Assembly (NCBI GenBank): GCA_029907255.1
Contig: JARYMF010000003.1
Location: forward strand, 190,061-254,060
Length of the DNA: 64,000 nt
Reading direction: 5' to 3'
Source of the DNA: Armatimonadota bacterium
Lineage (GTDB): Bacteria; Armatimonadota; UBA5829; DTJY01
This document shows, one piece after another, positions 1-64,000 of the stretch. Under the pieces are notes generated by a model, which made no database searches, was not told the origin of the DNA, and was given only the letters and a program-made list of their open reading frames with translations. A program made the position numbers and the translations under genes. How positions within the stretch are numbered: the stretch's first letter is position 1; each line of letters starts with the position of its first letter.

Positions 1-1959
1 ACCCTCAGGTAGTGGTTTGCCCTCTTGATCTACAGCTCGTATTCCCACTGTCTTTTCTAATGTCTGGCCTGCGAGAACCGTTGTTTGAATTGGCAACCGC
101 GCACCTGTATCCGCAAAAAGTCTTCCGTCCTTATACCACCTGCAAGCAATGAAAAACCCTTGTCCAGCATACCACGGCTTCGTCCCCGCGTTCCGAACAG
201 TCACGTTTATTTGGTAGAGAGCACCCGGCAGCATAACAGATGGGGTATTATGCTTTATAAACTTCGCATCATACGCACGCATGCCGTTAAATCGAAGCAT
301 GTTTATTCGAGTGAGACCAACGTATTTCACGCCATATTGTCGGCTAGGACATATCTCGCTCCCTTCATGGAAGCCATTCCAACTATCAACAACAACCCAA
401 TTGGGCTGTTTTGCAATCAATGCATCCCAATCTTTTCGATAAGCCAAACCGTCCATCCTTGAGCGAATTTTAGAGTTTTCGCCGTTAACAGCAGAATCAT
501 CGTAGCCTGGACCAATGCATGCAATATCAATCCACCCAGTATCATCATATTTAAGACCCAAACCTCCGTAGGGTGCCCAGTATCCATCAGCAGTTTCTAA
601 TTTGGACTTTAGGCTGTTGGTTGCTATCCATATAAGCCTAGTTCCATCAAAATCTTCAGCAAAACGCTTGTTGCAATATTCGATTGCGGTGGTATCTAAG
701 TCAGCATTAGATAAGGATTGACCAAAGAAAACAATGTTAGCAGGGCAGGCCCCTTTTTCTGGTGGTAGTTGAACCGTTGCTCGAAACTCTTCGGGTACGC
801 GGAGAAAGAAATCCCTGATTTTACCGTATAAAACTTCTTGAGCCTTGGGGTTTATTTTACCAGCGTTTTGTTTACCAACTATTGGTGCGTTTAATAGCAG
901 TGCGACAAGCGGATAATCCCGATTTTCAGCTTTAAGTTCCTTCAAAGCTTGAATAAGAAACAGGATGCTACGTTCCTCTGAGCCTTCATATACTGGAAGT
1001 ATTATGTCTATTCCTGCTCGCCTAACCTCTGAGCATTGTTCTTTATGCCATTGTACCCGATAACCAGAGAACCATGGGCCAACACCATAAAGCGGTTGGT
1101 CGGTTAACTGCATTGCCTCGCTATTTTTTGTCGTGGTGTTCCTTTGGGAAGCACACTGGAAGTTGCAATAATAAGGTGCAAACGAAAGCCTCTCGACAAA
1201 GTATTTTTGCTTTGGTGGCAAAAGGGCGGGCTCAGGCTTTATCATCTGGAAACTCATGTTAGGATTCCATTCTCCTGGGCTTAAGTTTCCATCAATCAAT
1301 GGCGCTCGAGTAACCACTTTTCTACAGACGACAGCGCCATCTTGGATAGCAATCACCGTGGGTACATCTACCAGCTTGATGGTTCCCCAATTTGCCGGAA
1401 CTTGTACATCCTCTTCTGTCTTGACTTTGGGGGAAAAGCTCACAAACCCAGTGTTCTCGCCCCGCATTCGACAGATAATATTAAAGCCCATAATTTGCCC
1501 AGCCTTTGGAGGACCACCCATCTCCCTCCAAGGCATTGCAAGTTCGATAACATACCCTATGTCTTTGTCCTCAGGCTTGTTAATGGTACCTTGTACCTTT
1601 TTTGCATACTTAAATGTATATATGGTCTTTGGCTTTGGCATGCCAGACTCGCCGACTACGAAACTAGAACCACCGCCCGCACTTACAGACATTTGAAACG
1701 TATTCGCAGACCTGTTGGGTGCTCGGTTGGCATCAGTTTCTAGGAATACTTCGATTGCATCGTCTTCCCAGGGATTGGACATGTGGGTGGTGTTAGTCGC
1801 TTCAATATCCGGATCCTGTATCTCAGCCGCTACGTAAAAGAAGGCGTTATCCCATGCTGTGTAACATGTTACGCGGTCTGCTGCTCTTACGGAAACCCCA
1901 ACAGCAAATACTAATGAGAAAGTTAACAAAAGCAGTACCGACCGTCGCGTATTCAACAT
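1..1959 (-). CDS. Secreted CBM9-like / GH99-like glycan-active protein (3' end beyond window)
   Basis: An uninterrupted reading frame of 653 codons runs leftward from an ATG at 1959 to base 1 without a stop, so the C-terminus is missing. Residues 1-27 look like a signal peptide (basic start, leucine-rich core, Val-Arg-Ala end). Residues about 30-215 resemble a CBM9/DOMON-type sandwich with the run WEDDAIEVFLETD. A second piece near 225-245 reads IDGNLSPGEW, a signature often seen at the start of CBM9-like modules. The following part has AGIDIILPVYEG and later DSWNGFHEGSEI, like the barrel strands of GH99/GH71-like proteins, where a Glu after Trp-Asn is functional. Extracellular polysaccharide binding or cleavage is inferred. 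It lies 74 bases downstream of the aminotransferase on the same strand. The exact family is uncertain. Confidence 0.7.
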   Translation of the reverse strand, partial: MLNTRRSVLLLLTFSLVFAVGVSVRAADRVTCYTAWDNAFFYVAAEIQDPDIEATNTTHMSNPWEDDAIEVFLETDANRAPNRSANTFQMSVSAGGGSSFVVGESGMPKPKTIYTFKYAKKVQGTINKPEDKDIGYVIELAMPWREMGGPPKAGQIMGFNIICRMRGENTGFVSFSPKVKTEEDVQVPANWGTIKLVDVPTVIAIQDGAVVCRKVVTRAPLIDGNLSPGEWNPNMSFQMIKPEPALLPPKQKYFVERLSFAPYYCNFQCASQRNTTTKNSEAMQLTDQPLYGVGPWFSGYRVQWHKEQCSEVRRAGIDIILPVYEGSEERSILFLIQALKELKAENRDYPLVALLLNAPIVGKQNAGKINPKAQEVLYGKIRDFFLRVPEEFRATVQLPPEKGACPANIVFFGQSLSNADLDTTAIEYCNKRFAEDFDGTRLIWIATNSLKSKLETADGYWAPYGGLGLKYDDTGWIDIACIGPGYDDSAVNGENSKIRSRMDGLAYRKDWDALIAKQPNWVVVDSWNGFHEGSEICPSRQYGVKYVGLTRINMLRFNGMRAYDAKFIKHNTPSVMLPGALYQINVTVRNAGTKPWYAGQGFFIACRWYKDGRLFADTGARLPIQTTVLAGQTLEKTVGIRAVDQEGKPLPEG

Positions 1960-2033
1960 TTTTGCCAATCCCTTCTGCATGTGGAAACTTGATATTACCA
2001 AAAGCAGCATTTAGAAAAAAACTTGCTTGGTTA

Positions 2034-3200
2034 CTATGAATTTCCAGCAAGTCTCTTAACAAACCGCTCCATTCGTTCAAGAGCCTGCTGAATATTTGAA
2101 AGGCTTGTCGCGTAGGAACAACGAATATAACCTTCGCCACATGCTCCAAAGGTATTACCAGGAACAACTACAACTTTTTCCTCCCGAAGCAATCGTTCGG
2201 CGAACTCCTCCGAACTTAGGCCAGTGTTTTGAATCGAGGGGAAAACATAAAATGCACCCTTTGGTTCGAAACATTTCAGTCCTATCTTATTCAGGCCCTC
2301 AACTATTAGCCGCCGCCGTCGATCATATTGCTGTATCATATCATTTGTGTCCGTCTCTCCATTCTTTAGTGCTTCTATGGCGGCCATCTGAGCGGTAATT
2401 GGCGCACACATCATTATATACTGGTGAATCTTCATCATTGCTTCGATAATTTCCGGAGTACCAGCAGCGAATCCAATTCGCCAACCCGTCATTGCGTATG
2501 CTTTCGACCACCCATTCAGCAAAATTGTGCGCTCGTATGCTCCTTTTAAAGTTGGAATGCAAGTGTGCTCAACGCCGTAGACCAGCTTATCGTAGATTTC
2601 ATCGGATATAACCCAAAGATCATATTTATTTGCCAAATCGATTATTTCTTGAAGCGCTTCCCTAGACATCACAGCGCCTGTTGGGTTGTTTGGATAACTA
2701 ATAAATATTACCTTAGTCTTTTCCGTTATTGCTTCCTCAATCTGCTTAGGAGTTGGAGCAAACCCTGATTCCGCACTTGTTGGAATTGAAACTGGTTTGC
2801 CATTCGCAAAGATCACACAAGGTTTGTATGCTACAAAGCACGGCTCAGGGATAATAACTTCGTCGCCTTGGTTAAGAATTGCGCGAAGGGCTAAATCAAT
2901 CGCCTCGCTGACACCCACTGTAATGAGAATTTGATTTTGGGGATTATATGTCAATCCATAACATCTTTGGAGATTTAGCGCAACTAGTTCTCTGAGTTCA
3001 ATAAGGCCATAATTCGATGTGTACGTAGTGTAGCCTTTCTCCAAAGCATAAATGCACGCTTCCCTGATACGCCAAGGGGTTACGAAATCGGGCTCACCAA
3101 CACCTAACGAAATGACATCATCCATTTGTGAGACAATGTCGAAAAACTTTCGGATGCCCGAAGCAGGAACCGCAGCCATTTTTGCAGAGATATCTGGCAT
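2034..3200 (-). CDS. Class I/II pyridoxal-phosphate aminotransferase
   Basis: A 388-residue fold-type I aminotransferase. The PNNPTG motif is at about 170-175, SDEIYDKLVYG at 199-209, and the Schiff-base lysine is K233 in NGWSKAYAMTGWRIGF. The C-terminal arginine that binds the substrate carboxylate is probably in GYIRCSYA. Family members transfer amino groups between aspartate, alanine or aromatic amino acids and 2-oxoglutarate in the cytosol; the exact substrate cannot be read from sequence. It starts 20 bases after an Lrp/AsnC regulator with an AAAGGT ribosome site, so the two are probably one operon. Full length for the MalY/PatA/AspC type. Confidence 0.92.
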   Translation of the reverse strand: MPDISAKMAAVPASGIRKFFDIVSQMDDVISLGVGEPDFVTPWRIREACIYALEKGYTTYTSNYGLIELRELVALNLQRCYGLTYNPQNQILITVGVSEAIDLALRAILNQGDEVIIPEPCFVAYKPCVIFANGKPVSIPTSAESGFAPTPKQIEEAITEKTKVIFISYPNNPTGAVMSREALQEIIDLANKYDLWVISDEIYDKLVYGVEHTCIPTLKGAYERTILLNGWSKAYAMTGWRIGFAAGTPEIIEAMMKIHQYIMMCAPITAQMAAIEALKNGETDTNDMIQQYDRRRRLIVEGLNKIGLKCFEPKGAFYVFPSIQNTGLSSEEFAERLLREEKVVVVPGNTFGACGEGYIRCSYATSLSNIQQALERMERFVKRLAGNS

Positions 3201-3220
3201 ATTGTGAATTTACCTTTCAA

Positions 3221-3700
3221 TCAGGGAGTAACCGCTAAGCGATGATCTTCTTCAGGTGGTGCAAAGATATCACCATCTTCCTTGTATTTCTTCAAAAGAA
3301 AATGCGTGCTTGTTGATTGTACTCGGTCTATCGTGGCAAGCTTCTCGGCCACAAAGAAGGCAACTTCCTTCATGTGCTGGCCGCCAACCACAACGCGTAG
3401 GTCGTGAGTTCCCGAGACCAAATAAACCGAATGAACTTCAGGAAATCGATATATTCGCTCGGCAATATCGTCAAACCCTACTCCTCGCTCAGGCGAAACC
3501 TTCACATCAATGAAGGCATAAACTCGCTCCTCGCCAACTTTTTCCCAATCAATTACCGTCTTATACCGGCGAATTATGCCCTCCCTCTCGCACTTTTCAA
3601 TTATCTGCCGAACTTCCTCAACTGATTTGCCAGTCATCGTGGCAATTTCCTCGGGGCCGAGGCGGGCATCTTGCTCAAGGATTTTGAGTATTTCTTTCAT
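3221..3700 (-). CDS. Lrp/AsnC-family transcriptional regulator
   Basis: 159 residues. Residues 1-50 form the winged helix-turn-helix (ARLGPEEIATMTGKSVEEV, then a recognition helix and IIRRYKTVIDW), and residues 65-140 form the RAM/AsnC ligand-binding domain, including the VSGTHDLRVVVGG turn that usually lines the amino-acid pocket. A short C-terminal tail follows. The start has a good AAAGGA site. Lrp proteins oligomerise and sense amino acids. Its position 20 bases upstream of an aminotransferase suggests local control of that gene, probably with autoregulation. Confidence 0.92.
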   Translation of the reverse strand: MKEILKILEQDARLGPEEIATMTGKSVEEVRQIIEKCEREGIIRRYKTVIDWEKVGEERVYAFIDVKVSPERGVGFDDIAERIYRFPEVHSVYLVSGTHDLRVVVGGQHMKEVAFFVAEKLATIDRVQSTSTHFLLKKYKEDGDIFAPPEEDHRLAVTP

Positions 3701-3860
3701 TAGAAGGTCCTTTCCAAAATTGCAGCCAAAGAGTTTAGTAACTAAAATAGCTTAATTCGCAAAGATTCATCAACTATAGCTAAAGAGACTTACTCTTCGC
3801 CATTTTTAATTAATGGGGATCTGATGCCTAATTTAACATCCAAGAATCCCCTTTGTCAAC

Positions 3861-4442
3861 TTAAGCGAGCGACGGTCTAGGAGGCTTTATCTTTGTTCCA
3901 ACAACTTTGCCGTATCTTTCTTCAAGCTCCTGAAAGTTTTGCCTTAGAAATTCAGTCATCTCTTTGGCTTCGGCATTGGAAATATATTCTGCAATTAACG
4001 GTTGTAAAAGCTCATTATATTTCTTTCGCGAATGTCCATGTGCATAGTTTCTTCCAGGGAAACGACGTAAGTCGCCGTTAAACTGCGGGCTAATATGGTA
4101 GAGCTCGTGGAATATGGTTGTCAGCTTTTCTTCAAACCACAGATTAAGGAAACGAGGCAACGCAAAATAAATAATGTAAAGTATTTCCTTTCCGTCATGT
4201 CGAACCTCTGGCATGATGTAGGTCCGTCCTCTCCGTTTTATCATGCGCTCGCCATCTTTGAATCTCAAGGGTTGAACAGATGCATACACTCCATGCAAGC
4301 CAGGGGAGCGCGTTTGTAAAGTCGCAACGATTATGCGTTCCGAATCTAGATGGCTGAATTCAGGACACACCTTAGAAATATGTCTTATCAGCCGCTCCAT
4401 TGCTTCTGTAAAGTTGAACGATTTACTTTGCTTTTCTTTCAT
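3861..4442 (-). CDS. Zincin-like putative metallopeptidase (HExxH)
   Basis: 193 residues, no signal peptide. A zinc-protease motif HELYH sits in EEKLTTIFHELYHISPQFNG at about residues 110-130, followed by GRNYAHGHSRKKY, whose histidines could supply a third metal ligand. The arrangement resembles the putative phage/plasmid-type metallopeptidase family rather than a secreted protease. The C-terminal half is mostly helical (ISNAEAKEMTEFLRQNFQELEERYG). It is monocistronic between an Lrp operon and an oxidoreductase on the same strand. Substrate unknown; catalytic activity is inferred from the motif only. Confidence 0.6.
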   Translation of the reverse strand: MKEKQSKSFNFTEAMERLIRHISKVCPEFSHLDSERIIVATLQTRSPGLHGVYASVQPLRFKDGERMIKRRGRTYIMPEVRHDGKEILYIIYFALPRFLNLWFEEKLTTIFHELYHISPQFNGDLRRFPGRNYAHGHSRKKYNELLQPLIAEYISNAEAKEMTEFLRQNFQELEERYGKVVGTKIKPPRPSLA

Positions 4443-4499
4443 GTAAGTTTCTCATATTTACCGCATAAAGCTCTAATTTTCAATAACCCTTGTCTAGCT

Positions 4500-5609
4500 T
4501 TAAAATTGCGGTATTTCCAACTGCCTACCACCTTCCAGTGCTGACTTATGAGCAATTATGCCTGGAACTGTATATGCCAGCGCTTCGTTAATATCAATCG
4601 CTGGCGTGCGCTCGTTTACAAGAGCATCTATAAACTCATGGGTGAGAAAAGTATGTGAACCATCGTGACCACTTGGATGACGCAGTGGTTCTGGTAGCAT
4701 ATCCGTCTTCCACCAGATTTCTTGTTCATATTGTTCAAGATGAGGAAGTTTCCGAACGCCTTCTTTACCATCCTTTTCGTCTTCCTCTGAAAAACGAACA
4801 ATTACTGGTCCAAGCCCATTGGGGTGGGGGTCATAAAAACTCATCTTCGTTCCACACCACTGGCCTCTTTCGCAACCACGAACTGGCGCGTTCCAATAGA
4901 TAGCCACTCGAAAAGCATGCCCTTTGTCAGTCTTGAAGAAAGCAGTCTCATTCCAAAACGGGTTATTATATGCGTTGTCTTTCAAAACCTGCGAATCGTC
5001 TCCCCAACCGACACAAGTTACACTGGTAAGGCGTTCACCTGTAACACCAATAAGATACGATGTACAGTGAGTAGGATAGTGCATGGGTGGGAAGCCATAT
5101 CTCCATGTTCGCTGACCATTCTCAAAAAAGAGCACATCGAGGCCTGGGTGATAGTACTCGGCTTCAGTATAGAATATCTCGCCGAACTTGCCTTCTTTGT
5201 ACCATTTGCGAGCCGATATCACAGACTGGTGATAGTAGCTGGTCTCTGCCATCATATAAATAAGGCCTGTTTTCTCCACAGTTTCTTTTAGTTCTTCAGC
5301 TTCTTCGAGATTCATAACCGCAGGGACAGCGCAAAATACATGCTTACCTGCCTTAAGCGCCGCAATTGAATGGTGAGCATGAAAGGGAGCAGGCGTAAAT
5401 ATCGCCACAGCATCTACATCTTTATCTTTAATTACTTCTTCTAAGGTAACGTATGACTTGTTGCACCTATACGTTTCCATTAGAACTTTTCGCTGGTCTG
5501 GATTAAAATCGCTAACAGCCTCCACAGTGCAATTCGGGTGTTCATGAAACTGAAAGGTGGAACCAAATCTACCGCCAACAATTCCAATGCGCACTTTCCT
5601 GCTTGACAT
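4500..5609 (-). CDS. Gfo/Idh/MocA-family oxidoreductase with altered EKP motif
   Basis: 369 residues. The Rossmann start is RIGIVGGRFGSTFQFHEHP, followed by VDAVAIFTPAPFHAHH, a normal NAD(P)-binding half. The usual C-E-K-P dinucleotide/catalytic motif reads CAVPAVMN, so the conserved Lys is replaced. The C-terminal half keeps the sugar-binding alpha/beta fold with PPMHYPTHCTSYLIG. The start has GGAGG nine bases upstream. Family members oxidise or epimerise sugars and cyclitols. The changed motif means activity should not be assumed, and a non-redox role is possible. Its neighbours do not define a substrate. Confidence 0.85.
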   Translation of the reverse strand: MSSRKVRIGIVGGRFGSTFQFHEHPNCTVEAVSDFNPDQRKVLMETYRCNKSYVTLEEVIKDKDVDAVAIFTPAPFHAHHSIAALKAGKHVFCAVPAVMNLEEAEELKETVEKTGLIYMMAETSYYHQSVISARKWYKEGKFGEIFYTEAEYYHPGLDVLFFENGQRTWRYGFPPMHYPTHCTSYLIGVTGERLTSVTCVGWGDDSQVLKDNAYNNPFWNETAFFKTDKGHAFRVAIYWNAPVRGCERGQWCGTKMSFYDPHPNGLGPVIVRFSEEDEKDGKEGVRKLPHLEQYEQEIWWKTDMLPEPLRHPSGHDGSHTFLTHEFIDALVNERTPAIDINEALAYTVPGIIAHKSALEGGRQLEIPQF

Positions 5610-5779
5610 AAAAGCCTCCAGAATACCTAGAATTGTGCCAAATAAATCTTTCTTACCTTACTAGAAATCTCCTGCAGGAGCTAGACACTTTTAAAATGAA
5701 AAGGAAATTAGACTGTGATTTTCACCACATTGTCAATGCAAAAATTTACCCAATATAAACAACTAGCAGAGGCATAGCG

Positions 5780-6985
5780 ATGAAAGAATCTTGCAAAAAC
5801 AAACTTCTGGTCTCATTTGTTATCTTTTTGGGCTTAATGGATTTTGCATTAGCGGCCCCTGTGTTTGATGCAAGGATACTCCAACGTATTGATACCATGG
5901 CTGAAGAAGCCATTGCAAAACATAGAACTCCCAGCGTTGTCATTGTCATTGGAACCGCAGACAAAACACTTTTCGCAAAGGCATACGGCCATTTGACCTA
6001 CGATGATGACTCACCTAAAGCAACTCTTGATACAATCTACGATTTAGCCTCAGTCAGCAAGGCAGTTGGTACTGCTACCGCTACTATGCTTCTTTTTCAA
6101 GATGGAAAGCTAAACCTCGATGACCCTGTTTCAAAATATTTGTCTTCTTGGAACACAGACGACAAAAAAGATATAAAAGTGCGCCATCTTCTGTGCCACA
6201 CTTCTGGGCTTCCAGCATATACCAATGTCGCAAAGACGGAAGAGCAACGCAGGCAAGGTGAACCTAAATCAGACGCTCTCATTCGCCGCATTGCCTCACT
6301 TCCTTTAGAATATAAGCCTGGAGAAGGATGGAAATACTCTTGCCTAAACTTTATCACTCTAGCTCGAATTAATGAAGAAGTTGCTGGAATGTCGCAGGAA
6401 ACATTTCTTAGAAGGCGATTATTTGTTCCTTTAGGAATGCTACACACAGGGTATTACCTCAGCGAAAAGAAGAAATCGCTTGCAGCACCAACCATAGGAA
6501 AACCTAATTTTAGGCAGGGGGTTGTCCACGATCCGCTTGCAAATTATTACGAAAGCGACGGATGGCGATGCTGTGGGAATGCAGGTCTTTTCTCAAGCGC
6601 CAATGATCTCTCCAAATTTTGCCAGATGATTTTATCAGGAGGCAAATGGAATGGCAGGCAGATACTAACGCCATCGACAATTAGGCTTCTAGGAACAAAT
6701 CAAGTCCCAGAAAAAGTCGGACGCATTTTCGGCTTGGGGTGGGGCTTAAGCCGTTCATACCCATATGCAACATCATTAAACCAGGGACCAGACAAAGCGG
6801 TTTTGAGCCATTCTGGTTACACCGGCACCTGGATTCGAATTGATCAGCTGGCAGGGACATTTATAATTATTTTAACTAATCGCGTATATCCAGACGATAC
6901 ATCACAGGGAGCCGGGATTCAACGCGAGATAACAAAAATTGTAATCGAAAACTATCCTTTTTACAAAAACACACCAGCACGCTGA
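5780..6985 (+). CDS. Secreted serine beta-lactamase-like hydrolase (class C / esterase type)
   Basis: 401 residues with an N-terminal signal peptide (MKESCKNKLLVSFVIFLGLM..., likely cut after ALA). The SxxK motif is ASVSKAVGT, with nucleophile Ser near residue 92; the KTG-equivalent is HSGYTGTW. The second motif, normally Tyr-x-Asn, reads YSCLNF, so the Asn is not in its usual place. Family S12/beta-lactamase-related proteins include D-aminopeptidases and esterases. The lack of a canonical YxN makes true penicillin binding unlikely; an esterase or peptidase role in the periplasm is more plausible. It is transcribed alone, divergently from the oxidoreductase at 4500-5609. Confidence 0.85.
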   Translation: MKESCKNKLLVSFVIFLGLMDFALAAPVFDARILQRIDTMAEEAIAKHRTPSVVIVIGTADKTLFAKAYGHLTYDDDSPKATLDTIYDLASVSKAVGTATATMLLFQDGKLNLDDPVSKYLSSWNTDDKKDIKVRHLLCHTSGLPAYTNVAKTEEQRRQGEPKSDALIRRIASLPLEYKPGEGWKYSCLNFITLARINEEVAGMSQETFLRRRLFVPLGMLHTGYYLSEKKKSLAAPTIGKPNFRQGVVHDPLANYYESDGWRCCGNAGLFSSANDLSKFCQMILSGGKWNGRQILTPSTIRLLGTNQVPEKVGRIFGLGWGLSRSYPYATSLNQGPDKAVLSHSGYTGTWIRIDQLAGTFIIILTNRVYPDDTSQGAGIQREITKIVIENYPFYKNTPAR

Positions 6986-7065
6986 AGAAATAGAAAAACA
7001 GACTTAGACTAAAACCCATTCCAAAGCTTGTTGGACATACTTTTCAAAGGGCAATGTGTCAATCG

Positions 7066-8259
7066 TCAGGACTCATAAGCGCAGATTATTCCTTCAAGAA
7101 TCTCATCGGCAACGGTATCACGAGCAAGCATGGCGGCACCACGGGCTCCCATTAGGTCATCACCTTCAAAAAACTTGATTTCTGGAGTCATATTCCCCGT
7201 CCGAATTACCTCTTCTCTTACCGACGCCACAATCCTTTCAAGAATCTCCGCAGGCATACGGTTAAAAATCCCTTCGATAAGCACGTAGTTAGGGTTGTAT
7301 AACATGATTGCCAAGTGAATTGCCTGAACGAAAGCTGGAACCGCATCTTCCAACCAATCACACGCAGGTTTCTGGGCGGGGTCTGAAACCAATTCCTGGA
7401 ACGCTCTTTGGTCACCACGTTCCCGAGCAAACTTAAGAAGTGAGGCCCCCGTACAAACCTCTTTGAGTGGCCTCGTGGGCGAAACAGTACCACACGGTAG
7501 CAATCCAATGTCACCAGCGTAGTGGGAAGCACCAGTGTAGAGCTTGCCATCCCATACAACAGTTGCAGCTATACCAAATCGATTAAGGATGACCATCTCG
7601 ATTCCTTTTTTGCGCGGGGCATTCATTCGATGGTGGCCAACAGCGAAACAAAACGTATTCGCTGTTGCAACAGTATGCACACCACATTTCTCTTTAACTG
7701 CTGGCACAAATTCTAGCGTTCCATAGCCAAACTGAAGGTGAGTTCTTACACGTCCGGCATCTTTGTCTATAACAGGCCCAGGAAGTCCCAAACCTATAAC
7801 ATGTACGTTAATTCCTCTGTCCCATGCAAGCTGTACCAATTCAAAGGCAACTTCAGTTACAGCTGCAACTATTTCATCAGGTCCATCTGAAGGGCTTATC
7901 GGCTTTCTTAAGACATCCGTTATCTCGTTAGAAAAATCGAGAACCACACCACGAATATGAGTAGCCTCCAGATCTACGCCAATGCTACAACCCAAATCAC
8001 CGCGAAGGGCAACAGCCCTTGACCAAGGTCCGCGACGGCCGGTTTGCTGTCGTTCTTTTTCAACCAATAACCCAGCATTCTTGAATTCTGCAACGAGGCG
8101 GCAGACGTTTGGAAAACTCATCCCTAAATCCTCAGATGCACCCCTTGATGTAGCGTTTGGATGGTCAAGAATATATCGCAGAAGACTCACATTTGTGCGC
8201 CTAGCCGCCCTCTGCTCTCTTTGCAAAGTATTATTTAATGGGTATATATGCTTTTTCAT
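7066..8259 (-). CDS. ROK-family transcriptional regulator
   Basis: 397 residues. Residues 20-75 form a winged helix (SLLRYILDHPNATSRGASED...NVCRLVAEFKNAGLLVE), and the rest is the ROK sugar-kinase fold (SIGVDLEATHIRGVVLDF, GLGLPGPVIDKDAGRV). The kinase catalytic Asp of the usual ND-x-N-x-A motif is missing (the segment reads TANTFCFAVGHH), and the Cys-rich zinc loop of ROK kinases is not seen, so this looks like a sensor without kinase activity. It is the last gene of a leftward unit transaldolase-dehydrogenase-exporter-ROK (gaps 36, 26 and 55 bases), which suggests it controls that unit in response to a sugar or sugar derivative. Confidence 0.88.
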   Translation of the reverse strand: MKKHIYPLNNTLQREQRAARRTNVSLLRYILDHPNATSRGASEDLGMSFPNVCRLVAEFKNAGLLVEKERQQTGRRGPWSRAVALRGDLGCSIGVDLEATHIRGVVLDFSNEITDVLRKPISPSDGPDEIVAAVTEVAFELVQLAWDRGINVHVIGLGLPGPVIDKDAGRVRTHLQFGYGTLEFVPAVKEKCGVHTVATANTFCFAVGHHRMNAPRKKGIEMVILNRFGIAATVVWDGKLYTGASHYAGDIGLLPCGTVSPTRPLKEVCTGASLLKFARERGDQRAFQELVSDPAQKPACDWLEDAVPAFVQAIHLAIMLYNPNYVLIEGIFNRMPAEILERIVASVREEVIRTGNMTPEIKFFEGDDLMGARGAAMLARDTVADEILEGIICAYES

Positions 8260-8314
8260 CGATTTTGGAAGTTTCTCTCCTAATATACCTGCAATTTAAA
8301 AAACAATCTTATTG

Positions 8315-9070
8315 CTACACAATAACTGACAAAGCCAGTGTTATTCCTGCTAGCACGAGGACAGTATATACGAGCTTTCTAAACAGGATTTCATCCATTC
8401 TGTAGTGCCAGTGATTTCCCATAATCATGCCGATTACTGTGAATGGCAGGGCAAATGCAGCAACCTTGAGAATATGTGCATTCAGGCTCTTTGTAACAAT
8501 CCATCTGCTTACAATTATTGTGTTTAATGTTACCCAGACGGCGCATAGAGTGCCTCTGAATGCAGTCTTGTCTGTAAGTGTTTGTGTTGCGTATATGACG
8601 GCAAGTGGGCCCCCTGAACCAAATGCACCATGAATTAATCCGCCTATTGGAAGCAAGAGACTCGAGAGAAACCTGGTTGTAGGGTTTACTGTCGGATTAT
8701 TTCGTTGCTTTGCAGTTTGCTTCCACAAACCATGTATGCCAACCAATATCATGAACCCTGCAAGTATAAACTTAAGTATATCCTCGGGAAGCCTAGAAGA
8801 CATCCACATTCCAATTGGCAATCCCAATGCAGCAAGGATAAAAATTCGCGCATATTCACTCCAAACAATTTTTTGTCGAGACTCCCATGTTATGTACACC
8901 GTCAGTACCCAAGCGTTTATTACTAGCATAGGTACCGCAGTTTGAAGCCCAAGAAGCAAAGTTATAAATGGCAAAGCAAGAACAGTGCATCCGAAGCCTG
9001 TGATTCCTTCCTGAACGTGAGTCAAGTAGACTATCACAGCAACTAGTGTGTAAATTATGATTTGTTCCAC
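8315..9070 (-). CDS. TauE/SafE-family membrane exporter
   Basis: 251 residues of an all-helical membrane protein with about eight hydrophobic segments. GGLIHGAFGSGGPLAVIY is the conserved glycine-rich second half-repeat of TauE/SafE, and an earlier GITGFGCTVLALPF marks the first. Translation probably starts at a GTG with AAAGGAAG upstream. Characterised relatives export sulfite, sulfoacetate, sulfolactate or other organosulfonates. Its place directly after an aldehyde dehydrogenase and a transaldolase fits export of a sulfonate end product such as sulfolactate; that substrate is inference. Confidence 0.85.
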   Translation of the reverse strand: MEQIIIYTLVAVIVYLTHVQEGITGFGCTVLALPFITLLLGLQTAVPMLVINAWVLTVYITWESRQKIVWSEYARIFILAALGLPIGMWMSSRLPEDILKFILAGFMILVGIHGLWKQTAKQRNNPTVNPTTRFLSSLLLPIGGLIHGAFGSGGPLAVIYATQTLTDKTAFRGTLCAVWVTLNTIIVSRWIVTKSLNAHILKVAAFALPFTVIGMIMGNHWHYRMDEILFRKLVYTVLVLAGITLALSVIV

Positions 9071-9096
9071 ATCAACTTCCTTTCTCTTCTGTAGAC

Positions 9097-10509
9097 TTAC
9101 ATTTGGAATGCAACTAACTTTAACTCCGTCATCTCTTCAATCGCATATTTTGGGCCTTCTCTTCCGAACCCACTAAGTTTTACTCCGCCATAGGGCATGG
9201 GGTCTATCCTAAAAGTCGGTACGTCGTTTATTATTACGCCTCCAACTTCGATTTCACGAGCAGCTCTGAGAGCAAATTCTAAGTTTCTCGTAAATATTCC
9301 AGCTTGCAAACCATATTTAGAGGTATTCGCTAGCTCAATCGCATGGTCAAAATCTCGGCACTTTACCACAGCAACTAGAGGGCCAAAAACTTCCTCCGAC
9401 CAAACCTTCATATCCAGCGTGACATCGGTAAGAACCGTTGGGAACAAAATTGCCCCGTCTCTTTTTATTGGAAGAAGGCTTTTAGCACCCCCTGCAATTG
9501 CCTCTTCTATCCAGCTTTCAACCCGAAGAGCAGCTTTTTCGTCAATCATTGGCCCCATGTCAGTTTCAGAATCCAATTGATTGCCAACCCTAATGCCTGC
9601 GACAAGCGGGACAAGCTTTTCCAGAAAAACATCATAGACCTTTTCTTGCACAATAACTCTCTGCACTGATATGCAAACCTGGCCGGCAACTGCATAGCCA
9701 CCTATTCGGACTCTCCGTGCTGCCTCATCAAGGTCCGCATCGTCCATCACAATAGCACATGAATTCGACCCTAATTCCATTGCAATCTTCTTGAGCCCAG
9801 CTATCCTTGTAATAGCCTCGCCTACCTCAGGGCTACCAGTAAATGAGATCAACCTTACTCTCGAATCTGAAACGAGCAGGTTTCCAATACTAGGTCCTCG
9901 ACCCGTGATGACACTAATCGCATTTGGTGGCAAACCGGCATCCAAGAGAAGCTTTCCAAGCATTATATCTGCCAATGGAGTAGCAGTCGCAGGCTTTAGG
10001 ATTACTGCATTTCCTGCTGCGATAGCTGGCGCAACCTTATGGCACGCCAAATTAAGCGGCACATTAAAAGGTGTAATGGCAAGGACGACACCAACGGGCA
10101 CGCGAATATAGAATCCAAACTTTGATTCCGCGCCTGCCATTCCGTCGAAAGGTACTGTTTCTCCATGGATTCTTTTTGCTTCCTCAGATGCGGTCCTTAT
10201 AGTTAGGCAAGCTCGCGTAACTTCTGTTCGGGCTTCCTTTATGGTTTTGCCTACTTCCTTTGCTATTGTAACTGCAAATTCATCCAGCCTATCCTGAAGC
10301 AAATCAGCAGCGCGCGCCAAAATTTCCGACCGCTCTCGAGCTGAAAGCTTGCTCATTTCTTTTGCTCCAACTACAGCGCGCTGAAGTGCCGACTCAACAT
10401 TCGATGCATCTGCACTGGGAACTGTGTCAATAACAGAACCATCGAATGGATTAATGACTTCGATACTCTCATTTGTTTCAACCCATTCGCCGCCAATTAT
10501 CATCTTCAT
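9097..10509 (-). CDS. NAD(P)-dependent aldehyde dehydrogenase, lactaldehyde/sulfolactaldehyde type
   Basis: 470 residues, full length for the family. Catalytic Cys C279 is in AGQVCISVQR, the general base Glu is E245 in MELGSNSC, the oxyanion Asn is N149 in TPFNVPLN, and the cofactor lysine is K172 in LKPATATP. The sequence resembles archaeal lactaldehyde dehydrogenases (GQVCISV, then GGVIIND near the C-terminus, then PYGGVKLSGFGREG), which oxidise small 2-hydroxyaldehydes. GAGGGG precedes the ATG. Sitting between a transaldolase and a TauE exporter, it is a good candidate for oxidising 3-sulfolactaldehyde to sulfolactate. Ordinary lactaldehyde or glyceraldehyde oxidation cannot be excluded. 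Confidence 0.88.
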   Translation of the reverse strand: MKMIIGGEWVETNESIEVINPFDGSVIDTVPSADASNVESALQRAVVGAKEMSKLSARERSEILARAADLLQDRLDEFAVTIAKEVGKTIKEARTEVTRACLTIRTASEEAKRIHGETVPFDGMAGAESKFGFYIRVPVGVVLAITPFNVPLNLACHKVAPAIAAGNAVILKPATATPLADIMLGKLLLDAGLPPNAISVITGRGPSIGNLLVSDSRVRLISFTGSPEVGEAITRIAGLKKIAMELGSNSCAIVMDDADLDEAARRVRIGGYAVAGQVCISVQRVIVQEKVYDVFLEKLVPLVAGIRVGNQLDSETDMGPMIDEKAALRVESWIEEAIAGGAKSLLPIKRDGAILFPTVLTDVTLDMKVWSEEVFGPLVAVVKCRDFDHAIELANTSKYGLQAGIFTRNLEFALRAAREIEVGGVIINDVPTFRIDPMPYGGVKLSGFGREGPKYAIEEMTELKLVAFQM

Positions 10510-10545
10510 AAAACGAACCCCTCGCTTTGAGTCTAATTAAATAGC

Positions 10546-11190
10546 TTATTTAGGTACCTTTGCCCAGTCTTCAAGAAATTTCGCCAATCCAACATCAGTC
10601 ATTGGGTGTTCGAATAACGCCTTCATTATTTCAAAGCGCATTGTGGTGATATGAGCTCCAATTAAAGCAGCTCTCAATACATGAAGCGGATTCCTGACGG
10701 CCGCGACTATTATTTCCGTTTTGAAGCCGTAGTTGTCGTATATTGTTTTTATCTCCTCAACAAGTTCCATGCCGTCATGGCCAGCGTCGTCAAGTCTCCC
10801 GACGAATGGGCTAATATATGCAGCACCTACTTTTGCAGCCAAAAGGGCTTGGGCCGCACTAAAATTTAATGTTGCATTTATCTTAATGCCTTCAGGCGCA
10901 AGTATTTTCATTGCCTTTATGCCGTCTCTAGTTACCGGAATTTTCACAACAATGTTTTTGTGCATTGCTGCAATGCGTCTTGCTTCCTCAACAATCTCCG
11001 GTGTTGTAGTACTTCCAACCTCTACGCTAATCGGGCCGTCAACAATCGAGCATATTTCGTTAACGACTTCAAGAAACGGCCGTCCAGTTGCCGCTATGTG
11101 TGATGGATTTGTTGTAACGCCATCAAGAATCCCCCAAGATTGTGCCTCCCTTATCTCTTCAACCTTCGCTGTATCAATGAAAAGCTTCAT
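10546..11190 (-). CDS. TalC/FSA-type transaldolase (possible sulfofructose transaldolase)
   Basis: 214 residues, a small single-domain class I aldolase barrel. The Schiff-base lysine is K83 in IVVKIPVT; D6 (LFIDTA) and N28 (VTTNPS) are the other active-site residues. At the position where fructose-6-phosphate aldolase has Gln, this protein has E57 (PISVEVG), the residue associated with transaldolases. The C-terminus ([15 protein letters not shown]) matches bacterial TalC/YwjH. The start carries a strong AAAGGAGG. First gene of a leftward operon with an aldehyde dehydrogenase and a sulfonate-type exporter. That combination matches the sulfoglycolytic transaldolase pathway, but a housekeeping pentose-phosphate role is the alternative. 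Confidence 0.9.
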
Positions 11191-11208
11191 TTGCTGCCTC
11201 CTTTGCCC

Positions 11209-11257
11209 TTGACATAAAAAACTATATTATGTTATACAGTATTGTGTTGGATGTCAA
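11209..11257. promoter_or_regulatory. Divergent, overlapping promoters sharing the -10 region
   Basis: Rightward: TTGACA at 11209-11214 and TTATAC at 11232-11237, 17-base spacer. Leftward: TTGACA at 11257-11252 and TATAAC at 11236-11231, 15-base spacer. The two -10 boxes lie on top of each other on opposite strands, so the two polymerases would compete. They would drive the transaldolase unit leftward and the HPr-kinase-like/comA unit rightward. Boxes are seen; use and competition are inferred. Confidence 0.5.
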
Positions 11258-11279
11258 GTGTTTACCTAAGAAGCGGAAA

Positions 11280-12275
11280 ATGAACGACCAGCTTACCCTT
11301 GACCAATTGACTTTTAAACGGGGCGTACGAATATGTGGAGCTACTATTGGGCTGGCTTCGAATAACAAGTTTTTAATTACAGATCCTCAGTACTTCGAGG
11401 CAATGATTTTACAATCGCTTCTTACGGATGTTTGGCGAATTGAAAATGTCCCATATGCAAACGTGGATGCAGAATTTTGGGTCTATGACGTGGCCGAGCG
11501 TGCAATATCTTTTCAATTTGAAAACAATGGCAGGCGTCTGATATTGGTTGGGGACTTCACCAAAGCAGAAAAGTTATGCAGTGACAATCGTTACTCACTA
11601 TTTGGAAACATTGGTTTGTTTTTCAAGTATTTACTGGTCGTACTAGAAAAAAAGGGCATTTTTAGCTTCCATGCAAGCGCGATATTTAAAGATGGTCGCT
11701 TGGTTATGTTTGTTGGCCCAGCAGCAAGTGGAAAAACAGTGTTTATCCTTTCGGCAATAGAAAAGGGATGGAAAGTTCTTACTGTCGAAATGGCTCACTG
11801 TGAAATAAAGAACCAAAACTTAATCATACATAAGGGAGCCTTATACGACAACATTCGTGTGGGCAACCTCACGATTGACTTCCCTGGTGCAATAGAACCT
11901 TTGAAAATCAAGATACCAGATACAAAAGACATATGGGGTCATAAGTTCGCGGTTGACTTGACTCCTGTCGCAGTGGAACAAGACTACCTCGTAAACCCGA
12001 ACATATCCGTTGTTTTCCCAAAGGTCGAGACGGGAAGAGGAGACCCTGAGTTTACTCAAATTCCAAAGGGTAGGGGGCTTCGACGCCGGCTATTTGATAA
12101 TCTTACTGAGAAAATTGGCTCTACGTTGCTTTTATACGACGAATTGCCAATACCTGGCTTTGATTCACCCGAACTTGCGGCTGCTCGTCTTGCATTCATA
12201 GACGAATTCATGAATCGAATAACTGATGCCCGGTCTGTACTCACGGGACCAAAAAACTGCATGAAAGGAATCTAG
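11280..12275 (+). CDS. HPr-kinase-like P-loop protein
   Basis: About 331 residues from the ATG at 11280; an in-frame start 51 bases upstream is possible but has no ribosome site and lies in the promoter region. A P-loop GPAASGKT lies near residues 146-153 after the hydrophobic strand RLVMFV, and GKTVFILSAIEKGWKVLTVE follows. The layout, a variable N-terminal half plus a C-terminal P-loop kinase domain, is that of HPr kinase/phosphorylase-related proteins, which share a fold with PEP carboxykinase. No HPr or PTS gene is nearby. It is three bases upstream of comA, so translational coupling is likely. Its substrate is unknown; a regulatory or small-molecule kinase role in the sulfonate unit is speculation. 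Confidence 0.6.
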   Translation: MNDQLTLDQLTFKRGVRICGATIGLASNNKFLITDPQYFEAMILQSLLTDVWRIENVPYANVDAEFWVYDVAERAISFQFENNGRRLILVGDFTKAEKLCSDNRYSLFGNIGLFFKYLLVVLEKKGIFSFHASAIFKDGRLVMFVGPAASGKTVFILSAIEKGWKVLTVEMAHCEIKNQNLIIHKGALYDNIRVGNLTIDFPGAIEPLKIKIPDTKDIWGHKFAVDLTPVAVEQDYLVNPNISVVFPKVETGRGDPEFTQIPKGRGLRRRLFDNLTEKIGSTLLLYDELPIPGFDSPELAAARLAFIDEFMNRITDARSVLTGPKNCMKGI

Positions 12276-12278
12276 AAA

Positions 12279-13082
12279 ATGGCAAACGCTTGGGAGAACA
12301 TCTGTGAAGCACCAATACAAGGCAGGTCACGCAAGCCACGAACCACAGGGTTCACAATGGTTATTGATAAATGCCTTGGATTAAGGCAAACCGAAGACCT
12401 AATGGAACTTGCGAGCGAATGGATTGACGATATCAAGCTAACTTTCGGAACATCAGCATTTTATGATGCCGACATACTTCGCCGAAAAAATGAGATCATT
12501 CGTGCGGCCGGCGTTGATGTCATGCCTGGGGGCACTTTCCTGGAAGTAGCAATCTGGCAACGACGTGTGCCAGAATACTTAAAGCGAGCAAAAGAATTAG
12601 GATTTACAATGATCGAAGTCAGCGATGGAACGATAGAGGTATCTCCTGAAATGCGTAGGGATGTCATTAAACGCGCATTGGACTCGGGTTTCAAAGTAAT
12701 TAGCGAGGTCGGTAAAAAGGACCCAGACGAAAAGATTGCTACCGAATTGATGCATGAAGAAATCGCAAATGATTTAGAGCTAGGTGTATTTAAAGTAATT
12801 GTGGAAGCACGCGAAGCCGGCAAAGGCGTAGGAATATTCGATAAAGATGGAAAGGTCAAGGAGGATGAAATAGACGCTATTATAGCCGGAGTTAAGGACC
12901 CAAACGACCTAGTGTGGGAAGCGCCGCTCAAGAACCAGCAACAACATCTAATATTAAGGTTTGGCTGCAACGTCAACCTTGGCAATGTGCCACCGGAGGA
13001 AATTTTGGCACTCGAAGCTCTTCGCCAGGGTTTGCGCGGCGACACTTTAAAGAGAGCATACTGTGCAAACCCTAAGTACTGA
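12279..13082 (+). CDS. comA: Phosphosulfolactate synthase (ComA family)
   Basis: 267 residues, a TIM-barrel protein. The conserved blocks of the family are present: GFTMVIDKCLGLRQ, DDIKLTFGTSAFY, GVDVMPGGTFLEVA, MIEVSDGTIEVS, VISEVGKKD and VIVEAREAGKGVGIFD. The enzyme joins sulfite to phosphoenolpyruvate to give (R)-2-O-phospho-3-sulfolactate, the first step of one coenzyme M route and of sulfolactate formation in Bacillus spores. It follows the HPr-kinase-like gene by three bases and is followed by a YeiH exporter. A ComB phosphatase and later coenzyme M genes are not in the window, so the product's fate is open: free sulfolactate is my preferred guess. Confidence 0.92.
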   Translation: MANAWENICEAPIQGRSRKPRTTGFTMVIDKCLGLRQTEDLMELASEWIDDIKLTFGTSAFYDADILRRKNEIIRAAGVDVMPGGTFLEVAIWQRRVPEYLKRAKELGFTMIEVSDGTIEVSPEMRRDVIKRALDSGFKVISEVGKKDPDEKIATELMHEEIANDLELGVFKVIVEAREAGKGVGIFDKDGKVKEDEIDAIIAGVKDPNDLVWEAPLKNQQQHLILRFGCNVNLGNVPPEEILALEALRQGLRGDTLKRAYCANPKY

Positions 13083-13147
13083 AATAAAAAATTACTTACA
13101 AATTGCCGTTCAACAGCTAAATGAAATGTAAAAAGAAAGGAGCATTT

Positions 13148-14236
13148 ATGAACAAAAAATTATTCCCAGGGCTAGGATTGGCTACTGTTATTGCAGTGGT
13201 AGCCTATTTCATAAATCAACTGCCATTTCCGCCATTTACTATGCCTGGTAAGGATCCTCAGCATCCACAGCATCCAATTGAGAGCGTGCTCATAGCAATA
13301 ATCATCGGTTTTTTAGTAAACAACCTCATAAAGCTTCCAAAGGCAATCGAGCCTGGTGCAAAGTACTGCCTTAAGGGAGTGCTGGCGCTTGGAATAGTTT
13401 TTATGGGCTCAAGGTTAAATTTCTTTGATGTGGTAAAGCTTGGTGGGCTTTCTGCGGGTTTGGTAGTTATTGTTATTGGCGTAGCACTTTCGCTGTCTAT
13501 GTGGCTTGGGAAAATTATGAGAATTCGGCAGAAGCTCGGTGCATTAATCGCTGTTGGATGCACAATTTGTGGAGGAAGCGCAATTGCCGCTACAGCTCCA
13601 GCCATCGAAGCCGAAGATTCAGATGTCGCATTTGCCGTTGGAACTATTACAATCCTTGGTGTTTTGGCAATGTTTATTTATCCAGCAATCTGCGGGCTGA
13701 TTGGTTTATCAGATGTTGGTTTTGGTATCTGGGCAGGAACCGCAATTCACAATACACCTCAAGTGGTCGCCGCAGGAATTATGCATAGCAACGTATCGGG
13801 CGAAGTTGCTACAACGGTTAAAATGGTACGCAACTTGTTTATCGCCCCAATTGTAATACTTTTCGGCTACTTGTTCCGCAGCCAGCGCGTCCAACAAAGC
13901 AAAGTTAAACTTAACTATAAAGAACTCTTTCCCTTGTTCGTACTGGGATTTGTATTGATGGCACTATTGCGAACTAGTCTTTCTAGCTTTGGATTAGTTG
14001 GGTCAGCAAAAGAGCCAGAGGCGTTATGGCCGCTTTTTCAGGTTTTTGAAAAGCTAAGCATGTGGCTAATCACAATTGCCATGGCAGGAATTGGTTTAAC
14101 AACCAACTTGGCAAGCATGAAAAAACTTGGCTTCAAAGGATTTCTAATTGGACTAATTACAACCGCGGTTGTTGCAATAATAAGCATCCTTTTAATTTTT
14201 GGATTCGACTTAAATAATCTATCAGTCGCAAAATAA
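13148..14236 (+). CDS. YeiH-family (UPF0324) putative sulfate/sulfonate exporter
   Basis: About 362 residues from the ATG at 13148, which has AAAGGAG at the right distance; an upstream in-frame ATG at 13121 would place this ribosome site inside the gene. There are roughly ten membrane segments. Family hallmarks are PGAKYCLKGVLALGIVFMGSRL, CTICGGSAIAATAPAIEA, AGTAIHNTPQVVAAG and MAGIGLTTNLASMKKLG. YeiH-type proteins are annotated as putative sulfate exporters and often sit next to sulfonate genes. It follows comA by 65 bases on the same strand. Export of sulfite, sulfate or sulfolactate is inferred from context only. Confidence 0.88.
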   Translation: MNKKLFPGLGLATVIAVVAYFINQLPFPPFTMPGKDPQHPQHPIESVLIAIIIGFLVNNLIKLPKAIEPGAKYCLKGVLALGIVFMGSRLNFFDVVKLGGLSAGLVVIVIGVALSLSMWLGKIMRIRQKLGALIAVGCTICGGSAIAATAPAIEAEDSDVAFAVGTITILGVLAMFIYPAICGLIGLSDVGFGIWAGTAIHNTPQVVAAGIMHSNVSGEVATTVKMVRNLFIAPIVILFGYLFRSQRVQQSKVKLNYKELFPLFVLGFVLMALLRTSLSSFGLVGSAKEPEALWPLFQVFEKLSMWLITIAMAGIGLTTNLASMKKLGFKGFLIGLITTAVVAIISILLIFGFDLNNLSVAK

Positions 14237-14324
14237 CTGTATTTACTCGGCGCCTACGCGTTAAGTTAAAAGAAATCAATAAAGCCCAGCTTTTCCATTT
14301 GCAATATATATTAGGCATTTTTCT

Positions 14325-15566
14325 ATGCAAGTTGATTTTAAGTATGGGCAGGGGCATATTACGTTAGAATTGCCAGACAAACAGATCCTAGCTATTTGCC
14401 GTGCGCACGACCTTGACGGCGTTGAGGATCCAGTCTTGGAAATTAAGCGTGCCCTGCAAAATCCAATTGATTCGCTAACTCTCAAATCCCTCGCTGTTGG
14501 CAAGAAGTCTGCCGCTGTTGTGGTTGACGACGTCTCGCGACCCGTGCCTTACCCGCTTGTCCTTACGCCCGTTTTGGACACTTTGGTCATGGCAGGCATT
14601 CCCGAGGAGCGCATTTGCGTTATTGCTGCAACGGGACTCCACCGACCCATGACCAAAGAAGAGTTCGATAAGTGGGTGGGTCCCTACAAAGGGCGAGTAC
14701 AAGTAGAAAACAACCAGCCCGATAATCCATTAGGATTATCCGAACTTGGCGTAACATCATTAGGCACTCGAATTTCAGTTAACAAAAAGTTTATGGAAGC
14801 CGAACTTAAAGTTCTTACCGGCGATGTAGATTACCATCAATTCTGCGGGTATGGCGGTGGCGCAAAGAGCGTCTTCCCTGGTCTAAGTAATCGTGAAGCG
14901 ATTGAAGCAAACCACTCAAACTTGGAAATTCCTGGAACCGGCATGGGACGTATAAAGGGCAACCCAGTACGCATGGAAATCGATGAAGTCGGGCGCATGG
15001 CAGGCGTAGACTTCATTTTGAACGTGGTACAAAACTCCAAAAAGGAAATCGTTGGCGCCTTTGCTGGCGATATGATTTCTGCTCATAGAGCAGGCGCAGC
15101 TTTAGTTGACCGTATGTATAAAATGAGAGTTCCATGTCGGGCAGATATTGTAATCGCTTCCCAAGGTGGCTATCCAAGGGATATTGACCTTTACCAGTCT
15201 CAAAAAGCACTTCAAGCATCTAGGAAGTTAGTAAAAGATGGAGGAAAGATATTTATTCTCGCAGAATGCCGTGAGGGCCATGGAAACGACCTTTTCGATG
15301 AATGGATGCGAGAAGCCACTTCAGCAGAAGAAATCATCTCCCGAATTAAGAAGAAATTCGTTATGGGTGGCCATAAGGCATACCAATATGTTCGCGACAT
15401 AAAAGGTGTAGAAGTTTTTCTCTATAGCGCTCTGCCGCCTCAGCAGGTTAAAACTTACCGATTAAAACCACTTGACGCACCTGAAGAAATCATTAGCCAT
15501 ATAAAACCATCAGATACCATTATTTGCCTACCTGATGCAGCGATGACCTGTGTGGAATGTAGTTAA
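14325..15566 (+). CDS. LarA-family nickel-pincer racemase/epimerase
   Basis: 413 residues, the usual length. Active-site residues sit almost exactly where they do in Lactobacillus lactate racemase: R72 (VDDVSRPVP), H106 (TGLHRPMT), H171 (DVDYHQFCGY), K181 (GGGAKSVFPG), which would carry the nickel pincer cofactor, and H197 (ANHSNL). The C-terminal GGYPRDIDLYQSQKAL holds the late Lys. LarA homologues racemise or epimerise 2-hydroxyacids and sugar acids, not only lactate. LarB, LarC and LarE cofactor genes are not in the window. It lies 88 bases after the YeiH exporter on the same strand, so a hydroxyacid of this locus, such as sulfolactate, is a possible substrate (inference). Confidence 0.88.
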   Translation: MQVDFKYGQGHITLELPDKQILAICRAHDLDGVEDPVLEIKRALQNPIDSLTLKSLAVGKKSAAVVVDDVSRPVPYPLVLTPVLDTLVMAGIPEERICVIAATGLHRPMTKEEFDKWVGPYKGRVQVENNQPDNPLGLSELGVTSLGTRISVNKKFMEAELKVLTGDVDYHQFCGYGGGAKSVFPGLSNREAIEANHSNLEIPGTGMGRIKGNPVRMEIDEVGRMAGVDFILNVVQNSKKEIVGAFAGDMISAHRAGAALVDRMYKMRVPCRADIVIASQGGYPRDIDLYQSQKALQASRKLVKDGGKIFILAECREGHGNDLFDEWMREATSAEEIISRIKKKFVMGGHKAYQYVRDIKGVEVFLYSALPPQQVKTYRLKPLDAPEEIISHIKPSDTIICLPDAAMTCVECS

Positions 15567-15612
15567 CGCCAACTATGGCTTTGAAATTAACGACTGTCCT
15601 GAAAGTTCAGGT

Positions 15613-16470
15613 CTAATCTGCTTTACCCTCGGCGCCTAGGGCCCGAATAATCTCTTTCATATCTTCCTTGAGTCTATCTTTAATGGCCTGCATAATTTTC
15701 CACGGATGATCCTTATGATCAAGAGTTGCCGAAAATTCATTAAAGTACTTGATATAATTCGCGCGAAATGGCTCACCAAAGTTCACTTTCGATATGCCAG
15801 CTTTTACCAATTCGCTTATTAATTCTATGGGGATGCCACAAGTACCATGTTGGACAAGAGGAACGGGCACTACCTGACGCAACTTTCGAACAAGATCAAA
15901 ATCAATCTGGTCTTGAAGATCAAAAACGCCATGCTTTGTCCCATCTGCAATCGCAAGCATATCAATACCTGTCTCTTCTACTAGGCGTACAGCCTCTTCT
16001 GGGTCTGTTACAGGTGCTTCTTGACAGCCACTCGAATGAACACCACCTGTAACATGACCAACTTCTGCTTCTACTGAAATCCCCATCGGCTTCACAGCTT
16101 GCACAACTCCCCTTGTTAGCTTAATATTTTGCTCAAGCGGCAAGTGTGAATAATCAATCATAACCGACGTATATCCAGCACTAACTGCCCGAAGTATCGA
16201 GGACAGGCTTGAACCATGGTCGAGATGCAGGGCAATTGGAATGTTTGACGTCTTCGCAAGATGCTTAGCTTGGAGCACGCAATATTTTATGCCTCGATAT
16301 TCAAGGTTTGGCTCGTAGGTTTGCAAGATTAGCGGCGACCTAAGCTCATCCGCTGCTTCGATTGCAGCGCGAGTAATTTCATAGGTTCCACCATTTGTGT
16401 TGAAAGCAGGAACCGCGTATCCCTCGTCTCTTGCTCGATCTACAAGTACTTTAGCATTAATAAAGTTCAT
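15613..16470 (-). CDS. Class II (zinc) aldolase family protein with altered phosphate-binding motifs
   Basis: 285 residues of the FbaA/GatY/KbaY fold. Metal-ligand segments are kept: IALHLDHGSS (with catalytic Asp), ADGTKHGVFD and PLVQHGTCGIP. The usual HGGSG reads HGTCG and the usual N-x-(D/E)T phosphate-binding end reads KVNFGEPFR, so the ketose phosphate pocket is changed and the true substrate may lack the normal phosphate. A good AGAGGAA precedes the start. It is 46 bases downstream of a Gfo/Idh/MocA gene on the same strand, probably one operon, and converges with the LarA gene. Confidence 0.82.
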   Translation of the reverse strand: MNFINAKVLVDRARDEGYAVPAFNTNGGTYEITRAAIEAADELRSPLILQTYEPNLEYRGIKYCVLQAKHLAKTSNIPIALHLDHGSSLSSILRAVSAGYTSVMIDYSHLPLEQNIKLTRGVVQAVKPMGISVEAEVGHVTGGVHSSGCQEAPVTDPEEAVRLVEETGIDMLAIADGTKHGVFDLQDQIDFDLVRKLRQVVPVPLVQHGTCGIPIELISELVKAGISKVNFGEPFRANYIKYFNEFSATLDHKDHPWKIMQAIKDRLKEDMKEIIRALGAEGKAD

Positions 16471-16516
16471 GGTTCATTCCTCTTAGTTAATTCCATTTAT
16501 AATCAGAAAACTGCCC

Positions 16517-17560
16517 TTAATCATCCAATTTTATCTTTTTTCCCTGCTCAGCCGATTCATAGCATGCCAACACTAAACAAAGAACGTCGCGTCCTTCTTC
16601 GGCAGTAGCAATTGGTGGGCGCTTTCCCTGAAGGAATTCTGCAATAGGGCAAGCCAATCCTGCGATTCTTTCGCCTTGCCCACGAATCTCAGGGAGACTA
16701 CTTACGTGCCAGCTTCTATCTTTTTCCAACCACCATTTGAGTTGAGGAGCACCTTCCGGACGCACTGCATTGCTTGGCCCGTCGCCATAATTACCAATTA
16801 TTATCCCATGTTCGCACAAAATTTCCAGGGTATTTTCACCAGCAACTGCCACAAAAGAACACGAAACTTCTGCCATCTTGCCATCAGGATACCTGAAAAG
16901 AACAATAGCGTTGTCATTTGGAATATTAGGATTGAGTAGCGTACCTAATTCCGCATATACACTTATGGGCATACCGAACAACCAATATATAAAATCAATG
17001 GGGTGGGCCGCGTCATCCGCAAAAATATCCCTGTTTAACTCAGGCTTGACATGCCAACTTTTGTCGAAATCCTTCATATACTGTGTGGTTAGGCAATGCC
17101 GGCGACGCACTTGGAATACCCTTCCAAACTCTCCGCTCTCAAGCAGGCTTTTCGCTTTCAAATTATGTGGGTCCACACGCATTTGCCAGGCAAGCGTGAA
17201 TGGCACCTTATTTTGACTCACAGCGCCAACAATTCGATTAGCTTGCTCCATCGTGAGAGCAATCGGCTTCTGAAGTACAATAGCCTTGCCCGCATTTGCT
17301 GCTTTTTCCACGAGGTCGGCATGCATAGAGGTCTCTGCTGCAATCACGACTGCGCTAACATCACTTCGTGACAAAATATCCTCCGCCGACTTAGCTTGCT
17401 CTAATCCAAAATTGGCACAATATGCACTGGCGCGTGCTAAATCATGGTCCCATCCAGCTACCAACCGAATGCCCATTTCTTTCTTATCTAGCCATTGGGT
17501 GCAATAAAGCCCAACATGTCCGTGGGCAAAGCCGAGGATTGCAGTTCCAATTTCCATCAT
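16517..17560 (-). CDS. Gfo/Idh/MocA-family oxidoreductase
   Basis: 347 residues. N-terminal Rossmann domain starts GTAILGFAHGHVGLYC and continues with VSAVVIAAETSMHADLVEKA; the family's EKP motif appears as LQKPIAL (Glu to Gln, Lys and Pro kept). The substrate domain has DDAAHPIDFIYWLFG, the position of the family's catalytic or metal-contacting histidine. AAGGG precedes two adjacent ATGs. Family function is NAD(P)-dependent oxidation or reduction of a sugar, inositol or sugar acid. Probably co-transcribed with the aldolase-like gene downstream, which suggests a shared sugar pathway. Confidence 0.87.
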   Translation of the reverse strand: MMEIGTAILGFAHGHVGLYCTQWLDKKEMGIRLVAGWDHDLARASAYCANFGLEQAKSAEDILSRSDVSAVVIAAETSMHADLVEKAANAGKAIVLQKPIALTMEQANRIVGAVSQNKVPFTLAWQMRVDPHNLKAKSLLESGEFGRVFQVRRRHCLTTQYMKDFDKSWHVKPELNRDIFADDAAHPIDFIYWLFGMPISVYAELGTLLNPNIPNDNAIVLFRYPDGKMAEVSCSFVAVAGENTLEILCEHGIIIGNYGDGPSNAVRPEGAPQLKWWLEKDRSWHVSSLPEIRGQGERIAGLACPIAEFLQGKRPPIATAEEGRDVLCLVLACYESAEQGKKIKLDD

Positions 17561-17932
17561 AGCCCTTATCCCAATGCTAAGGCGCTTTACAAGAAGCTAA
17601 CTTCTGTGTCGAAATCGTATATCTTGCGACCTTGACCTTATTTCAGTTAATCTCTTTCGCACCAAACTCCTGCAAATGCCGCTAAAATGTTCACCTTCTT
17701 GCCTCAAAAGCAATTTTCTACAGAATACCCTTGAAAAAGATGGGCAACTACGTAGCATTTTTGTTATTATATAACCTGGTAATCACTTAGCTATCAATGG
17801 CCAATTTAAAAATAATTTGGTATTCGCTATAATGGCGCATCCATTGCCAAGCAAATTCGGCAGAAACTTTTTCCACTTGCATATAACAAGCGTTCGCTTA
17901 AAATGGACTAAAAGATTTTCGGAGAGTCAATT
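17561..17932. other. Divergent intergenic region with a weak promoter
   Basis: 372 bases between two divergent genes. A TATAAT at 17828-17833 with a poor -35 (TTTAAA at 17805) could serve the BNR-repeat gene with a leader of about 95 bases. No RNA gene or long repeat seen. Confidence 0.35.
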
Positions 17933-19282
17933 ATGATTTCAAACAACAGCATTATTTACATCCAAGCAGTATTGATATTAGTATTAGCTTTCTCAACATC
18001 GTCAGGAAAATCTGCACAAGTAAAAGAAACGTGTATAGAAATTGCACCTGTATGGTCAGGACATCCTGTAGGCTTTTCGTTACTAAGTTGCCCAGAAAGA
18101 CAATATGTCGCTTTCTACAACCCCGATAGACAATTGACCGTTGGCTGCCGAAAATATTCTGAGACGACATGGCATTTCGTGAAACTTCCTGAGACCGTCG
18201 GTTGGGATAGCCATAACTATATAACAATGGCTATGGATGACAATGGTTGCATACACCTATGTGCAAATATGCACTGCAGTCCTTTAGTTTATTTCCGCAC
18301 AACAAAGCCAGGAGATATTGACAGCTTCGAGAGAATTCCTTCGATGGTTGGGCGAGATGAAACAAAATGTACCTACCCGTCATTTTTCAGAGGACCCCGT
18401 GGCGAATTCTTATTTACCTATCGCTTTGGAAGCTCTGGAAATGGCGACCAATATTTCAACATTTATGATCACAAGACAAAAACCTGGAAACGGCTAATGG
18501 ATGCTCCCCTAACTTCAGGTGAGGGAAAAATGAATGCTTATTTCACAGGGTTGCGCTTATATGAAGATGGTTACTACCACACAGCATGGGTTTGGAGGGA
18601 TGAGCCAGACTGTTCAACTAATCATGACCTTTCTTATGCAAGGTCGAAAGATTTAATCCACTGGGAAACGAGCGATGGCAAGGCCCTTAAGCTACCAATC
18701 ACCTTGTCGACAGCCGAGATAGTTGACCCAGTACCTGTTAAGGGCGGCTTACTCAATGGGGGTGTGGCAATAGGCTTGGACTCAAAGAAACGCTTGGTTA
18801 TAAGTTATCTTAAATTCGATGAACACGGATACAACCAAGTTTATAACGCCCGTCGTGAAGCAAATGGTTGGAAAATATATAAAACCAGTTCTTGGGAATA
18901 TCGCTGGGAGTTCTCAGGCACTGGCTCGATTCCTTTTGAAATAAGGATAGGGCCAATTGTTGTAGAAAAGGACGGAAAGTTAAGCCAATCCTACAGCCAT
19001 GTTAAATATGGAAATGGAAAATGGATACTAGACGAAGAAAATTTCCGCATATTGGAAGACATTCGCGCCACACCCGTGCCCAAAAGCGATACCTCTAAAG
19101 ACTCAACCCGTATGTTAGAACCCCGATATGCTAATGATTTAGGTTCCAGCGGCGAACGCGGCGTGCGATACCAACTTAGATGGGAAACACTTAGCCTTAA
19201 CCGTGACCGGCCTCGCGACTATCACCCTTCGCCTTCTATGCTTAAGCTATGTCGAATTGAAAGCGTACCAATAGATAAATAG
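17933..19282 (+). CDS. Secreted BNR-repeat (BNR_4-type) protein
   Basis: 449 residues with a signal peptide (MISNNSIIYIQAVLILVLAF..., cut near KSA). The body shows the beta-propeller pattern of BNR_4 proteins: WDSHNYITMAMDDNGCIHLCANMH, CTYPSFFRGPRGEFLFTYR, YYHTAWVWRDEPD and LDSKKRLVISYLKFDEHGYNQVY. Related propellers bind or cleave polysaccharides, and some polysaccharide lyases have this fold. CGGAGAG precedes the start. It is surrounded by sugar oxidoreductases and an isomerase, which agrees with use of an extracellular glycan, but no specific activity can be read. Confidence 0.8.
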   Translation: MISNNSIIYIQAVLILVLAFSTSSGKSAQVKETCIEIAPVWSGHPVGFSLLSCPERQYVAFYNPDRQLTVGCRKYSETTWHFVKLPETVGWDSHNYITMAMDDNGCIHLCANMHCSPLVYFRTTKPGDIDSFERIPSMVGRDETKCTYPSFFRGPRGEFLFTYRFGSSGNGDQYFNIYDHKTKTWKRLMDAPLTSGEGKMNAYFTGLRLYEDGYYHTAWVWRDEPDCSTNHDLSYARSKDLIHWETSDGKALKLPITLSTAEIVDPVPVKGGLLNGGVAIGLDSKKRLVISYLKFDEHGYNQVYNARREANGWKIYKTSSWEYRWEFSGTGSIPFEIRIGPIVVEKDGKLSQSYSHVKYGNGKWILDEENFRILEDIRATPVPKSDTSKDSTRMLEPRYANDLGSSGERGVRYQLRWETLSLNRDRPRDYHPSPSMLKLCRIESVPIDK

Positions 19283-19317
19283 CGCGTTCGTTTTTAATGG
19301 ATACTCTGCACCGGCCA

Positions 19318-20118
19318 TCACCGTGCTCCTAAGGCTTTCAAGCAAGCATTTAGGTATCCATAGCTCTCAGCCGCAATTATGCAAACTTCCGGCATAGACA
19401 TTTCTAATGCGCCTATGACCTCCAGACACACTGGCCCCGAGTATCCATCTTCGACCATTACTCGGCAATATTCCATTAGGTCGATATCTCCACGTCCACA
19501 CGCCTGTTCCTTCGGCGAGCCAGGGCTTGGCCCCCGTCCTTTGCAATCGCGGATATGAATATGTCTAACGCTGTTAATTACACGCCGAAGTGCCTCTGCA
19601 GGATTCTCTCCAGCACGGTAGATATGGCTTGGGTCCATATCTATTCCAAATGCTGGAGATTTGATTCTTTCAATTGCTTTAAGAGTGGTGGGTGTGTTGT
19701 AAATACATGCGCCAACATGAGCCTTCACACACAAAGTTACGCCAAAAGATTCCGCTTTCTCTGACATCTTTGCCATTAAGTCGGTCTGGCGCATGAAGTC
19801 TTCTTCTACATCCGACTTCCCACCTGGTCCTATGTTAATAATTGGAATGCCAATTTCCGCCCCCGCTTCAAATGCCTTCATCAGGCGATCTTCATCTAAT
19901 GCTGCCTCTTCCATTGAAAGAAACTCGAGCCCATTATCCTTTACGATTTTACGAAGGTCGCTTGCTTGTGTTTTCCAATTATCTAGGTCCAAGTGCTCGC
20001 ACATGCCTTTGATTGCTGAAATCTCAACTCCGTCGTATCCGGCGGATTTGATGTATTTGCATGCGGTTGCAAAATCATAACCACCAAAAAGAACTGAGTT
20101 TACGCCCAGTTTGATCAT
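19318..20118 (-). CDS. Sugar phosphate isomerase/epimerase (xylose-isomerase-like TIM barrel)
   Basis: 266 residues of the AP-endonuclease-2/IolE-like barrel. Metal-binding elements are seen in order: MEEAALDED, LCVKAHVGACI, AFGIDMDPSHIYRAG (Asp and His), VRHIHIRDCKGRG (His-x-His) and GPVCLEVIG (Glu). Strong GGAGGAA before the ATG. Family members are divalent-metal-dependent isomerases, epimerases or dehydratases of sugars and inositols. It follows the Gfo/Idh/MocA gene at 20157 with a 38-base gap, the usual pairing in sugar-oxidation operons. Confidence 0.87.
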   Translation of the reverse strand: MIKLGVNSVLFGGYDFATACKYIKSAGYDGVEISAIKGMCEHLDLDNWKTQASDLRKIVKDNGLEFLSMEEAALDEDRLMKAFEAGAEIGIPIINIGPGGKSDVEEDFMRQTDLMAKMSEKAESFGVTLCVKAHVGACIYNTPTTLKAIERIKSPAFGIDMDPSHIYRAGENPAEALRRVINSVRHIHIRDCKGRGPSPGSPKEQACGRGDIDLMEYCRVMVEDGYSGPVCLEVIGALEMSMPEVCIIAAESYGYLNACLKALGAR

Positions 20119-20156
20119 ATTTGCGTTTCCTCCAAATCCTTAATTCCAATCTAAAA

Positions 20157-21146
20157 CTACAAATCTACGATACTGTGCGTCTCCCACGATTTAATCGCCG
20201 CCTCGATGATAAGTTGAGCTTTCAGGGCATCTTCTCCGGAGCCGTCAATTTTATCGGAAGGAGTTTTTTCCTCCAACTGATCAACCCATTTTGAAATGCG
20301 GCTCTTGAAGGTCTCGCTGAAAGAACGCATCCCGCCGAGATAAGAGTAGGTTTCATACTCAATGCTATCGCGCGGATAGAAGGTTAGATGCTCGCAAGCA
20401 TCCTCAAGAACAAAGCGCCCTTTGGAGCCTACAACTTCACATCTTTCCAATCCATAGCTTCCTCCAGCGTCATAACTCCCAGTCAGACAGCCGACAACGC
20501 CGTTTTCAAAATGAACTAGAATTTGCGCATTTGAATAGCAAATGCGCCCATCGCCTTTCTTTAGAAATGCTGCAACACTTTTTACATCACCGCAGAAATA
20601 TCGCATTACGTCAAACGAGTGCGGATGGAGCGCTCTCAAATGAAACCAAGGTGAAGTCTCGACGGGGTTATTTATCCACATGCGCATATTTATCATGTAG
20701 AGCGTTCCTAGACGGCCGGATTCAATCCACTCTTTAGCTCTGAGAGCCGCTGGAGTAAAACGATGGTTTAGGTTGATTGCATAGGGGATTTTTTTCTTTT
20801 TTGCCAAGGCGACCATTTCCTTGCCTTCTTCGATATTGTTTGAAATTGGTTTTTCACCTAGAGTCGGGATGCCTGCCTCAAGAAGTTCCATCGTCGGAAC
20901 ATAATGATCGCCACCATTTTCCTCTCCTCTTGTGCACATTGAGCATGCATCAAGTTCTATACCACTAGCGAGCATTTCCTTTACGCTGTAAAAAGCCTTC
21001 CCACCAAATCTCTGGGCGCCCGCATCTGCTCTTTCAGGAATTATGTCGCAACAAGCCACTACTTCACATTTAGGGTTGTCCTTGTAGCATTGAGCATGAA
21101 TACTGCCAATATTTCCAACGCCGACAATGCCAATCTTTAGAGGCAT
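20157..21146 (-). CDS. Gfo/Idh/MocA-family oxidoreductase
   Basis: 329 residues. GIVGVGNIGSIHAQCY is the dinucleotide-binding turn, GEKPISNNIEEG the EKP motif and LHPHSFDVMRYFCG the substrate-domain histidine segment, so all standard catalytic elements are present. AAGGAG precedes the start. First gene of a two-gene unit with the sugar isomerase at 19318. Together they are likely to oxidise and isomerise a sugar or cyclitol; substrate unknown. Confidence 0.9.
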   Translation of the reverse strand: MPLKIGIVGVGNIGSIHAQCYKDNPKCEVVACCDIIPERADAGAQRFGGKAFYSVKEMLASGIELDACSMCTRGEENGGDHYVPTMELLEAGIPTLGEKPISNNIEEGKEMVALAKKKKIPYAINLNHRFTPAALRAKEWIESGRLGTLYMINMRMWINNPVETSPWFHLRALHPHSFDVMRYFCGDVKSVAAFLKKGDGRICYSNAQILVHFENGVVGCLTGSYDAGGSYGLERCEVVGSKGRFVLEDACEHLTFYPRDSIEYETYSYLGGMRSFSETFKSRISKWVDQLEEKTPSDKIDGSGEDALKAQLIIEAAIKSWETHSIVDL

Positions 21147-21340
21147 AATACCATCTCCTTGACCAACTTATTAAAAAATAAAATGTATTCTGAATTAGGA
21201 TACGATAGAAGGTTCCCAATTTCCTTTTAACTTAACGCAAAGATTGTAAAAAGAATAAAAGTGGGAATTCCAAAGCGAAACCATACCTTGAGGTATAGGG
21301 GCTACTTAGAGGCGGTTGTTTCAAGAAGTAACTTTTAGGG

Positions 21341-22264
21341 TTATGCTTTAGCGCAGCCTTTTAGCTTGGCAATACGGCGCTCAGCTTCAGGATTTTCAGG
21401 GTCTATTGCCAGAACATTTTCAAGCTCCGATATACACAGGTCCCTATCGCCAACAGCATCGTAGGCAGCTGCGAGATTTAACCTAGCGCCAATAAAGCGA
21501 GGATTGATATCAAGTGCCTTCCGGAACTGCACAATCGCTAAGTCTGCCAAACCTTGCTTTAAGTAACATATTCCCAGATAGTTTCTCAAATCTGCATATT
21601 GGGGACAGATTGAAATTGCTTGAAGGAAAGCATCTGCAGCTTCCAGATACATTTGCTTATTCATCAGTGCAAGGCCCTTCTCAAGATGGTACTCTATCTC
21701 GTCTATATCAGTTTTTGCAACTTCCTCAAGTAGCTGGATTGCTCGATTGTGTTTGCCATGATTGTAGAGTTCGAGCGCCTCACGATACCTTTCATCACAA
21801 TAAGCCGGTTCAAGTCTTACAGCGCTTTTTATATCATTAAGTCCCTCAGGTTGCCCTTTTAAAATTCTAGCAAGGCCTAGATAAAATATTGCTCGAGCAT
21901 ACTTAGGATTTATTTGAAGTGCTTTTGTTAGCTCTGCTTCTGCATTATCATAAAGACCCTGATTGTAATAAATCAAAGCAAGTTGAAAATGCAAATCAGG
22001 ATATTCAGGGTGTAGCATTAGAGCGAATTTTAAGGACTCCTCTGCTTGGGCATAAGCGTTCATCTTTGCTTGAGCTATTCCCAGATTTGCATATGCCTCA
22101 CCCATGTACCAAGCTGCAAGCTTCCGCTCAGGTAAGTTTTCATCGCAATCGGAGTCCAAAACCCTCTGAAATTCGCTTATTGCCTCGGCATACAAGCCAT
22201 GGTCAAATAAAGCAATTCCTCGGTTGTAGAATTCGCTCACTGAGCTTGATGTTTTTACTTTCAC
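21341..22264 (-). CDS. Tetratricopeptide repeat protein
   Basis: 307 residues made almost wholly of TPR units: FYNRGIALFDHGLYAEAISEF, AYANLGIAQAKMNAYAQAEES, HFQLALIYYNQGLYDNAEAEL, AIFYLGLARILKGQ, LEKGLALMNKQMYLEAADAF and LRNYLGICYLKQGLADLAIVQF, about seven or eight repeats. No signal peptide, so probably cytosolic. GTG start with GGAGG ten bases upstream. TPR proteins scaffold protein complexes; partner unknown. Confidence 0.88.
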   Translation of the reverse strand: MKVKTSSSVSEFYNRGIALFDHGLYAEAISEFQRVLDSDCDENLPERKLAAWYMGEAYANLGIAQAKMNAYAQAEESLKFALMLHPEYPDLHFQLALIYYNQGLYDNAEAELTKALQINPKYARAIFYLGLARILKGQPEGLNDIKSAVRLEPAYCDERYREALELYNHGKHNRAIQLLEEVAKTDIDEIEYHLEKGLALMNKQMYLEAADAFLQAISICPQYADLRNYLGICYLKQGLADLAIVQFRKALDINPRFIGARLNLAAAYDAVGDRDLCISELENVLAIDPENPEAERRIAKLKGCAKA

Positions 22265-22360
22265 GAGTAAAGGGCCTCCGCTCTAAGCATCTCAATTTAA
22301 AACTTATCTTTCAATGGTATTATCGGATTTCTTAGGGTACTACTTAAGGCGCCGTCAAAA

Positions 22361-23674
22361 TTATATAGGACGCCTGCAGTTGGAAGCACGTCCGATGCAA
22401 TAATATTCAAACCCTAATTTTTGCATGCGTTGAGGATCATAGAGGTTGCGGCCGTCAAAGAAAACTGGTCGTTTCATTGACTGCCGTATTTTATCTAAAT
22501 TTAAGAAGCGGAACTCGTTCCACTCTGTTACCAATAAAACCGCATCCGCGCCTACCGCTACTTCGTAAGCATTGTCACAATAAGTAATGTTTGGTATAAT
22601 CCGCCGGCAATTTTCCATTGCTACAGGGTCATATACTTGAACATTAGCTCCTTCGGCTAGAAGTTTGTTGATTATCTCAATTGACCTTGCGTCGCGCATA
22701 TCATCTGTATTTGGTTTAAATGCAACGCCTAAAATTCCTATTGTTTTGCCTTCCAACCCTCCTAAAACATCTTTGATTTTATTTACAAAACGCAAAGGTT
22801 GTGCATCATTGACGCTAAGCACCCATTTGAAAAGGTCGGCATTGCACCCAAGTTTCTCAGATGTATGAATGAGCGCTTTTAGGTCCTTACCAAAACACGA
22901 GCCGCCAAAGCCAAGTCCGGCTTGCAAAAAGTGCTCTCCAATACGCTTGTCATAACCCATCCCTTTGGCAACTTGAACAACGTCTCCACCGGCCGCTTCG
23001 CATAACTCCGCAACCAAATTAATAAAGGAAATTTTCGCTGCAAGGAATGCATTCGAAACATATTTGATAATCTCAGCGCTTGTTACGTCAGTTATTAACA
23101 TAGGCCGCTCGAGAGGCGCGTATAGCTCAATCAGCTTCATAGCGGAAGTTTGGGAGGGTGCTCCAATGATAATACGATCAGGATTTAGGGTATCGTAGAT
23201 TGCCGACCCTTCTCTTAAAAACTCGGGGTTCGATACAACATCGAAGTCTACTGCGGAACGTTGGTTCTGTTCAATGACTTCTTTAACAAGATTTCCAGTA
23301 CCAATTGGAACAGTGCTCTTGTTAACTATCACCTTGTACCTTTGGATATACTGTGCTATGCCTTTCGCTGCCTCAATTACTTGGGTTATATCCGGTTCGC
23401 CATTAGGACCGGGTGGTGTTCCTACGGCTATAAAGACAACATCCGCGGGCAATACTCCCTCGCCAAGATCTGTTGTAAAGAACAAACGGCCATCATCTAC
23501 ATTGCGAGAGACCATCTCCTCAAGGCCTGGCTCGTAGATTGGCATAATTCCATGCTGAAGTGATTTAATCTTTTCAGCATCAATGTCAACACACGTTACC
23601 TCATTACCGAGGTCCGCGAAAACAGTCCCAGTAACTAGACCAACATAACCTGTTCCAATTATGCAAATATTCAT
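22361..23674 (-). CDS. ugd: UDP-glucose 6-dehydrogenase
   Basis: About 437 residues from the ATG at 23674; an in-frame TTG 21 bases upstream is possible. NAD-binding start MNICIIGTGYVGLVTG, the conserved EPGLEEM, STVPIGTG and NPEFLREGSA, the catalytic cysteine in GFGGSCFGKDLKAL, and the C-terminal GVAFKPNTDDMRDARS are all present. It oxidises UDP-glucose to UDP-glucuronate using two NAD+, feeding surface polysaccharide synthesis. It stands alone, downstream of no visible polysaccharide cluster. Confidence 0.95.
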   Translation of the reverse strand: MNICIIGTGYVGLVTGTVFADLGNEVTCVDIDAEKIKSLQHGIMPIYEPGLEEMVSRNVDDGRLFFTTDLGEGVLPADVVFIAVGTPPGPNGEPDITQVIEAAKGIAQYIQRYKVIVNKSTVPIGTGNLVKEVIEQNQRSAVDFDVVSNPEFLREGSAIYDTLNPDRIIIGAPSQTSAMKLIELYAPLERPMLITDVTSAEIIKYVSNAFLAAKISFINLVAELCEAAGGDVVQVAKGMGYDKRIGEHFLQAGLGFGGSCFGKDLKALIHTSEKLGCNADLFKWVLSVNDAQPLRFVNKIKDVLGGLEGKTIGILGVAFKPNTDDMRDARSIEIINKLLAEGANVQVYDPVAMENCRRIIPNITYCDNAYEVAVGADAVLLVTEWNEFRFLNLDKIRQSMKRPVFFDGRNLYDPQRMQKLGFEYYCIGRASNCRRPI

Positions 23675-23695
23675 ATGCCCGCTACTCTTTCTCAA

Positions 23696-24021
23696 AAAAT
23701 AAAAGTTCTAGACTACTTTTAACGTTGCCAAGCTTAACATGCAGCCTTTCCGTTGTCAACGTTTTCTCTGTTTGCAGGAAGGCAAATTTTGCCTAGACTT
23801 GTATGAGTATTTACCCACCGCAAGGCATATAAAATACAAAAACAGGCACTTGGTTGGTAAAATTTTACTTGACAAAATTTGCTAAAAGTGCGAAACTTTT
23901 AATTGAGATAAGTCGTTTATATTTGTGGAGGATGGGTAAATATTTAACGGACTCATAGGCGGCGATTCCGATTAATCTTAATTGACTCATACGCCGCACC
24001 TCCAGTATTGTTAATACCTAT
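23696..24021. other. Intergenic region with short repeats
   Basis: A/T-rich spacer between ugd and the tolC terminator. Near 23950-24002 the word GACTCATA occurs twice, once followed by GGCGGCG and once by CGCCGC, giving an imperfect mixed direct/inverted repeat of unknown meaning. No gene supported. Confidence 0.3.
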
Positions 24022-24050
24022 AAATGCGGGTGTACTGTGCACCCGCATTT
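24022..24050 (-). terminator. Stem-loop terminator after the TolC-family gene
   Basis: An 11-base-pair stem AAATGCGGGTG/CACCCGCATTT with a seven-base loop lies 14 bases beyond the tolC stop. The T-tract is stronger on the plus side (TTTTGTTATT) than on the minus side, so it may be bidirectional or only slow leftward polymerase. Confidence 0.55.
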
Positions 24051-24064
24051 TGTTATTCAATGTC

Positions 24065-25375
24065 TTATGCGCCTGAAGGATTTCCAAGCGCTTTTTGTAA
24101 TTTTGCATATGCGATGTTGTAGTCATAATTCGCTTGGTCAAGGTTAGTTCGCGCCGCCGCCAATGCAGCCAGTGCATCAGCAATTTCTACGGCAGTGCCT
24201 ACACCTGCATCGTACCTTACCTGCGCAATCTCATATGCTTCCTCTGCTTGAGCAAGTCGGGCTTTGGCAGTCTCAAGAGTTTTTTGTGCTGTTTCAAGAT
24301 TTAAATACGACTGCCTTATCTCCAGCTCAACTTCAAATTTTGTCTGCTCAAATCGTGAACGTGCTTCGTCAAGCATAGCTTTTGCCTCTGAAATTGCTGC
24401 TTTGATTCGGCCACCATCGAATATCTCTTTAGTTAAAACTGCAGCCAAAGTAAAACCGCTTGCCTGACCCGGGTTTTCATTGGACACCACCTGATAATCA
24501 GCATCCAATCCAAGTTGTGGGCGCTCGTCTGCTTTGGCTGCTCGAACTCCAGCTTCGGCAGCCGCAATTTGAGCTTTTGCTATGAGTACCTCTGGTCTCT
24601 GCGATAATGCAGTTTCAATTAGCGACGATATATCTTTGGCTGGAGGTGAGGGAGGTTTGGGTTCAGACAGGTTGAAAACTTGATTCAGTGGGGCTCCGAG
24701 GACTTTATTCAGCGTAATCCTTGCAAGTTGAGCCTGATTTCTCGCTTGGGTAAGGTTCTGTTCAGCCTCTGAAACCTGGGTTTTTGCTCTGATGACATCA
24801 AACCTTGGTGCTGAGCCAGCTTCAAATTTGGCGGTGGCAACTTCAAGGTGTTGTTTAGCTGCTACAAGGTTTTGCTCTGCACTGCGAACCAAACTTTCAC
24901 TTAATAGAACATTGTAATATGCTTCCTTTGCTTCGAGAACAATTTGTGCCTGAACGGCCGCTAGTCTGCCCAAAGCAACATCATATAATGCAACAGCTCG
25001 TTTTATTTGAGCCGGTATACGCCCCGCTGTATAAAGTGCTTGCTGGACGCGAAGAATACCAATTGTGTTGTCTGCGGCTCCGATAGAAATAGTTCTAAGC
25101 GGAATATTGGGACCAAGTGACGGAATTGTAAAAGTTCCAAGGGCATCGGTATGGAGATATTGAGCGCTCATCAAAACTTGGGGATATTTCGCCGACTTAG
25201 CTATATCAATGCGCCACCTGGCGGCTTCTAGTTCATTTCGTGCGGCTCTTACTGCAGGATTCTGCGATACTGCCAAATTCACCGCATCTTGAATAGTAAT
25301 AGACCGTACCTCTTCGCCAAAAATACGCAAGCAGGTGAGAACTTGAGTCATAAGAATAAGAAAAACCAAGCGCAT
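24065..25375 (-). CDS. TolC-family outer-membrane efflux protein
   Basis: About 436 residues from an ATG at 25375; the frame stays open 105 bases further upstream, but AGGAGGT lies just before this start and the upstream part overlaps the previous gene. A signal peptide (MRLVFLILMTQVLTCL...) is followed by ITIQDAVNLAVSQNPAVRAARNELEAARW, the classic TolC opening, then two repeats of coiled-coil (AKQHLEVATAKFEAGSAP and AQAEEAYEIAQVRYDAGVG). It would form the trimeric exit duct of an efflux or type I secretion system. No partner pump is nearby. Confidence 0.88.
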   Translation of the reverse strand: MRLVFLILMTQVLTCLRIFGEEVRSITIQDAVNLAVSQNPAVRAARNELEAARWRIDIAKSAKYPQVLMSAQYLHTDALGTFTIPSLGPNIPLRTISIGAADNTIGILRVQQALYTAGRIPAQIKRAVALYDVALGRLAAVQAQIVLEAKEAYYNVLLSESLVRSAEQNLVAAKQHLEVATAKFEAGSAPRFDVIRAKTQVSEAEQNLTQARNQAQLARITLNKVLGAPLNQVFNLSEPKPPSPPAKDISSLIETALSQRPEVLIAKAQIAAAEAGVRAAKADERPQLGLDADYQVVSNENPGQASGFTLAAVLTKEIFDGGRIKAAISEAKAMLDEARSRFEQTKFEVELEIRQSYLNLETAQKTLETAKARLAQAEEAYEIAQVRYDAGVGTAVEIADALAALAAARTNLDQANYDYNIAYAKLQKALGNPSGA

Positions 25376-25430
25376 CAAAATAGCATACCTCCTACTCCGT
25401 ATATTCAATCCCAAGAGAATGACTTGCCAC

Positions 25431-26354
25431 CTAGTCTGGAGGCTCAGAATATACAACAGAAGCGATTGTCTCACCAACAATTCTTAGCGAATCGGGGCTA
25501 CACTTATCCACTGTATCCTGCAGTGTGTGCCAATAAGCATAATCGAAGTCAATTACGTCTATACAAGGTATGCCCGCATCAATTAAAGGAACATGGTCGT
25601 CTATTATGGTGTATTTTACTTGGTTGGAGAACACTTTATTAAAATTGAGTTTACTAGCTGTTGACCAGACTTTATCAACCACCCACCTGGCTCGCTCATT
25701 GGAGTTTCTCTCACGGTAAATTGTCAATTCCTTATCCCCAACCATATCAAGCAATATACCATAGCGTATTGTTGTTTTCCGAACATTTTTTGCAAAATGG
25801 CGTGAGCCTAGAAACATATGCTCAGAAGTAGGACCAAAGTCCTCGCCATCGAAAAGTACAATCATCACAGGGACGGGAGGAAGCTTTTTAGCAAAAAGCC
25901 TAGCTAATTCAAGGAGGACTGCAACTCCAGACGCACCATCATTTGCTCCTAGAATTGGTTTATTTCGTTGAGTAGGTTCAATTTCCTGGTCGGCAGTGGG
26001 GCGAGTATCCCAGTGAGCGCAAAGTAGAACCGCTGGTCGATCTTGCTTTCCAAAACGAGCGATGATATTTGAAAGCTTGTAAGTTTTCTCTGAGCGAGTA
26101 TGTTCGAAGTCTTGGGTTTGAACTGAATCTGCACTCTTTTTGAGCTCTTCTAGCAGATAGGCCTTTACTTTTTCATGTGCTTCCGTGCCAACAGGCCTTG
26201 GACCGAATTCACACTGTTTTTTCAAGTAGGAAAATGCTCTGTTTGCATCAAATTGAGACGCCGTGCTCTGAGCTGAACAACCAGTAATCCCTACTGCAAT
26301 TAGTGAGAAGGCTAGCAGGAGAAGATTGAGATGAACGGAATACGATTTCCTCAT
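25431..26354 (-). CDS. M28-family zinc peptidase / glutaminyl-cyclase-like lipoprotein
   Basis: 307 residues with a lipobox (IAVGITGCSAQ), so anchored in the envelope. Zinc-ligand segments in order: LLCAHWDTRP (His, and Asp nearby), LGANDGASGVAVLLELAR (bridging Asp), LFDGEDFG (Glu-Asp) and IDDHVPLIDAG with DFDYAYWHTLQD (last His). The CAHWDTRPTAD and ILGANDGASG pattern is closest to the glutaminyl-peptide cyclotransferase branch of M28, so it may cyclise N-terminal Gln rather than cut peptides. It starts six bases after the 5'-nucleotidase-domain gene stops, an operon. Confidence 0.85.
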   Translation of the reverse strand: MRKSYSVHLNLLLLAFSLIAVGITGCSAQSTASQFDANRAFSYLKKQCEFGPRPVGTEAHEKVKAYLLEELKKSADSVQTQDFEHTRSEKTYKLSNIIARFGKQDRPAVLLCAHWDTRPTADQEIEPTQRNKPILGANDGASGVAVLLELARLFAKKLPPVPVMIVLFDGEDFGPTSEHMFLGSRHFAKNVRKTTIRYGILLDMVGDKELTIYRERNSNERARWVVDKVWSTASKLNFNKVFSNQVKYTIIDDHVPLIDAGIPCIDVIDFDYAYWHTLQDTVDKCSPDSLRIVGETIASVVYSEPPD

Positions 26355-26359
26355 TGATT

Positions 26360-27007
26360 TTACTGTGCTTTCATGACTCTAATACGGTCTTTTTTGGAAT
26401 AGTCAACAGTTTGCATTTTTTTCAAAAATTTCTCCACAGCTTCTTTTGTGGTAATTTTGCCAATTTCCTTTATATTAACACTACCCCAGATTGTAAAATA
26501 CCCATAACCACCTTTGGCTAAAGGCTCAGTAGTAGCAACAGTATATTTCTTTTTCAAATCGATGGCAGAACCACCAATTTTCACACCAGAAACTCGAGAA
26601 CCCTTAGGGGAATTAGGAGTGAAAGTAAAACTAAGGCCGCCGACCTGCAAGAAACCAAGGTTTTTTCTAGGAAATACCGAAACGCTTCTTTCCAATGCAT
26701 TTACAACTTCCTTGCCAGTAAGCTCCAAAACTGCTACGCGGTCATTAGGATATTGAAGGCACTCAATAACTTGTTTAGGTTCAACTTTTCCCTTTGGAAT
26801 GGTAAGTTCGCGAAGCGCACCAGCGGGGAAAAAAGCAATTTGCACATTCATTGCATCTTTGAGGGCATCAGACACAAGGTCCCCGAGTTCGGTTTCTTCT
26901 ATCTGACAATTAACAGAACTTAGGGGAGATTGGCAATCGATGGCGGCTGGTAATTGAGTCGTCAGAGTCAATATAAATAGAACAACAGTAACAATTCTAG
27001 AGCGCAT
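26360..27007 (-). CDS. Secreted stand-alone 5'-nucleotidase C-terminal domain protein
   Basis: About 215 residues from the ATG at 27007; the frame is open to 27061, overlapping prfB. Signal peptide MRSRIVTVVLFILTLTTQLPA. The rest matches only the C-terminal substrate-binding domain of UshA-type nucleotidases: ETELGDLVSDALKDAM, FFPAGALRELTIPKGKV, NDRVAVLELTGKEVVNALE and GYGYFTIWG. The N-terminal metallophosphatase domain that does the chemistry is absent, and the sequence before this gene is prfB, so this is not a frameshifted full enzyme. A binding role is possible; function unknown. Confidence 0.8.
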   Translation of the reverse strand: MRSRIVTVVLFILTLTTQLPAAIDCQSPLSSVNCQIEETELGDLVSDALKDAMNVQIAFFPAGALRELTIPKGKVEPKQVIECLQYPNDRVAVLELTGKEVVNALERSVSVFPRKNLGFLQVGGLSFTFTPNSPKGSRVSGVKIGGSAIDLKKKYTVATTEPLAKGGYGYFTIWGSVNIKEIGKITTKEAVEKFLKKMQTVDYSKKDRIRVMKAQ

Positions 27008-27041
27008 GTTGTAATAAAAACCCAGGCGGCAACTAGCGGTT

Positions 27042-28155
27042 TTAATTTTCACTGGAAGCAAGCCACCTTAGCCCAGCTCGAATAAACAAGTCGATTTCCC
27101 CATCCATAACAGCGTTAATATTCGCTGTTTCAACGCCGGTTCTATGGTCCTTGACCATTTGATATGGCTGGAAAACATACGAGCGAATTTGGTTGCCCCA
27201 CTCGATGGAACGCAATTCACCCCTGAGTTGAGCCAGCTTTTTCTCGGTCTCCTGGCGCTCCAAATCAAGGAGGCGAGCCTTCAATATGTTCATTGCCATT
27301 TCGCGGTTCTGATGCTGTGAGCGCTCATTCTGGCAAGTTACGACAATGCCTGTAGGTATATGTGTTATTCGCACTGCCGAATCTGTCTTGTTGACGTGCT
27401 GTCCTCCAGCGCTGCTAGCTCGAAATGTGTCAATTCGAATATCATCCGGGTTAATCTCAACTTCGGTGTTTTCATCAAGTTTGGGGATAACATCCACCGA
27501 AGCAAAAGAAGTATGTCTTCGCTTGTTTGCATCAAATGGCGATATGCGGACAAGACGGTGTACGCCCTTTTCAGCCTTCAAGTAACCGTAGGCATTCAAG
27601 CCACTAATAATAACGGTGACATTCTTCAGTCCGGCAACTTCACCCTCTACTGAATCTACAATTTCTGAAGTGTATCCTTTCCGCTCTGCCCATCGCAGGT
27701 ACATGCGAAGGAGCATTTCAACCCAATCACAAGACTCAGTTCCGCCTGCGCCAGCGTTTATCTCCATAATGGCATCGCTTGCGTCGTGCTCGCCACTGAG
27801 AAAGGTTGTTAGCTCAAGCTCAGAGAATTGACTGCGTATTGTTTCGAGCTCTGCGTTGATTTCCTTCAGCAATTCTTCGTTGTCGTCTTGTTCCTCAGCC
27901 GCTAATTCTATAAATGCCTGGAGATCCTCAATTCTTTTATCCAATGCTAGCCACGGCTCAACCGCTTGCTTTAGACGCGCAATTTTCTTCAACACCTGCT
28001 GCGCCTTATCCTGGTCGTCCCAGAACCCGGCCTCAGCAGTTTGCGCTTCGAGTCTTCTTATCTCATCTTGCCTGTCAGCAAGTTCAAAGATGCCTCCTGA
28101 GTTCATCAATCTGCTCTTTTAGAGCATCAACTTCCTTTTGAATCTCGATTACCAT
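27042..28155 (-). CDS. prfB: Peptide chain release factor 2, with programmed +1 frameshift
   Basis: The true start is the ATG at 28155. Codons 1-23 end in RRHL followed by an in-frame TGA at 28086-28084. Just before it is AGGAGG, then CAT CTT TGA, the standard RF2 autoregulatory slippery site. A +1 shift at CTT continues as ELADRQDEIRRLE to the stop at 27042, giving about 370 residues. The tripeptide SPF (RLVRISPFDANKRRH) reads UGA/UAA, and AGGQHVN is the GGQ peptidyl-hydrolysis loop. It releases peptides at UGA and UAA and controls its own level through the shift. It lies 12 bases after secA. Confidence 0.97.
28084..28098 (-). promoter_or_regulatory. prfB programmed +1 frameshift site
   Basis: Minus strand reads AGGAGG CAT CTT TGA A: an internal Shine-Dalgarno three bases before CTT, then the in-frame TGA. 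This is the classic arrangement; the base after TGA is A rather than the usual C. Confidence 0.95.
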
Positions 28156-28167
28156 AGTGTCGTTGTT

Positions 28168-31110
28168 CTATCCCTCTTTTCCTAAACAACATTTCTTATA
28201 TTTTTTTCCGCTTCCACAAGGGCAAGGGTCGTTTCTGCCGACCTTATGCTTTCGCTGAATTGTGCTTTGAGCAGACGACCTGCCATTATCCCTTTCTTCC
28301 GCAACATCCATGGCGGGAATGTATTCACCGCCATACATGGTTATGTTGCGGAATGGATTTCTATATGGTTCTTGCACAACCTTGACCTGCACACGAAATA
28401 CCATGCGGAGTATCTCATCCTGGATGCTCTCGAGCATCTGCTGGAACATTTCGTAAGCTTCCTTCTTAAAGGCAATGACCGGGTCAATGCCTGCGTATCC
28501 TCTCATGCCGATGCCCTCTTCCAGATAGTCCATTGCATCCAAGTGATCTATCCACTTATTGTTTATCGCGCGCAGAGCAATTTGTCGCTCAAGGTCGCGC
28601 ATAACTTCGGCACCGAGAAGTTGTTCTCTATCTTCATATGTTCTATCGCCTACTGCATTAAGAAACTCCTCTAGCTCATCACGCTTTTTGCCCTTTAAGT
28701 CAGCTGGCCTTGCATATACCGAAAGCGGGAATATCTCGTCCAGCACTTCGAACAAGGTATCTGTGTCCCATTCGCTTGGATGTACTCCTTCGGGACAGTA
28801 CATATTAATTGCGTTGCTGATTGTTGAATGCAGATATTCGATTATTGTAGGCTTGAGATTAACTCCCTCAAGGATTTTTCTGCGCTGACTGTAAATGACC
28901 TCACGCTGGACATTCATTACATCATCATACTGCAGCACGTGCTTTCGGATACTGAAATGGTATGACTCCATTCGCTTTTGCGTGAGCTCTATCATTTTTG
29001 AGAGCGGCTTCCAATCAATCGGCTCGTCTTCCTGCCACGAATTTAGAAGCACGCTCTTTGATTTATCGCCGAAAACACGCCACAGTTCGTCTTCAAGCGA
29101 ACAGTAAAACCTTGAGCATCCGGGATCTCCCTGACGTCCTGAACGACCTCGAAGCTGATTGTCAATTCTGCGGCTTTCATGTCGTTCACTGCCTATTATC
29201 GCCAATCCCCCAAGAGCCACGACCTTTTCCGCCTCTGGGTTTCGATTAGCAGTTGACCCCTCAGGTTTGCCGCCCAAAATAATATCTACACCTCGACCAG
29301 CCATATTAGTGGCAATTGTTACTGCACCAAGGCGGCCGGCCTCGGCAATTATCTGCGCCTCTCGCTCATGATATTTCGCGTTCAGGACATTATGTGGAAC
29401 GCCTTCGGCAAGGCTTTGCCTTAGTCGTTCTACTTCTTCAGGATTTTGCACGCCGATTAATGAAGCAAATCGTTCTACATTTTCCGGCGCTAGCATGTCC
29501 AAGGAAACTCCAAGTGTCCTTGCCATCGGTAGCAGGCGTCCTAGAGTCAATTCGCCAAACTTTGTATTTAGCAAGGCTATGTATTCCCGCTTTTTCTCGG
29601 CTTCAATATCGCGAGCTTCATTAAGCTTTGATTTAAGCACAAAAACTGCTGCCAATAGCTGCAGACGTTCAGGTGCAAGTCGCGAGCTTAAAATTTCCGA
29701 TTTTTCAATTGAGCGTGTGCCAACTAATACCGGCTGCTGTCGACAATATAGCCGAAGAATTTCTGCCGTGATGCCTCGGAATTTCGCTTCTTCGGTCTTA
29801 TAAATTACATCCGGGTAGTCTACCCGAATCATTGGCTTGTGCGTCGGGATGACTACAACATCAAGTCCATATATTTTGCGAAACTCTTCTTCTTCGGTCT
29901 TCGCTGTGCCCGTCATGCCAGCGAGTTTTTTGTATAGTCGGAAATAATTCTGATATGTAATTTTCGCAAGCGTTTGGCTTTCGTGCTCAATTTTGACATT
30001 CTCTTTTGCTTCAACAGCTTGATGTAATCCATCGCCCCAACGACGGCCGAACATCAAACGTCCGGTAAACTCGTCAACTATGATTACCTGATTGTCTCGA
30101 ACAACATAGTCAACATCACGCTTGAAAATAGTCCTTGCTTTAAGTGCAGCATTTGCATGGTGCATCAATGCTGGATCATCAGCAAGGTTCTCAACACCCA
30201 TTCCTTGCTCTATTTTCCTGATGCCCTCATCTGTCAACATCGCCGTCCGGGCTTTTTCATCAACCGTATAGTCTTTCTCAGGCACCAGGCGTGCAACAAT
30301 ACGGTCCATCTTGTAGTAAAGGTCGGTCGACTGCTGGGCTTGCCCAGAAATAATTAACGGCGTTCGAGCTTCGTCGATTAGGATGCTGTCAACTTCGTCT
30401 ACAATTGCGTAATGAAGCTCCCTTTGGACGAGCTCTTCTAGCGAGAAAGCAAGGTTATCTCTCAGGTAATCAAAACCAAAGACGTGGTTTGTACCATAGG
30501 TTATGTCGGCCATGTAAGCCGTTCTTTTATCCACACGACGCAGATTTGGGTAGACTGGTTCCTCTTCGTTAACGTAATTTCTATCAAAAATATAAGAAGC
30601 CTCCAGCTCGCCTGTTTCTGCATTTGAGCCTTGCAAAGCCCCAACAGTTAGACCTAGAAAATCGTAAATGGGACCCATCCACTGCGCATGGAATTTAGCT
30701 AGGTAATCATTAACTGTTACTAAGTGTGCTCCTTTGCCTTCAAGAGCATTTAAGTAAAGGGGAAGGGTGGCAACTAAAGTCTTACCTTCACCAGTTTTCA
30801 TTTCCGCGATGCGGCCCTGGTGCAAGACTATTCCACCAATCATTTGGACATCGAAATGCCTCAGCCCAATAGTACGCTTGCTTGCTTCCCGAACAACAGC
30901 AAAGGCTTCTGGAAGAATGTCGTCAAGTGTTTCGCCATTAGCAAGCCGAGCCTTGAACTCATCAGTTTTCGCACGAAGTTGCTCGTCTGTGAGCAACTCA
31001 TACTCTGGCTCATAGGCGTTAATCTTGTCGACTATCTTTCGAAGCCTAGCGATTTCTCGTTCATTTCCACTTAATAACCAGCTTATGATTCCCATATATT
31101 TAAAATCCAT
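28168..31110 (-). CDS. secA: Preprotein translocase ATPase SecA with a 90-residue insertion
   Basis: 980 residues. Walker A is [12 protein letters not shown] near 105-115, the [13 protein letters not shown] helicase motif near 238-250, and [14 protein letters not shown] later. The C-terminus ends with a SEC-C zinc motif ([17 protein letters not shown]) that binds SecB or ribosomes. Between SEILSSRL (about 478) and [11 protein letters not shown] (about 570) there is an extra helical stretch of roughly 90 residues that E. coli SecA lacks. A second possible start is the ATG five codons in ([10 protein letters not shown]). SecA drives protein export through SecYEG; secDF is also in the window. 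Confidence 0.97.
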
Positions 31111-31363
31111 TAATGTGCTTTTGACCTAGTAAATGTTACCATAACCAAGCTTGATTGTCAAAAAGGAGCGCTAGTTATAAATGCTTGCATGTGGTTTCTA
31201 TTCATACTAATTACAACCATCTATAGGAATTGCTTTTTCATACCGAAAATAATACGTGGAACGGAAAGTTTGGCGCTGCATTCAATCATTCGATGAACAC
31301 GCTCAAAGTCAGCCATTGTTGTAATTATAAGTAATTACATATTCTGCAAAGTCTCTCTTAAAG

Positions 31364-31813
31364 GTGAAACAAACAGTGAGCAGGTTCTTAAGGTCAAAAG
31401 TTGGATTTTCGCTGGTCGAATTGCTAGTTGTCATCGTCGTCCTGGCAATCCTTGCAGCGATTGTACTACCAAAGCTGGTAGGTGCTAACACTAGAAACAA
31501 AGAACAAGAATTAAGAAGTTGTCTGCAACTATTGAGGAATGCTGTCCAGGCATTCTATGCACATACAGGAGTGTACCCAATCCGCCTATCGGATTTATCT
31601 GCTACATCAGCACCACCAATTGGATTATCTGAAGATGGTTACCCAAAACCCATTAACTCAGCTAAATGGAGAGGACCATATGTTGATTCCATTCCCGCGG
31701 ATCCGGTTTCAGGCCGCCCGTTTATTTACATTACCTCCAAACCCAATGTAGGAAAGATTCAGAGCAGCGCTTTAGGAAACTCTGTAGATGGAAAACCCTA
31801 TAGCGAATGGTAG
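31364..31813 (+). CDS. Type II secretion/pilin-like (GspG-type) prepilin
   Basis: 149 residues from a GTG. The type III prepilin signal is KVGFSLVELLVVIVVLAILAAIVLPK: cut after Gly, Phe at +1, Glu at +5 and a hydrophobic spine. The rest resembles pseudopilin GspG: helix, then GVYPIRLSDLSA, KWRGPYVDSIPADPVSGRPFIY and GNSVDGKPYSEW. Assembly would need a prepilin peptidase and an assembly ATPase, neither seen here, so it is an orphan minor or major pseudopilin. Forty bases upstream of the HD-GYP gene on the same strand. Confidence 0.85.
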   Translation: MKQTVSRFLRSKVGFSLVELLVVIVVLAILAAIVLPKLVGANTRNKEQELRSCLQLLRNAVQAFYAHTGVYPIRLSDLSATSAPPIGLSEDGYPKPINSAKWRGPYVDSIPADPVSGRPFIYITSKPNVGKIQSSALGNSVDGKPYSEW

Positions 31814-31852
31814 GTTTTCCTTGGGATTTATTGGAGTATACAACCAGAAGGT

Positions 31853-33503
31853 ATGGAAGAACAAAGAAAAGCTGAACTATTAATAGTAAGACTTCGTTGG
31901 ATAGCGTTAATCGCAGCCGCGTTTGCAATAGACGATTATGCCAATTCGCCTTTTGCCGCGCTCGCAATTTTTGGAGTCTTTTACTATAACACAATAGCAG
32001 CTTTAATTGTTTCAAATAGTCAGATATACAGCAAGTATTCAAGATTCTTTGGTTTATTTACAAGAGGGCTCGATTTTAGCGCAATTTCGCTTGCATGCCA
32101 CAGCGGCACCCCAGGCACGGAGAACTTCTTTCTCCTATATTGTTTTGTTATTGTAAGCACAGGTTACGTATATAACCACGTGCGGCCAATACTAGTTGCG
32201 CTTGCCATCAGCGTAATTCTCGATTTTTCAGGTAGTCTTATTAACATATTGCAAAACGGCAAACCCCATGATATTCCAAACCAAATAACCAGCCATATAG
32301 CAATTTTTGCGGGTGCGGCGCTTGTAACAGCTTATATTCTTGCGTATAGAAAACAGCAAGAAACAATGCGAACGAAGGAACGAAAGCTTTCGGCATTGTT
32401 TGAGTTTGGCACACGGTTCACGTCGGCGACTGATCTTCCACAATTCTTGAATCATATTCTCGACACCGCTGTTTCTGAAACAGGTGCAGCAGGGGGACTC
32501 ATAATGCTTGTTAACTCTGACACGGGTGAGCTCTTCACTGCGGCTGAGCGGTGGTTTGACCCAACTTTTCAAAATAAAATATGCGACTTTTCAATTGAAA
32601 AATGGGTACAAACATCGGGACACCCGGCTTTTATACCAGGAATCCTTGACGATGATACAACCAGCGTGCCAATTCAAAACAAGGTAGCAATATGTGTGCC
32701 CTTGGTTGAAAGCACCCCAAACACAATGCTGGGAACACTAGAGAAAAGCAATTTCAAAGTTGTTGGAACCCTTAGTGTATACGGTTCCTGACTCACCGCC
32801 ATTTGCGCGCGAAGATCTTAACCTTCTCCGAATGTTGGCGACCCACGCTTCAATGGGCGTCGTAAACGCAGGTCTTTATAAAGAACTCCATGACAGATTC
32901 CTAAAAACACTCCAATCACTTGCAAGAAGCTTGGAAGCACGGGACCCCTACACACAAGGTCATTCATATAGGGTATCAGAAATTTCAGTGCTTGTTGCCA
33001 AACAACTTGGTTTATCTCCCCAGTCTACAGAGGCACTACGGAATGCTGCATTGCTCCATGACATAGGAAAGATTGGAGTGCCAGATAATGTGTTGCGTAA
33101 GCCAGGAAAACTCACTGCAGAGGAACGCCTAATAATACAAACTCATCCTATTACCGGTGAGAATATTTGCCGTCCGCTTGACATGGGGGAAGAGGTTCTT
33201 TTCTTAATTCGCCACCACCAGGAACGCCTCAATGGAACAGGGTACCCAGACCAGCTGCCCGCATATCAGCAACCCTTATCGCTTAGGATACTCTGTGCTG
33301 TTGATGCGCTTGATGCAATGAGTTCCGACCGCCCATACAGGAAAGCATTGAGCGCAGCGGAGAGGGTAGAGCAATTAGATAAAGGAGCAGGGATTGAGTT
33401 TGATCGCCAAGTAGTAGAAGTCTTGAAATCTTTGCTATCATCAGGTGAACTTGACCGCTTTTACTCCTCAATCAAGGATGAAGAAATGCTCAAGGCCGCT
33501 TAA
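31853..33503 (+). pseudogene. Membrane-GAF-HD-GYP protein interrupted by a +1 frame change
   Basis: Two frames encode one protein. Frame 1 (31853-32791) gives about six membrane segments (to about residue 170), then a GAF domain that breaks off at VVGTLSVYGS before a TGA at 32789-32791. The next frame resumes exactly where the GAF should continue (DSPPFAREDLNLLRMLATHASM) and carries the HD-GYP domain: ALLHDIGKIGVPDNVL, then HHQERLNGTGYP. Joined, it is about 549 residues. HD-GYP domains degrade cyclic di-GMP. The break site is TCC TGA C, where a single +1 slip restores the whole protein; it may be a sequencing or true mutation, or programmed. There is no ribosome-like site directly upstream. 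Confidence 0.75.
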
Positions 33504-33544
33504 CAAGCTACCCCCAAAAGAAGCCAAAGTCGTATGCTCCAGAG

Positions 33545-34099
33545 TTAGTTATTTTGAAGCTGTAAGTTCATAAACTTTATCAAGCGAGCATGACATTCCT
33601 GACAGAATTCGGCTGACTTACGATCAGTATCGCTTATGCTATTCGAGAAATACATTACACATTTTGGGTTCACACAATGGCCAAGACCAAAAGTATGTCC
33701 TAGCTCATGAACAGCCTCCTTGATTGCGCGCTCTTCCAGAAGTTCTTCGTTTCCAGGAAGTCCATAGAACTCTGGATAAAGACGATGAAGGGATATTATT
33801 GCAACCTCGCCTTCCATCACTGCTTCACCAAAAACGAAGTTCAGTTGAGGAACATACAAATCAGCTTCTGTTATTCCAACAAGCCTAAATGCATCAGGCG
33901 GTAGATTGTCCTTAAGAAAATGAAGTATTTTAGTTGAATGATATTGTCTTCGCGTAGGATTGAATGCGCCGGGAGGCATCGGTATTGCATCGAGCACCTC
34001 AATAGGCATGTGAAATACTGATTCCAATGCGCTCACAAGCCTATTGAGCACCTTTCGGTTGGTACTATTAATAGGCTGTAGATATATTTTTAGCACCAT
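33545..34099 (-). CDS. amzA: Archaemetzincin-family zinc peptidase
   Basis: 184 residues, cytosolic. The extended metzincin motif is AVHELGHTFGLGHC, with the Cys-rich continuation VNPKCVMYFSNS and FCQECHARL that defines archaemetzincins (the Met-turn is CVMYFSN). N-terminal region KIYLQPINSTNR fits the family. It overlaps the stop of the cyclase gene by ten bases, so the three genes lnt-cyclase-archaemetzincin form one unit. The natural substrate is unknown; the family is common in archaea and patchy in bacteria. Confidence 0.92.
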   Translation of the reverse strand: MVLKIYLQPINSTNRKVLNRLVSALESVFHMPIEVLDAIPMPPGAFNPTRRQYHSTKILHFLKDNLPPDAFRLVGITEADLYVPQLNFVFGEAVMEGEVAIISLHRLYPEFYGLPGNEELLEERAIKEAVHELGHTFGLGHCVNPKCVMYFSNSISDTDRKSAEFCQECHARLIKFMNLQLQNN

Positions 34100-34734
34100 G
34101 CTTCAGAGCTTTCAATCAATACTGCTCGTGCCGGACTCCCATCGCCAGCCTCAATTTTTAGAGGCAGGCAAATCAATGTGTATTTACCCGCTGCGACGTT
34201 GCGTAAATCCAACCCCTCGATGATTACTATGCCAGCGCTTAGCAATGTCAAATGAGTAGGATGTCCCTTGCAACGAAACTTTTCGATGGAGAGATAATCG
34301 GTTCCGATAAGACGCGTCCCGCGTTCGACAAGCCACTGAGCAGCATCCGGAGCAAGGTATGTAAAATCTGTTCGGAATTCTTCCTCGTACCAGAAATCGG
34401 AATTTCTAGTTTTGAGCAATAGCCTGGTTGTGTTTTCTGGTATCTCTGAAGCCTGTAGCACCGACAAATCTACGACTGGCACATCCCCAACATCGCACAC
34501 ATAGCATTCCCCAATCAGCATATCTAGAGACACACTATCCAAAGTTGGAGCACCTTCAATCATGTGAATAGGTGGGTCAACATGAGTGCCCGTGTGCGTC
34601 CCAAGCTTAAGAGCCGATAAGTTCGAGCTAGCACCTTCAGATATTCGACCGATTGGCGTAATTTCAACACTAATGTCACCTGGATAAACCGGCATTCCAG
34701 GCCTAATTGGAAGGGTAATGTCAATAATCTTCAT
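34090..34734 (-). CDS. Cyclase-family metal-dependent hydrolase (kynurenine formamidase-like)
   Basis: About 214 residues from the ATG at 34734, which has GGAGG well placed; the frame is open further up but inside lnt. Begins MKIIDITLPIRPGMPVYPGD. Metal-binding HTGTHVDPPIHM and later RLIGTDYLSIE with the conserved His in GHPTHLTLLSAG are all present, the pattern of cyclase/kynurenine formamidase family proteins that open small rings or hydrolyse N-formyl groups. The ATG overlaps the lnt stop, so translational coupling is likely. Substrate unknown. Confidence 0.88.
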   Translation of the reverse strand: MKIIDITLPIRPGMPVYPGDISVEITPIGRISEGASSNLSALKLGTHTGTHVDPPIHMIEGAPTLDSVSLDMLIGECYVCDVGDVPVVDLSVLQASEIPENTTRLLLKTRNSDFWYEEEFRTDFTYLAPDAAQWLVERGTRLIGTDYLSIEKFRCKGHPTHLTLLSAGIVIIEGLDLRNVAAGKYTLICLPLKIEAGDGSPARAVLIESSEAWC

Positions 34735-36239
34735 ATTTCCTCCTTGCTCTTTAATTTTGAGTAACTTCGAAATAAAACAAACAATCCGAAGACGATTGTT
34801 ATTCCAAAACAAAAATAAACGAACCAATCCCCCATTCGAGTATAAAAGGTCTTTTTGTCTATTGGACTAACATCCGCTATGATTGTGCCCGGCTCAAATA
34901 TCCCTTTTTTGGCAAGGATTCTCCCGTGCGGGTCAATAATACAAGAGACTCCTGTCGACGCAGCACGAATTAGGTAGCGCCTATTCTCAATGGCACGGAA
35001 TACCGACTTTACAGCATGTTGTTCAGCAGCAGCAGTTCGCTTGAACCATGCATCATTTGTTATTACACACAAAACTTCTGCACCCGCAGAGGCAAGTTTT
35101 CGAGAGATTTCTGGGAAAATGGACTCGAAACAAATTGCAAGCCCCAATTTATGAGGTCCGCCTGTTAATATGTTGAAACCTGGCCCAGGCGAAAGGTCAA
35201 CAGGCGTCACCCGGTAGTATGAAAGAAAAGGCAGATACTTTCTTGCCGGAACAAACTCGCCAAACGGAACAAGATGTACTTTTGCATATTTTGCTATAAT
35301 TCCTCTTCCAGGAGCAATCAAGAATCCACAATTAAAACACTTGCCATCTTCATCTTCATTGTGAGCGCCAACAAGCAGATATGCATTGGAATCGGCTGCC
35401 AAAGTAGACAGAAACGCCTGAAGATAGTAATCAGTCCCCGGATTGCCGGGAACGGCAGTTTCAGGCCATACTATCAAACGCGCACCTTCACGGCTAACTT
35501 GCCTTGTGAGTTCACGATAGGTACGCAAAGTTCGCTCAATGTACAAGTAATCCTGAGGTACATCTTGGTCTATGTTTCCTTGAACCGCCGCAGCTCGAAA
35601 CTTTTTTGAGGAGGTTTCACCTGTTTGCAAAATAATAACTCCGTAAGCTAAAACTGCGGCTAACACCACTGCCACGATAACAGCCTGGGCTTTGAACAGC
35701 TTTCCATTTGCCACATTTGCCAACGTGGAGTTCACTAACGCAACAAGAAAAGAAACGCCCCAGACTCCTGTAATTGCGGCGATTTGTATAAATGGGAGGA
35801 AAGAGTGTTGACTATAGCCAATGTCGCCCCAAGTGAAGCCCATCATTCCTATTGACCGAAACCATTCGCAGCAGATCCAAAGCGCTGGTAGGAGAAATAA
35901 TCTTCCCCATGCGCCAAGAGGCCTTCCTAAAACGTTCGCTAAAATGACCCATAATAAGACGAAAAGCGACTGAAAAATAGCAAGTAATGCCCATGGTAAC
36001 TTTCCAAAAATTAAAATCCAATACAAATGGCTTGCAAAAAAACCAAAACCAAAAGCAAATCCGCATGCGAGTGATGCGCGTAATTTCGAATTGCAGACAA
36101 AATACATGAGAGGTGAAAGCGCCACCCACGCCAGCCAATGTTGATTTGCTCTGGGAAATGCAAGTGACAAAGCCACTCCCGACAGGAAGCATGCAAATAC
36201 CCGAAAGACCCCCATATACTTGTGCCTGTTGTAACCCAT
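34731..36239 (-). CDS. lnt: Apolipoprotein N-acyltransferase
   Basis: 502 residues. About six N-terminal membrane helices, a nitrilase-like periplasmic domain and one C-terminal helix. Catalytic triad: Glu in IVWPETAVPGN, Lys in YAKVHLVPFGEF, Cys in LAICFESIFPE. It adds the third acyl chain to lipoproteins in the inner membrane, which indicates a diderm envelope with Lol-type lipoprotein sorting. An ATG eight codons in (MGVFRVFACFL) is an alternative start. The 5' end overlaps the promoter of the divergent lipoprotein gene. Confidence 0.94.
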   Translation of the reverse strand: MGYNRHKYMGVFRVFACFLSGVALSLAFPRANQHWLAWVALSPLMYFVCNSKLRASLACGFAFGFGFFASHLYWILIFGKLPWALLAIFQSLFVLLWVILANVLGRPLGAWGRLFLLPALWICCEWFRSIGMMGFTWGDIGYSQHSFLPFIQIAAITGVWGVSFLVALVNSTLANVANGKLFKAQAVIVAVVLAAVLAYGVIILQTGETSSKKFRAAAVQGNIDQDVPQDYLYIERTLRTYRELTRQVSREGARLIVWPETAVPGNPGTDYYLQAFLSTLAADSNAYLLVGAHNEDEDGKCFNCGFLIAPGRGIIAKYAKVHLVPFGEFVPARKYLPFLSYYRVTPVDLSPGPGFNILTGGPHKLGLAICFESIFPEISRKLASAGAEVLCVITNDAWFKRTAAAEQHAVKSVFRAIENRRYLIRAASTGVSCIIDPHGRILAKKGIFEPGTIIADVSPIDKKTFYTRMGDWFVYFCFGITIVFGLFVLFRSYSKLKSKEEI

Positions 36240-36257
36240 ATCTGCTTCTGTTATAAT
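36229..36257 (+). promoter_or_regulatory. Strong promoter for the lipoprotein gene, probably leaderless
   Basis: TTGTAA at 36229-36234, 17-base spacer, TATAAT at 36252-36257. The predicted start of transcription, seven bases downstream, falls on the GTG at 36264 that begins the lipoprotein frame. Confidence 0.65.
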
Positions 36258-36263
36258 CCTCCT

Positions 36264-36935
36264 GTGAAAAGGCTCAGATTCATTTTTAAATATTTATTTG
36301 CATTTCAGGCTGTTATTTTGATATTGCTCATCGTCGGATGCGCACGAACTCCCTCGGGCATTTTGTTAACGCAAAAGCGCGAGCTGACCTTTCAAATCCA
36401 ATTCGACGCCCCAATAAACGAAGCATACTACTACTTTATTGCCATTGACACAAACACCGATAATGGCAAGTATCCAACGCCGATTTTTCCCTCGCTATTA
36501 ACAGGCGACAGATGGGTTACCGGCGGGGTAACACATTTTATCAGATACTACCAAGGCAAATACACCTTATACAAAGTAAATAATCTTGATACTTTCGACG
36601 TCGAACCAATTGGGGCACCGATACGTTTTGACAGAAGTGATCCGTCCAGCCTTGTGTTCACCATCGACCTAAATGACATCCAGGCAACCAGCCAATCAAT
36701 AGAAGTCAACTTCATAACCGCAAATCAACTAGGAACGCCAACCCGCTTTCTTGATGCCCTTGGTAAGTCCGGCACCGAATTCCTAGAAATAGGCATTACA
36801 AATGATCAAACGATTATAAATACTGGCGTTGAAACAATTGGCGATGTTCTAAATGAAAATCGTGAGATTCAGCCTTCGACTGACCTCATCAAACCTCTTG
36901 ACATTAAAGACTTCCGCATTCAGGTAGACGTCTGA
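36264..36935 (+). CDS. Lipoprotein of unknown function
   Basis: About 223 residues from a GTG at 36264. Signal MKRLRFIFKYLFAFQ (first residue coded by GTG), lipobox LLIVGCAR, mature part starting at Cys. No domain I recognise; the body is beta-rich with FQIQFDAPINEAYYYFIAIDTN and LVFTIDLNDIQ, suggesting an extracytoplasmic beta-sandwich. No ribosome site precedes the GTG, which agrees with a leaderless mRNA. An upstream in-frame start at 36222 would lie before the promoter. Divergent from lnt. Confidence 0.75.
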   Translation: MKRLRFIFKYLFAFQAVILILLIVGCARTPSGILLTQKRELTFQIQFDAPINEAYYYFIAIDTNTDNGKYPTPIFPSLLTGDRWVTGGVTHFIRYYQGKYTLYKVNNLDTFDVEPIGAPIRFDRSDPSSLVFTIDLNDIQATSQSIEVNFITANQLGTPTRFLDALGKSGTEFLEIGITNDQTIINTGVETIGDVLNENREIQPSTDLIKPLDIKDFRIQVDV

Positions 36936-37009
36936 AAGCCTTTTGTTATTGGATACGACGCACGAGCATCTACTTTGCAAGAATACCAAAATTGGTTTTC
37001 CTTAGCAGC

Positions 37010-39232
37010 TTAGTAATAAAATTCTCCCATACTCGGGTCGATAGCCTGGCCATACTGACCAATGCCAAATCTCTCCTTGAATGGAAATGCCTTAATGCGA
37101 AAATCGAGTCTAATGCCGCGGTCTTTACGAAAACCAACTTCATCTGTCCAAATCAAAGATGCCTCCCAGCAGTGTAGGTCTCTGGTCAGCTTAATACTTC
37201 GATAATCAAATTTCTTCTCAAAACCGTTCCATCCTATTAAGCCGCTAATTCGCCATTTGTTGCCCATTGGTATATCGAACACACTTCGAAGTAGCGCTAT
37301 TTTTCCGAGCTCAACATCATACCGACAACCTAGGTCTAGTGCCAAATTATCTGGTTGACCTAGCTGAATGCGAGTAACGAGATTACGCCACTTAGAAATA
37401 TTTAGATTATATCCCGCAGAAATAGAATAGCCGATTATGTCTTTCGGGCGGGCAGTCAGCCTTAGAGTCAAATCATGCCAAGGATACTGCCGCTGACGAA
37501 AATCGTAACCTGTTGCTAAACTCCATCTAAGCTCCTCATCATCCTCATAATCCATAACTAACCTGAGGTAGTTGTAGTTGCCAGAATAGTCAAATCTAAA
37601 TGGACTATACCCTTCAGGATCTTGGTAGTTGTATGCTAACCTAGTTTTAAAATAATCGCTGAACCTAGTCGTCAGGATAGCATTAGTTCTCAAAACGTAC
37701 TGCGCCATATCACTAGCGTAGAAAGCCTGTCGAAACCCAGCGGATATATTTAATTCATTCTTTCCAAAGTCATACGACTTGCCAAGTATATCCATCTCAA
37801 ACATAAAGCGGTCGCTTGTAACGCCCGATGGTTCCTCGTGATATCTCCCTGTGGTGAACCTAAGCCTTGCTGGAAATGGCAACTTCATACCGCCACGGTA
37901 TGTGTCTGTTTCGACCGAAATTTCAGGCAGTCGGTCAAGACTGCTGTAGAACTGGTCTCCGGTGAATTCGTCACCATCAAGATCAAAGCGCTTGCTTGCA
38001 ACCAAGGAAGCCGAAAATTTATGGTCATCAAAGCGCAGGTCAAAGCCTGATTCCATCTCACGATCAGCAATTCCCTGGAAGCTTGATGACTTGTACGTAC
38101 GAAGATCGGTCGAAAACTGCCCGCTGAGCTTATTTGAAAACCTTCGGTCATGTCGAAATGAGATTGTATCTGACGAGTAATTTCCATACCCACTGCTCAT
38201 GTTTCGTCGGATTGAAAGCGAAGTGCTCGACACATTTTCAAAATGACTAAAGGTTGCATTGTAATCCTGTGAGGTTGTACCGGGGAAGTAGAGATAATTG
38301 TTCTGCCGATAGTCACCGGTAAAATTAAAATTAACCGATCCAAGCTTCTGCTGATGTTGAATTCGGCCTGAAAGGTTGTTGGCATCCACTGTTTTGTCGA
38401 ATAGATAATAAAGAGAAATTAGACCAGTGGTATCGGCTGTTTGGTACGAATGTTCGATGCCTGTGCCGATTCCCCGCTTTGACATAATATCTAACTTCAG
38501 AAAGCCTTGGGCATTTTCTGTTGCAGTATATGCATACGCGCCTTTAAGAAACATGCCCTCTTCGGCGCTAGACCCCACTTGCGGCACAAAACTTTCACCA
38601 AAGCCTTTTATAGGAATTACAAGCGAGTTCAAAGTGAAAATTCGCTTATTCCATCCAACAAAAGAAACTTTACGAGCTACTATCTTATTGCCTGGGTATA
38701 TTGCCAACTCTTGTGCGCTAATACTGTAGTGAGGTTGCTGAAGATCGCAAGTGGTAAATGACCCATTGCCCACAAAAAGGTTTTCATTATGACTGCTTAG
38801 GACTAAGCTATGGATAAATGCAGAACCCTGGAGATTGCCTTGAAGCGAACCTGGTTCGAGTTTACTGCTAGCCTTTTCAATTCTCCAATCCTTGGTCTTC
38901 ATATTTAGCGTTAGAAGTTCGCCTTGAGCGTTATACTCGCCCGTCGAGATTTTTACATTTCCTTTGAATATAGCAATATTGGTCTCTAAATCAGCTTCAG
39001 CCTCGTCTGAGGTAATCTTAAAGTTTTTGTATGAAGCCTCTACGCCTCCTGACGCTACCACTTTTTTCTCTGGATACCAACGGGTAATCCCCGCCGACAA
39101 CGAGATTGCATCTTCATCCTCAGTAAACGCCGGTGAAGCCAATGCGCAACTAATAAATAGCAAAAGCAGAAAATAAAGCTGCTCTCGATAAGGGGCTTTC
39201 TTAAATTTGAAAAAAACCGAGAAACTCTTCAT
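37010..39232 (-). CDS. LptD/OstA-like outer-membrane protein
   Basis: 740 residues. A signal peptide ends near ALASPAF; residues about 45-170 are an OstA/LptA-like beta-jellyroll (KVVASGGVEASYKNFKITSDEAEADLE, then IAIFKGNVKIS), and the remaining 550 residues form a long beta-barrel with alternating aromatic strands ending in FYY. This is the layout of LptD, which inserts lipopolysaccharide into the outer membrane. It lacks the paired cysteines typical of proteobacterial LptD and may be one of the diverged forms. It starts 52 bases from the end of the LptF/G-like gene. Confidence 0.8.
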   Translation of the reverse strand: MKSFSVFFKFKKAPYREQLYFLLLLFISCALASPAFTEDEDAISLSAGITRWYPEKKVVASGGVEASYKNFKITSDEAEADLETNIAIFKGNVKISTGEYNAQGELLTLNMKTKDWRIEKASSKLEPGSLQGNLQGSAFIHSLVLSSHNENLFVGNGSFTTCDLQQPHYSISAQELAIYPGNKIVARKVSFVGWNKRIFTLNSLVIPIKGFGESFVPQVGSSAEEGMFLKGAYAYTATENAQGFLKLDIMSKRGIGTGIEHSYQTADTTGLISLYYLFDKTVDANNLSGRIQHQQKLGSVNFNFTGDYRQNNYLYFPGTTSQDYNATFSHFENVSSTSLSIRRNMSSGYGNYSSDTISFRHDRRFSNKLSGQFSTDLRTYKSSSFQGIADREMESGFDLRFDDHKFSASLVASKRFDLDGDEFTGDQFYSSLDRLPEISVETDTYRGGMKLPFPARLRFTTGRYHEEPSGVTSDRFMFEMDILGKSYDFGKNELNISAGFRQAFYASDMAQYVLRTNAILTTRFSDYFKTRLAYNYQDPEGYSPFRFDYSGNYNYLRLVMDYEDDEELRWSLATGYDFRQRQYPWHDLTLRLTARPKDIIGYSISAGYNLNISKWRNLVTRIQLGQPDNLALDLGCRYDVELGKIALLRSVFDIPMGNKWRISGLIGWNGFEKKFDYRSIKLTRDLHCWEASLIWTDEVGFRKDRGIRLDFRIKAFPFKERFGIGQYGQAIDPSMGEFYY

Positions 39233-39284
39233 GTGAAAAACGTTTGTATGAGGATATTATCAGTATTACTAGAGAAGAAACGCT

Positions 39285-40364
39285 TCACTCTTCCCGCCAA
39301 ATTAGGTAGATGCCAATTAATCCAAAGATTATATTTTGTGACCATCCAGCAAGCACAGGATGAACCATTCCACCTATTCCAAGCGCCTTACCAAGCCATA
39401 TGTTATTTTGATAAAGGAACATAATAATAATCCCAAGTAGGATACCAGAATAACTTCCAGAACGAGCAAACTTTAAACTCAAAGGAGCCGCGCAAAGTGC
39501 AAAAATCAAGCATGAGAAAGGAATCGAAAGCTTAAAGTGCAAGTTTACTTGCATTTCGTTTGCTTGCCTACCAGTTTGCGAAAATAATGCAACTTGCCTT
39601 CGAAGGTCACGAAAGCTCATTTCTTCGGGAGTATATTGGCTTTCCCAAAAGTCGCTAAACGGCCGCTTCAAATTCAAGCATACTTCTCGAAATTTTGTCT
39701 CATATTCTGTAAAGCCATCGGGACCTATTTTGCGAAGTACACCATCGTGCAGAGTCCACAAATTATCTTTATTTGTCGCCCACGACGCCGTCATTAGCAT
39801 TGGATACCCACCAACAACTGGAGTCTCATAAACCATAACATTGCGTAGAATTACCTGCGATTGACTTGGTCGCTCAACTTTTTGCACATAGAAATAATAA
39901 TTCTCGGAATTGAAAAAGACGTTATCTTGAATTAAGGGCGCATTTTGGAGTCCCCAAATCATGCGTACAATTCGCTGCGCCTCCCTATTTGCCCATGGGG
40001 TTACAGTTTCGCCAAACCAAAACGCAACCAAGCTAGTAACAAAACCAACCGCTAGTATAGGCAAGAATATTCGCCTGAGCGGCGTGCCTGTCATGCGAAT
40101 CGCAGTTATCTCACTGTCGCGGCCAAGACGGTTTACGGAAAGTGAAGTGGCGAAAAGGGTAGCAAGAGGCAGTACAATTCCGATAACCCACGGCAGTTGG
40201 AATGCTACCAAGCGCAAAACCAACCCCAATGGTACTCGCTTCCCAACAATAAAGTCGAGGTTGTCATAGATAACCCGTCCGATCAGCAGTACAATAAACG
40301 CAAATATGCTGACCATAAACGGAGCTAGCATCTCTTTTAGGATGTAGCGGTCTAGTGTTTTCAT
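39285..40364 (-). CDS. LptF/LptG-family lipopolysaccharide export permease
   Basis: About 359 residues from the ATG at 40364 (frame open to 40433 with a poor leader). The start MKTLDRYILKEMLAPFMVSIF is the family signature; six membrane segments in a 3+3 pattern flank a periplasmic jellyroll (about residues 130-250). The family works as a pair with LptB to extract lipopolysaccharide. Only one permease gene is present, as in some other phyla, where it may homodimerise or pair elsewhere. It precedes the LptD-like gene on the same strand. Confidence 0.9.
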   Translation of the reverse strand: MKTLDRYILKEMLAPFMVSIFAFIVLLIGRVIYDNLDFIVGKRVPLGLVLRLVAFQLPWVIGIVLPLATLFATSLSVNRLGRDSEITAIRMTGTPLRRIFLPILAVGFVTSLVAFWFGETVTPWANREAQRIVRMIWGLQNAPLIQDNVFFNSENYYFYVQKVERPSQSQVILRNVMVYETPVVGGYPMLMTASWATNKDNLWTLHDGVLRKIGPDGFTEYETKFREVCLNLKRPFSDFWESQYTPEEMSFRDLRRQVALFSQTGRQANEMQVNLHFKLSIPFSCLIFALCAAPLSLKFARSGSYSGILLGIIIMFLYQNNIWLGKALGIGGMVHPVLAGWSQNIIFGLIGIYLIWREE

Positions 40365-40515
40365 TATTACTCTAATATACTTACTGCTAAACCTAAAGCT
40401 GCAAGAGGAATTATAGCATGGGAGGCAAAACACGGCAAACGTGTTTCTTTTTCATTTTGGGTGATGATATTTAAACGAAAAATCTTGTGTCAAAATCCTA
40501 CAAGATTATAAACCA

Positions 40516-41634
40516 TCAAAGTTTGCCTTCGAGTAATTTTCGTTTGGCATTCATATAATCGCAGAAGTTCTGCCAAGAAACATCAGGAGGTACAGTATGG
40601 TCAACAGTGGGGATGTAACCACCTTCTTCAATTAGTGGGAGGAGTTCACGAAGATGTTCTTCAATTGCAGACTTACCCTTCGGAAGCACTCGCTTGTCCA
40701 CCCCGCCCGATAAACGAAGTGACCGGCCATACTTCGCCCTCAAGCAAACTGGATTCATGCCAGCTGCACGTTCGAGTGGCCAAACCATATCAATTCCTGC
40801 ATCCATAAGCAAAGGAATCAGCGGCTCAAAGTTTCCATCGCTATCCAATATGACATAACGAGTGCCCTTAGATTTGAAGAACTCAACAAGCCTCTTCATT
40901 GGCTTAAAAATATACTTTTTGAACGTCTCTGGTCCAATGAGCGGCCCACCTTTGCCAGCAAAGTCTTCATTTAAATTAAAATACTCCACATCAATTTCTT
41001 CGAGTATTGGGCGCGCAACTTCTATTGTAAAATCAGCGTAAGTCTCCATCATCTCATGGCAAAGCTTTGGCTGGTCGTACCATGCATATGAAAGGTTTTC
41101 TGTCCCCATCCACTCCCGCGCCCGCCAGTAAAAGCCATCCGCTTGGCAATTGCGGCCTAGCACTAATACGTAATCACGAGAGCGCCAACGCAGGATATTT
41201 TGTCTCCAATCTTGCGGATATCGCGAAGGGTCGCGAGGGTCATAGCGTTTTTTAAGCTGACGAAAATCATCCAATGTTTTCACAGGAAATTCGATATATG
41301 TATCCATGCACATCCGACTTGTGCCAATACTCCCTTCGACCAATGCCCGAGTTATTATGCCAAGCTGATTTCGAACAACCTCGTATCGCTCTGTTCTCTC
41401 CAATACCTCGACTTCGAAAAGCGGAATCATGTCGAAGTTCAACGAAATAAACTCGCGTCTGTCAAAACCAAAATACGGCTCGCCCGCAAACCAGTCAAAT
41501 TTCAGTTCATCTCTCGGCATTCCCTCGGACTGCCATCTCTCAATCGTCTGAGGCCAAACGCCAAGTTCGTGGTTTGGCACCCTATCAACCGGTTGATACT
41601 CCATTATCCCCAAAAAGCGTTCTAGATCCGTCAT
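40516..41634 (-). CDS. Uroporphyrinogen-decarboxylase-like (URO-D) methyltransferase family protein
   Basis: 372 residues of the URO-D barrel: ERFLGIMEYQPVDRVPNHELG, YFNLNEDFAGKGGPLIGPETF, VILDSDGNFEPLIPLLMDAG, then PLERAAGMNP and LRLSGGVDKRVL. In this family the non-heme members (MtaA, MtbA, CmuA-like) transfer methyl groups to corrinoids; the true heme enzyme is about 350 residues and has a different arginine-rich start, so a methyltransferase-type role is more likely. Its substrate is unknown. A TGTTGT/ACAACA palindrome lies 29 bases before the start. Confidence 0.83.
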   Translation of the reverse strand: MTDLERFLGIMEYQPVDRVPNHELGVWPQTIERWQSEGMPRDELKFDWFAGEPYFGFDRREFISLNFDMIPLFEVEVLERTERYEVVRNQLGIITRALVEGSIGTSRMCMDTYIEFPVKTLDDFRQLKKRYDPRDPSRYPQDWRQNILRWRSRDYVLVLGRNCQADGFYWRAREWMGTENLSYAWYDQPKLCHEMMETYADFTIEVARPILEEIDVEYFNLNEDFAGKGGPLIGPETFKKYIFKPMKRLVEFFKSKGTRYVILDSDGNFEPLIPLLMDAGIDMVWPLERAAGMNPVCLRAKYGRSLRLSGGVDKRVLPKGKSAIEEHLRELLPLIEEGGYIPTVDHTVPPDVSWQNFCDYMNAKRKLLEGKL

Positions 41635-41662
41635 TAGTAAGCACCGTCTTAGTTAAGTCCTA

Positions 41663-41680
41663 TGTTGTCTTTATACAACA
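41663..41680. promoter_or_regulatory. Palindromic operator candidate upstream of the URO-D-like gene
   Basis: TGTTGT at 41663-41668 and ACAACA at 41675-41680 form a perfect six-base dyad around CTTTAT, 29 bases before the start of the leftward gene. No regulator gene is adjacent. Confidence 0.35.
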
Positions 41681-41789
41681 CAGATTGTCGAAGTCGGAAG
41701 GATAAATTACTTCAATCGAAGACGTTCTGTGAATGATATTTTTAATCGGCTTTTGACGATTCTTTCCGAACCATCAAAGCTAGTTCAGT

Positions 41790-43781
41790 TTAATCTCCAG
41801 CGTCTTTTATTTCCTTGAAACCAAGGGCGAACGCAGGGGATTCCTTTTTAAGTCGAAAGTCGTGTTTTTCGGGATTCATGAAAAGTGGGTCAGCGATAAT
41901 AGAATGCACATCCAAACCGCGTTCCTTCCAGTCTTTGGGGAATTCAACCGGTTTCCCACTTGCATTCCAATAAACGTTCTTATCAAATTGGAAACTTCCA
42001 TCCTTCATGTTGCCGGCAAATAAATTGCCCTCCGTCCAATAGACAATATTATTCTCAAAAATAAAGGAGATGTGTCCCTCTGCCCGCGTGCGCTGAATTT
42101 GCGCTTCTTTTCCAAATGCAAAAATGTTATTTCGAACAACATTCTCTCTACCATAGTGCTGATGAAACCCAGCGCTTTTACAATTGTAAACTATGTTGCA
42201 CTCTGCTATGATGCCGGTGCTTCCTTCGTCGAAATAAATTCCCCATCCGCCATAACTATAGGAGACAACATCATGAATCAGGTTATTACGAAGGACAGTC
42301 CCTGGCGAAACTCCTAGCGTATATATACCACCCATATCACTTAGGAGGCCCTTGCCAAGATCATGTATATGGTTGTGTTCTATAATATTTCCGACCGCAA
42401 GGCTTGGACCATAACCCCAGGTCCAACCAACAGATATGCCTGAGTAGTTTAAGTCATGTATGTGATTATAGGCAATGCGATTGTTTCCACTACCGCCAAT
42501 CCAAACGCCAACCGCACAAAGGTATGTTTTCCCCAAGTCATGGATATGGTTGTTCAATATCTCATTATTTTCTGTTTTCTGTGAATCTTTCAAATTGTTG
42601 GTTGGCAAACCTATCTTTATCCCGCCAGCACCCATATCATAGATATGGCAATCAGCAACTTTATTATTCTTGCAGCCGCTACCAAAATGGATGGCATATT
42701 TACCTAAATGGGTAAACTCGCAGTCGAGTATCTCGCATGATTGTGCGCCATTTGCTACTAGAACTGCGCCAACAGAATACTCCGCCTGGATAGGGATATG
42801 CCCTTGTGCTGGCAGGTGCCATCCTGTATATTGAAAGCTCAATCCACGAAAGACTAAATTATTAACCCATTTCTGATTTTCAACATCGCCATCAATTATC
42901 ACAAGCTCTTCGAGAATAGGGGCAATAACCTTAACTTTCGACATACTCTCGCCAGGAAGCGGATAGTAATAAAGTATTCCCTCCTTTTGGTCAAGATACC
43001 ACTCGCCAGGCTCGTCCAAAGCTTCGTAAACATTCTCTATATAAAAGCGATTAGAACCTTGCCCCCATGCACCAAAGGGCCAATTGTTTGAACCTGTAAA
43101 AGTAACTGTTCGCGTCTGCTCATCTATGCTAGCAATCCGTAACCTAAGCTCGTCCCAAGCGTTAAAAACAATGACCTCAACGTCATCCAGGTTCTTCCAT
43201 GGTTTAATACTCCCCTCGGGGTAAATAAATGCATCCTTCACTTCAGGCGAGATGGGCTTTTCAATGTGAAAGAAACCCTCTCTAGGAAGTCGAGGACGCC
43301 TACGTCGCTCGCCATTAACATATAAGTCCCTGAAAGACCATCTACCCGCCTTAACGTCCGCTAATTCAACTTTCCATAATTTTTCTTTCACCTTCTTCCA
43401 ACCTGTAATCTGCCTTCCTCCACTCAACACCGGCTTTTCGCCAGGATAAGCGGCGTAGATTGTGTTAGAATCTTCTGGTTTGAAAACAAGAGGCTTGTCT
43501 AAACAGTAAGTGCCGCCCCGAATCATTATCTTAACTGAGCATTTCGGGTCCTTTTTCTTTTTTAGTGCTCGAGCGGCTTTTTGGGCATGCTCAATTGAAG
43601 CAAATGGCCCATCAGTGTGCATATCATTTGGCGCAGGAAAGGTCCCGGACCACAAATCGTTGCCACATGTGGAAACATAAAAATCAGCTTTCGGCACAGC
43701 AGACGTCTTGCTAGCCATCATTAACCCCCCAAACATAAATACTCCAAGAAAGAAAAATAATCCAAACAAGCGCTTGTCCAA
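41790..43781 (-). CDS. Secreted right-handed parallel beta-helix protein
   Basis: 663 residues from a TTG preceded by GGAGG. A signal peptide (DKRLFGLFFFLGVFMFGGLM) is followed by FYVSTCGNDLWSGTFPAPN, typical of polysaccharide-lyase-like helices. Residues about 340-600 carry repeated rungs of Asn/Gly-rich strands: NNEILNNHIHDLGKTY, NRIAYNHIHDLNYSGISVGW, IEHNHIHDLGKGLLS and IIAECNIVYN. Right-handed beta-helix proteins of this kind (PbH1 repeats) are lyases, hydrolases or epimerases acting on polysaccharides. Catalytic residues cannot be assigned by eye. Confidence 0.82.
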   Translation of the reverse strand: MDKRLFGLFFFLGVFMFGGLMMASKTSAVPKADFYVSTCGNDLWSGTFPAPNDMHTDGPFASIEHAQKAARALKKKKDPKCSVKIMIRGGTYCLDKPLVFKPEDSNTIYAAYPGEKPVLSGGRQITGWKKVKEKLWKVELADVKAGRWSFRDLYVNGERRRRPRLPREGFFHIEKPISPEVKDAFIYPEGSIKPWKNLDDVEVIVFNAWDELRLRIASIDEQTRTVTFTGSNNWPFGAWGQGSNRFYIENVYEALDEPGEWYLDQKEGILYYYPLPGESMSKVKVIAPILEELVIIDGDVENQKWVNNLVFRGLSFQYTGWHLPAQGHIPIQAEYSVGAVLVANGAQSCEILDCEFTHLGKYAIHFGSGCKNNKVADCHIYDMGAGGIKIGLPTNNLKDSQKTENNEILNNHIHDLGKTYLCAVGVWIGGSGNNRIAYNHIHDLNYSGISVGWTWGYGPSLAVGNIIEHNHIHDLGKGLLSDMGGIYTLGVSPGTVLRNNLIHDVVSYSYGGWGIYFDEGSTGIIAECNIVYNCKSAGFHQHYGRENVVRNNIFAFGKEAQIQRTRAEGHISFIFENNIVYWTEGNLFAGNMKDGSFQFDKNVYWNASGKPVEFPKDWKERGLDVHSIIADPLFMNPEKHDFRLKKESPAFALGFKEIKDAGD

Positions 43782-43886
43782 TTAAACCTCCTAATATCCA
43801 ATTGAACATTCAATAATGGCGTATCACCTCTTAGGTTAAATGCAATTGTTTGCTGAAGACTTCACCCATGTGTTAAACTAATAGTC

Positions 43887-44690
43887 ATGCGAACATCATA
43901 TCATACACACTCACGTTGGAGCGATGGAGAAGGTGAGATAGCCGACTTTGTCCATTGGGCAAGCAAATTGGGACTAGACGAGCTAGGAATATCTGACCAT
44001 TGCGTTATACATCCAAACAATTCTCTAATTACCTGGAGCATCCCTCCAAACATGCTCGAAGTCTACGTCGAAGAGGTGCAAAAAGCTGCAAAAAAAGCAA
44101 CCAGCAACCTAACCGTCCGCTTGGGCATCGAGATGGACTATTTCCCTGAAACTGAAGATCTCATCCGCAGTGTGCTCGCCAAATATCCTTTCGACTATGC
44201 AATAGGGTCGGTTCACTTTTTTGGCGATTTTCCAATTGACGAAGCTGCTGAAAAGTGGGATACGCTAAATCAAGAACAGAGAAATGAAATAATACGTGGC
44301 TATTGGAAAAGCGTTAGAAAAATGGCGGAAAGCCGTTTATTTGACATTGCCGGGCATCTCGACCTAACAAAGAAATTTGGACACTATGCTTCGGTGGACC
44401 TTAGCAAGGAGATTTCGGCGACCTTGGACGCAATTGCCGACTCGGGAATGGTTGTTGAACTAAATACTTCCGGCTGGCACAGACCCTGCAAGGAACAATA
44501 CCCATCACTTTCAATTCTAAAAGGTTGCGTCAGTCGGGGGATTTCGGTTGTTGTAACGGCGGATGCACACTCACCCTTAGAATTAGTTAGAGACTTTGAT
44601 AAGGCATATGCACTCCTCCGAGAGGTTGGCTATACTGAAAAAGACCTAGAGCTTCGAATTATACGGAGAAACTTTTGTAAATTGAAGTAA
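43887..44690 (+). CDS. PHP-domain phosphatase, histidinol-phosphatase-like
   Basis: 267 residues. PHP metal motifs: SYHTHSRWSDGEGEI (two His), ELGISDHCVIHP (His), LGIEMDYF (Glu), AIGSVHFFGDF (His), DIAGHLDL (His) and VVVTADAHSP (Asp, His), all in the family order. Enzymes of the HisK type remove phosphate from L-histidinol phosphate in histidine synthesis; other PHP proteins use sugar phosphates, so the substrate is tentative. It starts alone, divergent from the beta-helix gene. Confidence 0.88.
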   Translation: MRTSYHTHSRWSDGEGEIADFVHWASKLGLDELGISDHCVIHPNNSLITWSIPPNMLEVYVEEVQKAAKKATSNLTVRLGIEMDYFPETEDLIRSVLAKYPFDYAIGSVHFFGDFPIDEAAEKWDTLNQEQRNEIIRGYWKSVRKMAESRLFDIAGHLDLTKKFGHYASVDLSKEISATLDAIADSGMVVELNTSGWHRPCKEQYPSLSILKGCVSRGISVVVTADAHSPLELVRDFDKAYALLREVGYTEKDLELRIIRRNFCKLK

Positions 44691-44736
44691 CTTATAATTT
44701 TGGGTTTGTAAAATAAGCCAGGTTTTGGAGGCCCTT

Positions 44737-45762
44737 ATGGCAGAAAAAGTTAGGATTGGAATGATTGGATGTGGAACCGTAGCCTGCTATGGACACATAC
44801 CCGCAATCTCAAACTGCGAAGAAATCGAGCTTGTTGCACTCTCTGACCTAAATCAAACAAGACTTGAGGAACTAGCTGAAAAGTACAAAGTCGCGGCTAT
44901 ATATACCGATTATCGAGACCTTCTTGCTCGCGATGACATCGACGCCGTCGGAGTTGCTGTCCCTCTCGACCAGCATCATCCTGTAGTGTTGGATGCCGCA
45001 GAAACAGGCAAGCATGTCTTATGCGAAAAGCCAATCGCACAAAGCGTTGAGCTTGCTGAAGAAATGATTCAAGCGATGGAAAAAGCTAAACGCCTTTTTG
45101 CCATCAATTTCGAGCTACGCCACACAGAACCAATGCCGCAGATGAAAGCATTACTTGACCAAGGCGTTATCGGTGAGCTAAAAGTAATTCGAGGAATTGG
45201 AAACTGGATGGGCGGCAGGTGGGCAGGGGAAGACCGCTATAGAATGTTGATAACCGTTGGATTGGGCCCAATTGTTGACTGTGGAATCCACCACTTTGAC
45301 CTTTGCCGGTGGTTTAGCAAATCAGAGTTTGCCGAAATTCATGCCATAGGCACACATATCGAGGATTACCCAAACCCCGACCATGTGATAGCTACAGGTA
45401 AAATGGACAATGGCGTATTGTTTATAATTGAGCAGGGTTGGGCGTATACGCATAATACGCCTGCGCATGAAGCTAATTTGCGGCACGACTTAATAGGAAC
45501 AGAAGGTTTGATAAGCTATGCAAACCTGCAGTGTAGCATCGAAGGCCAGGAGAATAGACGAGAGTTTAGCCTTTACAGCAAGAATGAATGCTTCCGCAAG
45601 ACAATTACTTCACCCGCAAAGGCTTTCGACAAGATGTACTCTCTATTCGCCAAGAGCATTAGACAAGGACATTTGATTGATTTGCCTTCGGGTTATGATG
45701 GCCTCCAAGCACTTAAGGCATCTTTAAAAGCATTGGAATTGGCTAAATGCAAATCAATTTAA
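44737..45762 (+). CDS. Gfo/Idh/MocA-family oxidoreductase
   Basis: About 341 residues from the ATG at 44737, whose GGAGG fits; an earlier in-frame TTG is less likely. RIGMIGCGTVACYGHIPAI gives the NAD-binding turn, CEKPIAQSVELAEEM the canonical EKP, and DCGIHHFDLCRWFSK the substrate histidines. All standard catalytic elements are present, unlike the 4500-5609 paralogue. Substrate unknown. Confidence 0.9.
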   Translation: MAEKVRIGMIGCGTVACYGHIPAISNCEEIELVALSDLNQTRLEELAEKYKVAAIYTDYRDLLARDDIDAVGVAVPLDQHHPVVLDAAETGKHVLCEKPIAQSVELAEEMIQAMEKAKRLFAINFELRHTEPMPQMKALLDQGVIGELKVIRGIGNWMGGRWAGEDRYRMLITVGLGPIVDCGIHHFDLCRWFSKSEFAEIHAIGTHIEDYPNPDHVIATGKMDNGVLFIIEQGWAYTHNTPAHEANLRHDLIGTEGLISYANLQCSIEGQENRREFSLYSKNECFRKTITSPAKAFDKMYSLFAKSIRQGHLIDLPSGYDGLQALKASLKALELAKCKSI

Positions 45763-45873
45763 GCGTTATATTGCTGTCGATAATAGCGAATTATTAGCAT
45801 TAGCCGCTCGCTATTCGTAGCCGCCCTCAGCTAAATGTTATTGAACATTACACTTTCCGAAAAATAATTGCAC

Positions 45874-46314
45874 TTACCTTGGCCATAATACTTGGTCCAG
45901 CCTTATCACTAGAACACCAAGCACAATAAGCACAGCGCCAATGATTTTCCCAGGTGTAATAGGTTCTTTGAGAAAGACGACAGCTACAGCGGCAGTTACA
46001 AGCGGATAAGTAGCCGCTATAGGCACAACCCATGCGGCTTCACCGGCTTTTAAAGCGTAATAATACACCAGCTGACCTATCAGTCCTGCCGCAAGTGCAC
46101 CAAGGATTATATACATTACAGAACGCCTATCAATTGTAACTAGTTCGCTCCAGCTACCTGACGCACCCAAGAACACCATTAATCCAACGGCTATTACAAT
46201 AGTCCTAATAGTTAAAGCAGCATGTGGAGTTGCTTTTTCCAAGCCCAGCTTATCAAGTACAGGCGTTATACCCCAAAGAATTGCGGTAAGCATTGCAAGC
46301 CAAAAAACTTTCAT
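45874..46314 (-). CDS. Half-size EamA/DMT-family transporter
   Basis: 146 residues with about five hydrophobic helices, one EamA repeat rather than the usual two: WLAMLTAILWGITPVLDKLGLE, LTIRTIVIAVGLMVF, YIILGALAAGLIGQLVYYYALK, VPIAATYPLVTAAVAVVFLKEP and IIGAVLIVLGVLVI. Half-size members work as dimers and move small metabolites. A large structured RNA lies upstream on the same strand (46437-46712), 123 bases before the start, so regulation by that RNA is possible. Confidence 0.85.
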   Translation of the reverse strand: MKVFWLAMLTAILWGITPVLDKLGLEKATPHAALTIRTIVIAVGLMVFLGASGSWSELVTIDRRSVMYIILGALAAGLIGQLVYYYALKAGEAAWVVPIAATYPLVTAAVAVVFLKEPITPGKIIGAVLIVLGVLVIRLDQVLWPR

Positions 46315-46436
46315 CTTATCTTCTCCCCCAAAAAGGAAACATAGAAAATTCTAGGCAGGTAAGAAGACGGTGTCAATGCAACTTTATGACTTGGGAGGTG
46401 TTAACATTCAATAATAAGCGCTTGCTTTTCACAGAT

Positions 46437-46712
46437 AAAAAATGCCAGGCCTTAGCACAGTCGCCGTTTAACTTACGCGACGCTCCTTGCCTCTTGATGC
46501 TATCGCGTAGGCAGGTGGCGGCGCTTTCGTATCACGACGTGCCCTTCGGTCTCCTTACCGCCCCGTATGGAGTTTCCTCCATACGGAGGTTAGGGTTCCC
46601 TACGGACAACCTTGCAGTCAGTTCCTGAGCCGTTTCCGGCCAGGTTCAAACTGCAAGGCTCGTGGTCTAGCCTGGCAAAACTCAAAGTACCGGGGGCACT
46701 TTCGGGTACACA
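46437..46712 (-). ncRNA. Large structured RNA of unrecognised class
   Basis: Transcribed leftward. The ends pair: GCCAGGC at 46676-46670 with GCCTGGC at 46450-46444, extended by TAG/CTA across a two-base bulge, and a run of six T follows (46442-46437). Inside are hairpins capped by GAAA tetraloops: CCGTATGGAG/CTCCATACGG (46586-46563), and CCTTGCAGT/ACTGCAAGG enclosing CCG-GAAA-CGG. A TACGCGA/TCGCGTA stem lies near 46473-46508, and GTGCCC at 46699-46694 can pair with GGGCAC at 46544-46539. It is not RNase P, SRP, tmRNA, 6S or a cobalamin switch: their conserved cores are absent. It could be a riboswitch for the EamA gene or an independent RNA. Confidence 0.6.
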
Positions 46713-46885
46713 AAATAAATACCCTACTGTAAAAAACTTAAACATCGGTCAAAAAAATTTTGCATGCATTTTTTATTAGGAAAATTTTAAGCAAGTAACA
46801 CGGTGTTTAAGGATAATGGTGGTTTGAGTAAAAGCGATAGTGGCATCCATTTGTCTACAGCGACTAATCCTGGAGGTTTGAAAAG

Positions 46886-47680
46886 ATGTTTCCTATACAT
46901 GTAGCTGCAGTACAGTACGCCACGGAAATGTATGATAAAACACACAATACAGATAAGGCAATTCACTTGCTCGACAAAGCGGCCCACTTAGCCGATTTAG
47001 TTCTCTTGCCGGAAATTTCTTTTACAGGCTATTGGCTTGGAAAAGATATGAAGCGTTTTGCAGAACCTGTTCCTGGACCTCTAACAACAATTGTCTCCCA
47101 GATAGCGGTTACGAGAAATGCGTGGATATGTTTCGGTCTTGCCGAACGTGAAGGTGATAAGATTTACAATACAGCAGTGTTGATTGGAGCCGATGGAAAT
47201 ATTGTTGGAAAACACAGAAAGGTTCACTTATTTCAAGCTGACCTTGAAGCAGGATTTTCGCCGGGAAATGAGCTTTCTGTATTTGAAACAAGTCTGGGGC
47301 GAATTGGAATCTTGGTTTGTTATGACGCCTTCCATATCGAAAGCATAAGAGTCCTTGACCTAAAAGGCGCACAAATCGTGTTAATGCCAAGTGTAGGTCT
47401 CTCTGCCCCAGACGAGATTGAAGATACAATGCGGTCATGGGAAATCGTTCTAACAGCCAATTCAAAATTTGGCAGATGTTATGTCGTATGGGCAAATAAA
47501 ATTGGCAAAGACAATAATCTTATTTGCATTGGCAATAGCATGATTCTTGACCCAAATGGCAATATAATTGCAAGGGGTGGAACGGAAGAAGAGATAGTCC
47601 GCGCACAAATTCAGCTTGAACCCAAAATGCCACGTGAAGGTCGCCGCCCTGAGCTATACACACCAATATGCACAGTTTAA
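46886..47680 (+). CDS. Carbon-nitrogen hydrolase (nitrilase superfamily)
   Basis: 264 residues. Catalytic Glu in LVLLPEISFTGYW, Lys in GKHRKVHLF, Cys in GILVCYDAFHIES, plus the usual FGLAEREGDKIYNTAVLIGADG. Family members hydrolyse amides, N-carbamoyl compounds or nitriles. GGAGG precedes the start. It is followed after 19 bases by a DUF72 gene on the same strand. Confidence 0.9.
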   Translation: MFPIHVAAVQYATEMYDKTHNTDKAIHLLDKAAHLADLVLLPEISFTGYWLGKDMKRFAEPVPGPLTTIVSQIAVTRNAWICFGLAEREGDKIYNTAVLIGADGNIVGKHRKVHLFQADLEAGFSPGNELSVFETSLGRIGILVCYDAFHIESIRVLDLKGAQIVLMPSVGLSAPDEIEDTMRSWEIVLTANSKFGRCYVVWANKIGKDNNLICIGNSMILDPNGNIIARGGTEEEIVRAQIQLEPKMPREGRRPELYTPICTV

Positions 47681-47699
47681 ATTGATTTAAGGTGACGCC

Positions 47700-48425
47700 A
47701 TGAAGAATCGGGCATACATTGGCACATCAGGATGGAATTATAACCACTGGGTGGACGTTTTCTATCCGAAAGGCTTGCCTAGTAAAAAATGGCTTGAGTT
47801 TTATGCTCAATATTTTGATACAGTAGAAATTAATTTCTCGTTTTATCGGTTGCCCGAGCGCGAGACTTTCGAAAAATGGCGCAACGAATCACCAGAAGGT
47901 TTTACCTTTGCAGTCAAGGCAAGCAGGTACCTAACTCATCAAAAAAGATTAAAAGATGCAAAAGAACCACTGGAAAGGATAATTAACAATGCACGTGGAT
48001 TAGGCGAAAAGCTAGGCCCAATTTTGTACCAGCTTCCGCCAAGTTTTAAAATAGATTTGGAAAGACTTCAGAGCTTCCTTGAATTGCTCCCAAAGGACCT
48101 CCGACATGTAATGGAATTTCGTAATCCGAGCTGGCAAGTAGATGAAGTTTTCAATTTGCTGAAAGAATATTCTGTAGGTTATTGCATTATGAGCGCGCCT
48201 GGTTTGCCGCGGATTATCAAAGCGACAGCACCTTTTGCCTATATTCGCATGCATAGCGGCGGTATTGAAACCGAAGGCAACTATGAAGAACAAATGCTTG
48301 AATGGTGGGCTGAACAAGTAAAAGAAATGCTCGAGAATGTGGACGTTTATGTGTACTTTAATAATGACTATAAAGGCTTTGCGATACAAAACGCAAAAAG
48401 ACTCAAAGAACTAGTGGGGTTTTAA
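47700..48425 (+). CDS. DUF72 (YecE-like) protein
   Basis: 241 residues of the YecE-like TIM barrel: YIGTSGWNYNHWVDVFYPKG, FDTVEINFSFYRLP, FTFAVKASRYLTHQKRL, GPILYQLPPSFK, HVMEFRNPSW, YIRMHSGG and VYVYFNNDYKGFAIQNA. The family is widespread and of unknown function, possibly a metal- or sugar-related isomerase fold. It overlaps the end of hydE by four bases in convergent orientation. Confidence 0.92.
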   Translation: MKNRAYIGTSGWNYNHWVDVFYPKGLPSKKWLEFYAQYFDTVEINFSFYRLPERETFEKWRNESPEGFTFAVKASRYLTHQKRLKDAKEPLERIINNARGLGEKLGPILYQLPPSFKIDLERLQSFLELLPKDLRHVMEFRNPSWQVDEVFNLLKEYSVGYCIMSAPGLPRIIKATAPFAYIRMHSGGIETEGNYEEQMLEWWAEQVKEMLENVDVYVYFNNDYKGFAIQNAKRLKELVGF

Positions 48426-49462
48426 AGTCTCTTCTTTAGTGAATGCCCTGGTCCAGTAGCCACCTTTCTGCCAATTGACTCAATCCTAGCACGTATGTCC
48501 GCCAAAGCTTGCTGAGGATCTTCGGTAATGCACCGCTTAGCAGGATAGATCTCATAGTGAACGCGGTATTCGAGCGGGGTAAAGTTTGGCATAACAACAT
48601 TTGCGCCAGCCATTAGAGCCTTTTCTCGTCCAAATGGGTCGACTGTTCCCACAGCTGTGGTTGCAGGTATAAGAGCATTTCGCGTTACGATTCGAACAAC
48701 AGCAACCATTTTTAGGCTCATCCCAAGGCTTCCGCCAGGATAGTTGGCTAGTGGTGTGTTGGGGTGGGGAATAAAAGGGCCAATTCCAACCATATCCGCA
48801 TCCAATTCTTTCACGAAGAGTGCATCATCTGCTAGGTCGGCTACAGACTGACCTGGCAAGCCAACTATGTTTCCAGCGCCAACCTGATAGCCGTGCTCGC
48901 GCAGATTATTCAAACAACGCAATCTATTTTCAAAAGACATACCGGGATGAAGCCGCCTATATAACTCCGAATTTGCTGTTTCGTGTCGAAGAAGGAACCT
49001 ATCTGCGCCGGCTTTTTTCATTATCCTGTAGTCTTCCGATGAACGCTCGCCAATGCAGAGAGTAACAGCGCAATCCACCTCGGATTTAATTTTTTGAATA
49101 ATTTCAGCCATTCGCTCGGCAGTGAACCAGGGGTCTTCACCAGATTGGAGAACTACAGTGCCAACGCCATATTTTCCAACCTTAACTGCGGCCTTAACAA
49201 CTTCGTCAATGCCCATGCGATATCTTCGAACTTTGGCATTTTCTAGCCTCAGTCCGCAGTATAGGCAATTCCTCATACAAATGTTAGAGAATTCTATCAA
49301 TCCCCGAATATGAACATCATCGCCACATTCTTTTTTTCGCACCTGATCAGCAACTGCAAAAAGGCGGGCTACACTTTCCTTATCGTCAAGTGATAAGAGG
49401 CGTATAATCTCTTCTCTGCTTAGATTGCCAGTTTCAATGGCTTTTTCAAATAGGGAATCCAT
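48422..49462 (-). CDS. hydE: [FeFe]-hydrogenase maturase HydE (radical SAM)
   Basis: 346 residues. The radical SAM motif is CMRNCLYC in FSNICMRNCLYCGLRLEN; GTVVLQSGEDPWF and RFLLRHETANSELYRRLHPG are HydE-type, and the late GREKALMAGANVVMPN is conserved. HydE helps build the diiron subsite of the H-cluster. It follows hydG by 23 bases, making a hydA-hydG-hydE order. HydF, the scaffold GTPase also needed, is not in this window. Confidence 0.95.
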   Translation of the reverse strand: MDSLFEKAIETGNLSREEIIRLLSLDDKESVARLFAVADQVRKKECGDDVHIRGLIEFSNICMRNCLYCGLRLENAKVRRYRMGIDEVVKAAVKVGKYGVGTVVLQSGEDPWFTAERMAEIIQKIKSEVDCAVTLCIGERSSEDYRIMKKAGADRFLLRHETANSELYRRLHPGMSFENRLRCLNNLREHGYQVGAGNIVGLPGQSVADLADDALFVKELDADMVGIGPFIPHPNTPLANYPGGSLGMSLKMVAVVRIVTRNALIPATTAVGTVDPFGREKALMAGANVVMPNFTPLEYRVHYEIYPAKRCITEDPQQALADIRARIESIGRKVATGPGHSLKKRL

Positions 49463-49485
49463 AGTTTTGAGCTGACAAAGTGGCC

Positions 49486-50874
49486 TTATACGTAAAGATC
49501 ACGTTTTCCTGAGCGAAGCTCTTCAAGGAGTCGTCGTGTCCGCGTGCGCATCTCTGCCGGTAACTCTTCGAGCGATTTGTCTACAACTTTTTGACCTGCA
49601 GCACGAGTAGAAGGGGTCGCATGATCAAGTAGGTATTCTTCAAAAGACAAGATTGCGTTCGGCAGGCACATTTGTCCAATATTGCCCGTTTTTGCCAAAG
49701 ACATAAACCTATCGCCAGTTCGCTTTAGTCGGTAGCATGCGGTGCAAAAGCTTGGAATATAGCCTTTTTTAATTATTGTCGCCACAAGCTCCTCAAGCGA
49801 CCTAGTATCTCCTATCTCGAATTGCTCAGCCTCTGGAGCATGTTTTTGTCGCCGTTTGTATCCACCAGGAGAGGTTACAGACCCAGCGCTAATTTGCGAT
49901 ACCCCTAATGCGAAGAGTTCATCACGAAATTCGGGCCTTTCTCTGGTAGTAAGAATGATTCCAGTGTATGGAACTGCTAGTCTTATGGAAGCGATTATTT
50001 TCCGAAATTCGAAGTCAGTAACAGGGTAGGGCGGCTTTGCTGCAAGAGGAGCATTAAGCGCAGGTTCAAGTCGTGGTACTGAAATTGTATGCGGCCCGAT
50101 TCCAAAATTTTCTTCTAAACTCCGTATGTGAGCTAGCATCGCAACACATTCATATTTGTAGTCATAAAGTCCAAAGAGAACGCCAATGCCTACATCGTCA
50201 ATCCCCGCTTCAAAAGCCCTGTTAATAGCTGTAAGCCTCCACTCATAATTGGCTTTGGGACCAGATGGGTGAACATATTTGTAAATGCTTGGGTGGTATG
50301 TCTCTTGAAATAATTGATACGTGCCAATGCCACACGCTTTCAAGCGGCGAAAATCTTCTACGGTAAGCGGTGCACTGTTTACATTTACTCGGCGAATTTC
50401 TCCATCAGGGGTGCGAACACTATATACAGCAGATATGACTTCCTCCATGTAGTCTATTCCCGAGTAATGAGGATGTTCTCCAAATACAAGGAGTAATCTC
50501 TTATGACCTTCTGCCAGAAGAATTTTGACTTCCTCGCGAACCTCATCAACCGTAAGGCATCGCCGCTCAAGATCCTTATTGTCCCTTCTGAACCCACAGT
50601 ATAGACAGTTATTCGCGCAGTAGTTTGAAACGTAGAGTGGTGCAAAAAATACAAGCCGTTTCCCGTATACTTTCTCCTTTACTTCTCTCGCCGCTAGAAA
50701 AACTTGCTCCAAGAGGTCTAGGTCTTCGAGGGCAAGCAGACTGGCAAACTCCGATAAAGAAAGACCCTTCAACGCACGAGCTTTGTCCAATATTGACTCA
50801 ATTTCGAGTCTCGAGGGCTTTGCAGAGTCCTTGAGGATTTCCTCTATTTCATTCCTTTCGATTACTTCAAGCAT
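49486..50874 (-). CDS. hydG: [FeFe]-hydrogenase maturase HydG (tyrosine lyase, radical SAM)
   Basis: 462 residues. Radical SAM motif CANNCLYC in YVSNYCANNCLYCGFRRDNKD, and the C-terminal second-cluster motif CTACYRLKRTGDRFMSLA...GQMC (Cys-x2-Cys, then a Cys 22 residues later) that marks HydG rather than ThiH. HydG splits tyrosine to make CO and cyanide ligands for the H-cluster. It sits between hydA and hydE. Confidence 0.96.
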   Translation of the reverse strand: MLEVIERNEIEEILKDSAKPSRLEIESILDKARALKGLSLSEFASLLALEDLDLLEQVFLAAREVKEKVYGKRLVFFAPLYVSNYCANNCLYCGFRRDNKDLERRCLTVDEVREEVKILLAEGHKRLLLVFGEHPHYSGIDYMEEVISAVYSVRTPDGEIRRVNVNSAPLTVEDFRRLKACGIGTYQLFQETYHPSIYKYVHPSGPKANYEWRLTAINRAFEAGIDDVGIGVLFGLYDYKYECVAMLAHIRSLEENFGIGPHTISVPRLEPALNAPLAAKPPYPVTDFEFRKIIASIRLAVPYTGIILTTRERPEFRDELFALGVSQISAGSVTSPGGYKRRQKHAPEAEQFEIGDTRSLEELVATIIKKGYIPSFCTACYRLKRTGDRFMSLAKTGNIGQMCLPNAILSFEEYLLDHATPSTRAAGQKVVDKSLEELPAEMRTRTRRLLEELRSGKRDLYV

Positions 50875-50964
50875 ACCCTTTATCCGACGAGAATGCTTTT
50901 CCTTGAAATCGCTGGTATCTGGAGTATGAAATTTATAGCTTATTAAATAAACATGGATTCTTTG

Positions 50965-51028
50965 ATGAGCAAAGCCTCAGCTTGTCGCCAAAGCGGCTGT
51001 CAAACATCACTGCCAAGGCTTTGCTCAT
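50965..51028. repeat. Long inverted repeat between hydA and hydG
   Basis: A perfect 13-base arm ATGAGCAAAGCCT at 50965-50977 pairs with AGGCTTTGCTCAT at 51016-51028. A/T-rich flanks match again (ATTAAATAAA on both outer sides), and the loop contains a smaller CAGC/GCTG hairpin. It lies downstream of the hydA stop in the leftward unit and may terminate or process the mRNA before the maturase genes. One copy only, so not a mobile element by evidence here. Confidence 0.6.
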
Positions 51029-51072
51029 GTTGATTTATTTAATTTAACCTCTTCTGCAGAAAAAGTGTTTTG

Positions 51073-52848
51073 CTATGTTGAATGAGTTAACTGCTGCCTA
51101 GATTCTTTACTCTTAGGTGCTAGCTTTTTGTCCCTTCGAGTATAGTGAGTATGCAGAAGCTTGTGTGACATTTCGCCCAAGGGCTCTTTAAGGAATGTCT
51201 CATATAGCTCGATAATTGCCGGGTTCTCGTGAGACTTCCTAATAGGCATTAGGCGATCTGCAAGATAGATTGCTTCTGCCCGAGCCTTTCGTATCTCAGG
51301 CGATGTTGGGAATGGCTGACCGCCACCACCAAGGCAACCACCGGGACACGCCATTATTTCTATGAACTGATGGTCCGATTTGCCTTCCTTTATTAGATCA
51401 AGTAGCTTTCTAGCATTCCCTAGGCCATGTGCTACTGCAGCCTTGACTTTAACCCCATCTATATCAACCGTTGCCTCTCGCACGCCTTCCATTCCGCGAA
51501 CGGCTGTAATTTCAATGTTTTCCAATGGTTTGCCAGTGATGACTTCATAGGCCGTTCTCAGCGCCGCCTCCATGACGCCTCCTGTTGCACCAAAAATTAC
51601 TCCGGCGCCAGTAGATATACCCAAAGGTACATCAAATTCGCTATCAGGCAAGTTTGGAAGATCTATGCCTGCCTCCTTGATCATTCCAGCCGCTTCACGG
51701 GTTGTCAGCACATAGTCAACGTCTTTATACCCACTTGCACGCATCTCAGGCCTTTCAGCCTCGAATTTCTTTGCAGTACAAGGCATTATTGAAACCACAA
51801 CCATTTTTGCAGGATCAACGCCTATCTTTTGAGCATAATATGTCTTCGCTATCGCGCCAAACATTTGCTGTGGCGATTTGCACGTTGAGAGATGCGGCAG
51901 TTGGTCGGGATAGAAATGCTCAATGAATTTAATCCAGCCTGGGCTGCAAGAGGTAATCATTGGCAGAGTTCCGCCTTTCTTCAACCGCTGGATTAACTCA
52001 TGGCCTTCTTCCATTATTGTTAGGTCAGCCGTAAAGTCTGTATCAAATACCTTGTCGTATCCAAGCATGCGTAGTGCTGTTACCATTTTGCCAGTAACCA
52101 AGCTACCAGGCGGCATGCCGAACTCTTCACCAATTGTTGCCCGAACAGCTGGTGCAACCTGCACAATCACAAACTTATTAGGATCATCAATGGCCTGCCA
52201 AATTTCAGGGGCCGGATCCTTTGCCTTCAGTGCACCGGTTGGACATCTATCAATGCACTGACCACAATAAACACAAACGACCTCTGCTAGTTCTTTATCG
52301 AAAGGAGGACCGATTTCAGTATGCCAGCCGCGGTTGTGGGCAAAAAGGGCACCAACAGTTTGGATTTCATGGCATACCCGAACGCATCTCTTGCAGAGAA
52401 TGCACTTTTCAGGATTCCTAATTATCGATGGATTTGATTCATCTTTCTTGTGATTATGGCGCTCGCCTTGGAAACGAACCTTCTGAATTCCAAGTTCTTT
52501 CGCAAACTTCTGGAGTTCACACTTCTGATTTGCCGAACAAGTAAGGCACTCTTGCGGATGGTTCGCTAGCAAAAGTTCTACTATCATGCGCCGTGCTTCT
52601 CGAACTTTTGGAGAGTGTGTATTGACATTCAAGCCCTCCGACACTGGATATGCACACGACGGGCACAATAACCTCTGGCCTTCTACTTCCACAACGCAGA
52701 TTCTACATACACCTTCTACGCTTAAATCTGGATGATAGCAAAGAGTAGGAATATAGATGCCTGCCTGTTGTGCCGCCTGAAGAATAGTCATTCCTTCTTC
52801 AGCCACAACCTTTTGGCCATTGATTGTCATGTTTATTTTCTTACCCAT
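51073..52848 (-). CDS. hydA: [FeFe]-hydrogenase catalytic subunit HydA, NAD-linked type
   Basis: About 591 residues from the ATG at 52848, which has AAAGGA eight bases upstream; an in-frame ATG at 52857 lies within the site. N-terminus: [2Fe-2S] cysteines near residues 40-65, a His-Cys [4Fe-4S] site (NHPQECLTC), then two [4Fe-4S] clusters near 150-205. H-cluster motifs: TSCSPGW (residue 302 on), MPCTAKKFEAERPE and ACPGGCLGGGGQP. The cysteine that usually passes protons (TSCCP) is Ser here. The protein reduces protons with electrons from the HydB/HydC NADH module. The start overlaps the end of hydB. Confidence 0.95.
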   Translation of the reverse strand: MGKKINMTINGQKVVAEEGMTILQAAQQAGIYIPTLCYHPDLSVEGVCRICVVEVEGQRLLCPSCAYPVSEGLNVNTHSPKVREARRMIVELLLANHPQECLTCSANQKCELQKFAKELGIQKVRFQGERHNHKKDESNPSIIRNPEKCILCKRCVRVCHEIQTVGALFAHNRGWHTEIGPPFDKELAEVVCVYCGQCIDRCPTGALKAKDPAPEIWQAIDDPNKFVIVQVAPAVRATIGEEFGMPPGSLVTGKMVTALRMLGYDKVFDTDFTADLTIMEEGHELIQRLKKGGTLPMITSCSPGWIKFIEHFYPDQLPHLSTCKSPQQMFGAIAKTYYAQKIGVDPAKMVVVSIMPCTAKKFEAERPEMRASGYKDVDYVLTTREAAGMIKEAGIDLPNLPDSEFDVPLGISTGAGVIFGATGGVMEAALRTAYEVITGKPLENIEITAVRGMEGVREATVDIDGVKVKAAVAHGLGNARKLLDLIKEGKSDHQFIEIMACPGGCLGGGGQPFPTSPEIRKARAEAIYLADRLMPIRKSHENPAIIELYETFLKEPLGEMSHKLLHTHYTRRDKKLAPKSKESRQQLTHST

Positions 52849-54469
52849 CTTTTCCATCCTTTCCGTTGCCCATTGTGCATACGCCGGTTGGACATTCTCC
52901 GTCAGCTACATGGGCAAGATACTCATCGCTAAACAGTTTATAGCTAGTTGCGAATGCCGTTCCTGCGAACTGGCCAAGCCCACACCTGGATGAGACAGCT
53001 AGGTTATTTGCGAGCTCCTGCATCAGTTCTACATCCCCAGGCTTTCCTTCGCCATTAATCCAATTGCTCGCAATTTCAAGCATTCGCTTCGTGCCTTCGC
53101 GGCACGGTATGCACTGCCCACACGATTCATGAACGAAAAACTCAAGGCAGTTGTGCACAAGGTCAACAATGCACTTGTCTTCATCTATTACTATAAGAGC
53201 GCCCGCACCCGGAGGAAGATCTTCATATGCAAAACGCCTATCGAGACTTTCTTTACCAACGCAAATGCCTGACGGCCCACCAATTAAAACAGCCTTAATG
53301 TCCTTGCCAGACTTAGTTCCACCAGCCATCTCGTAAAGAATTTCTCGCATAGTGGTTCCAAATGGAACTTCTATAACGCCAGGCTGGAGAACATCGCCAC
53401 ATGGCGTGAATATCTTCGTACCTTTGCTTCTTTCTGTGCCAATGCTGTTAAACCAATCGGCACCATTTAATATAATTTGAGGTATATTGGCTAATGTCTC
53501 GACGTTATTTATAACCGTAGGCGCTCCCCAAAGTCCTTGGGTCGGCGGATAAGGTGGCTTTACCATTGACTCGCCCCTCCGCCCTTCGAGCGACTCAATG
53601 AGTGCGGTTTCCTCTCCACAAACATAAGCACCGGCGCCCTTGAAAACTTCGATATCGAAATTGAAACCGCTATCGAAGATGTTTTCGCCAAGAAGGTTCA
53701 TTTGTTTCGCATCTTCAATAGCCTTGTTCAATTTTTCTATAGATTGCTTATACTCGCCTCTTACGTAAATATAGCCTTTGTTAGCGCCAACAGCATATCC
53801 AGCAATTATCATCGCTTCGATTATGCTATGAGGGTCGCCTTCCATTATAAGCCGGTCTTTGAAGTTTCCAGGCTCGCCCTCATCTGCGTTGCAGATTACG
53901 GTCTTCGGCTGACCGGTTGCATTCCGTGTTGCCTCCCACTTGATTCCTGTAGGAAATGCTGCGCCTCCACGGCCTCTAAGATTCGATTTCTTTACTTCTT
54001 CTATGACATCTTCGGGCGACATTGAGGTGAGCGCCTTGCCTAGTGCCTCATAGCCATTATTTGCGATATATTCCTCAATTGATTCGGGGTTTATAACGCC
54101 AGCATTTCGAAGAACTATTCTTTGCTGACGTGCTACAAAGGGAATCTCTGGTGCTTTAAAGGCTTTCTTAGCCAACTCTGGAGCACGATAAAGCAATCTC
54201 TGAACAATTCGGCCGTTCAGAAGGTGCTCCCTAACTATTTCCCCTGCATCCTGAGGCGTTAAGTTACAGTAGATTGTGCCCTCAGGGTAGATGACTATTA
54301 CCGGTCCGCATTCAGATATGCCGAGGCAACCTGTCTCTACAACACGGATTTCGTCTTCCAATCCGTTTAAGCGTATTTCCTCTTTGAGAGCGGCCTCAAC
54401 TGCTCTACTTCCTTTAAGTACACATGGAGTAGCATTGCAAATTAAAATATGTGATCTATAGAATGGCAT
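52841..54469 (-). CDS. hydB: NADH-binding flavoprotein subunit HydB (NuoF-like), lacking the C-terminal ferredoxin domain
   Basis: 542 residues. Residues 1-95 form a thioredoxin-like [2Fe-2S] domain (CNATPCVLKGSRAVEAAL, ETGCLGISECGPVIVI); NuoF follows with the FMN/NADH-binding GRGGAAFPTG, GEPGNFKDR, YVRGEYKQS and GAYVCGEETALIESLEG, then the [4Fe-4S] motif SCGQCIPCREGTKRM. It ends 22 residues after LAHVADGE (CPTGVCTMGNGKDGKDG), where typical bifurcating HydB proteins continue with two more [4Fe-4S] clusters. ATG directly follows the hydC stop, with AGGAAAG overlapping the hydC end. Confidence 0.93.
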   Translation of the reverse strand: MPFYRSHILICNATPCVLKGSRAVEAALKEEIRLNGLEDEIRVVETGCLGISECGPVIVIYPEGTIYCNLTPQDAGEIVREHLLNGRIVQRLLYRAPELAKKAFKAPEIPFVARQQRIVLRNAGVINPESIEEYIANNGYEALGKALTSMSPEDVIEEVKKSNLRGRGGAAFPTGIKWEATRNATGQPKTVICNADEGEPGNFKDRLIMEGDPHSIIEAMIIAGYAVGANKGYIYVRGEYKQSIEKLNKAIEDAKQMNLLGENIFDSGFNFDIEVFKGAGAYVCGEETALIESLEGRRGESMVKPPYPPTQGLWGAPTVINNVETLANIPQIILNGADWFNSIGTERSKGTKIFTPCGDVLQPGVIEVPFGTTMREILYEMAGGTKSGKDIKAVLIGGPSGICVGKESLDRRFAYEDLPPGAGALIVIDEDKCIVDLVHNCLEFFVHESCGQCIPCREGTKRMLEIASNWINGEGKPGDVELMQELANNLAVSSRCGLGQFAGTAFATSYKLFSDEYLAHVADGECPTGVCTMGNGKDGKDG

Positions 54470-54973
54470 TTAGCTTTCCTCCTGCCTGTATCTTGCAAGA
54501 ATCTCCGGTATCTTCTCAGGTGTCAGGTTGCCGTAAATATCATCATCAATCATAATTACTGGACCAACACCGCAGACACCAAGACAGCTTGTCAATTCCA
54601 GGGAAAAATGACCATCTTCTGTCATCTCACCCGGCTCAATATCAAGCTCATCCTTGATCGCCGAAAGTATGGCTTTTGACCCTCCAATATGGCACGGAGC
54701 GCTATTGCATACCTTGATTACGTGCGTGCCTTTAGGTATTATGGAAAACAACGTATAGAATGTCGCCGTGCCATATACCTCGCTTACAGGAATGCAAAGT
54801 TCATCGGCAATTATTTCTAATGCACTTTCTGGCAAATAGCCATACTTTGCCTGGACTTCGTGAAGTATTGGCAGTAGATTGCCTCTAAATGCATCGTGCT
54901 TTGCGACGATGCTCTTCACATCTTCAAGGTTTACGTGGGAAAAGCGCTCTGCAGACTTTTGCGTAGATTTCAA
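54470..54973 (-). CDS. hydC: NuoE-like [2Fe-2S] subunit HydC
   Basis: 167 residues from a TTG with GGAGGT well placed. Cysteine set CNSAPCHIGG and LTSCLGVCGVGPVIMI binds one [2Fe-2S] cluster; an N-terminal helical domain (RGNLLPILHEVQAKYGYLPES) is typical of NuoE. It passes electrons between NADH-oxidising HydB and HydA. It directly abuts hydB and follows the HndB-like gene by 34 bases. Confidence 0.94.
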   Translation of the reverse strand: MKSTQKSAERFSHVNLEDVKSIVAKHDAFRGNLLPILHEVQAKYGYLPESALEIIADELCIPVSEVYGTATFYTLFSIIPKGTHVIKVCNSAPCHIGGSKAILSAIKDELDIEPGEMTEDGHFSLELTSCLGVCGVGPVIMIDDDIYGNLTPEKIPEILARYRQEES

Positions 54974-55007
54974 ATTAACACCTCCATAAGAATGTTTCCA
55001 GCAACTG

Positions 55008-55376
55008 CTAGGCTTCGGCCGTTGTGACTACCCATTCACCGACGATGTTACCATTTACGAGGTGCTGACTAACTATCGTTCGCGCTCTTTCAGGAGTTAC
55101 GTAGCCATAAGTAACTCCCGGCTCGCCGGCTCTGAAAACATCAACTAATGGTTCCTGCGAACATAAACCTTTGCAGCCAGCTTGGACAACCAATACATCT
55201 TTGATTCCGCGCTTGTCCAGTTCGTCCAAAATTGCATTTAATACGTTTTTCGCGCCGGCTGCTATGCCGCAAGTCCCCATAGCAACTACAACTTTTGCTC
55301 TCTGCTTGCCATCTCGAATTCTTAAATCTTGCTGGGCTTTTTCTCGAATTCTATGCAGCTCATCAAGAGACTTCAT
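55008..55376 (-). CDS. Small thioredoxin-like iron-sulfur protein (HndB/HydD type)
   Basis: 122 residues. MGTCGIAAGAKNVLNAILDELDKRG and VVQAGCKGLCSQEPLVDVF give three cysteines in the arrangement of the HndB subunit of NADP/NAD-linked [FeFe] hydrogenases; a fourth Cys is absent, as in other HndB-like proteins. It is the first gene of the leftward hydrogenase unit and has AAAGGAAAG before the ATG. Probably an accessory electron-transfer or structural subunit. Confidence 0.88.
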   Translation of the reverse strand: MKSLDELHRIREKAQQDLRIRDGKQRAKVVVAMGTCGIAAGAKNVLNAILDELDKRGIKDVLVVQAGCKGLCSQEPLVDVFRAGEPGVTYGYVTPERARTIVSQHLVNGNIVGEWVVTTAEA

Positions 55377-55670
55377 TGGAATCTTTCCTTTCTACGTTTC
55401 AAAAACAATAAGCGCACAAGGCATTCATTCTACAATTGCTTCTCTAATTTTTGCTCCCCATGCCTCCGAATATGGTCGTTCAAAATTTTATCACACATGA
55501 AGTGAGTTTCGCAATGAAAGACCGCTCCACGAGCAACCAGCCTTACTAACTTGCGTTACTCGCCCCTTTTTTCCAGTAAAATAGATTAGCAGCGGTGGAT
55601 TAAAAATGGGGTAAGAAACCGTTAATTTTGCTTTAAATTGTAATAATAAAACGCCCTAGCAAAATAAATA
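55377..55670. other. Divergent intergenic region between the hydrogenase and fur units
   Basis: 294 bases. It holds the leader and unresolved promoter of the leftward hydrogenase operon on its left part and ends at the fur promoter. I could not pick out a convincing redox-regulator (Rex-like) operator. Confidence 0.4.
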
Positions 55671-55700
55671 TTGACGAACTACGGGAAATAATGGTAGAAT
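55671..55700 (+). promoter_or_regulatory. fur-feoAB promoter
   Basis: TTGACG at 55671-55676, 18-base spacer, TAGAAT at 55695-55700. The -10 box overlaps the left arm of the palindrome at 55698-55730. Confidence 0.7.
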
Positions 55701-55730
55701 TGCAATTGAGATTGAGTCTCAATTGCAATT
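55698..55730. promoter_or_regulatory. Fur operator candidate (14-base arms)
   Basis: Left arm AATTGCAATTGAGA and its exact reverse complement TCTCAATTGCAATT, separated by TTGAG, cover the -10 box and transcription start. The inner part TTGAGATTGAGTCTCAA has the spacing of a Fur-family box. Binding of the adjacent Fur protein, repressing fur-feoAB when iron is plentiful, is inferred. Confidence 0.75.
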
Positions 55731-55741
55731 TGGAGATAAAA

Positions 55742-56173
55742 ATGACCGACGAAGAAGCAAAATTCAGACATTTCCTAAGAGAAGAGGGAATGAAGACAAC
55801 CCGCGAGCGCAAGCTAATCCTCGAAGAAGTTTTCAGAAATCATCAACATTTTGAAGCAGATGACATTGTTTCCGGTCTTCGAAAACGTGGAAAACGCGTC
55901 TCGCGCGCAAGCGTATATCGCACACTTCCTCTTCTCGTGAATAGCGGACTACTTAGAGAAGTTGATTTTGGCGAAAGGCATGGGCACTATGAACATGTTC
56001 TTGGCCATGATCATCATGACCATTTGATTTGCACAAGTTGTGGGCGAACTTTCGAGTTCAATGACAACACGATAGAAGAGCTCCAGCAGAAAATTTGTGA
56101 GCAATATTCGTTCAAAGCACATACCCATGAACTTCGAATCATGGGCCTATGTTCCGAATGCGCGAATTCGTAA
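55742..56173 (+). CDS. fur: Fur-family transcriptional regulator
   Basis: About 143 residues from the ATG at 55742 with GGAGA upstream (the frame is open further up through the operator). Winged helix: TTRERKLILEEVFRNHQHFEADDIVSG and RVSRASVYRTLPLLVNSGLL. Metal-site histidines are in ERHGHYEHVLGHDHHDHLICTSC, and a structural zinc Cys-x2-Cys occurs twice (ICTSCGR, GLCSECAN). Linked to feoA-feoB, it most likely senses Fe(II) rather than zinc or peroxide. Confidence 0.92.
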   Translation: MTDEEAKFRHFLREEGMKTTRERKLILEEVFRNHQHFEADDIVSGLRKRGKRVSRASVYRTLPLLVNSGLLREVDFGERHGHYEHVLGHDHHDHLICTSCGRTFEFNDNTIEELQQKICEQYSFKAHTHELRIMGLCSECANS

Positions 56174-56184
56174 AGGAAATAAAT

Positions 56185-56394
56185 ATGACTCTTGATCAAA
56201 CAACAATTGGTTCGGAAGTGCAGATTATCTCAGTTCCCGATGCCATACGTTCACAACTCATTAGGCTGGGGATTGCCGAGGGAAGCCGCGTAGTATGCCT
56301 TGAAAAAATCCCATTTGGACCAGTAGTTTTGAAGTCGAGGCGTCAAGAAATTGCAATTGGCAGAGACCTTGCTCGACAAATAGAGGTGAGGTAG
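56185..56394 (+). CDS. feoA: FeoA domain protein
   Basis: About 69 residues from the ATG at 56185 (AAGGAA upstream). SH3-like: IGSEVQIISVPDAIRSQLIRLGIAEGSRVVCLEKIPFGPVVLKSRRQEIAIGRDLAR. A small cytosolic partner of the FeoB transporter. Twelve bases after fur, and its stop shares a base with the feoB GTG. Confidence 0.93.
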   Translation: MTLDQTTIGSEVQIISVPDAIRSQLIRLGIAEGSRVVCLEKIPFGPVVLKSRRQEIAIGRDLARQIEVR

Positions 56395-58241
56395 TGAGAA
56401 AACCGCGACATCGGCAAAGAATGCCACCTTGGGCTCAAATAGAAGCCCCAGCGCGAAAAATTGCTCTTGTCGGCAATCCAAATGTAGGAAAATCGGTTTT
56501 CTTTGCTTATCTCACAGGTGTATACGCTGAAGTCTCAAATTACCCCGGCACCACAATTGAGGTCTATACTGGCCGCTTTGGAAATAACCTTATTATTGAC
56601 ACTCCTGGTATTTACAGCGTCTCCTCATGGAATGACGAAGAGCGAACTGCGCGTGATATTATCCTTCAAGCTGACATCGTTATAAACATCGTCAATGCCC
56701 TTCATCTAGAAAGAGACCTATTCCTCACTCTGCAGCTTGCCGATATGGGCATCCCAATGATTGTTGCCTTGAACTTTATGGATGAAGTGAAGGAGCAGGG
56801 CATAAAAATCGATATAGAAAAGATGTCAAAGCTCCTCGGCGTTCCTGTAATTCCAACAATTGCAACAAAACATGTGGGGCTCGATAAAGTTCGCCTATCT
56901 ATAGACAAGGCATGTGTCGGAAAACCTGATCCCTTCGTACAGAAGCAGGCAGGAAAACTGAACTGCTCTCAGCGAGAAGCGGTGTTAATATTGGAGGGCG
57001 ACGAGGTAATATCCAGCCGCCATGGCTTATCACCAGGCTTACTCCGAGAAGATATTTACCTTCGGAGACGGGCTCGTGCAAATGATATTGCCGACCAGGT
57101 GGTTAGTGAAACTGGACCCAGCCGCAGATTTGCCCATGTTCTAGGTAGATTAATGTTGAACCCCTTAACGGGCATTCCAATTTTAATGGTTGTTTTATTT
57201 ATTGTTTACCAGTTAATAGGTGTCCTAATTGCACAAAAGCTCGTTGGATTTACAGAGAAAACAATAATGCAGGGATACTGGGAGCCTGCTATCAGAAAGG
57301 TTATTAGCCATGTTTTACCTGCTAATTCTCCAGCGTGGATTATTCTTGTTGGACGTTTTGGAATATTGACAACCGGCATAACCTATTTGGTTGGTCTACT
57401 TCTGCCATTGGTCGTTGGATTTTATATCGTTCTATCATTCCTTGAAGACACCGGATACTTACCAAGATTGGCAGCGTTAACTGACCGATTGCTCAATTGG
57501 ATTGGACTAAATGGCCGCGCAATAATTCCAATTATCCTAGGATTTGGTTGCATTACAATGGCAACGATTACCACACGACTTCTTGGAACAACGCGAGAAA
57601 AAACAATTGCAACCTCAATCTTAAATTTCACAATTCCGTGCTCAGCCCAGCTTGGCGTTATAGCCATGCTAGCCGCTAGGATTGGATTAATTCACACGTT
57701 AGTGTACATTCTGGTAATTGGCACATGCTTTATTACAGTAGGGACAGTCCTCAACCACTTCTTACCTGGAAAATCATCGCCACTTATCATAGACCTACCC
57801 CCGGTGAGACTTCCAAAGATTGAAAACTTATTAAGGAAGACATGGATTCGCATAGTTCATTTCTTGCTGGAAGCATATCCTTGGTTTCTAATTGGTTCGG
57901 GGCTTGTCGGAGTATTGGAAGCAACGGGGCTGCTTAAAATATGGCAACGTCTACTCGAACCATTAACAGTCGCTTGGTTGGGGCTACCAAAAGAAGCGGC
58001 AAATGCCATAGTTATGGGAATGATTAGGCGTGACCTTGGAGCTGCTGGGTTTGCATCAATGACCCTTACCCATGAACAAACGTTGGTAGCGCTTATCTTG
58101 ATGACTCTATTTGTTCCCTGCGTTGCCTCAATGATGATTCTCTTTAAAGAGCGAGGATGGGGCGAGGCGGTGGCAATCTGGCTTGGAACATTCGTTGCTT
58201 CTTTCCTTATCGGTGGGCTCGTGGCATCAGCTATGATGTAA
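56394..58241 (+). CDS. feoB: Ferrous iron transporter FeoB
   Basis: 615 residues from a GTG that overlaps the feoA stop by one base, so translation is coupled. N-terminal G-protein domain: G1 GNPNVGKS, G2 NYPGTTIE, G3 DTPGIYS, G4 NFMDE. Membrane part has paired Gate domains: LEDTGYLPRLAALTDRLLNWIGLNGRAIIPIILGFGC with TIPCSAQLGVIAML, and the second gate GMIRRDLGAAGF with VPCVASMMILFKERGW. It imports Fe(II). Somewhat shorter than the E. coli protein (773) but complete. Convergent with the KGG gene. Confidence 0.96.
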   Translation: MRKPRHRQRMPPWAQIEAPARKIALVGNPNVGKSVFFAYLTGVYAEVSNYPGTTIEVYTGRFGNNLIIDTPGIYSVSSWNDEERTARDIILQADIVINIVNALHLERDLFLTLQLADMGIPMIVALNFMDEVKEQGIKIDIEKMSKLLGVPVIPTIATKHVGLDKVRLSIDKACVGKPDPFVQKQAGKLNCSQREAVLILEGDEVISSRHGLSPGLLREDIYLRRRARANDIADQVVSETGPSRRFAHVLGRLMLNPLTGIPILMVVLFIVYQLIGVLIAQKLVGFTEKTIMQGYWEPAIRKVISHVLPANSPAWIILVGRFGILTTGITYLVGLLLPLVVGFYIVLSFLEDTGYLPRLAALTDRLLNWIGLNGRAIIPIILGFGCITMATITTRLLGTTREKTIATSILNFTIPCSAQLGVIAMLAARIGLIHTLVYILVIGTCFITVGTVLNHFLPGKSSPLIIDLPPVRLPKIENLLRKTWIRIVHFLLEAYPWFLIGSGLVGVLEATGLLKIWQRLLEPLTVAWLGLPKEAANAIVMGMIRRDLGAAGFASMTLTHEQTLVALILMTLFVPCVASMMILFKERGWGEAVAIWLGTFVASFLIGGLVASAMM

Positions 58242-58252
58242 ATATATGCGGA

Positions 58253-58438
58253 CTATTTGCTACTCTTACGCCCGCCTCCATGGCTCATAAGTCCGCCCTT
58301 GCGTCCAGCTTGCCTAGCTTCATGGCTAGTCCATTCATGGGCAGTACCCTTCGCATGTGCAGCCTTGCCACCTTTGCTTGCAATTTCCCTTTGTTTCTCT
58401 GGATCCATCGAGGCAAAGCCACGCTTGGAAGAAGCCAT
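58253..58438 (-). CDS. KGG-repeat stress-type small protein
   Basis: About 61 residues from an ATG at 58438 that has GGGGTGAG upstream; an earlier in-frame start exists. Composition is Lys/Gly/Ser-rich with KGG units: RGFASMDPEKQREIASKGGKAAHAKG, then SHEARQAGRKGGLMSHGGG. This matches the KGG domain of GsiB/YciG-type proteins induced by stress or starvation, which are hydrophilic and probably disordered. Role inferred from the family. Confidence 0.85.
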   Translation of the reverse strand: MASSKRGFASMDPEKQREIASKGGKAAHAKGTAHEWTSHEARQAGRKGGLMSHGGGRKSSK

Positions 58439-58560
58439 CAATCTCACCCCTCTGTGCTGTATTAACGCCATATAACTAAGCAACTTTTCATAGTACTACC
58501 CTTAAGAATCAAAGTTTCAAACATTCAAATAGGCAAATAGAGTAATATACGTTCAGAATA

Positions 58561-58713
58561 AAAAAGAAACCGCCGGATTCAGCCGGCGGTTTCTTATAAG
58601 GGAGGTTGACAAATAACAAGTGCAGGTATTAATTAACCGGTGAGTACAATGCACTTCTATGGATGAAGACGTCAGGTTACAACGAATTGCTCACCTGCTC
58701 ATTTAGCTATTTC
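58561..58713 (-). ncRNA. Candidate small regulatory RNA
   Basis: About 150 bases between a minus-strand promoter (58748-58720) and a strong terminator (58595-58564) with no open frame of note. The RNA contains AAGTGCA/TGCACTT (7 bp). CAGGTGAG can pair either with ACCTG or with CTCACC, which suggests alternate folds. A CCTCCC just before the terminator is complementary to Shine-Dalgarno sequences. No known class recognised. Confidence 0.5.
58564..58595 (-). terminator. Strong 13-bp terminator of the candidate small RNA
   Basis: Arms AAGAAACCGCCGG (58564-58576) and CCGGCGGTTTCTT (58583-58595) around ATTCAG. On the minus strand it is followed by a T-rich tail (CTTTTTTATT). Symmetric, so it may act both ways. 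Confidence 0.85.
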
Positions 58714-58719
58714 AAATAT

Positions 58720-58748
58720 AAGATATCATGCCACAAGAAAACTGTCAA
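58720..58748 (-). promoter_or_regulatory. Promoter of the candidate small RNA
   Basis: Minus strand TTGACA at 58748-58743, 17-base spacer, TATCTT at 58725-58720. Confidence 0.6.
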
Positions 58749-60285
<1,537 letters not shown>

Positions 60286-60288
60286 TAC

Positions 60289-60951
60289 ATGGGGCAAATT
60301 TGCCTGCGGGACGTAAAGCGTGATTTGCGTGTCAGAACCTATATAGAGAAAGCAAACGAGCAAATGGCAGCAATAGGTTATACCGAACATGGTTTTCGAC
60401 ACGCTGGCATCGTTGCAGGCGTATCACGAGGTATAATTCGTCAGCTTGGAAATGGCTCACGCGAAGCAGAACTAGCCGCAATAGCTGGTTATCTCCACGA
60501 TATTGGAAATGTTATTAACCGTGAGAATCACCAAGAAACGGGAGCAGTTCTGGCAGAAAGCATCCTTAACTCCCTCAAAATGCCACCGGCAGAAATTGCG
60601 GTTATTATGGGTGCAATTGGCAATCATGAGGAGGATAATGGATTTCCGATAAACAAAGTCACTGCAGCCGTAATCATTGGCGATAAATCTGACGTACACT
60701 TTTCTCGTGTACAAAATCCAAATCCTCAAACATTCGATATTCACGACAGGGTAAATCATGCTGTCCAAAAGTCATACTTACGAGTTGATTCAGAAAACAA
60801 AATTATTAGCCTAGAATTAACAGTAGATACAACATCAATCAGCGTAACCGAATACTTCGAAATTTTTGTACTCAGAATGGTGATGTGTCGTAGGGCGGCA
60901 GACGTGCTAGGCTGCAAGTTTAAGCTTGTAATTAACGGAATTGACCTATGA
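60289..60951 (+). CDS. HD-domain phosphohydrolase
   Basis: 220 residues. HD metal motif: EHGFRHAGIVAGVS (His), IAGYLHDIGNVIN (His-Asp), GAIGNHEEDNG (His) and GDKSDVHFSR (Asp). The C-terminal 70 residues form a small beta domain. HD proteins act on nucleotides or signalling phosphates. Close coupling with tgt suggests co-transcription, not necessarily a shared function. Confidence 0.88.
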   Translation: MGQICLRDVKRDLRVRTYIEKANEQMAAIGYTEHGFRHAGIVAGVSRGIIRQLGNGSREAELAAIAGYLHDIGNVINRENHQETGAVLAESILNSLKMPPAEIAVIMGAIGNHEEDNGFPINKVTAAVIIGDKSDVHFSRVQNPNPQTFDIHDRVNHAVQKSYLRVDSENKIISLELTVDTTSISVTEYFEIFVLRMVMCRRAADVLGCKFKLVINGIDL

Positions 60952-60983
60952 TTTTCAATAATTAAGAGGCAAAATCATTTTAT

Positions 60984-61012
60984 TTGACAATATCACGGCA
61001 CATCTGTATAAT
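60984..61012 (+). promoter_or_regulatory. Perfect consensus sigma-70 promoter of secDF
   Basis: TTGACA at 60984-60989, 17-base spacer, TATAAT at 61007-61012: exact consensus boxes. The leader is about 80 bases and can fold, with TATGGC (61023-61028) pairing with GCCATA (61067-61072). Confidence 0.85.
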
Positions 61013-61100
61013 TGCCCTGTTATATGGCCCGGTTCGAATGATTAATAGACCCGCGCCCCAAAAAGCGCCATAAGGTGACTTAGGGAGGATTACAGAAAAA

Positions 61101-63596
61101 TTGAGACATAAACATATCCTTGCTCTTGTTATTGTATTGGTTGCAGCATCTGCTTTCATTCTTGGAAAGCAACATGTGACAGTAACAGAAAATGGCAAGC
61201 AAATTACTAAACCTTGGCATTTAAAGAAAGGCTTAGACCTTGCAGGTGGAGTACGTGTCGTACTCCGCGCAGAAACCGACAAGCTGCCTAAAGGTGAAAA
61301 ATGGAGCTATAAGCACCTAAATGGCATAGTGCGTGTCATTCGCAACCGCGTTGATGCTTTCGGCGTATCCGAACCTCTGATTCAGCCCAAGGGTATTGAT
61401 CAGGTGGTCGTCGAAATTCCCGACATTCCAAACGTAGATCAAGCCATAGAACAACTTAAGTCAACCGCAAGGCTTGAATTTCGCCACCTGCGATGGGTGC
61501 AAGACAAGCGCCACCGTGGGAAATACCAGATGACGATTGAGCAGGACGAGCAGGGAAATGATAGGTATGTCTTTACAGACCATGACGGAAAGAATGTACC
61601 AGTAGAAAAAGTACTAGCAGAATCCCCAGTCATCGTCACTGGCGCTAATCTCAAGCCTAATGCCCAAGCAAACAAGATGGCTCAGCCTCCATATGAAGTT
61701 TACGTAGCCATCGAGTTTGATAGAGAAGGCAGGAAGTTGTTTGCCGACTTTACGCGGCGTAATGTAGGCGAGTACTTGGCAATAGTCCTGAACGACCAAA
61801 TTTTAAGTGCGCCAGTCGTTAAGGTACCTATTCTCGACGGAAAAGCCACCATTGAAGGCGGCTTCCGAACTATTCAGGAAGCCACGCGTTTAGCTGAATT
61901 CTTGAATGCTGGCGCATTACCAGTCCCTCTTGAAATAGTGCAGCACCAAAGGGTAGAGGCAACGCTAGGTCAAGATTCTGTGGATAGAAGCGTACTTGCA
62001 GGAATCATAGGTCTCGGCCTAGTCGTCCTCTTTATGTTCGGCTATTACTTATTGCCTGGAGTAATTGCAGATATTGCACTTGGAATATATGCAATACTCA
62101 CTCTTGCATTATTCAAAATAATACCTGTAACGCTCACACTACCGGGCATCGCGGCATACATCATATCAATAGGTATGGCCGTAGATGCTAATATCCTTAT
62201 TTTCGAGCGATTGAAAGAAGAGTTACGAAGCGGAAAAACGCTTCGCGCGGCAATTGACGCTGGATTTGCAAGAGCATTCACCTCCATTTTCGACTCCAAC
62301 GTCTGTACGCTCATTACCTGTCTAATACTAGGATGGCTTGGCACTGGACCAATCAGAGGATTCGCCATTGTCCTTAGCCTCGGTGTAATTGTTAGTATGT
62401 TCACCGCAATAGTAGTCACGCGAACAATTCTTCATTTAATCGTAAACACCGGATTTGCCCAACATCCTGCATGGTTTGGTGTGAGAAGACAGTGGGTGAC
62501 AGGACAGACAGGTCGGCAAGTAGACGTTGTTGGGCGGATGTGGACTTGGTATGCCATAAGCGCCGCAGTAATTTTGCCGGGATTGTTCTTCATCTTCGGC
62601 ATGCACGGACTGAAGCCAGGTATTGACTTCACTGGTGGTAGCCTCATGCAACTTGAGTTTAAGCATCCAGTAGAACGAGCATCTGTTGAGGCAGCACTCA
62701 GCGACCTAGGCCTCAGAGGAAGCATGGTCCAGAAATCCAAAGAAGATCCAAAAGAATTCTTTATCCGAACTAAAAACGTCTCTGAAGAAGAATTTCGTAC
62801 ACTTCAAAAAAGACTGAAAGAAAGAGTCGGCGAATTTGAAGTGCTTGCAACCGAACGAGTTGGCCCAACTATCAGCCGCGAATTAACTGCGAACGCCTTC
62901 AAGGCAATAATATTGGCCTCTCTTGGCATTGTCCTATACCTTTCTGCACGATTTGCCATTGGAGGATTAGCATACGGATTCCGATTTGGAATATGTGCAG
63001 TCATTGCTCTTTTGCACGACGTAGGTGTTATAGTAGGCCTCTTTGCAATATTTGGCCACTTCCTCCATTGGGAGATTGATAGCCTATTTGTGACGGCATT
63101 GCTAACAGTCATTGGATTCTCCAACCATGACACAATCGTCATATTTGACCGCATTCGCGAGAATCTGCGCCACCGCTCGAAAGGAGAAACATTCGACTCG
63201 CTGGTCAATAGGAGCATACTGCAATCTTTCGCAAGGTCAATTAACACATCTTTGACGGTTGTGCTGACTCTCATAGCTTTATTATTGTTTGGTGCCTCCA
63301 ATCCGAGCTTAAAGCACTTCAACGTGGCACTATTAATTGGTATAATAACAGGTACCTATTCCTCCATCTTTAATGCAAGTCAACTTCTCGTCCTGTGGCA
63401 GAGAATTGCAAGCAAACAGCCTCTTAGCGGCGTACCTTCTGAACAACCTCGCACTGCAACAAAGCCAATGGACCTGAAACCTCTTGTCGAACAAACCGAA
63501 AGCGATGTTCATGAAGAAGCGGCTACAGTCACTCCGGTGCGTAAGGCTCAGACCGCGACCAAAACGAAAACCAAGAAGCGTAAGAGGAGGTTCTAA
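61101..63596 (+). CDS. secDF: Fused protein translocase SecD-SecF
   Basis: 831 residues from a TTG with AGGGAGGAT upstream. SecD half: LKKGLDLAGGVRVVL, the periplasmic P1 domain, VAIEFDREGRKLFADFT, then membrane helices with YIISIGMAVDANILIFERLKEE (the proton-path Asp). SecF half starts near residue 475: HGLKPGIDFTGGSLMQLEF, then TVIGFSNHDTIVIFDRIREN. The C-terminus is a Lys/Arg-rich tail. It uses the proton gradient to finish protein release on the outer face. Fusion of the two is known in several phyla. recJ follows. Confidence 0.96.
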   Translation: MRHKHILALVIVLVAASAFILGKQHVTVTENGKQITKPWHLKKGLDLAGGVRVVLRAETDKLPKGEKWSYKHLNGIVRVIRNRVDAFGVSEPLIQPKGIDQVVVEIPDIPNVDQAIEQLKSTARLEFRHLRWVQDKRHRGKYQMTIEQDEQGNDRYVFTDHDGKNVPVEKVLAESPVIVTGANLKPNAQANKMAQPPYEVYVAIEFDREGRKLFADFTRRNVGEYLAIVLNDQILSAPVVKVPILDGKATIEGGFRTIQEATRLAEFLNAGALPVPLEIVQHQRVEATLGQDSVDRSVLAGIIGLGLVVLFMFGYYLLPGVIADIALGIYAILTLALFKIIPVTLTLPGIAAYIISIGMAVDANILIFERLKEELRSGKTLRAAIDAGFARAFTSIFDSNVCTLITCLILGWLGTGPIRGFAIVLSLGVIVSMFTAIVVTRTILHLIVNTGFAQHPAWFGVRRQWVTGQTGRQVDVVGRMWTWYAISAAVILPGLFFIFGMHGLKPGIDFTGGSLMQLEFKHPVERASVEAALSDLGLRGSMVQKSKEDPKEFFIRTKNVSEEEFRTLQKRLKERVGEFEVLATERVGPTISRELTANAFKAIILASLGIVLYLSARFAIGGLAYGFRFGICAVIALLHDVGVIVGLFAIFGHFLHWEIDSLFVTALLTVIGFSNHDTIVIFDRIRENLRHRSKGETFDSLVNRSILQSFARSINTSLTVVLTLIALLLFGASNPSLKHFNVALLIGIITGTYSSIFNASQLLVLWQRIASKQPLSGVPSEQPRTATKPMDLKPLVEQTESDVHEEAATVTPVRKAQTATKTKTKKRKRRF

Positions 63597-63621
63597 CCTC
63601 AGCTCCAAATAGGACAAATCC

Positions 63622-63657
63622 AGCCTACAGATTTCTCCAAAATCTGTAGGCTTTTTA
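63622..63657 (+). terminator. Intrinsic terminator after secDF
   Basis: Arms AGCCTACAGATTT (63622-63634) and AAATCTGTAGGCT (63640-63652), loop CTCCA, then TTTTAATT. Confidence 0.93.
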
Positions 63658-63746
63658 ATTTCACTTTTGCTCCCATATCGGTTGTTTTCCATGAACCAGC
63701 ATGCTATTATGTTTTCTGTTGAATGAACAAGTGTGAGATAAGCTTT

Positions 63747-64000
63747 ATGATTGGCAATAAAGCTAAAAGATCAAAAGATTGGAAGATTATCCAGCCAGAT
63801 CTCGTCATCGAAGAAAAATTCTGCAATCAAGTTCCAGCCTCACGAATAGTATGCCGCGTTTTATTAAACAGGGGCATTCGAACCCCCAGAGAAGCTTGCG
63901 AGTTTTTAAACCCCAGCATGGATAACCTTCACGATCCTAGCCTTTTAGATGGAATCGACCACGCAGTTTCTAGAACAATAAAGGCCCTAGACGCGGGTGA
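63747..64000 (+). CDS. recJ: RecJ single-strand DNA exonuclease, N-terminal part (runs off window)
   Basis: 84 codons visible, no stop before the edge. The translation holds KDWKIIQPDLVIEEKF, SRIVCRVLLNRGIRTPREAC, FLNPSMDNLHDPSLLDGIDH and AVSRTIKALDAG, which is the N-terminal lead of RecJ before its DHH phosphoesterase domain (nRGi, FL-P, LhDP). RecJ degrades single-stranded DNA 5' to 3' in recombination and mismatch repair. The DHH motifs lie beyond the window, so the call rests on the lead segment and on the common secDF-recJ order. Confidence 0.8.
   Translation, partial: MIGNKAKRSKDWKIIQPDLVIEEKFCNQVPASRIVCRVLLNRGIRTPREACEFLNPSMDNLHDPSLLDGIDHAVSRTIKALDAG

Follow-up and report, generated by a model that had tools for sequence, protein, structure and literature searches.

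This study examined the kind of RNA encoded on the leftward strand between positions 46437 and 46712 of a 64,000-nucleotide stretch of DNA from an Armatimonadota bacterium (hereafter, the window), and whether it is a leader of the gene that follows it or an RNA in its own right. The first-pass annotation had described a large structured RNA of unknown class that precedes a half-size EamA transporter gene, and had proposed a covariance-model search and a covariation test in relatives as checks.

Fold and architecture of the RNA

The RNA core (236 nt) adopts a closed three-arm fold with a predicted energy of -135 kcal/mol, compared with -99 +/- 4.7 in dinucleotide shuffles (z -7.65; 0/100 shuffles as good). 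This fold and the lack of an Rfam 15 match agree with the annotated large structured RNA of unknown class on the leftward strand. The following parts were identified.

46679..46712, minus strand: 5' leader, approximately 34 nt; GTGTACCCGAAAGTGCCCC is kept only in family f1
46443..46678, minus strand: RNA core, consisting of P1, junction helix P1b and arms P2, P3 and P4, supported by the fold z score, covariance-model matches and covariation
46669..46677 (5' strand) with 46443..46451 (3' strand), minus strand: closing stem P1, which joins both RNA ends
46661..46664, minus strand: 5' strand of P1b, CACG; its partner at 46456-46459 is followed by a near-invariant GCTAA
46608..46660, minus strand: arm P2, capped by a GAAA loop (46636-46633) and containing an internal GAAC/GAAC loop
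46541..46607, minus strand: arm P3, with a GAAA loop (46576-46573) and the conserved internal loops CCGTAGGGAACCC / GGTAAGGAGACCGAAGG
46462..46539, minus strand: arm P4, in which GATACGAAAGCG / CGTCGCGTAAGTTAAACG are conserved and the tip varies in length
46437..46442, minus strand: T-run directly 3' of P1; a long T-run is found only in f1, and other copies differ

The closing stem, the two GAAA-capped hairpins, a further stem (the third arm, 46539-46462) and the T-run had all been read correctly from the single sequence. The long-range GTGCCC/GGGCAC pairing that was also proposed fared differently: both sequences are present (46699-46694 and 46544-46539), but their pairing was not supported, the upstream half being found only in f1, where neither half varies, and GGGC already forming the 3' strand of the covarying helix 4.

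Among the copies of the RNA in other genomes, the 5' leader outside f1 varies in length and sequence and is almost absent in G018, and the terminators are not uniform. The arms are strongly divergent in G013, G026, G023 and G018, with P4 reduced to a short hairpin in G023; the junction segments CCACGAGC, GTTAGC and GACCGAGCTAAGG are mostly kept. The most conserved letters are those of the internal loops and the junction, and no conserved unpaired stretch of antisense length was seen in the aligned copies.

Covariation and coding strand

The proposed covariation test revealed compensating changes in the stems, as expected of a structured non-coding RNA. In the 13-copy alignment, which was fitted to the structure and is therefore biased towards it, 53 of the 75 pairs changed on both sides, compared with 23.4 in shuffles, and 95.7% of cells were paired in the true structure compared with 30-42% in slid structures, which had only 10-18 pairs with two-sided changes. 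With 11 copies, two-sided changes were found in 41/75 pairs (18.2 in shuffles), and a MAFFT alignment of eight copies gave 28/75, the structure having been derived from the same eight sequences. The weakest copy (G016, 34 bits) was left out of the pair counts; the promoter described below is present there. All nine pairs of P1 had 100% of their cells paired, and six changed on both sides. Covarying pairs numbered 16/21 in P2, 18/22 in P3 (helices 4-6), 11/19 in P4 (helices 7-10) and 2/4 in P1b, in which 80.8% of cells were paired. The pairs contained 119 G-U and only 7 A-C cells, which places the RNA on the minus strand. These computations show that selection on base pairing has conserved the fold, encoded on the leftward strand, in 14 copies.

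A protein-coding alternative was rejected. The plus-strand open frame 46293-46628 does not keep its length in relatives, and the pair counts favour an RNA on the minus strand. This frame, antisense to the RNA, is partly conserved as protein; because the underlying RNA is conserved, protein-level conservation is to be expected there, and the frame is likely spurious.

Relation to known RNA families

The covariance-model search returned no known class: none of the 4227 families of Rfam 15 matched the window at gathering score, a permissive scan of the window (E up to 10) produced sub-threshold chance matches only, and no match over the RNA was found at 11 related loci. RNase P RNA and tmRNA were located at other sites of this genome (C2 and C12), as was 6S RNA, and the present RNA was rejected as a stand-in for any of the three. 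Genuine 6S RNA was found in 21/21 high-quality genomes of the window's class; the RNA is therefore not a 6S substitute, and it showed neither an Rfam 6S score nor the open-promoter-like central bubble of that family.

Several RNAs nevertheless resemble it in part. Similar to 6S RNA (RF00013), it is single-copy and apparently stand-alone, and its own ends close the structure; however, 6S is one long hairpin with a central bubble, whereas a three-arm junction is formed here. RNase P RNA and tmRNA have paired ends and a similar size range, but both have their genes elsewhere and neither matches this locus. The large orphan bacterial RNAs OLE, GOLLD and ROOL are likewise elaborate, conserved and stand-alone, with unclear function, but the present RNA is smaller (~240 nt) and had no Rfam match. 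A search of the available literature found no paper on structured RNAs of Armatimonadota.

A predicted SigB-type promoter upstream of every copy

A conserved motif was identified upstream of the leader.

46719..46743, minus strand: predicted SigB-type promoter GTTTAA-N13-GGGTAT, based on the motif common to 14/14 copies and on the published consensus

The pattern GTTTnn-N13-15-(G/T)GGTA occurred upstream of 14/14 copies, compared with 0.14/14 expected from Markov-resampled upstream sequences (5000 trials; mean 0.14, maximum 3), a null that understates chance somewhat because the pattern was chosen after viewing these sequences. The motif was absent from the downstream flanks (0/14) and from the reverse complements (0/14). 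The spacer is 13 in the two copies of the window's genus, 14 in eleven copies and 15 in one. The independently published SigB consensus is GTTTAA-N12-14-GGGTAT, with a 14 bp spacer being optimal (PMC9847131, PMC8346170), and both boxes and the spacer match it closely; all 14 copies carry a candidate promoter of the GTTTAA-N12-15-GGGTAT type. The predicted transcription start in the window (~46712) coincides with the boundary that the first-pass annotation had drawn, and in G018 the promoter box ends 9 nt before P1, so that the 5' end of that RNA would lie at the stem. In the same class, 6S RNA genes use promoters of a different type.

When defined more strictly, the motif is rare: it occurred 14 times over the 2.48 Mb of strand scanned, one of these sites being that of the RNA. 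Other promoter-like sites of the SigB type were observed at window position 11319 (-), L296:8172 (+), L309:3736 (+) and L341:15211 (-), near ORFs that resemble, by eye, a transaldolase, a ferritin-like protein, a small membrane protein and a metalloprotease. These sites possibly belong to a SigB regulon of Armatimonadota.

The promoter comparison strongly supports the view that the RNA would form a transcription unit of its own, driven by a promoter of the SigB type (general stress sigma) that lies approximately 30-60 nt upstream of the core. Because all copies appear under a stress-type promoter, the RNA is probably a stand-alone stress RNA and not a switch of a neighbouring gene. We consider it quite probable that the copies represent a new family of structured RNA that stands alone and is transcribed under stress by a sigma factor of the SigB type.

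Possible modes of action

The proposed mechanism is that SigB, encoded with RsbV/RsbW-like genes, would read the promoter of the RNA, and in that case higher levels of the RNA would be expected under stress or in stationary phase. The RNA would then act in trans, its fold providing a scaffold to which a protein, the ribosome or polymerase binds. In our judgement a scaffold is to be preferred over an antisense RNA because the conserved parts are the junction and the non-canonical internal loops and not a long single-stranded antisense stretch. We tentatively suggest that the RNA could be a general-stress effector of Armatimonadota, driven by SigB and serving, through binding to polymerase, ribosome or a stress protein, as a folded part of a machine; it would be distinct from 6S RNA, which is also present.

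An antisense small RNA in which the folded part is a stabiliser only has a precedent in RsaA of Staphylococcus aureus, a Sigma B-dependent RNA that acts by base pairing (PMC3961350), and the leader and the arm tips vary between species, as this reading would allow. However, no conserved unpaired stretch of sufficient length was seen, and the best conserved letters lie in the internal loops and the junction; we therefore regard this alternative as unlikely. The SigB-dependent small RNAs of Bacillota, of which RsaA is one, share with the present RNA a stand-alone organization, RsaA being described as Sigma B-dependent and the promoter of the present RNA fitting the published SigB consensus, but the RNA described here differs in its closed three-arm fold, its conserved internal loops and its phylum, and no Rfam relation was found. 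The family and its architecture are new to the resources searched; its kind, an apparently SigB-controlled stand-alone RNA, has parallels in Bacillota such as RsaA.

A SigB-like sigma factor in the host genome

A search covering approximately 1.2 Mb of the 3.2 Mb genome by using tblastn, with a Bacillus subtilis SigB sequence used as a query only, identified a homologue in the window's own genome (G000) with 41.6% identity. Its score against TIGR02980 (SigB/F/G) was 289.5 bits (cut-off 234). The homologues of both G000 and G001 scored above this cut-off and below the stricter SigB equivalog cut-off (NCBIfam).

L318:14565-16961 (G000:C1 about 34565-36961): SigB-like gene set, with DUF948-like (weak), YtxH, STAS, HATPase_c_2 and SigB genes

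The order STAS (RsbV-like), HATPase_c_2 (RsbW-like) and SigB, behind the YtxH gene, corresponds to the RsbV-RsbW arrangement. The same gene set was found in G001 (L112:2581-4979), on a contig that holds one RNA copy; a SigB-type factor was thus present in both carriers examined. Autoregulation of the SigB operon through the same motif was rejected, since the motif was not seen in the operon stretches examined, a result that also weighs against the proposed SigB link. From the likeness of the promoter and the SigB genes seen in these two genomes, we infer that SigB of the host genome reads the promoter of the RNA.

The upstream motif might instead be read by another sigma factor or regulator, the RNA being stand-alone but outside the general stress response. 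The link to SigB is motif-based, and another sigma factor resembling SigB/F/G is encoded in the genome (L294:19209-19967, G000:C3; 173 bits to TIGR02980, below cut-off). Nevertheless, the close fit of both boxes and the spacer to the SigB consensus and the presence of a SigB-RsbV-RsbW-like set argue against this explanation, which appears decidedly improbable.

Distribution among Armatimonadota

Of 291 Armatimonadota genomes, 13 were found to carry the RNA, with 14 copies between them; 12 of these carriers are among the 28 genomes of the window's class, and the remaining one belongs to another class. Four families within the window's class yielded copies in DNA searches, and a covariance model built from eight copies extended these to 10/291 genomes of the phylum, including G237 of another class (231 bits); the final set was reached by searching the DNA with a divergent copy and by rebuilding the model twice. 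The covariance-model matches ranged from 34 to 283 bits, with G016 at the lower end, and pairwise identity between copies from 99% down to approximately 45%. Most of the phylum, and even the same-family genomes G002 and G004, have no copy, which indicates that the RNA is not essential. The motif GGTAAGGAGACCRAAGG matched 78 genome stretches, and the other RNA motifs were found only in those from Armatimonadetes/Armatimonadota; L027, which is among these matches and is cut by the locus end, was confirmed by the covariance model. No copies were found in phage, plasmid and E. coli records. In viral contigs, one motif had 0 matches and another at least 120; 80 were tested against the covariance model, and none fit it. 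In G013, many short GTCATCCTGAGC-like repeats were observed downstream of the RNA copy (L118 about 2600-3700).

The spread of the RNA bears on whether it is a mobile element (intron-like or a transposon-associated guide RNA) now left without its former protein partner. The patchy occurrence, the differing loci and the two copies in G001 would fit such an element, as would the G237 copy (L104, G237:C51:36411-36646), which lies in a 65% GC stretch of a genome of another class and is 79% identical to the window copy; the latter may reflect horizontal transfer or a misbinned contig. However, 12 of the 13 carriers have one copy per genome, four f5 genomes keep the RNA at the same comEC locus, the RNA has its own conserved stress-type promoter, and the phage and plasmid collections gave no match. 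No transposase, reverse transcriptase or TnpB/IscB-like gene was recognised among the listed ORFs beside the copies, selected neighbours having been scanned with Pfam; the features of omega RNA, HEARO or retron ncRNA were not found, and the Rfam scans gave no HEARO match. We consider a mobile element very improbable. The two copies of G001 (L100, L108) are nearly identical in P3 and P4, and P2 and the junction helix have changed on both sides in concert, which looks like partial gene conversion or specialisation.

Neighbouring genes and the EamA transporter

The gene annotated behind the RNA is a single-domain EamA gene on the same strand, as had been reported, and a second predicted promoter was identified between the two.

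46348..46376, minus strand: predicted sigma-70 promoter of the EamA gene, TTGACA-N17-TAGAAT (11/12 matches), downstream of the RNA
45874..46314, minus strand: gene of the half-size EamA transporter (146 aa; a single PF00892 domain, 80 bits), regarded as a neighbour and not as belonging to the RNA unit

The implied link between this gene and the RNA did not hold in relatives. Only members of the window's genus (G000 and G003) have the EamA gene beside the RNA; elsewhere, the next gene encodes elongation factor P (f4), a nucleotidyltransferase (f3) or the mechanosensitive channel MscS (G237). Four f5 copies lie upstream of comEC and point away from it, both G001 copies have no same-strand gene close behind, and the neighbours of some copies are convergent. 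The RNA was absent from the comEC locus of G024, G025 and G027, which belong to the genus of G023 and G026, suggesting that it is gained or lost as a unit. In G016, an RsbV-like STAS gene was observed approximately 1.1 kb from the RNA copy, beside a LexA-like gene (L257/L286:1510-1860).

A cis-regulatory leader, such as a riboswitch, would be expected to occupy the 5' UTR of the same gene or pathway throughout; EamA is on the same strand with 128 nt between core and ORF, and f3, f4 and G237 also have a same-strand gene further on, but the differing downstream families, the G001 and comEC-locus copies with no close gene behind or a convergent one, and the separate sigma-70 promoter leave this reading hardly any probability. 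The RNA is not a leader of the EamA gene. Between riboswitch read-through and an independent RNA, the relatives favour the latter, because the RNA appears to have its own conserved promoter, has no constant neighbour and is followed by a separate predicted EamA promoter.

Significance

These findings add a complex, covariation-supported RNA family from a phylum that has received little study. In contrast to most orphan RNAs, this one has a conserved promoter that names a likely regulator and a condition to examine. The results further suggest that Armatimonadota, too, use the SigB promoter code (GTTT...GGGTA).
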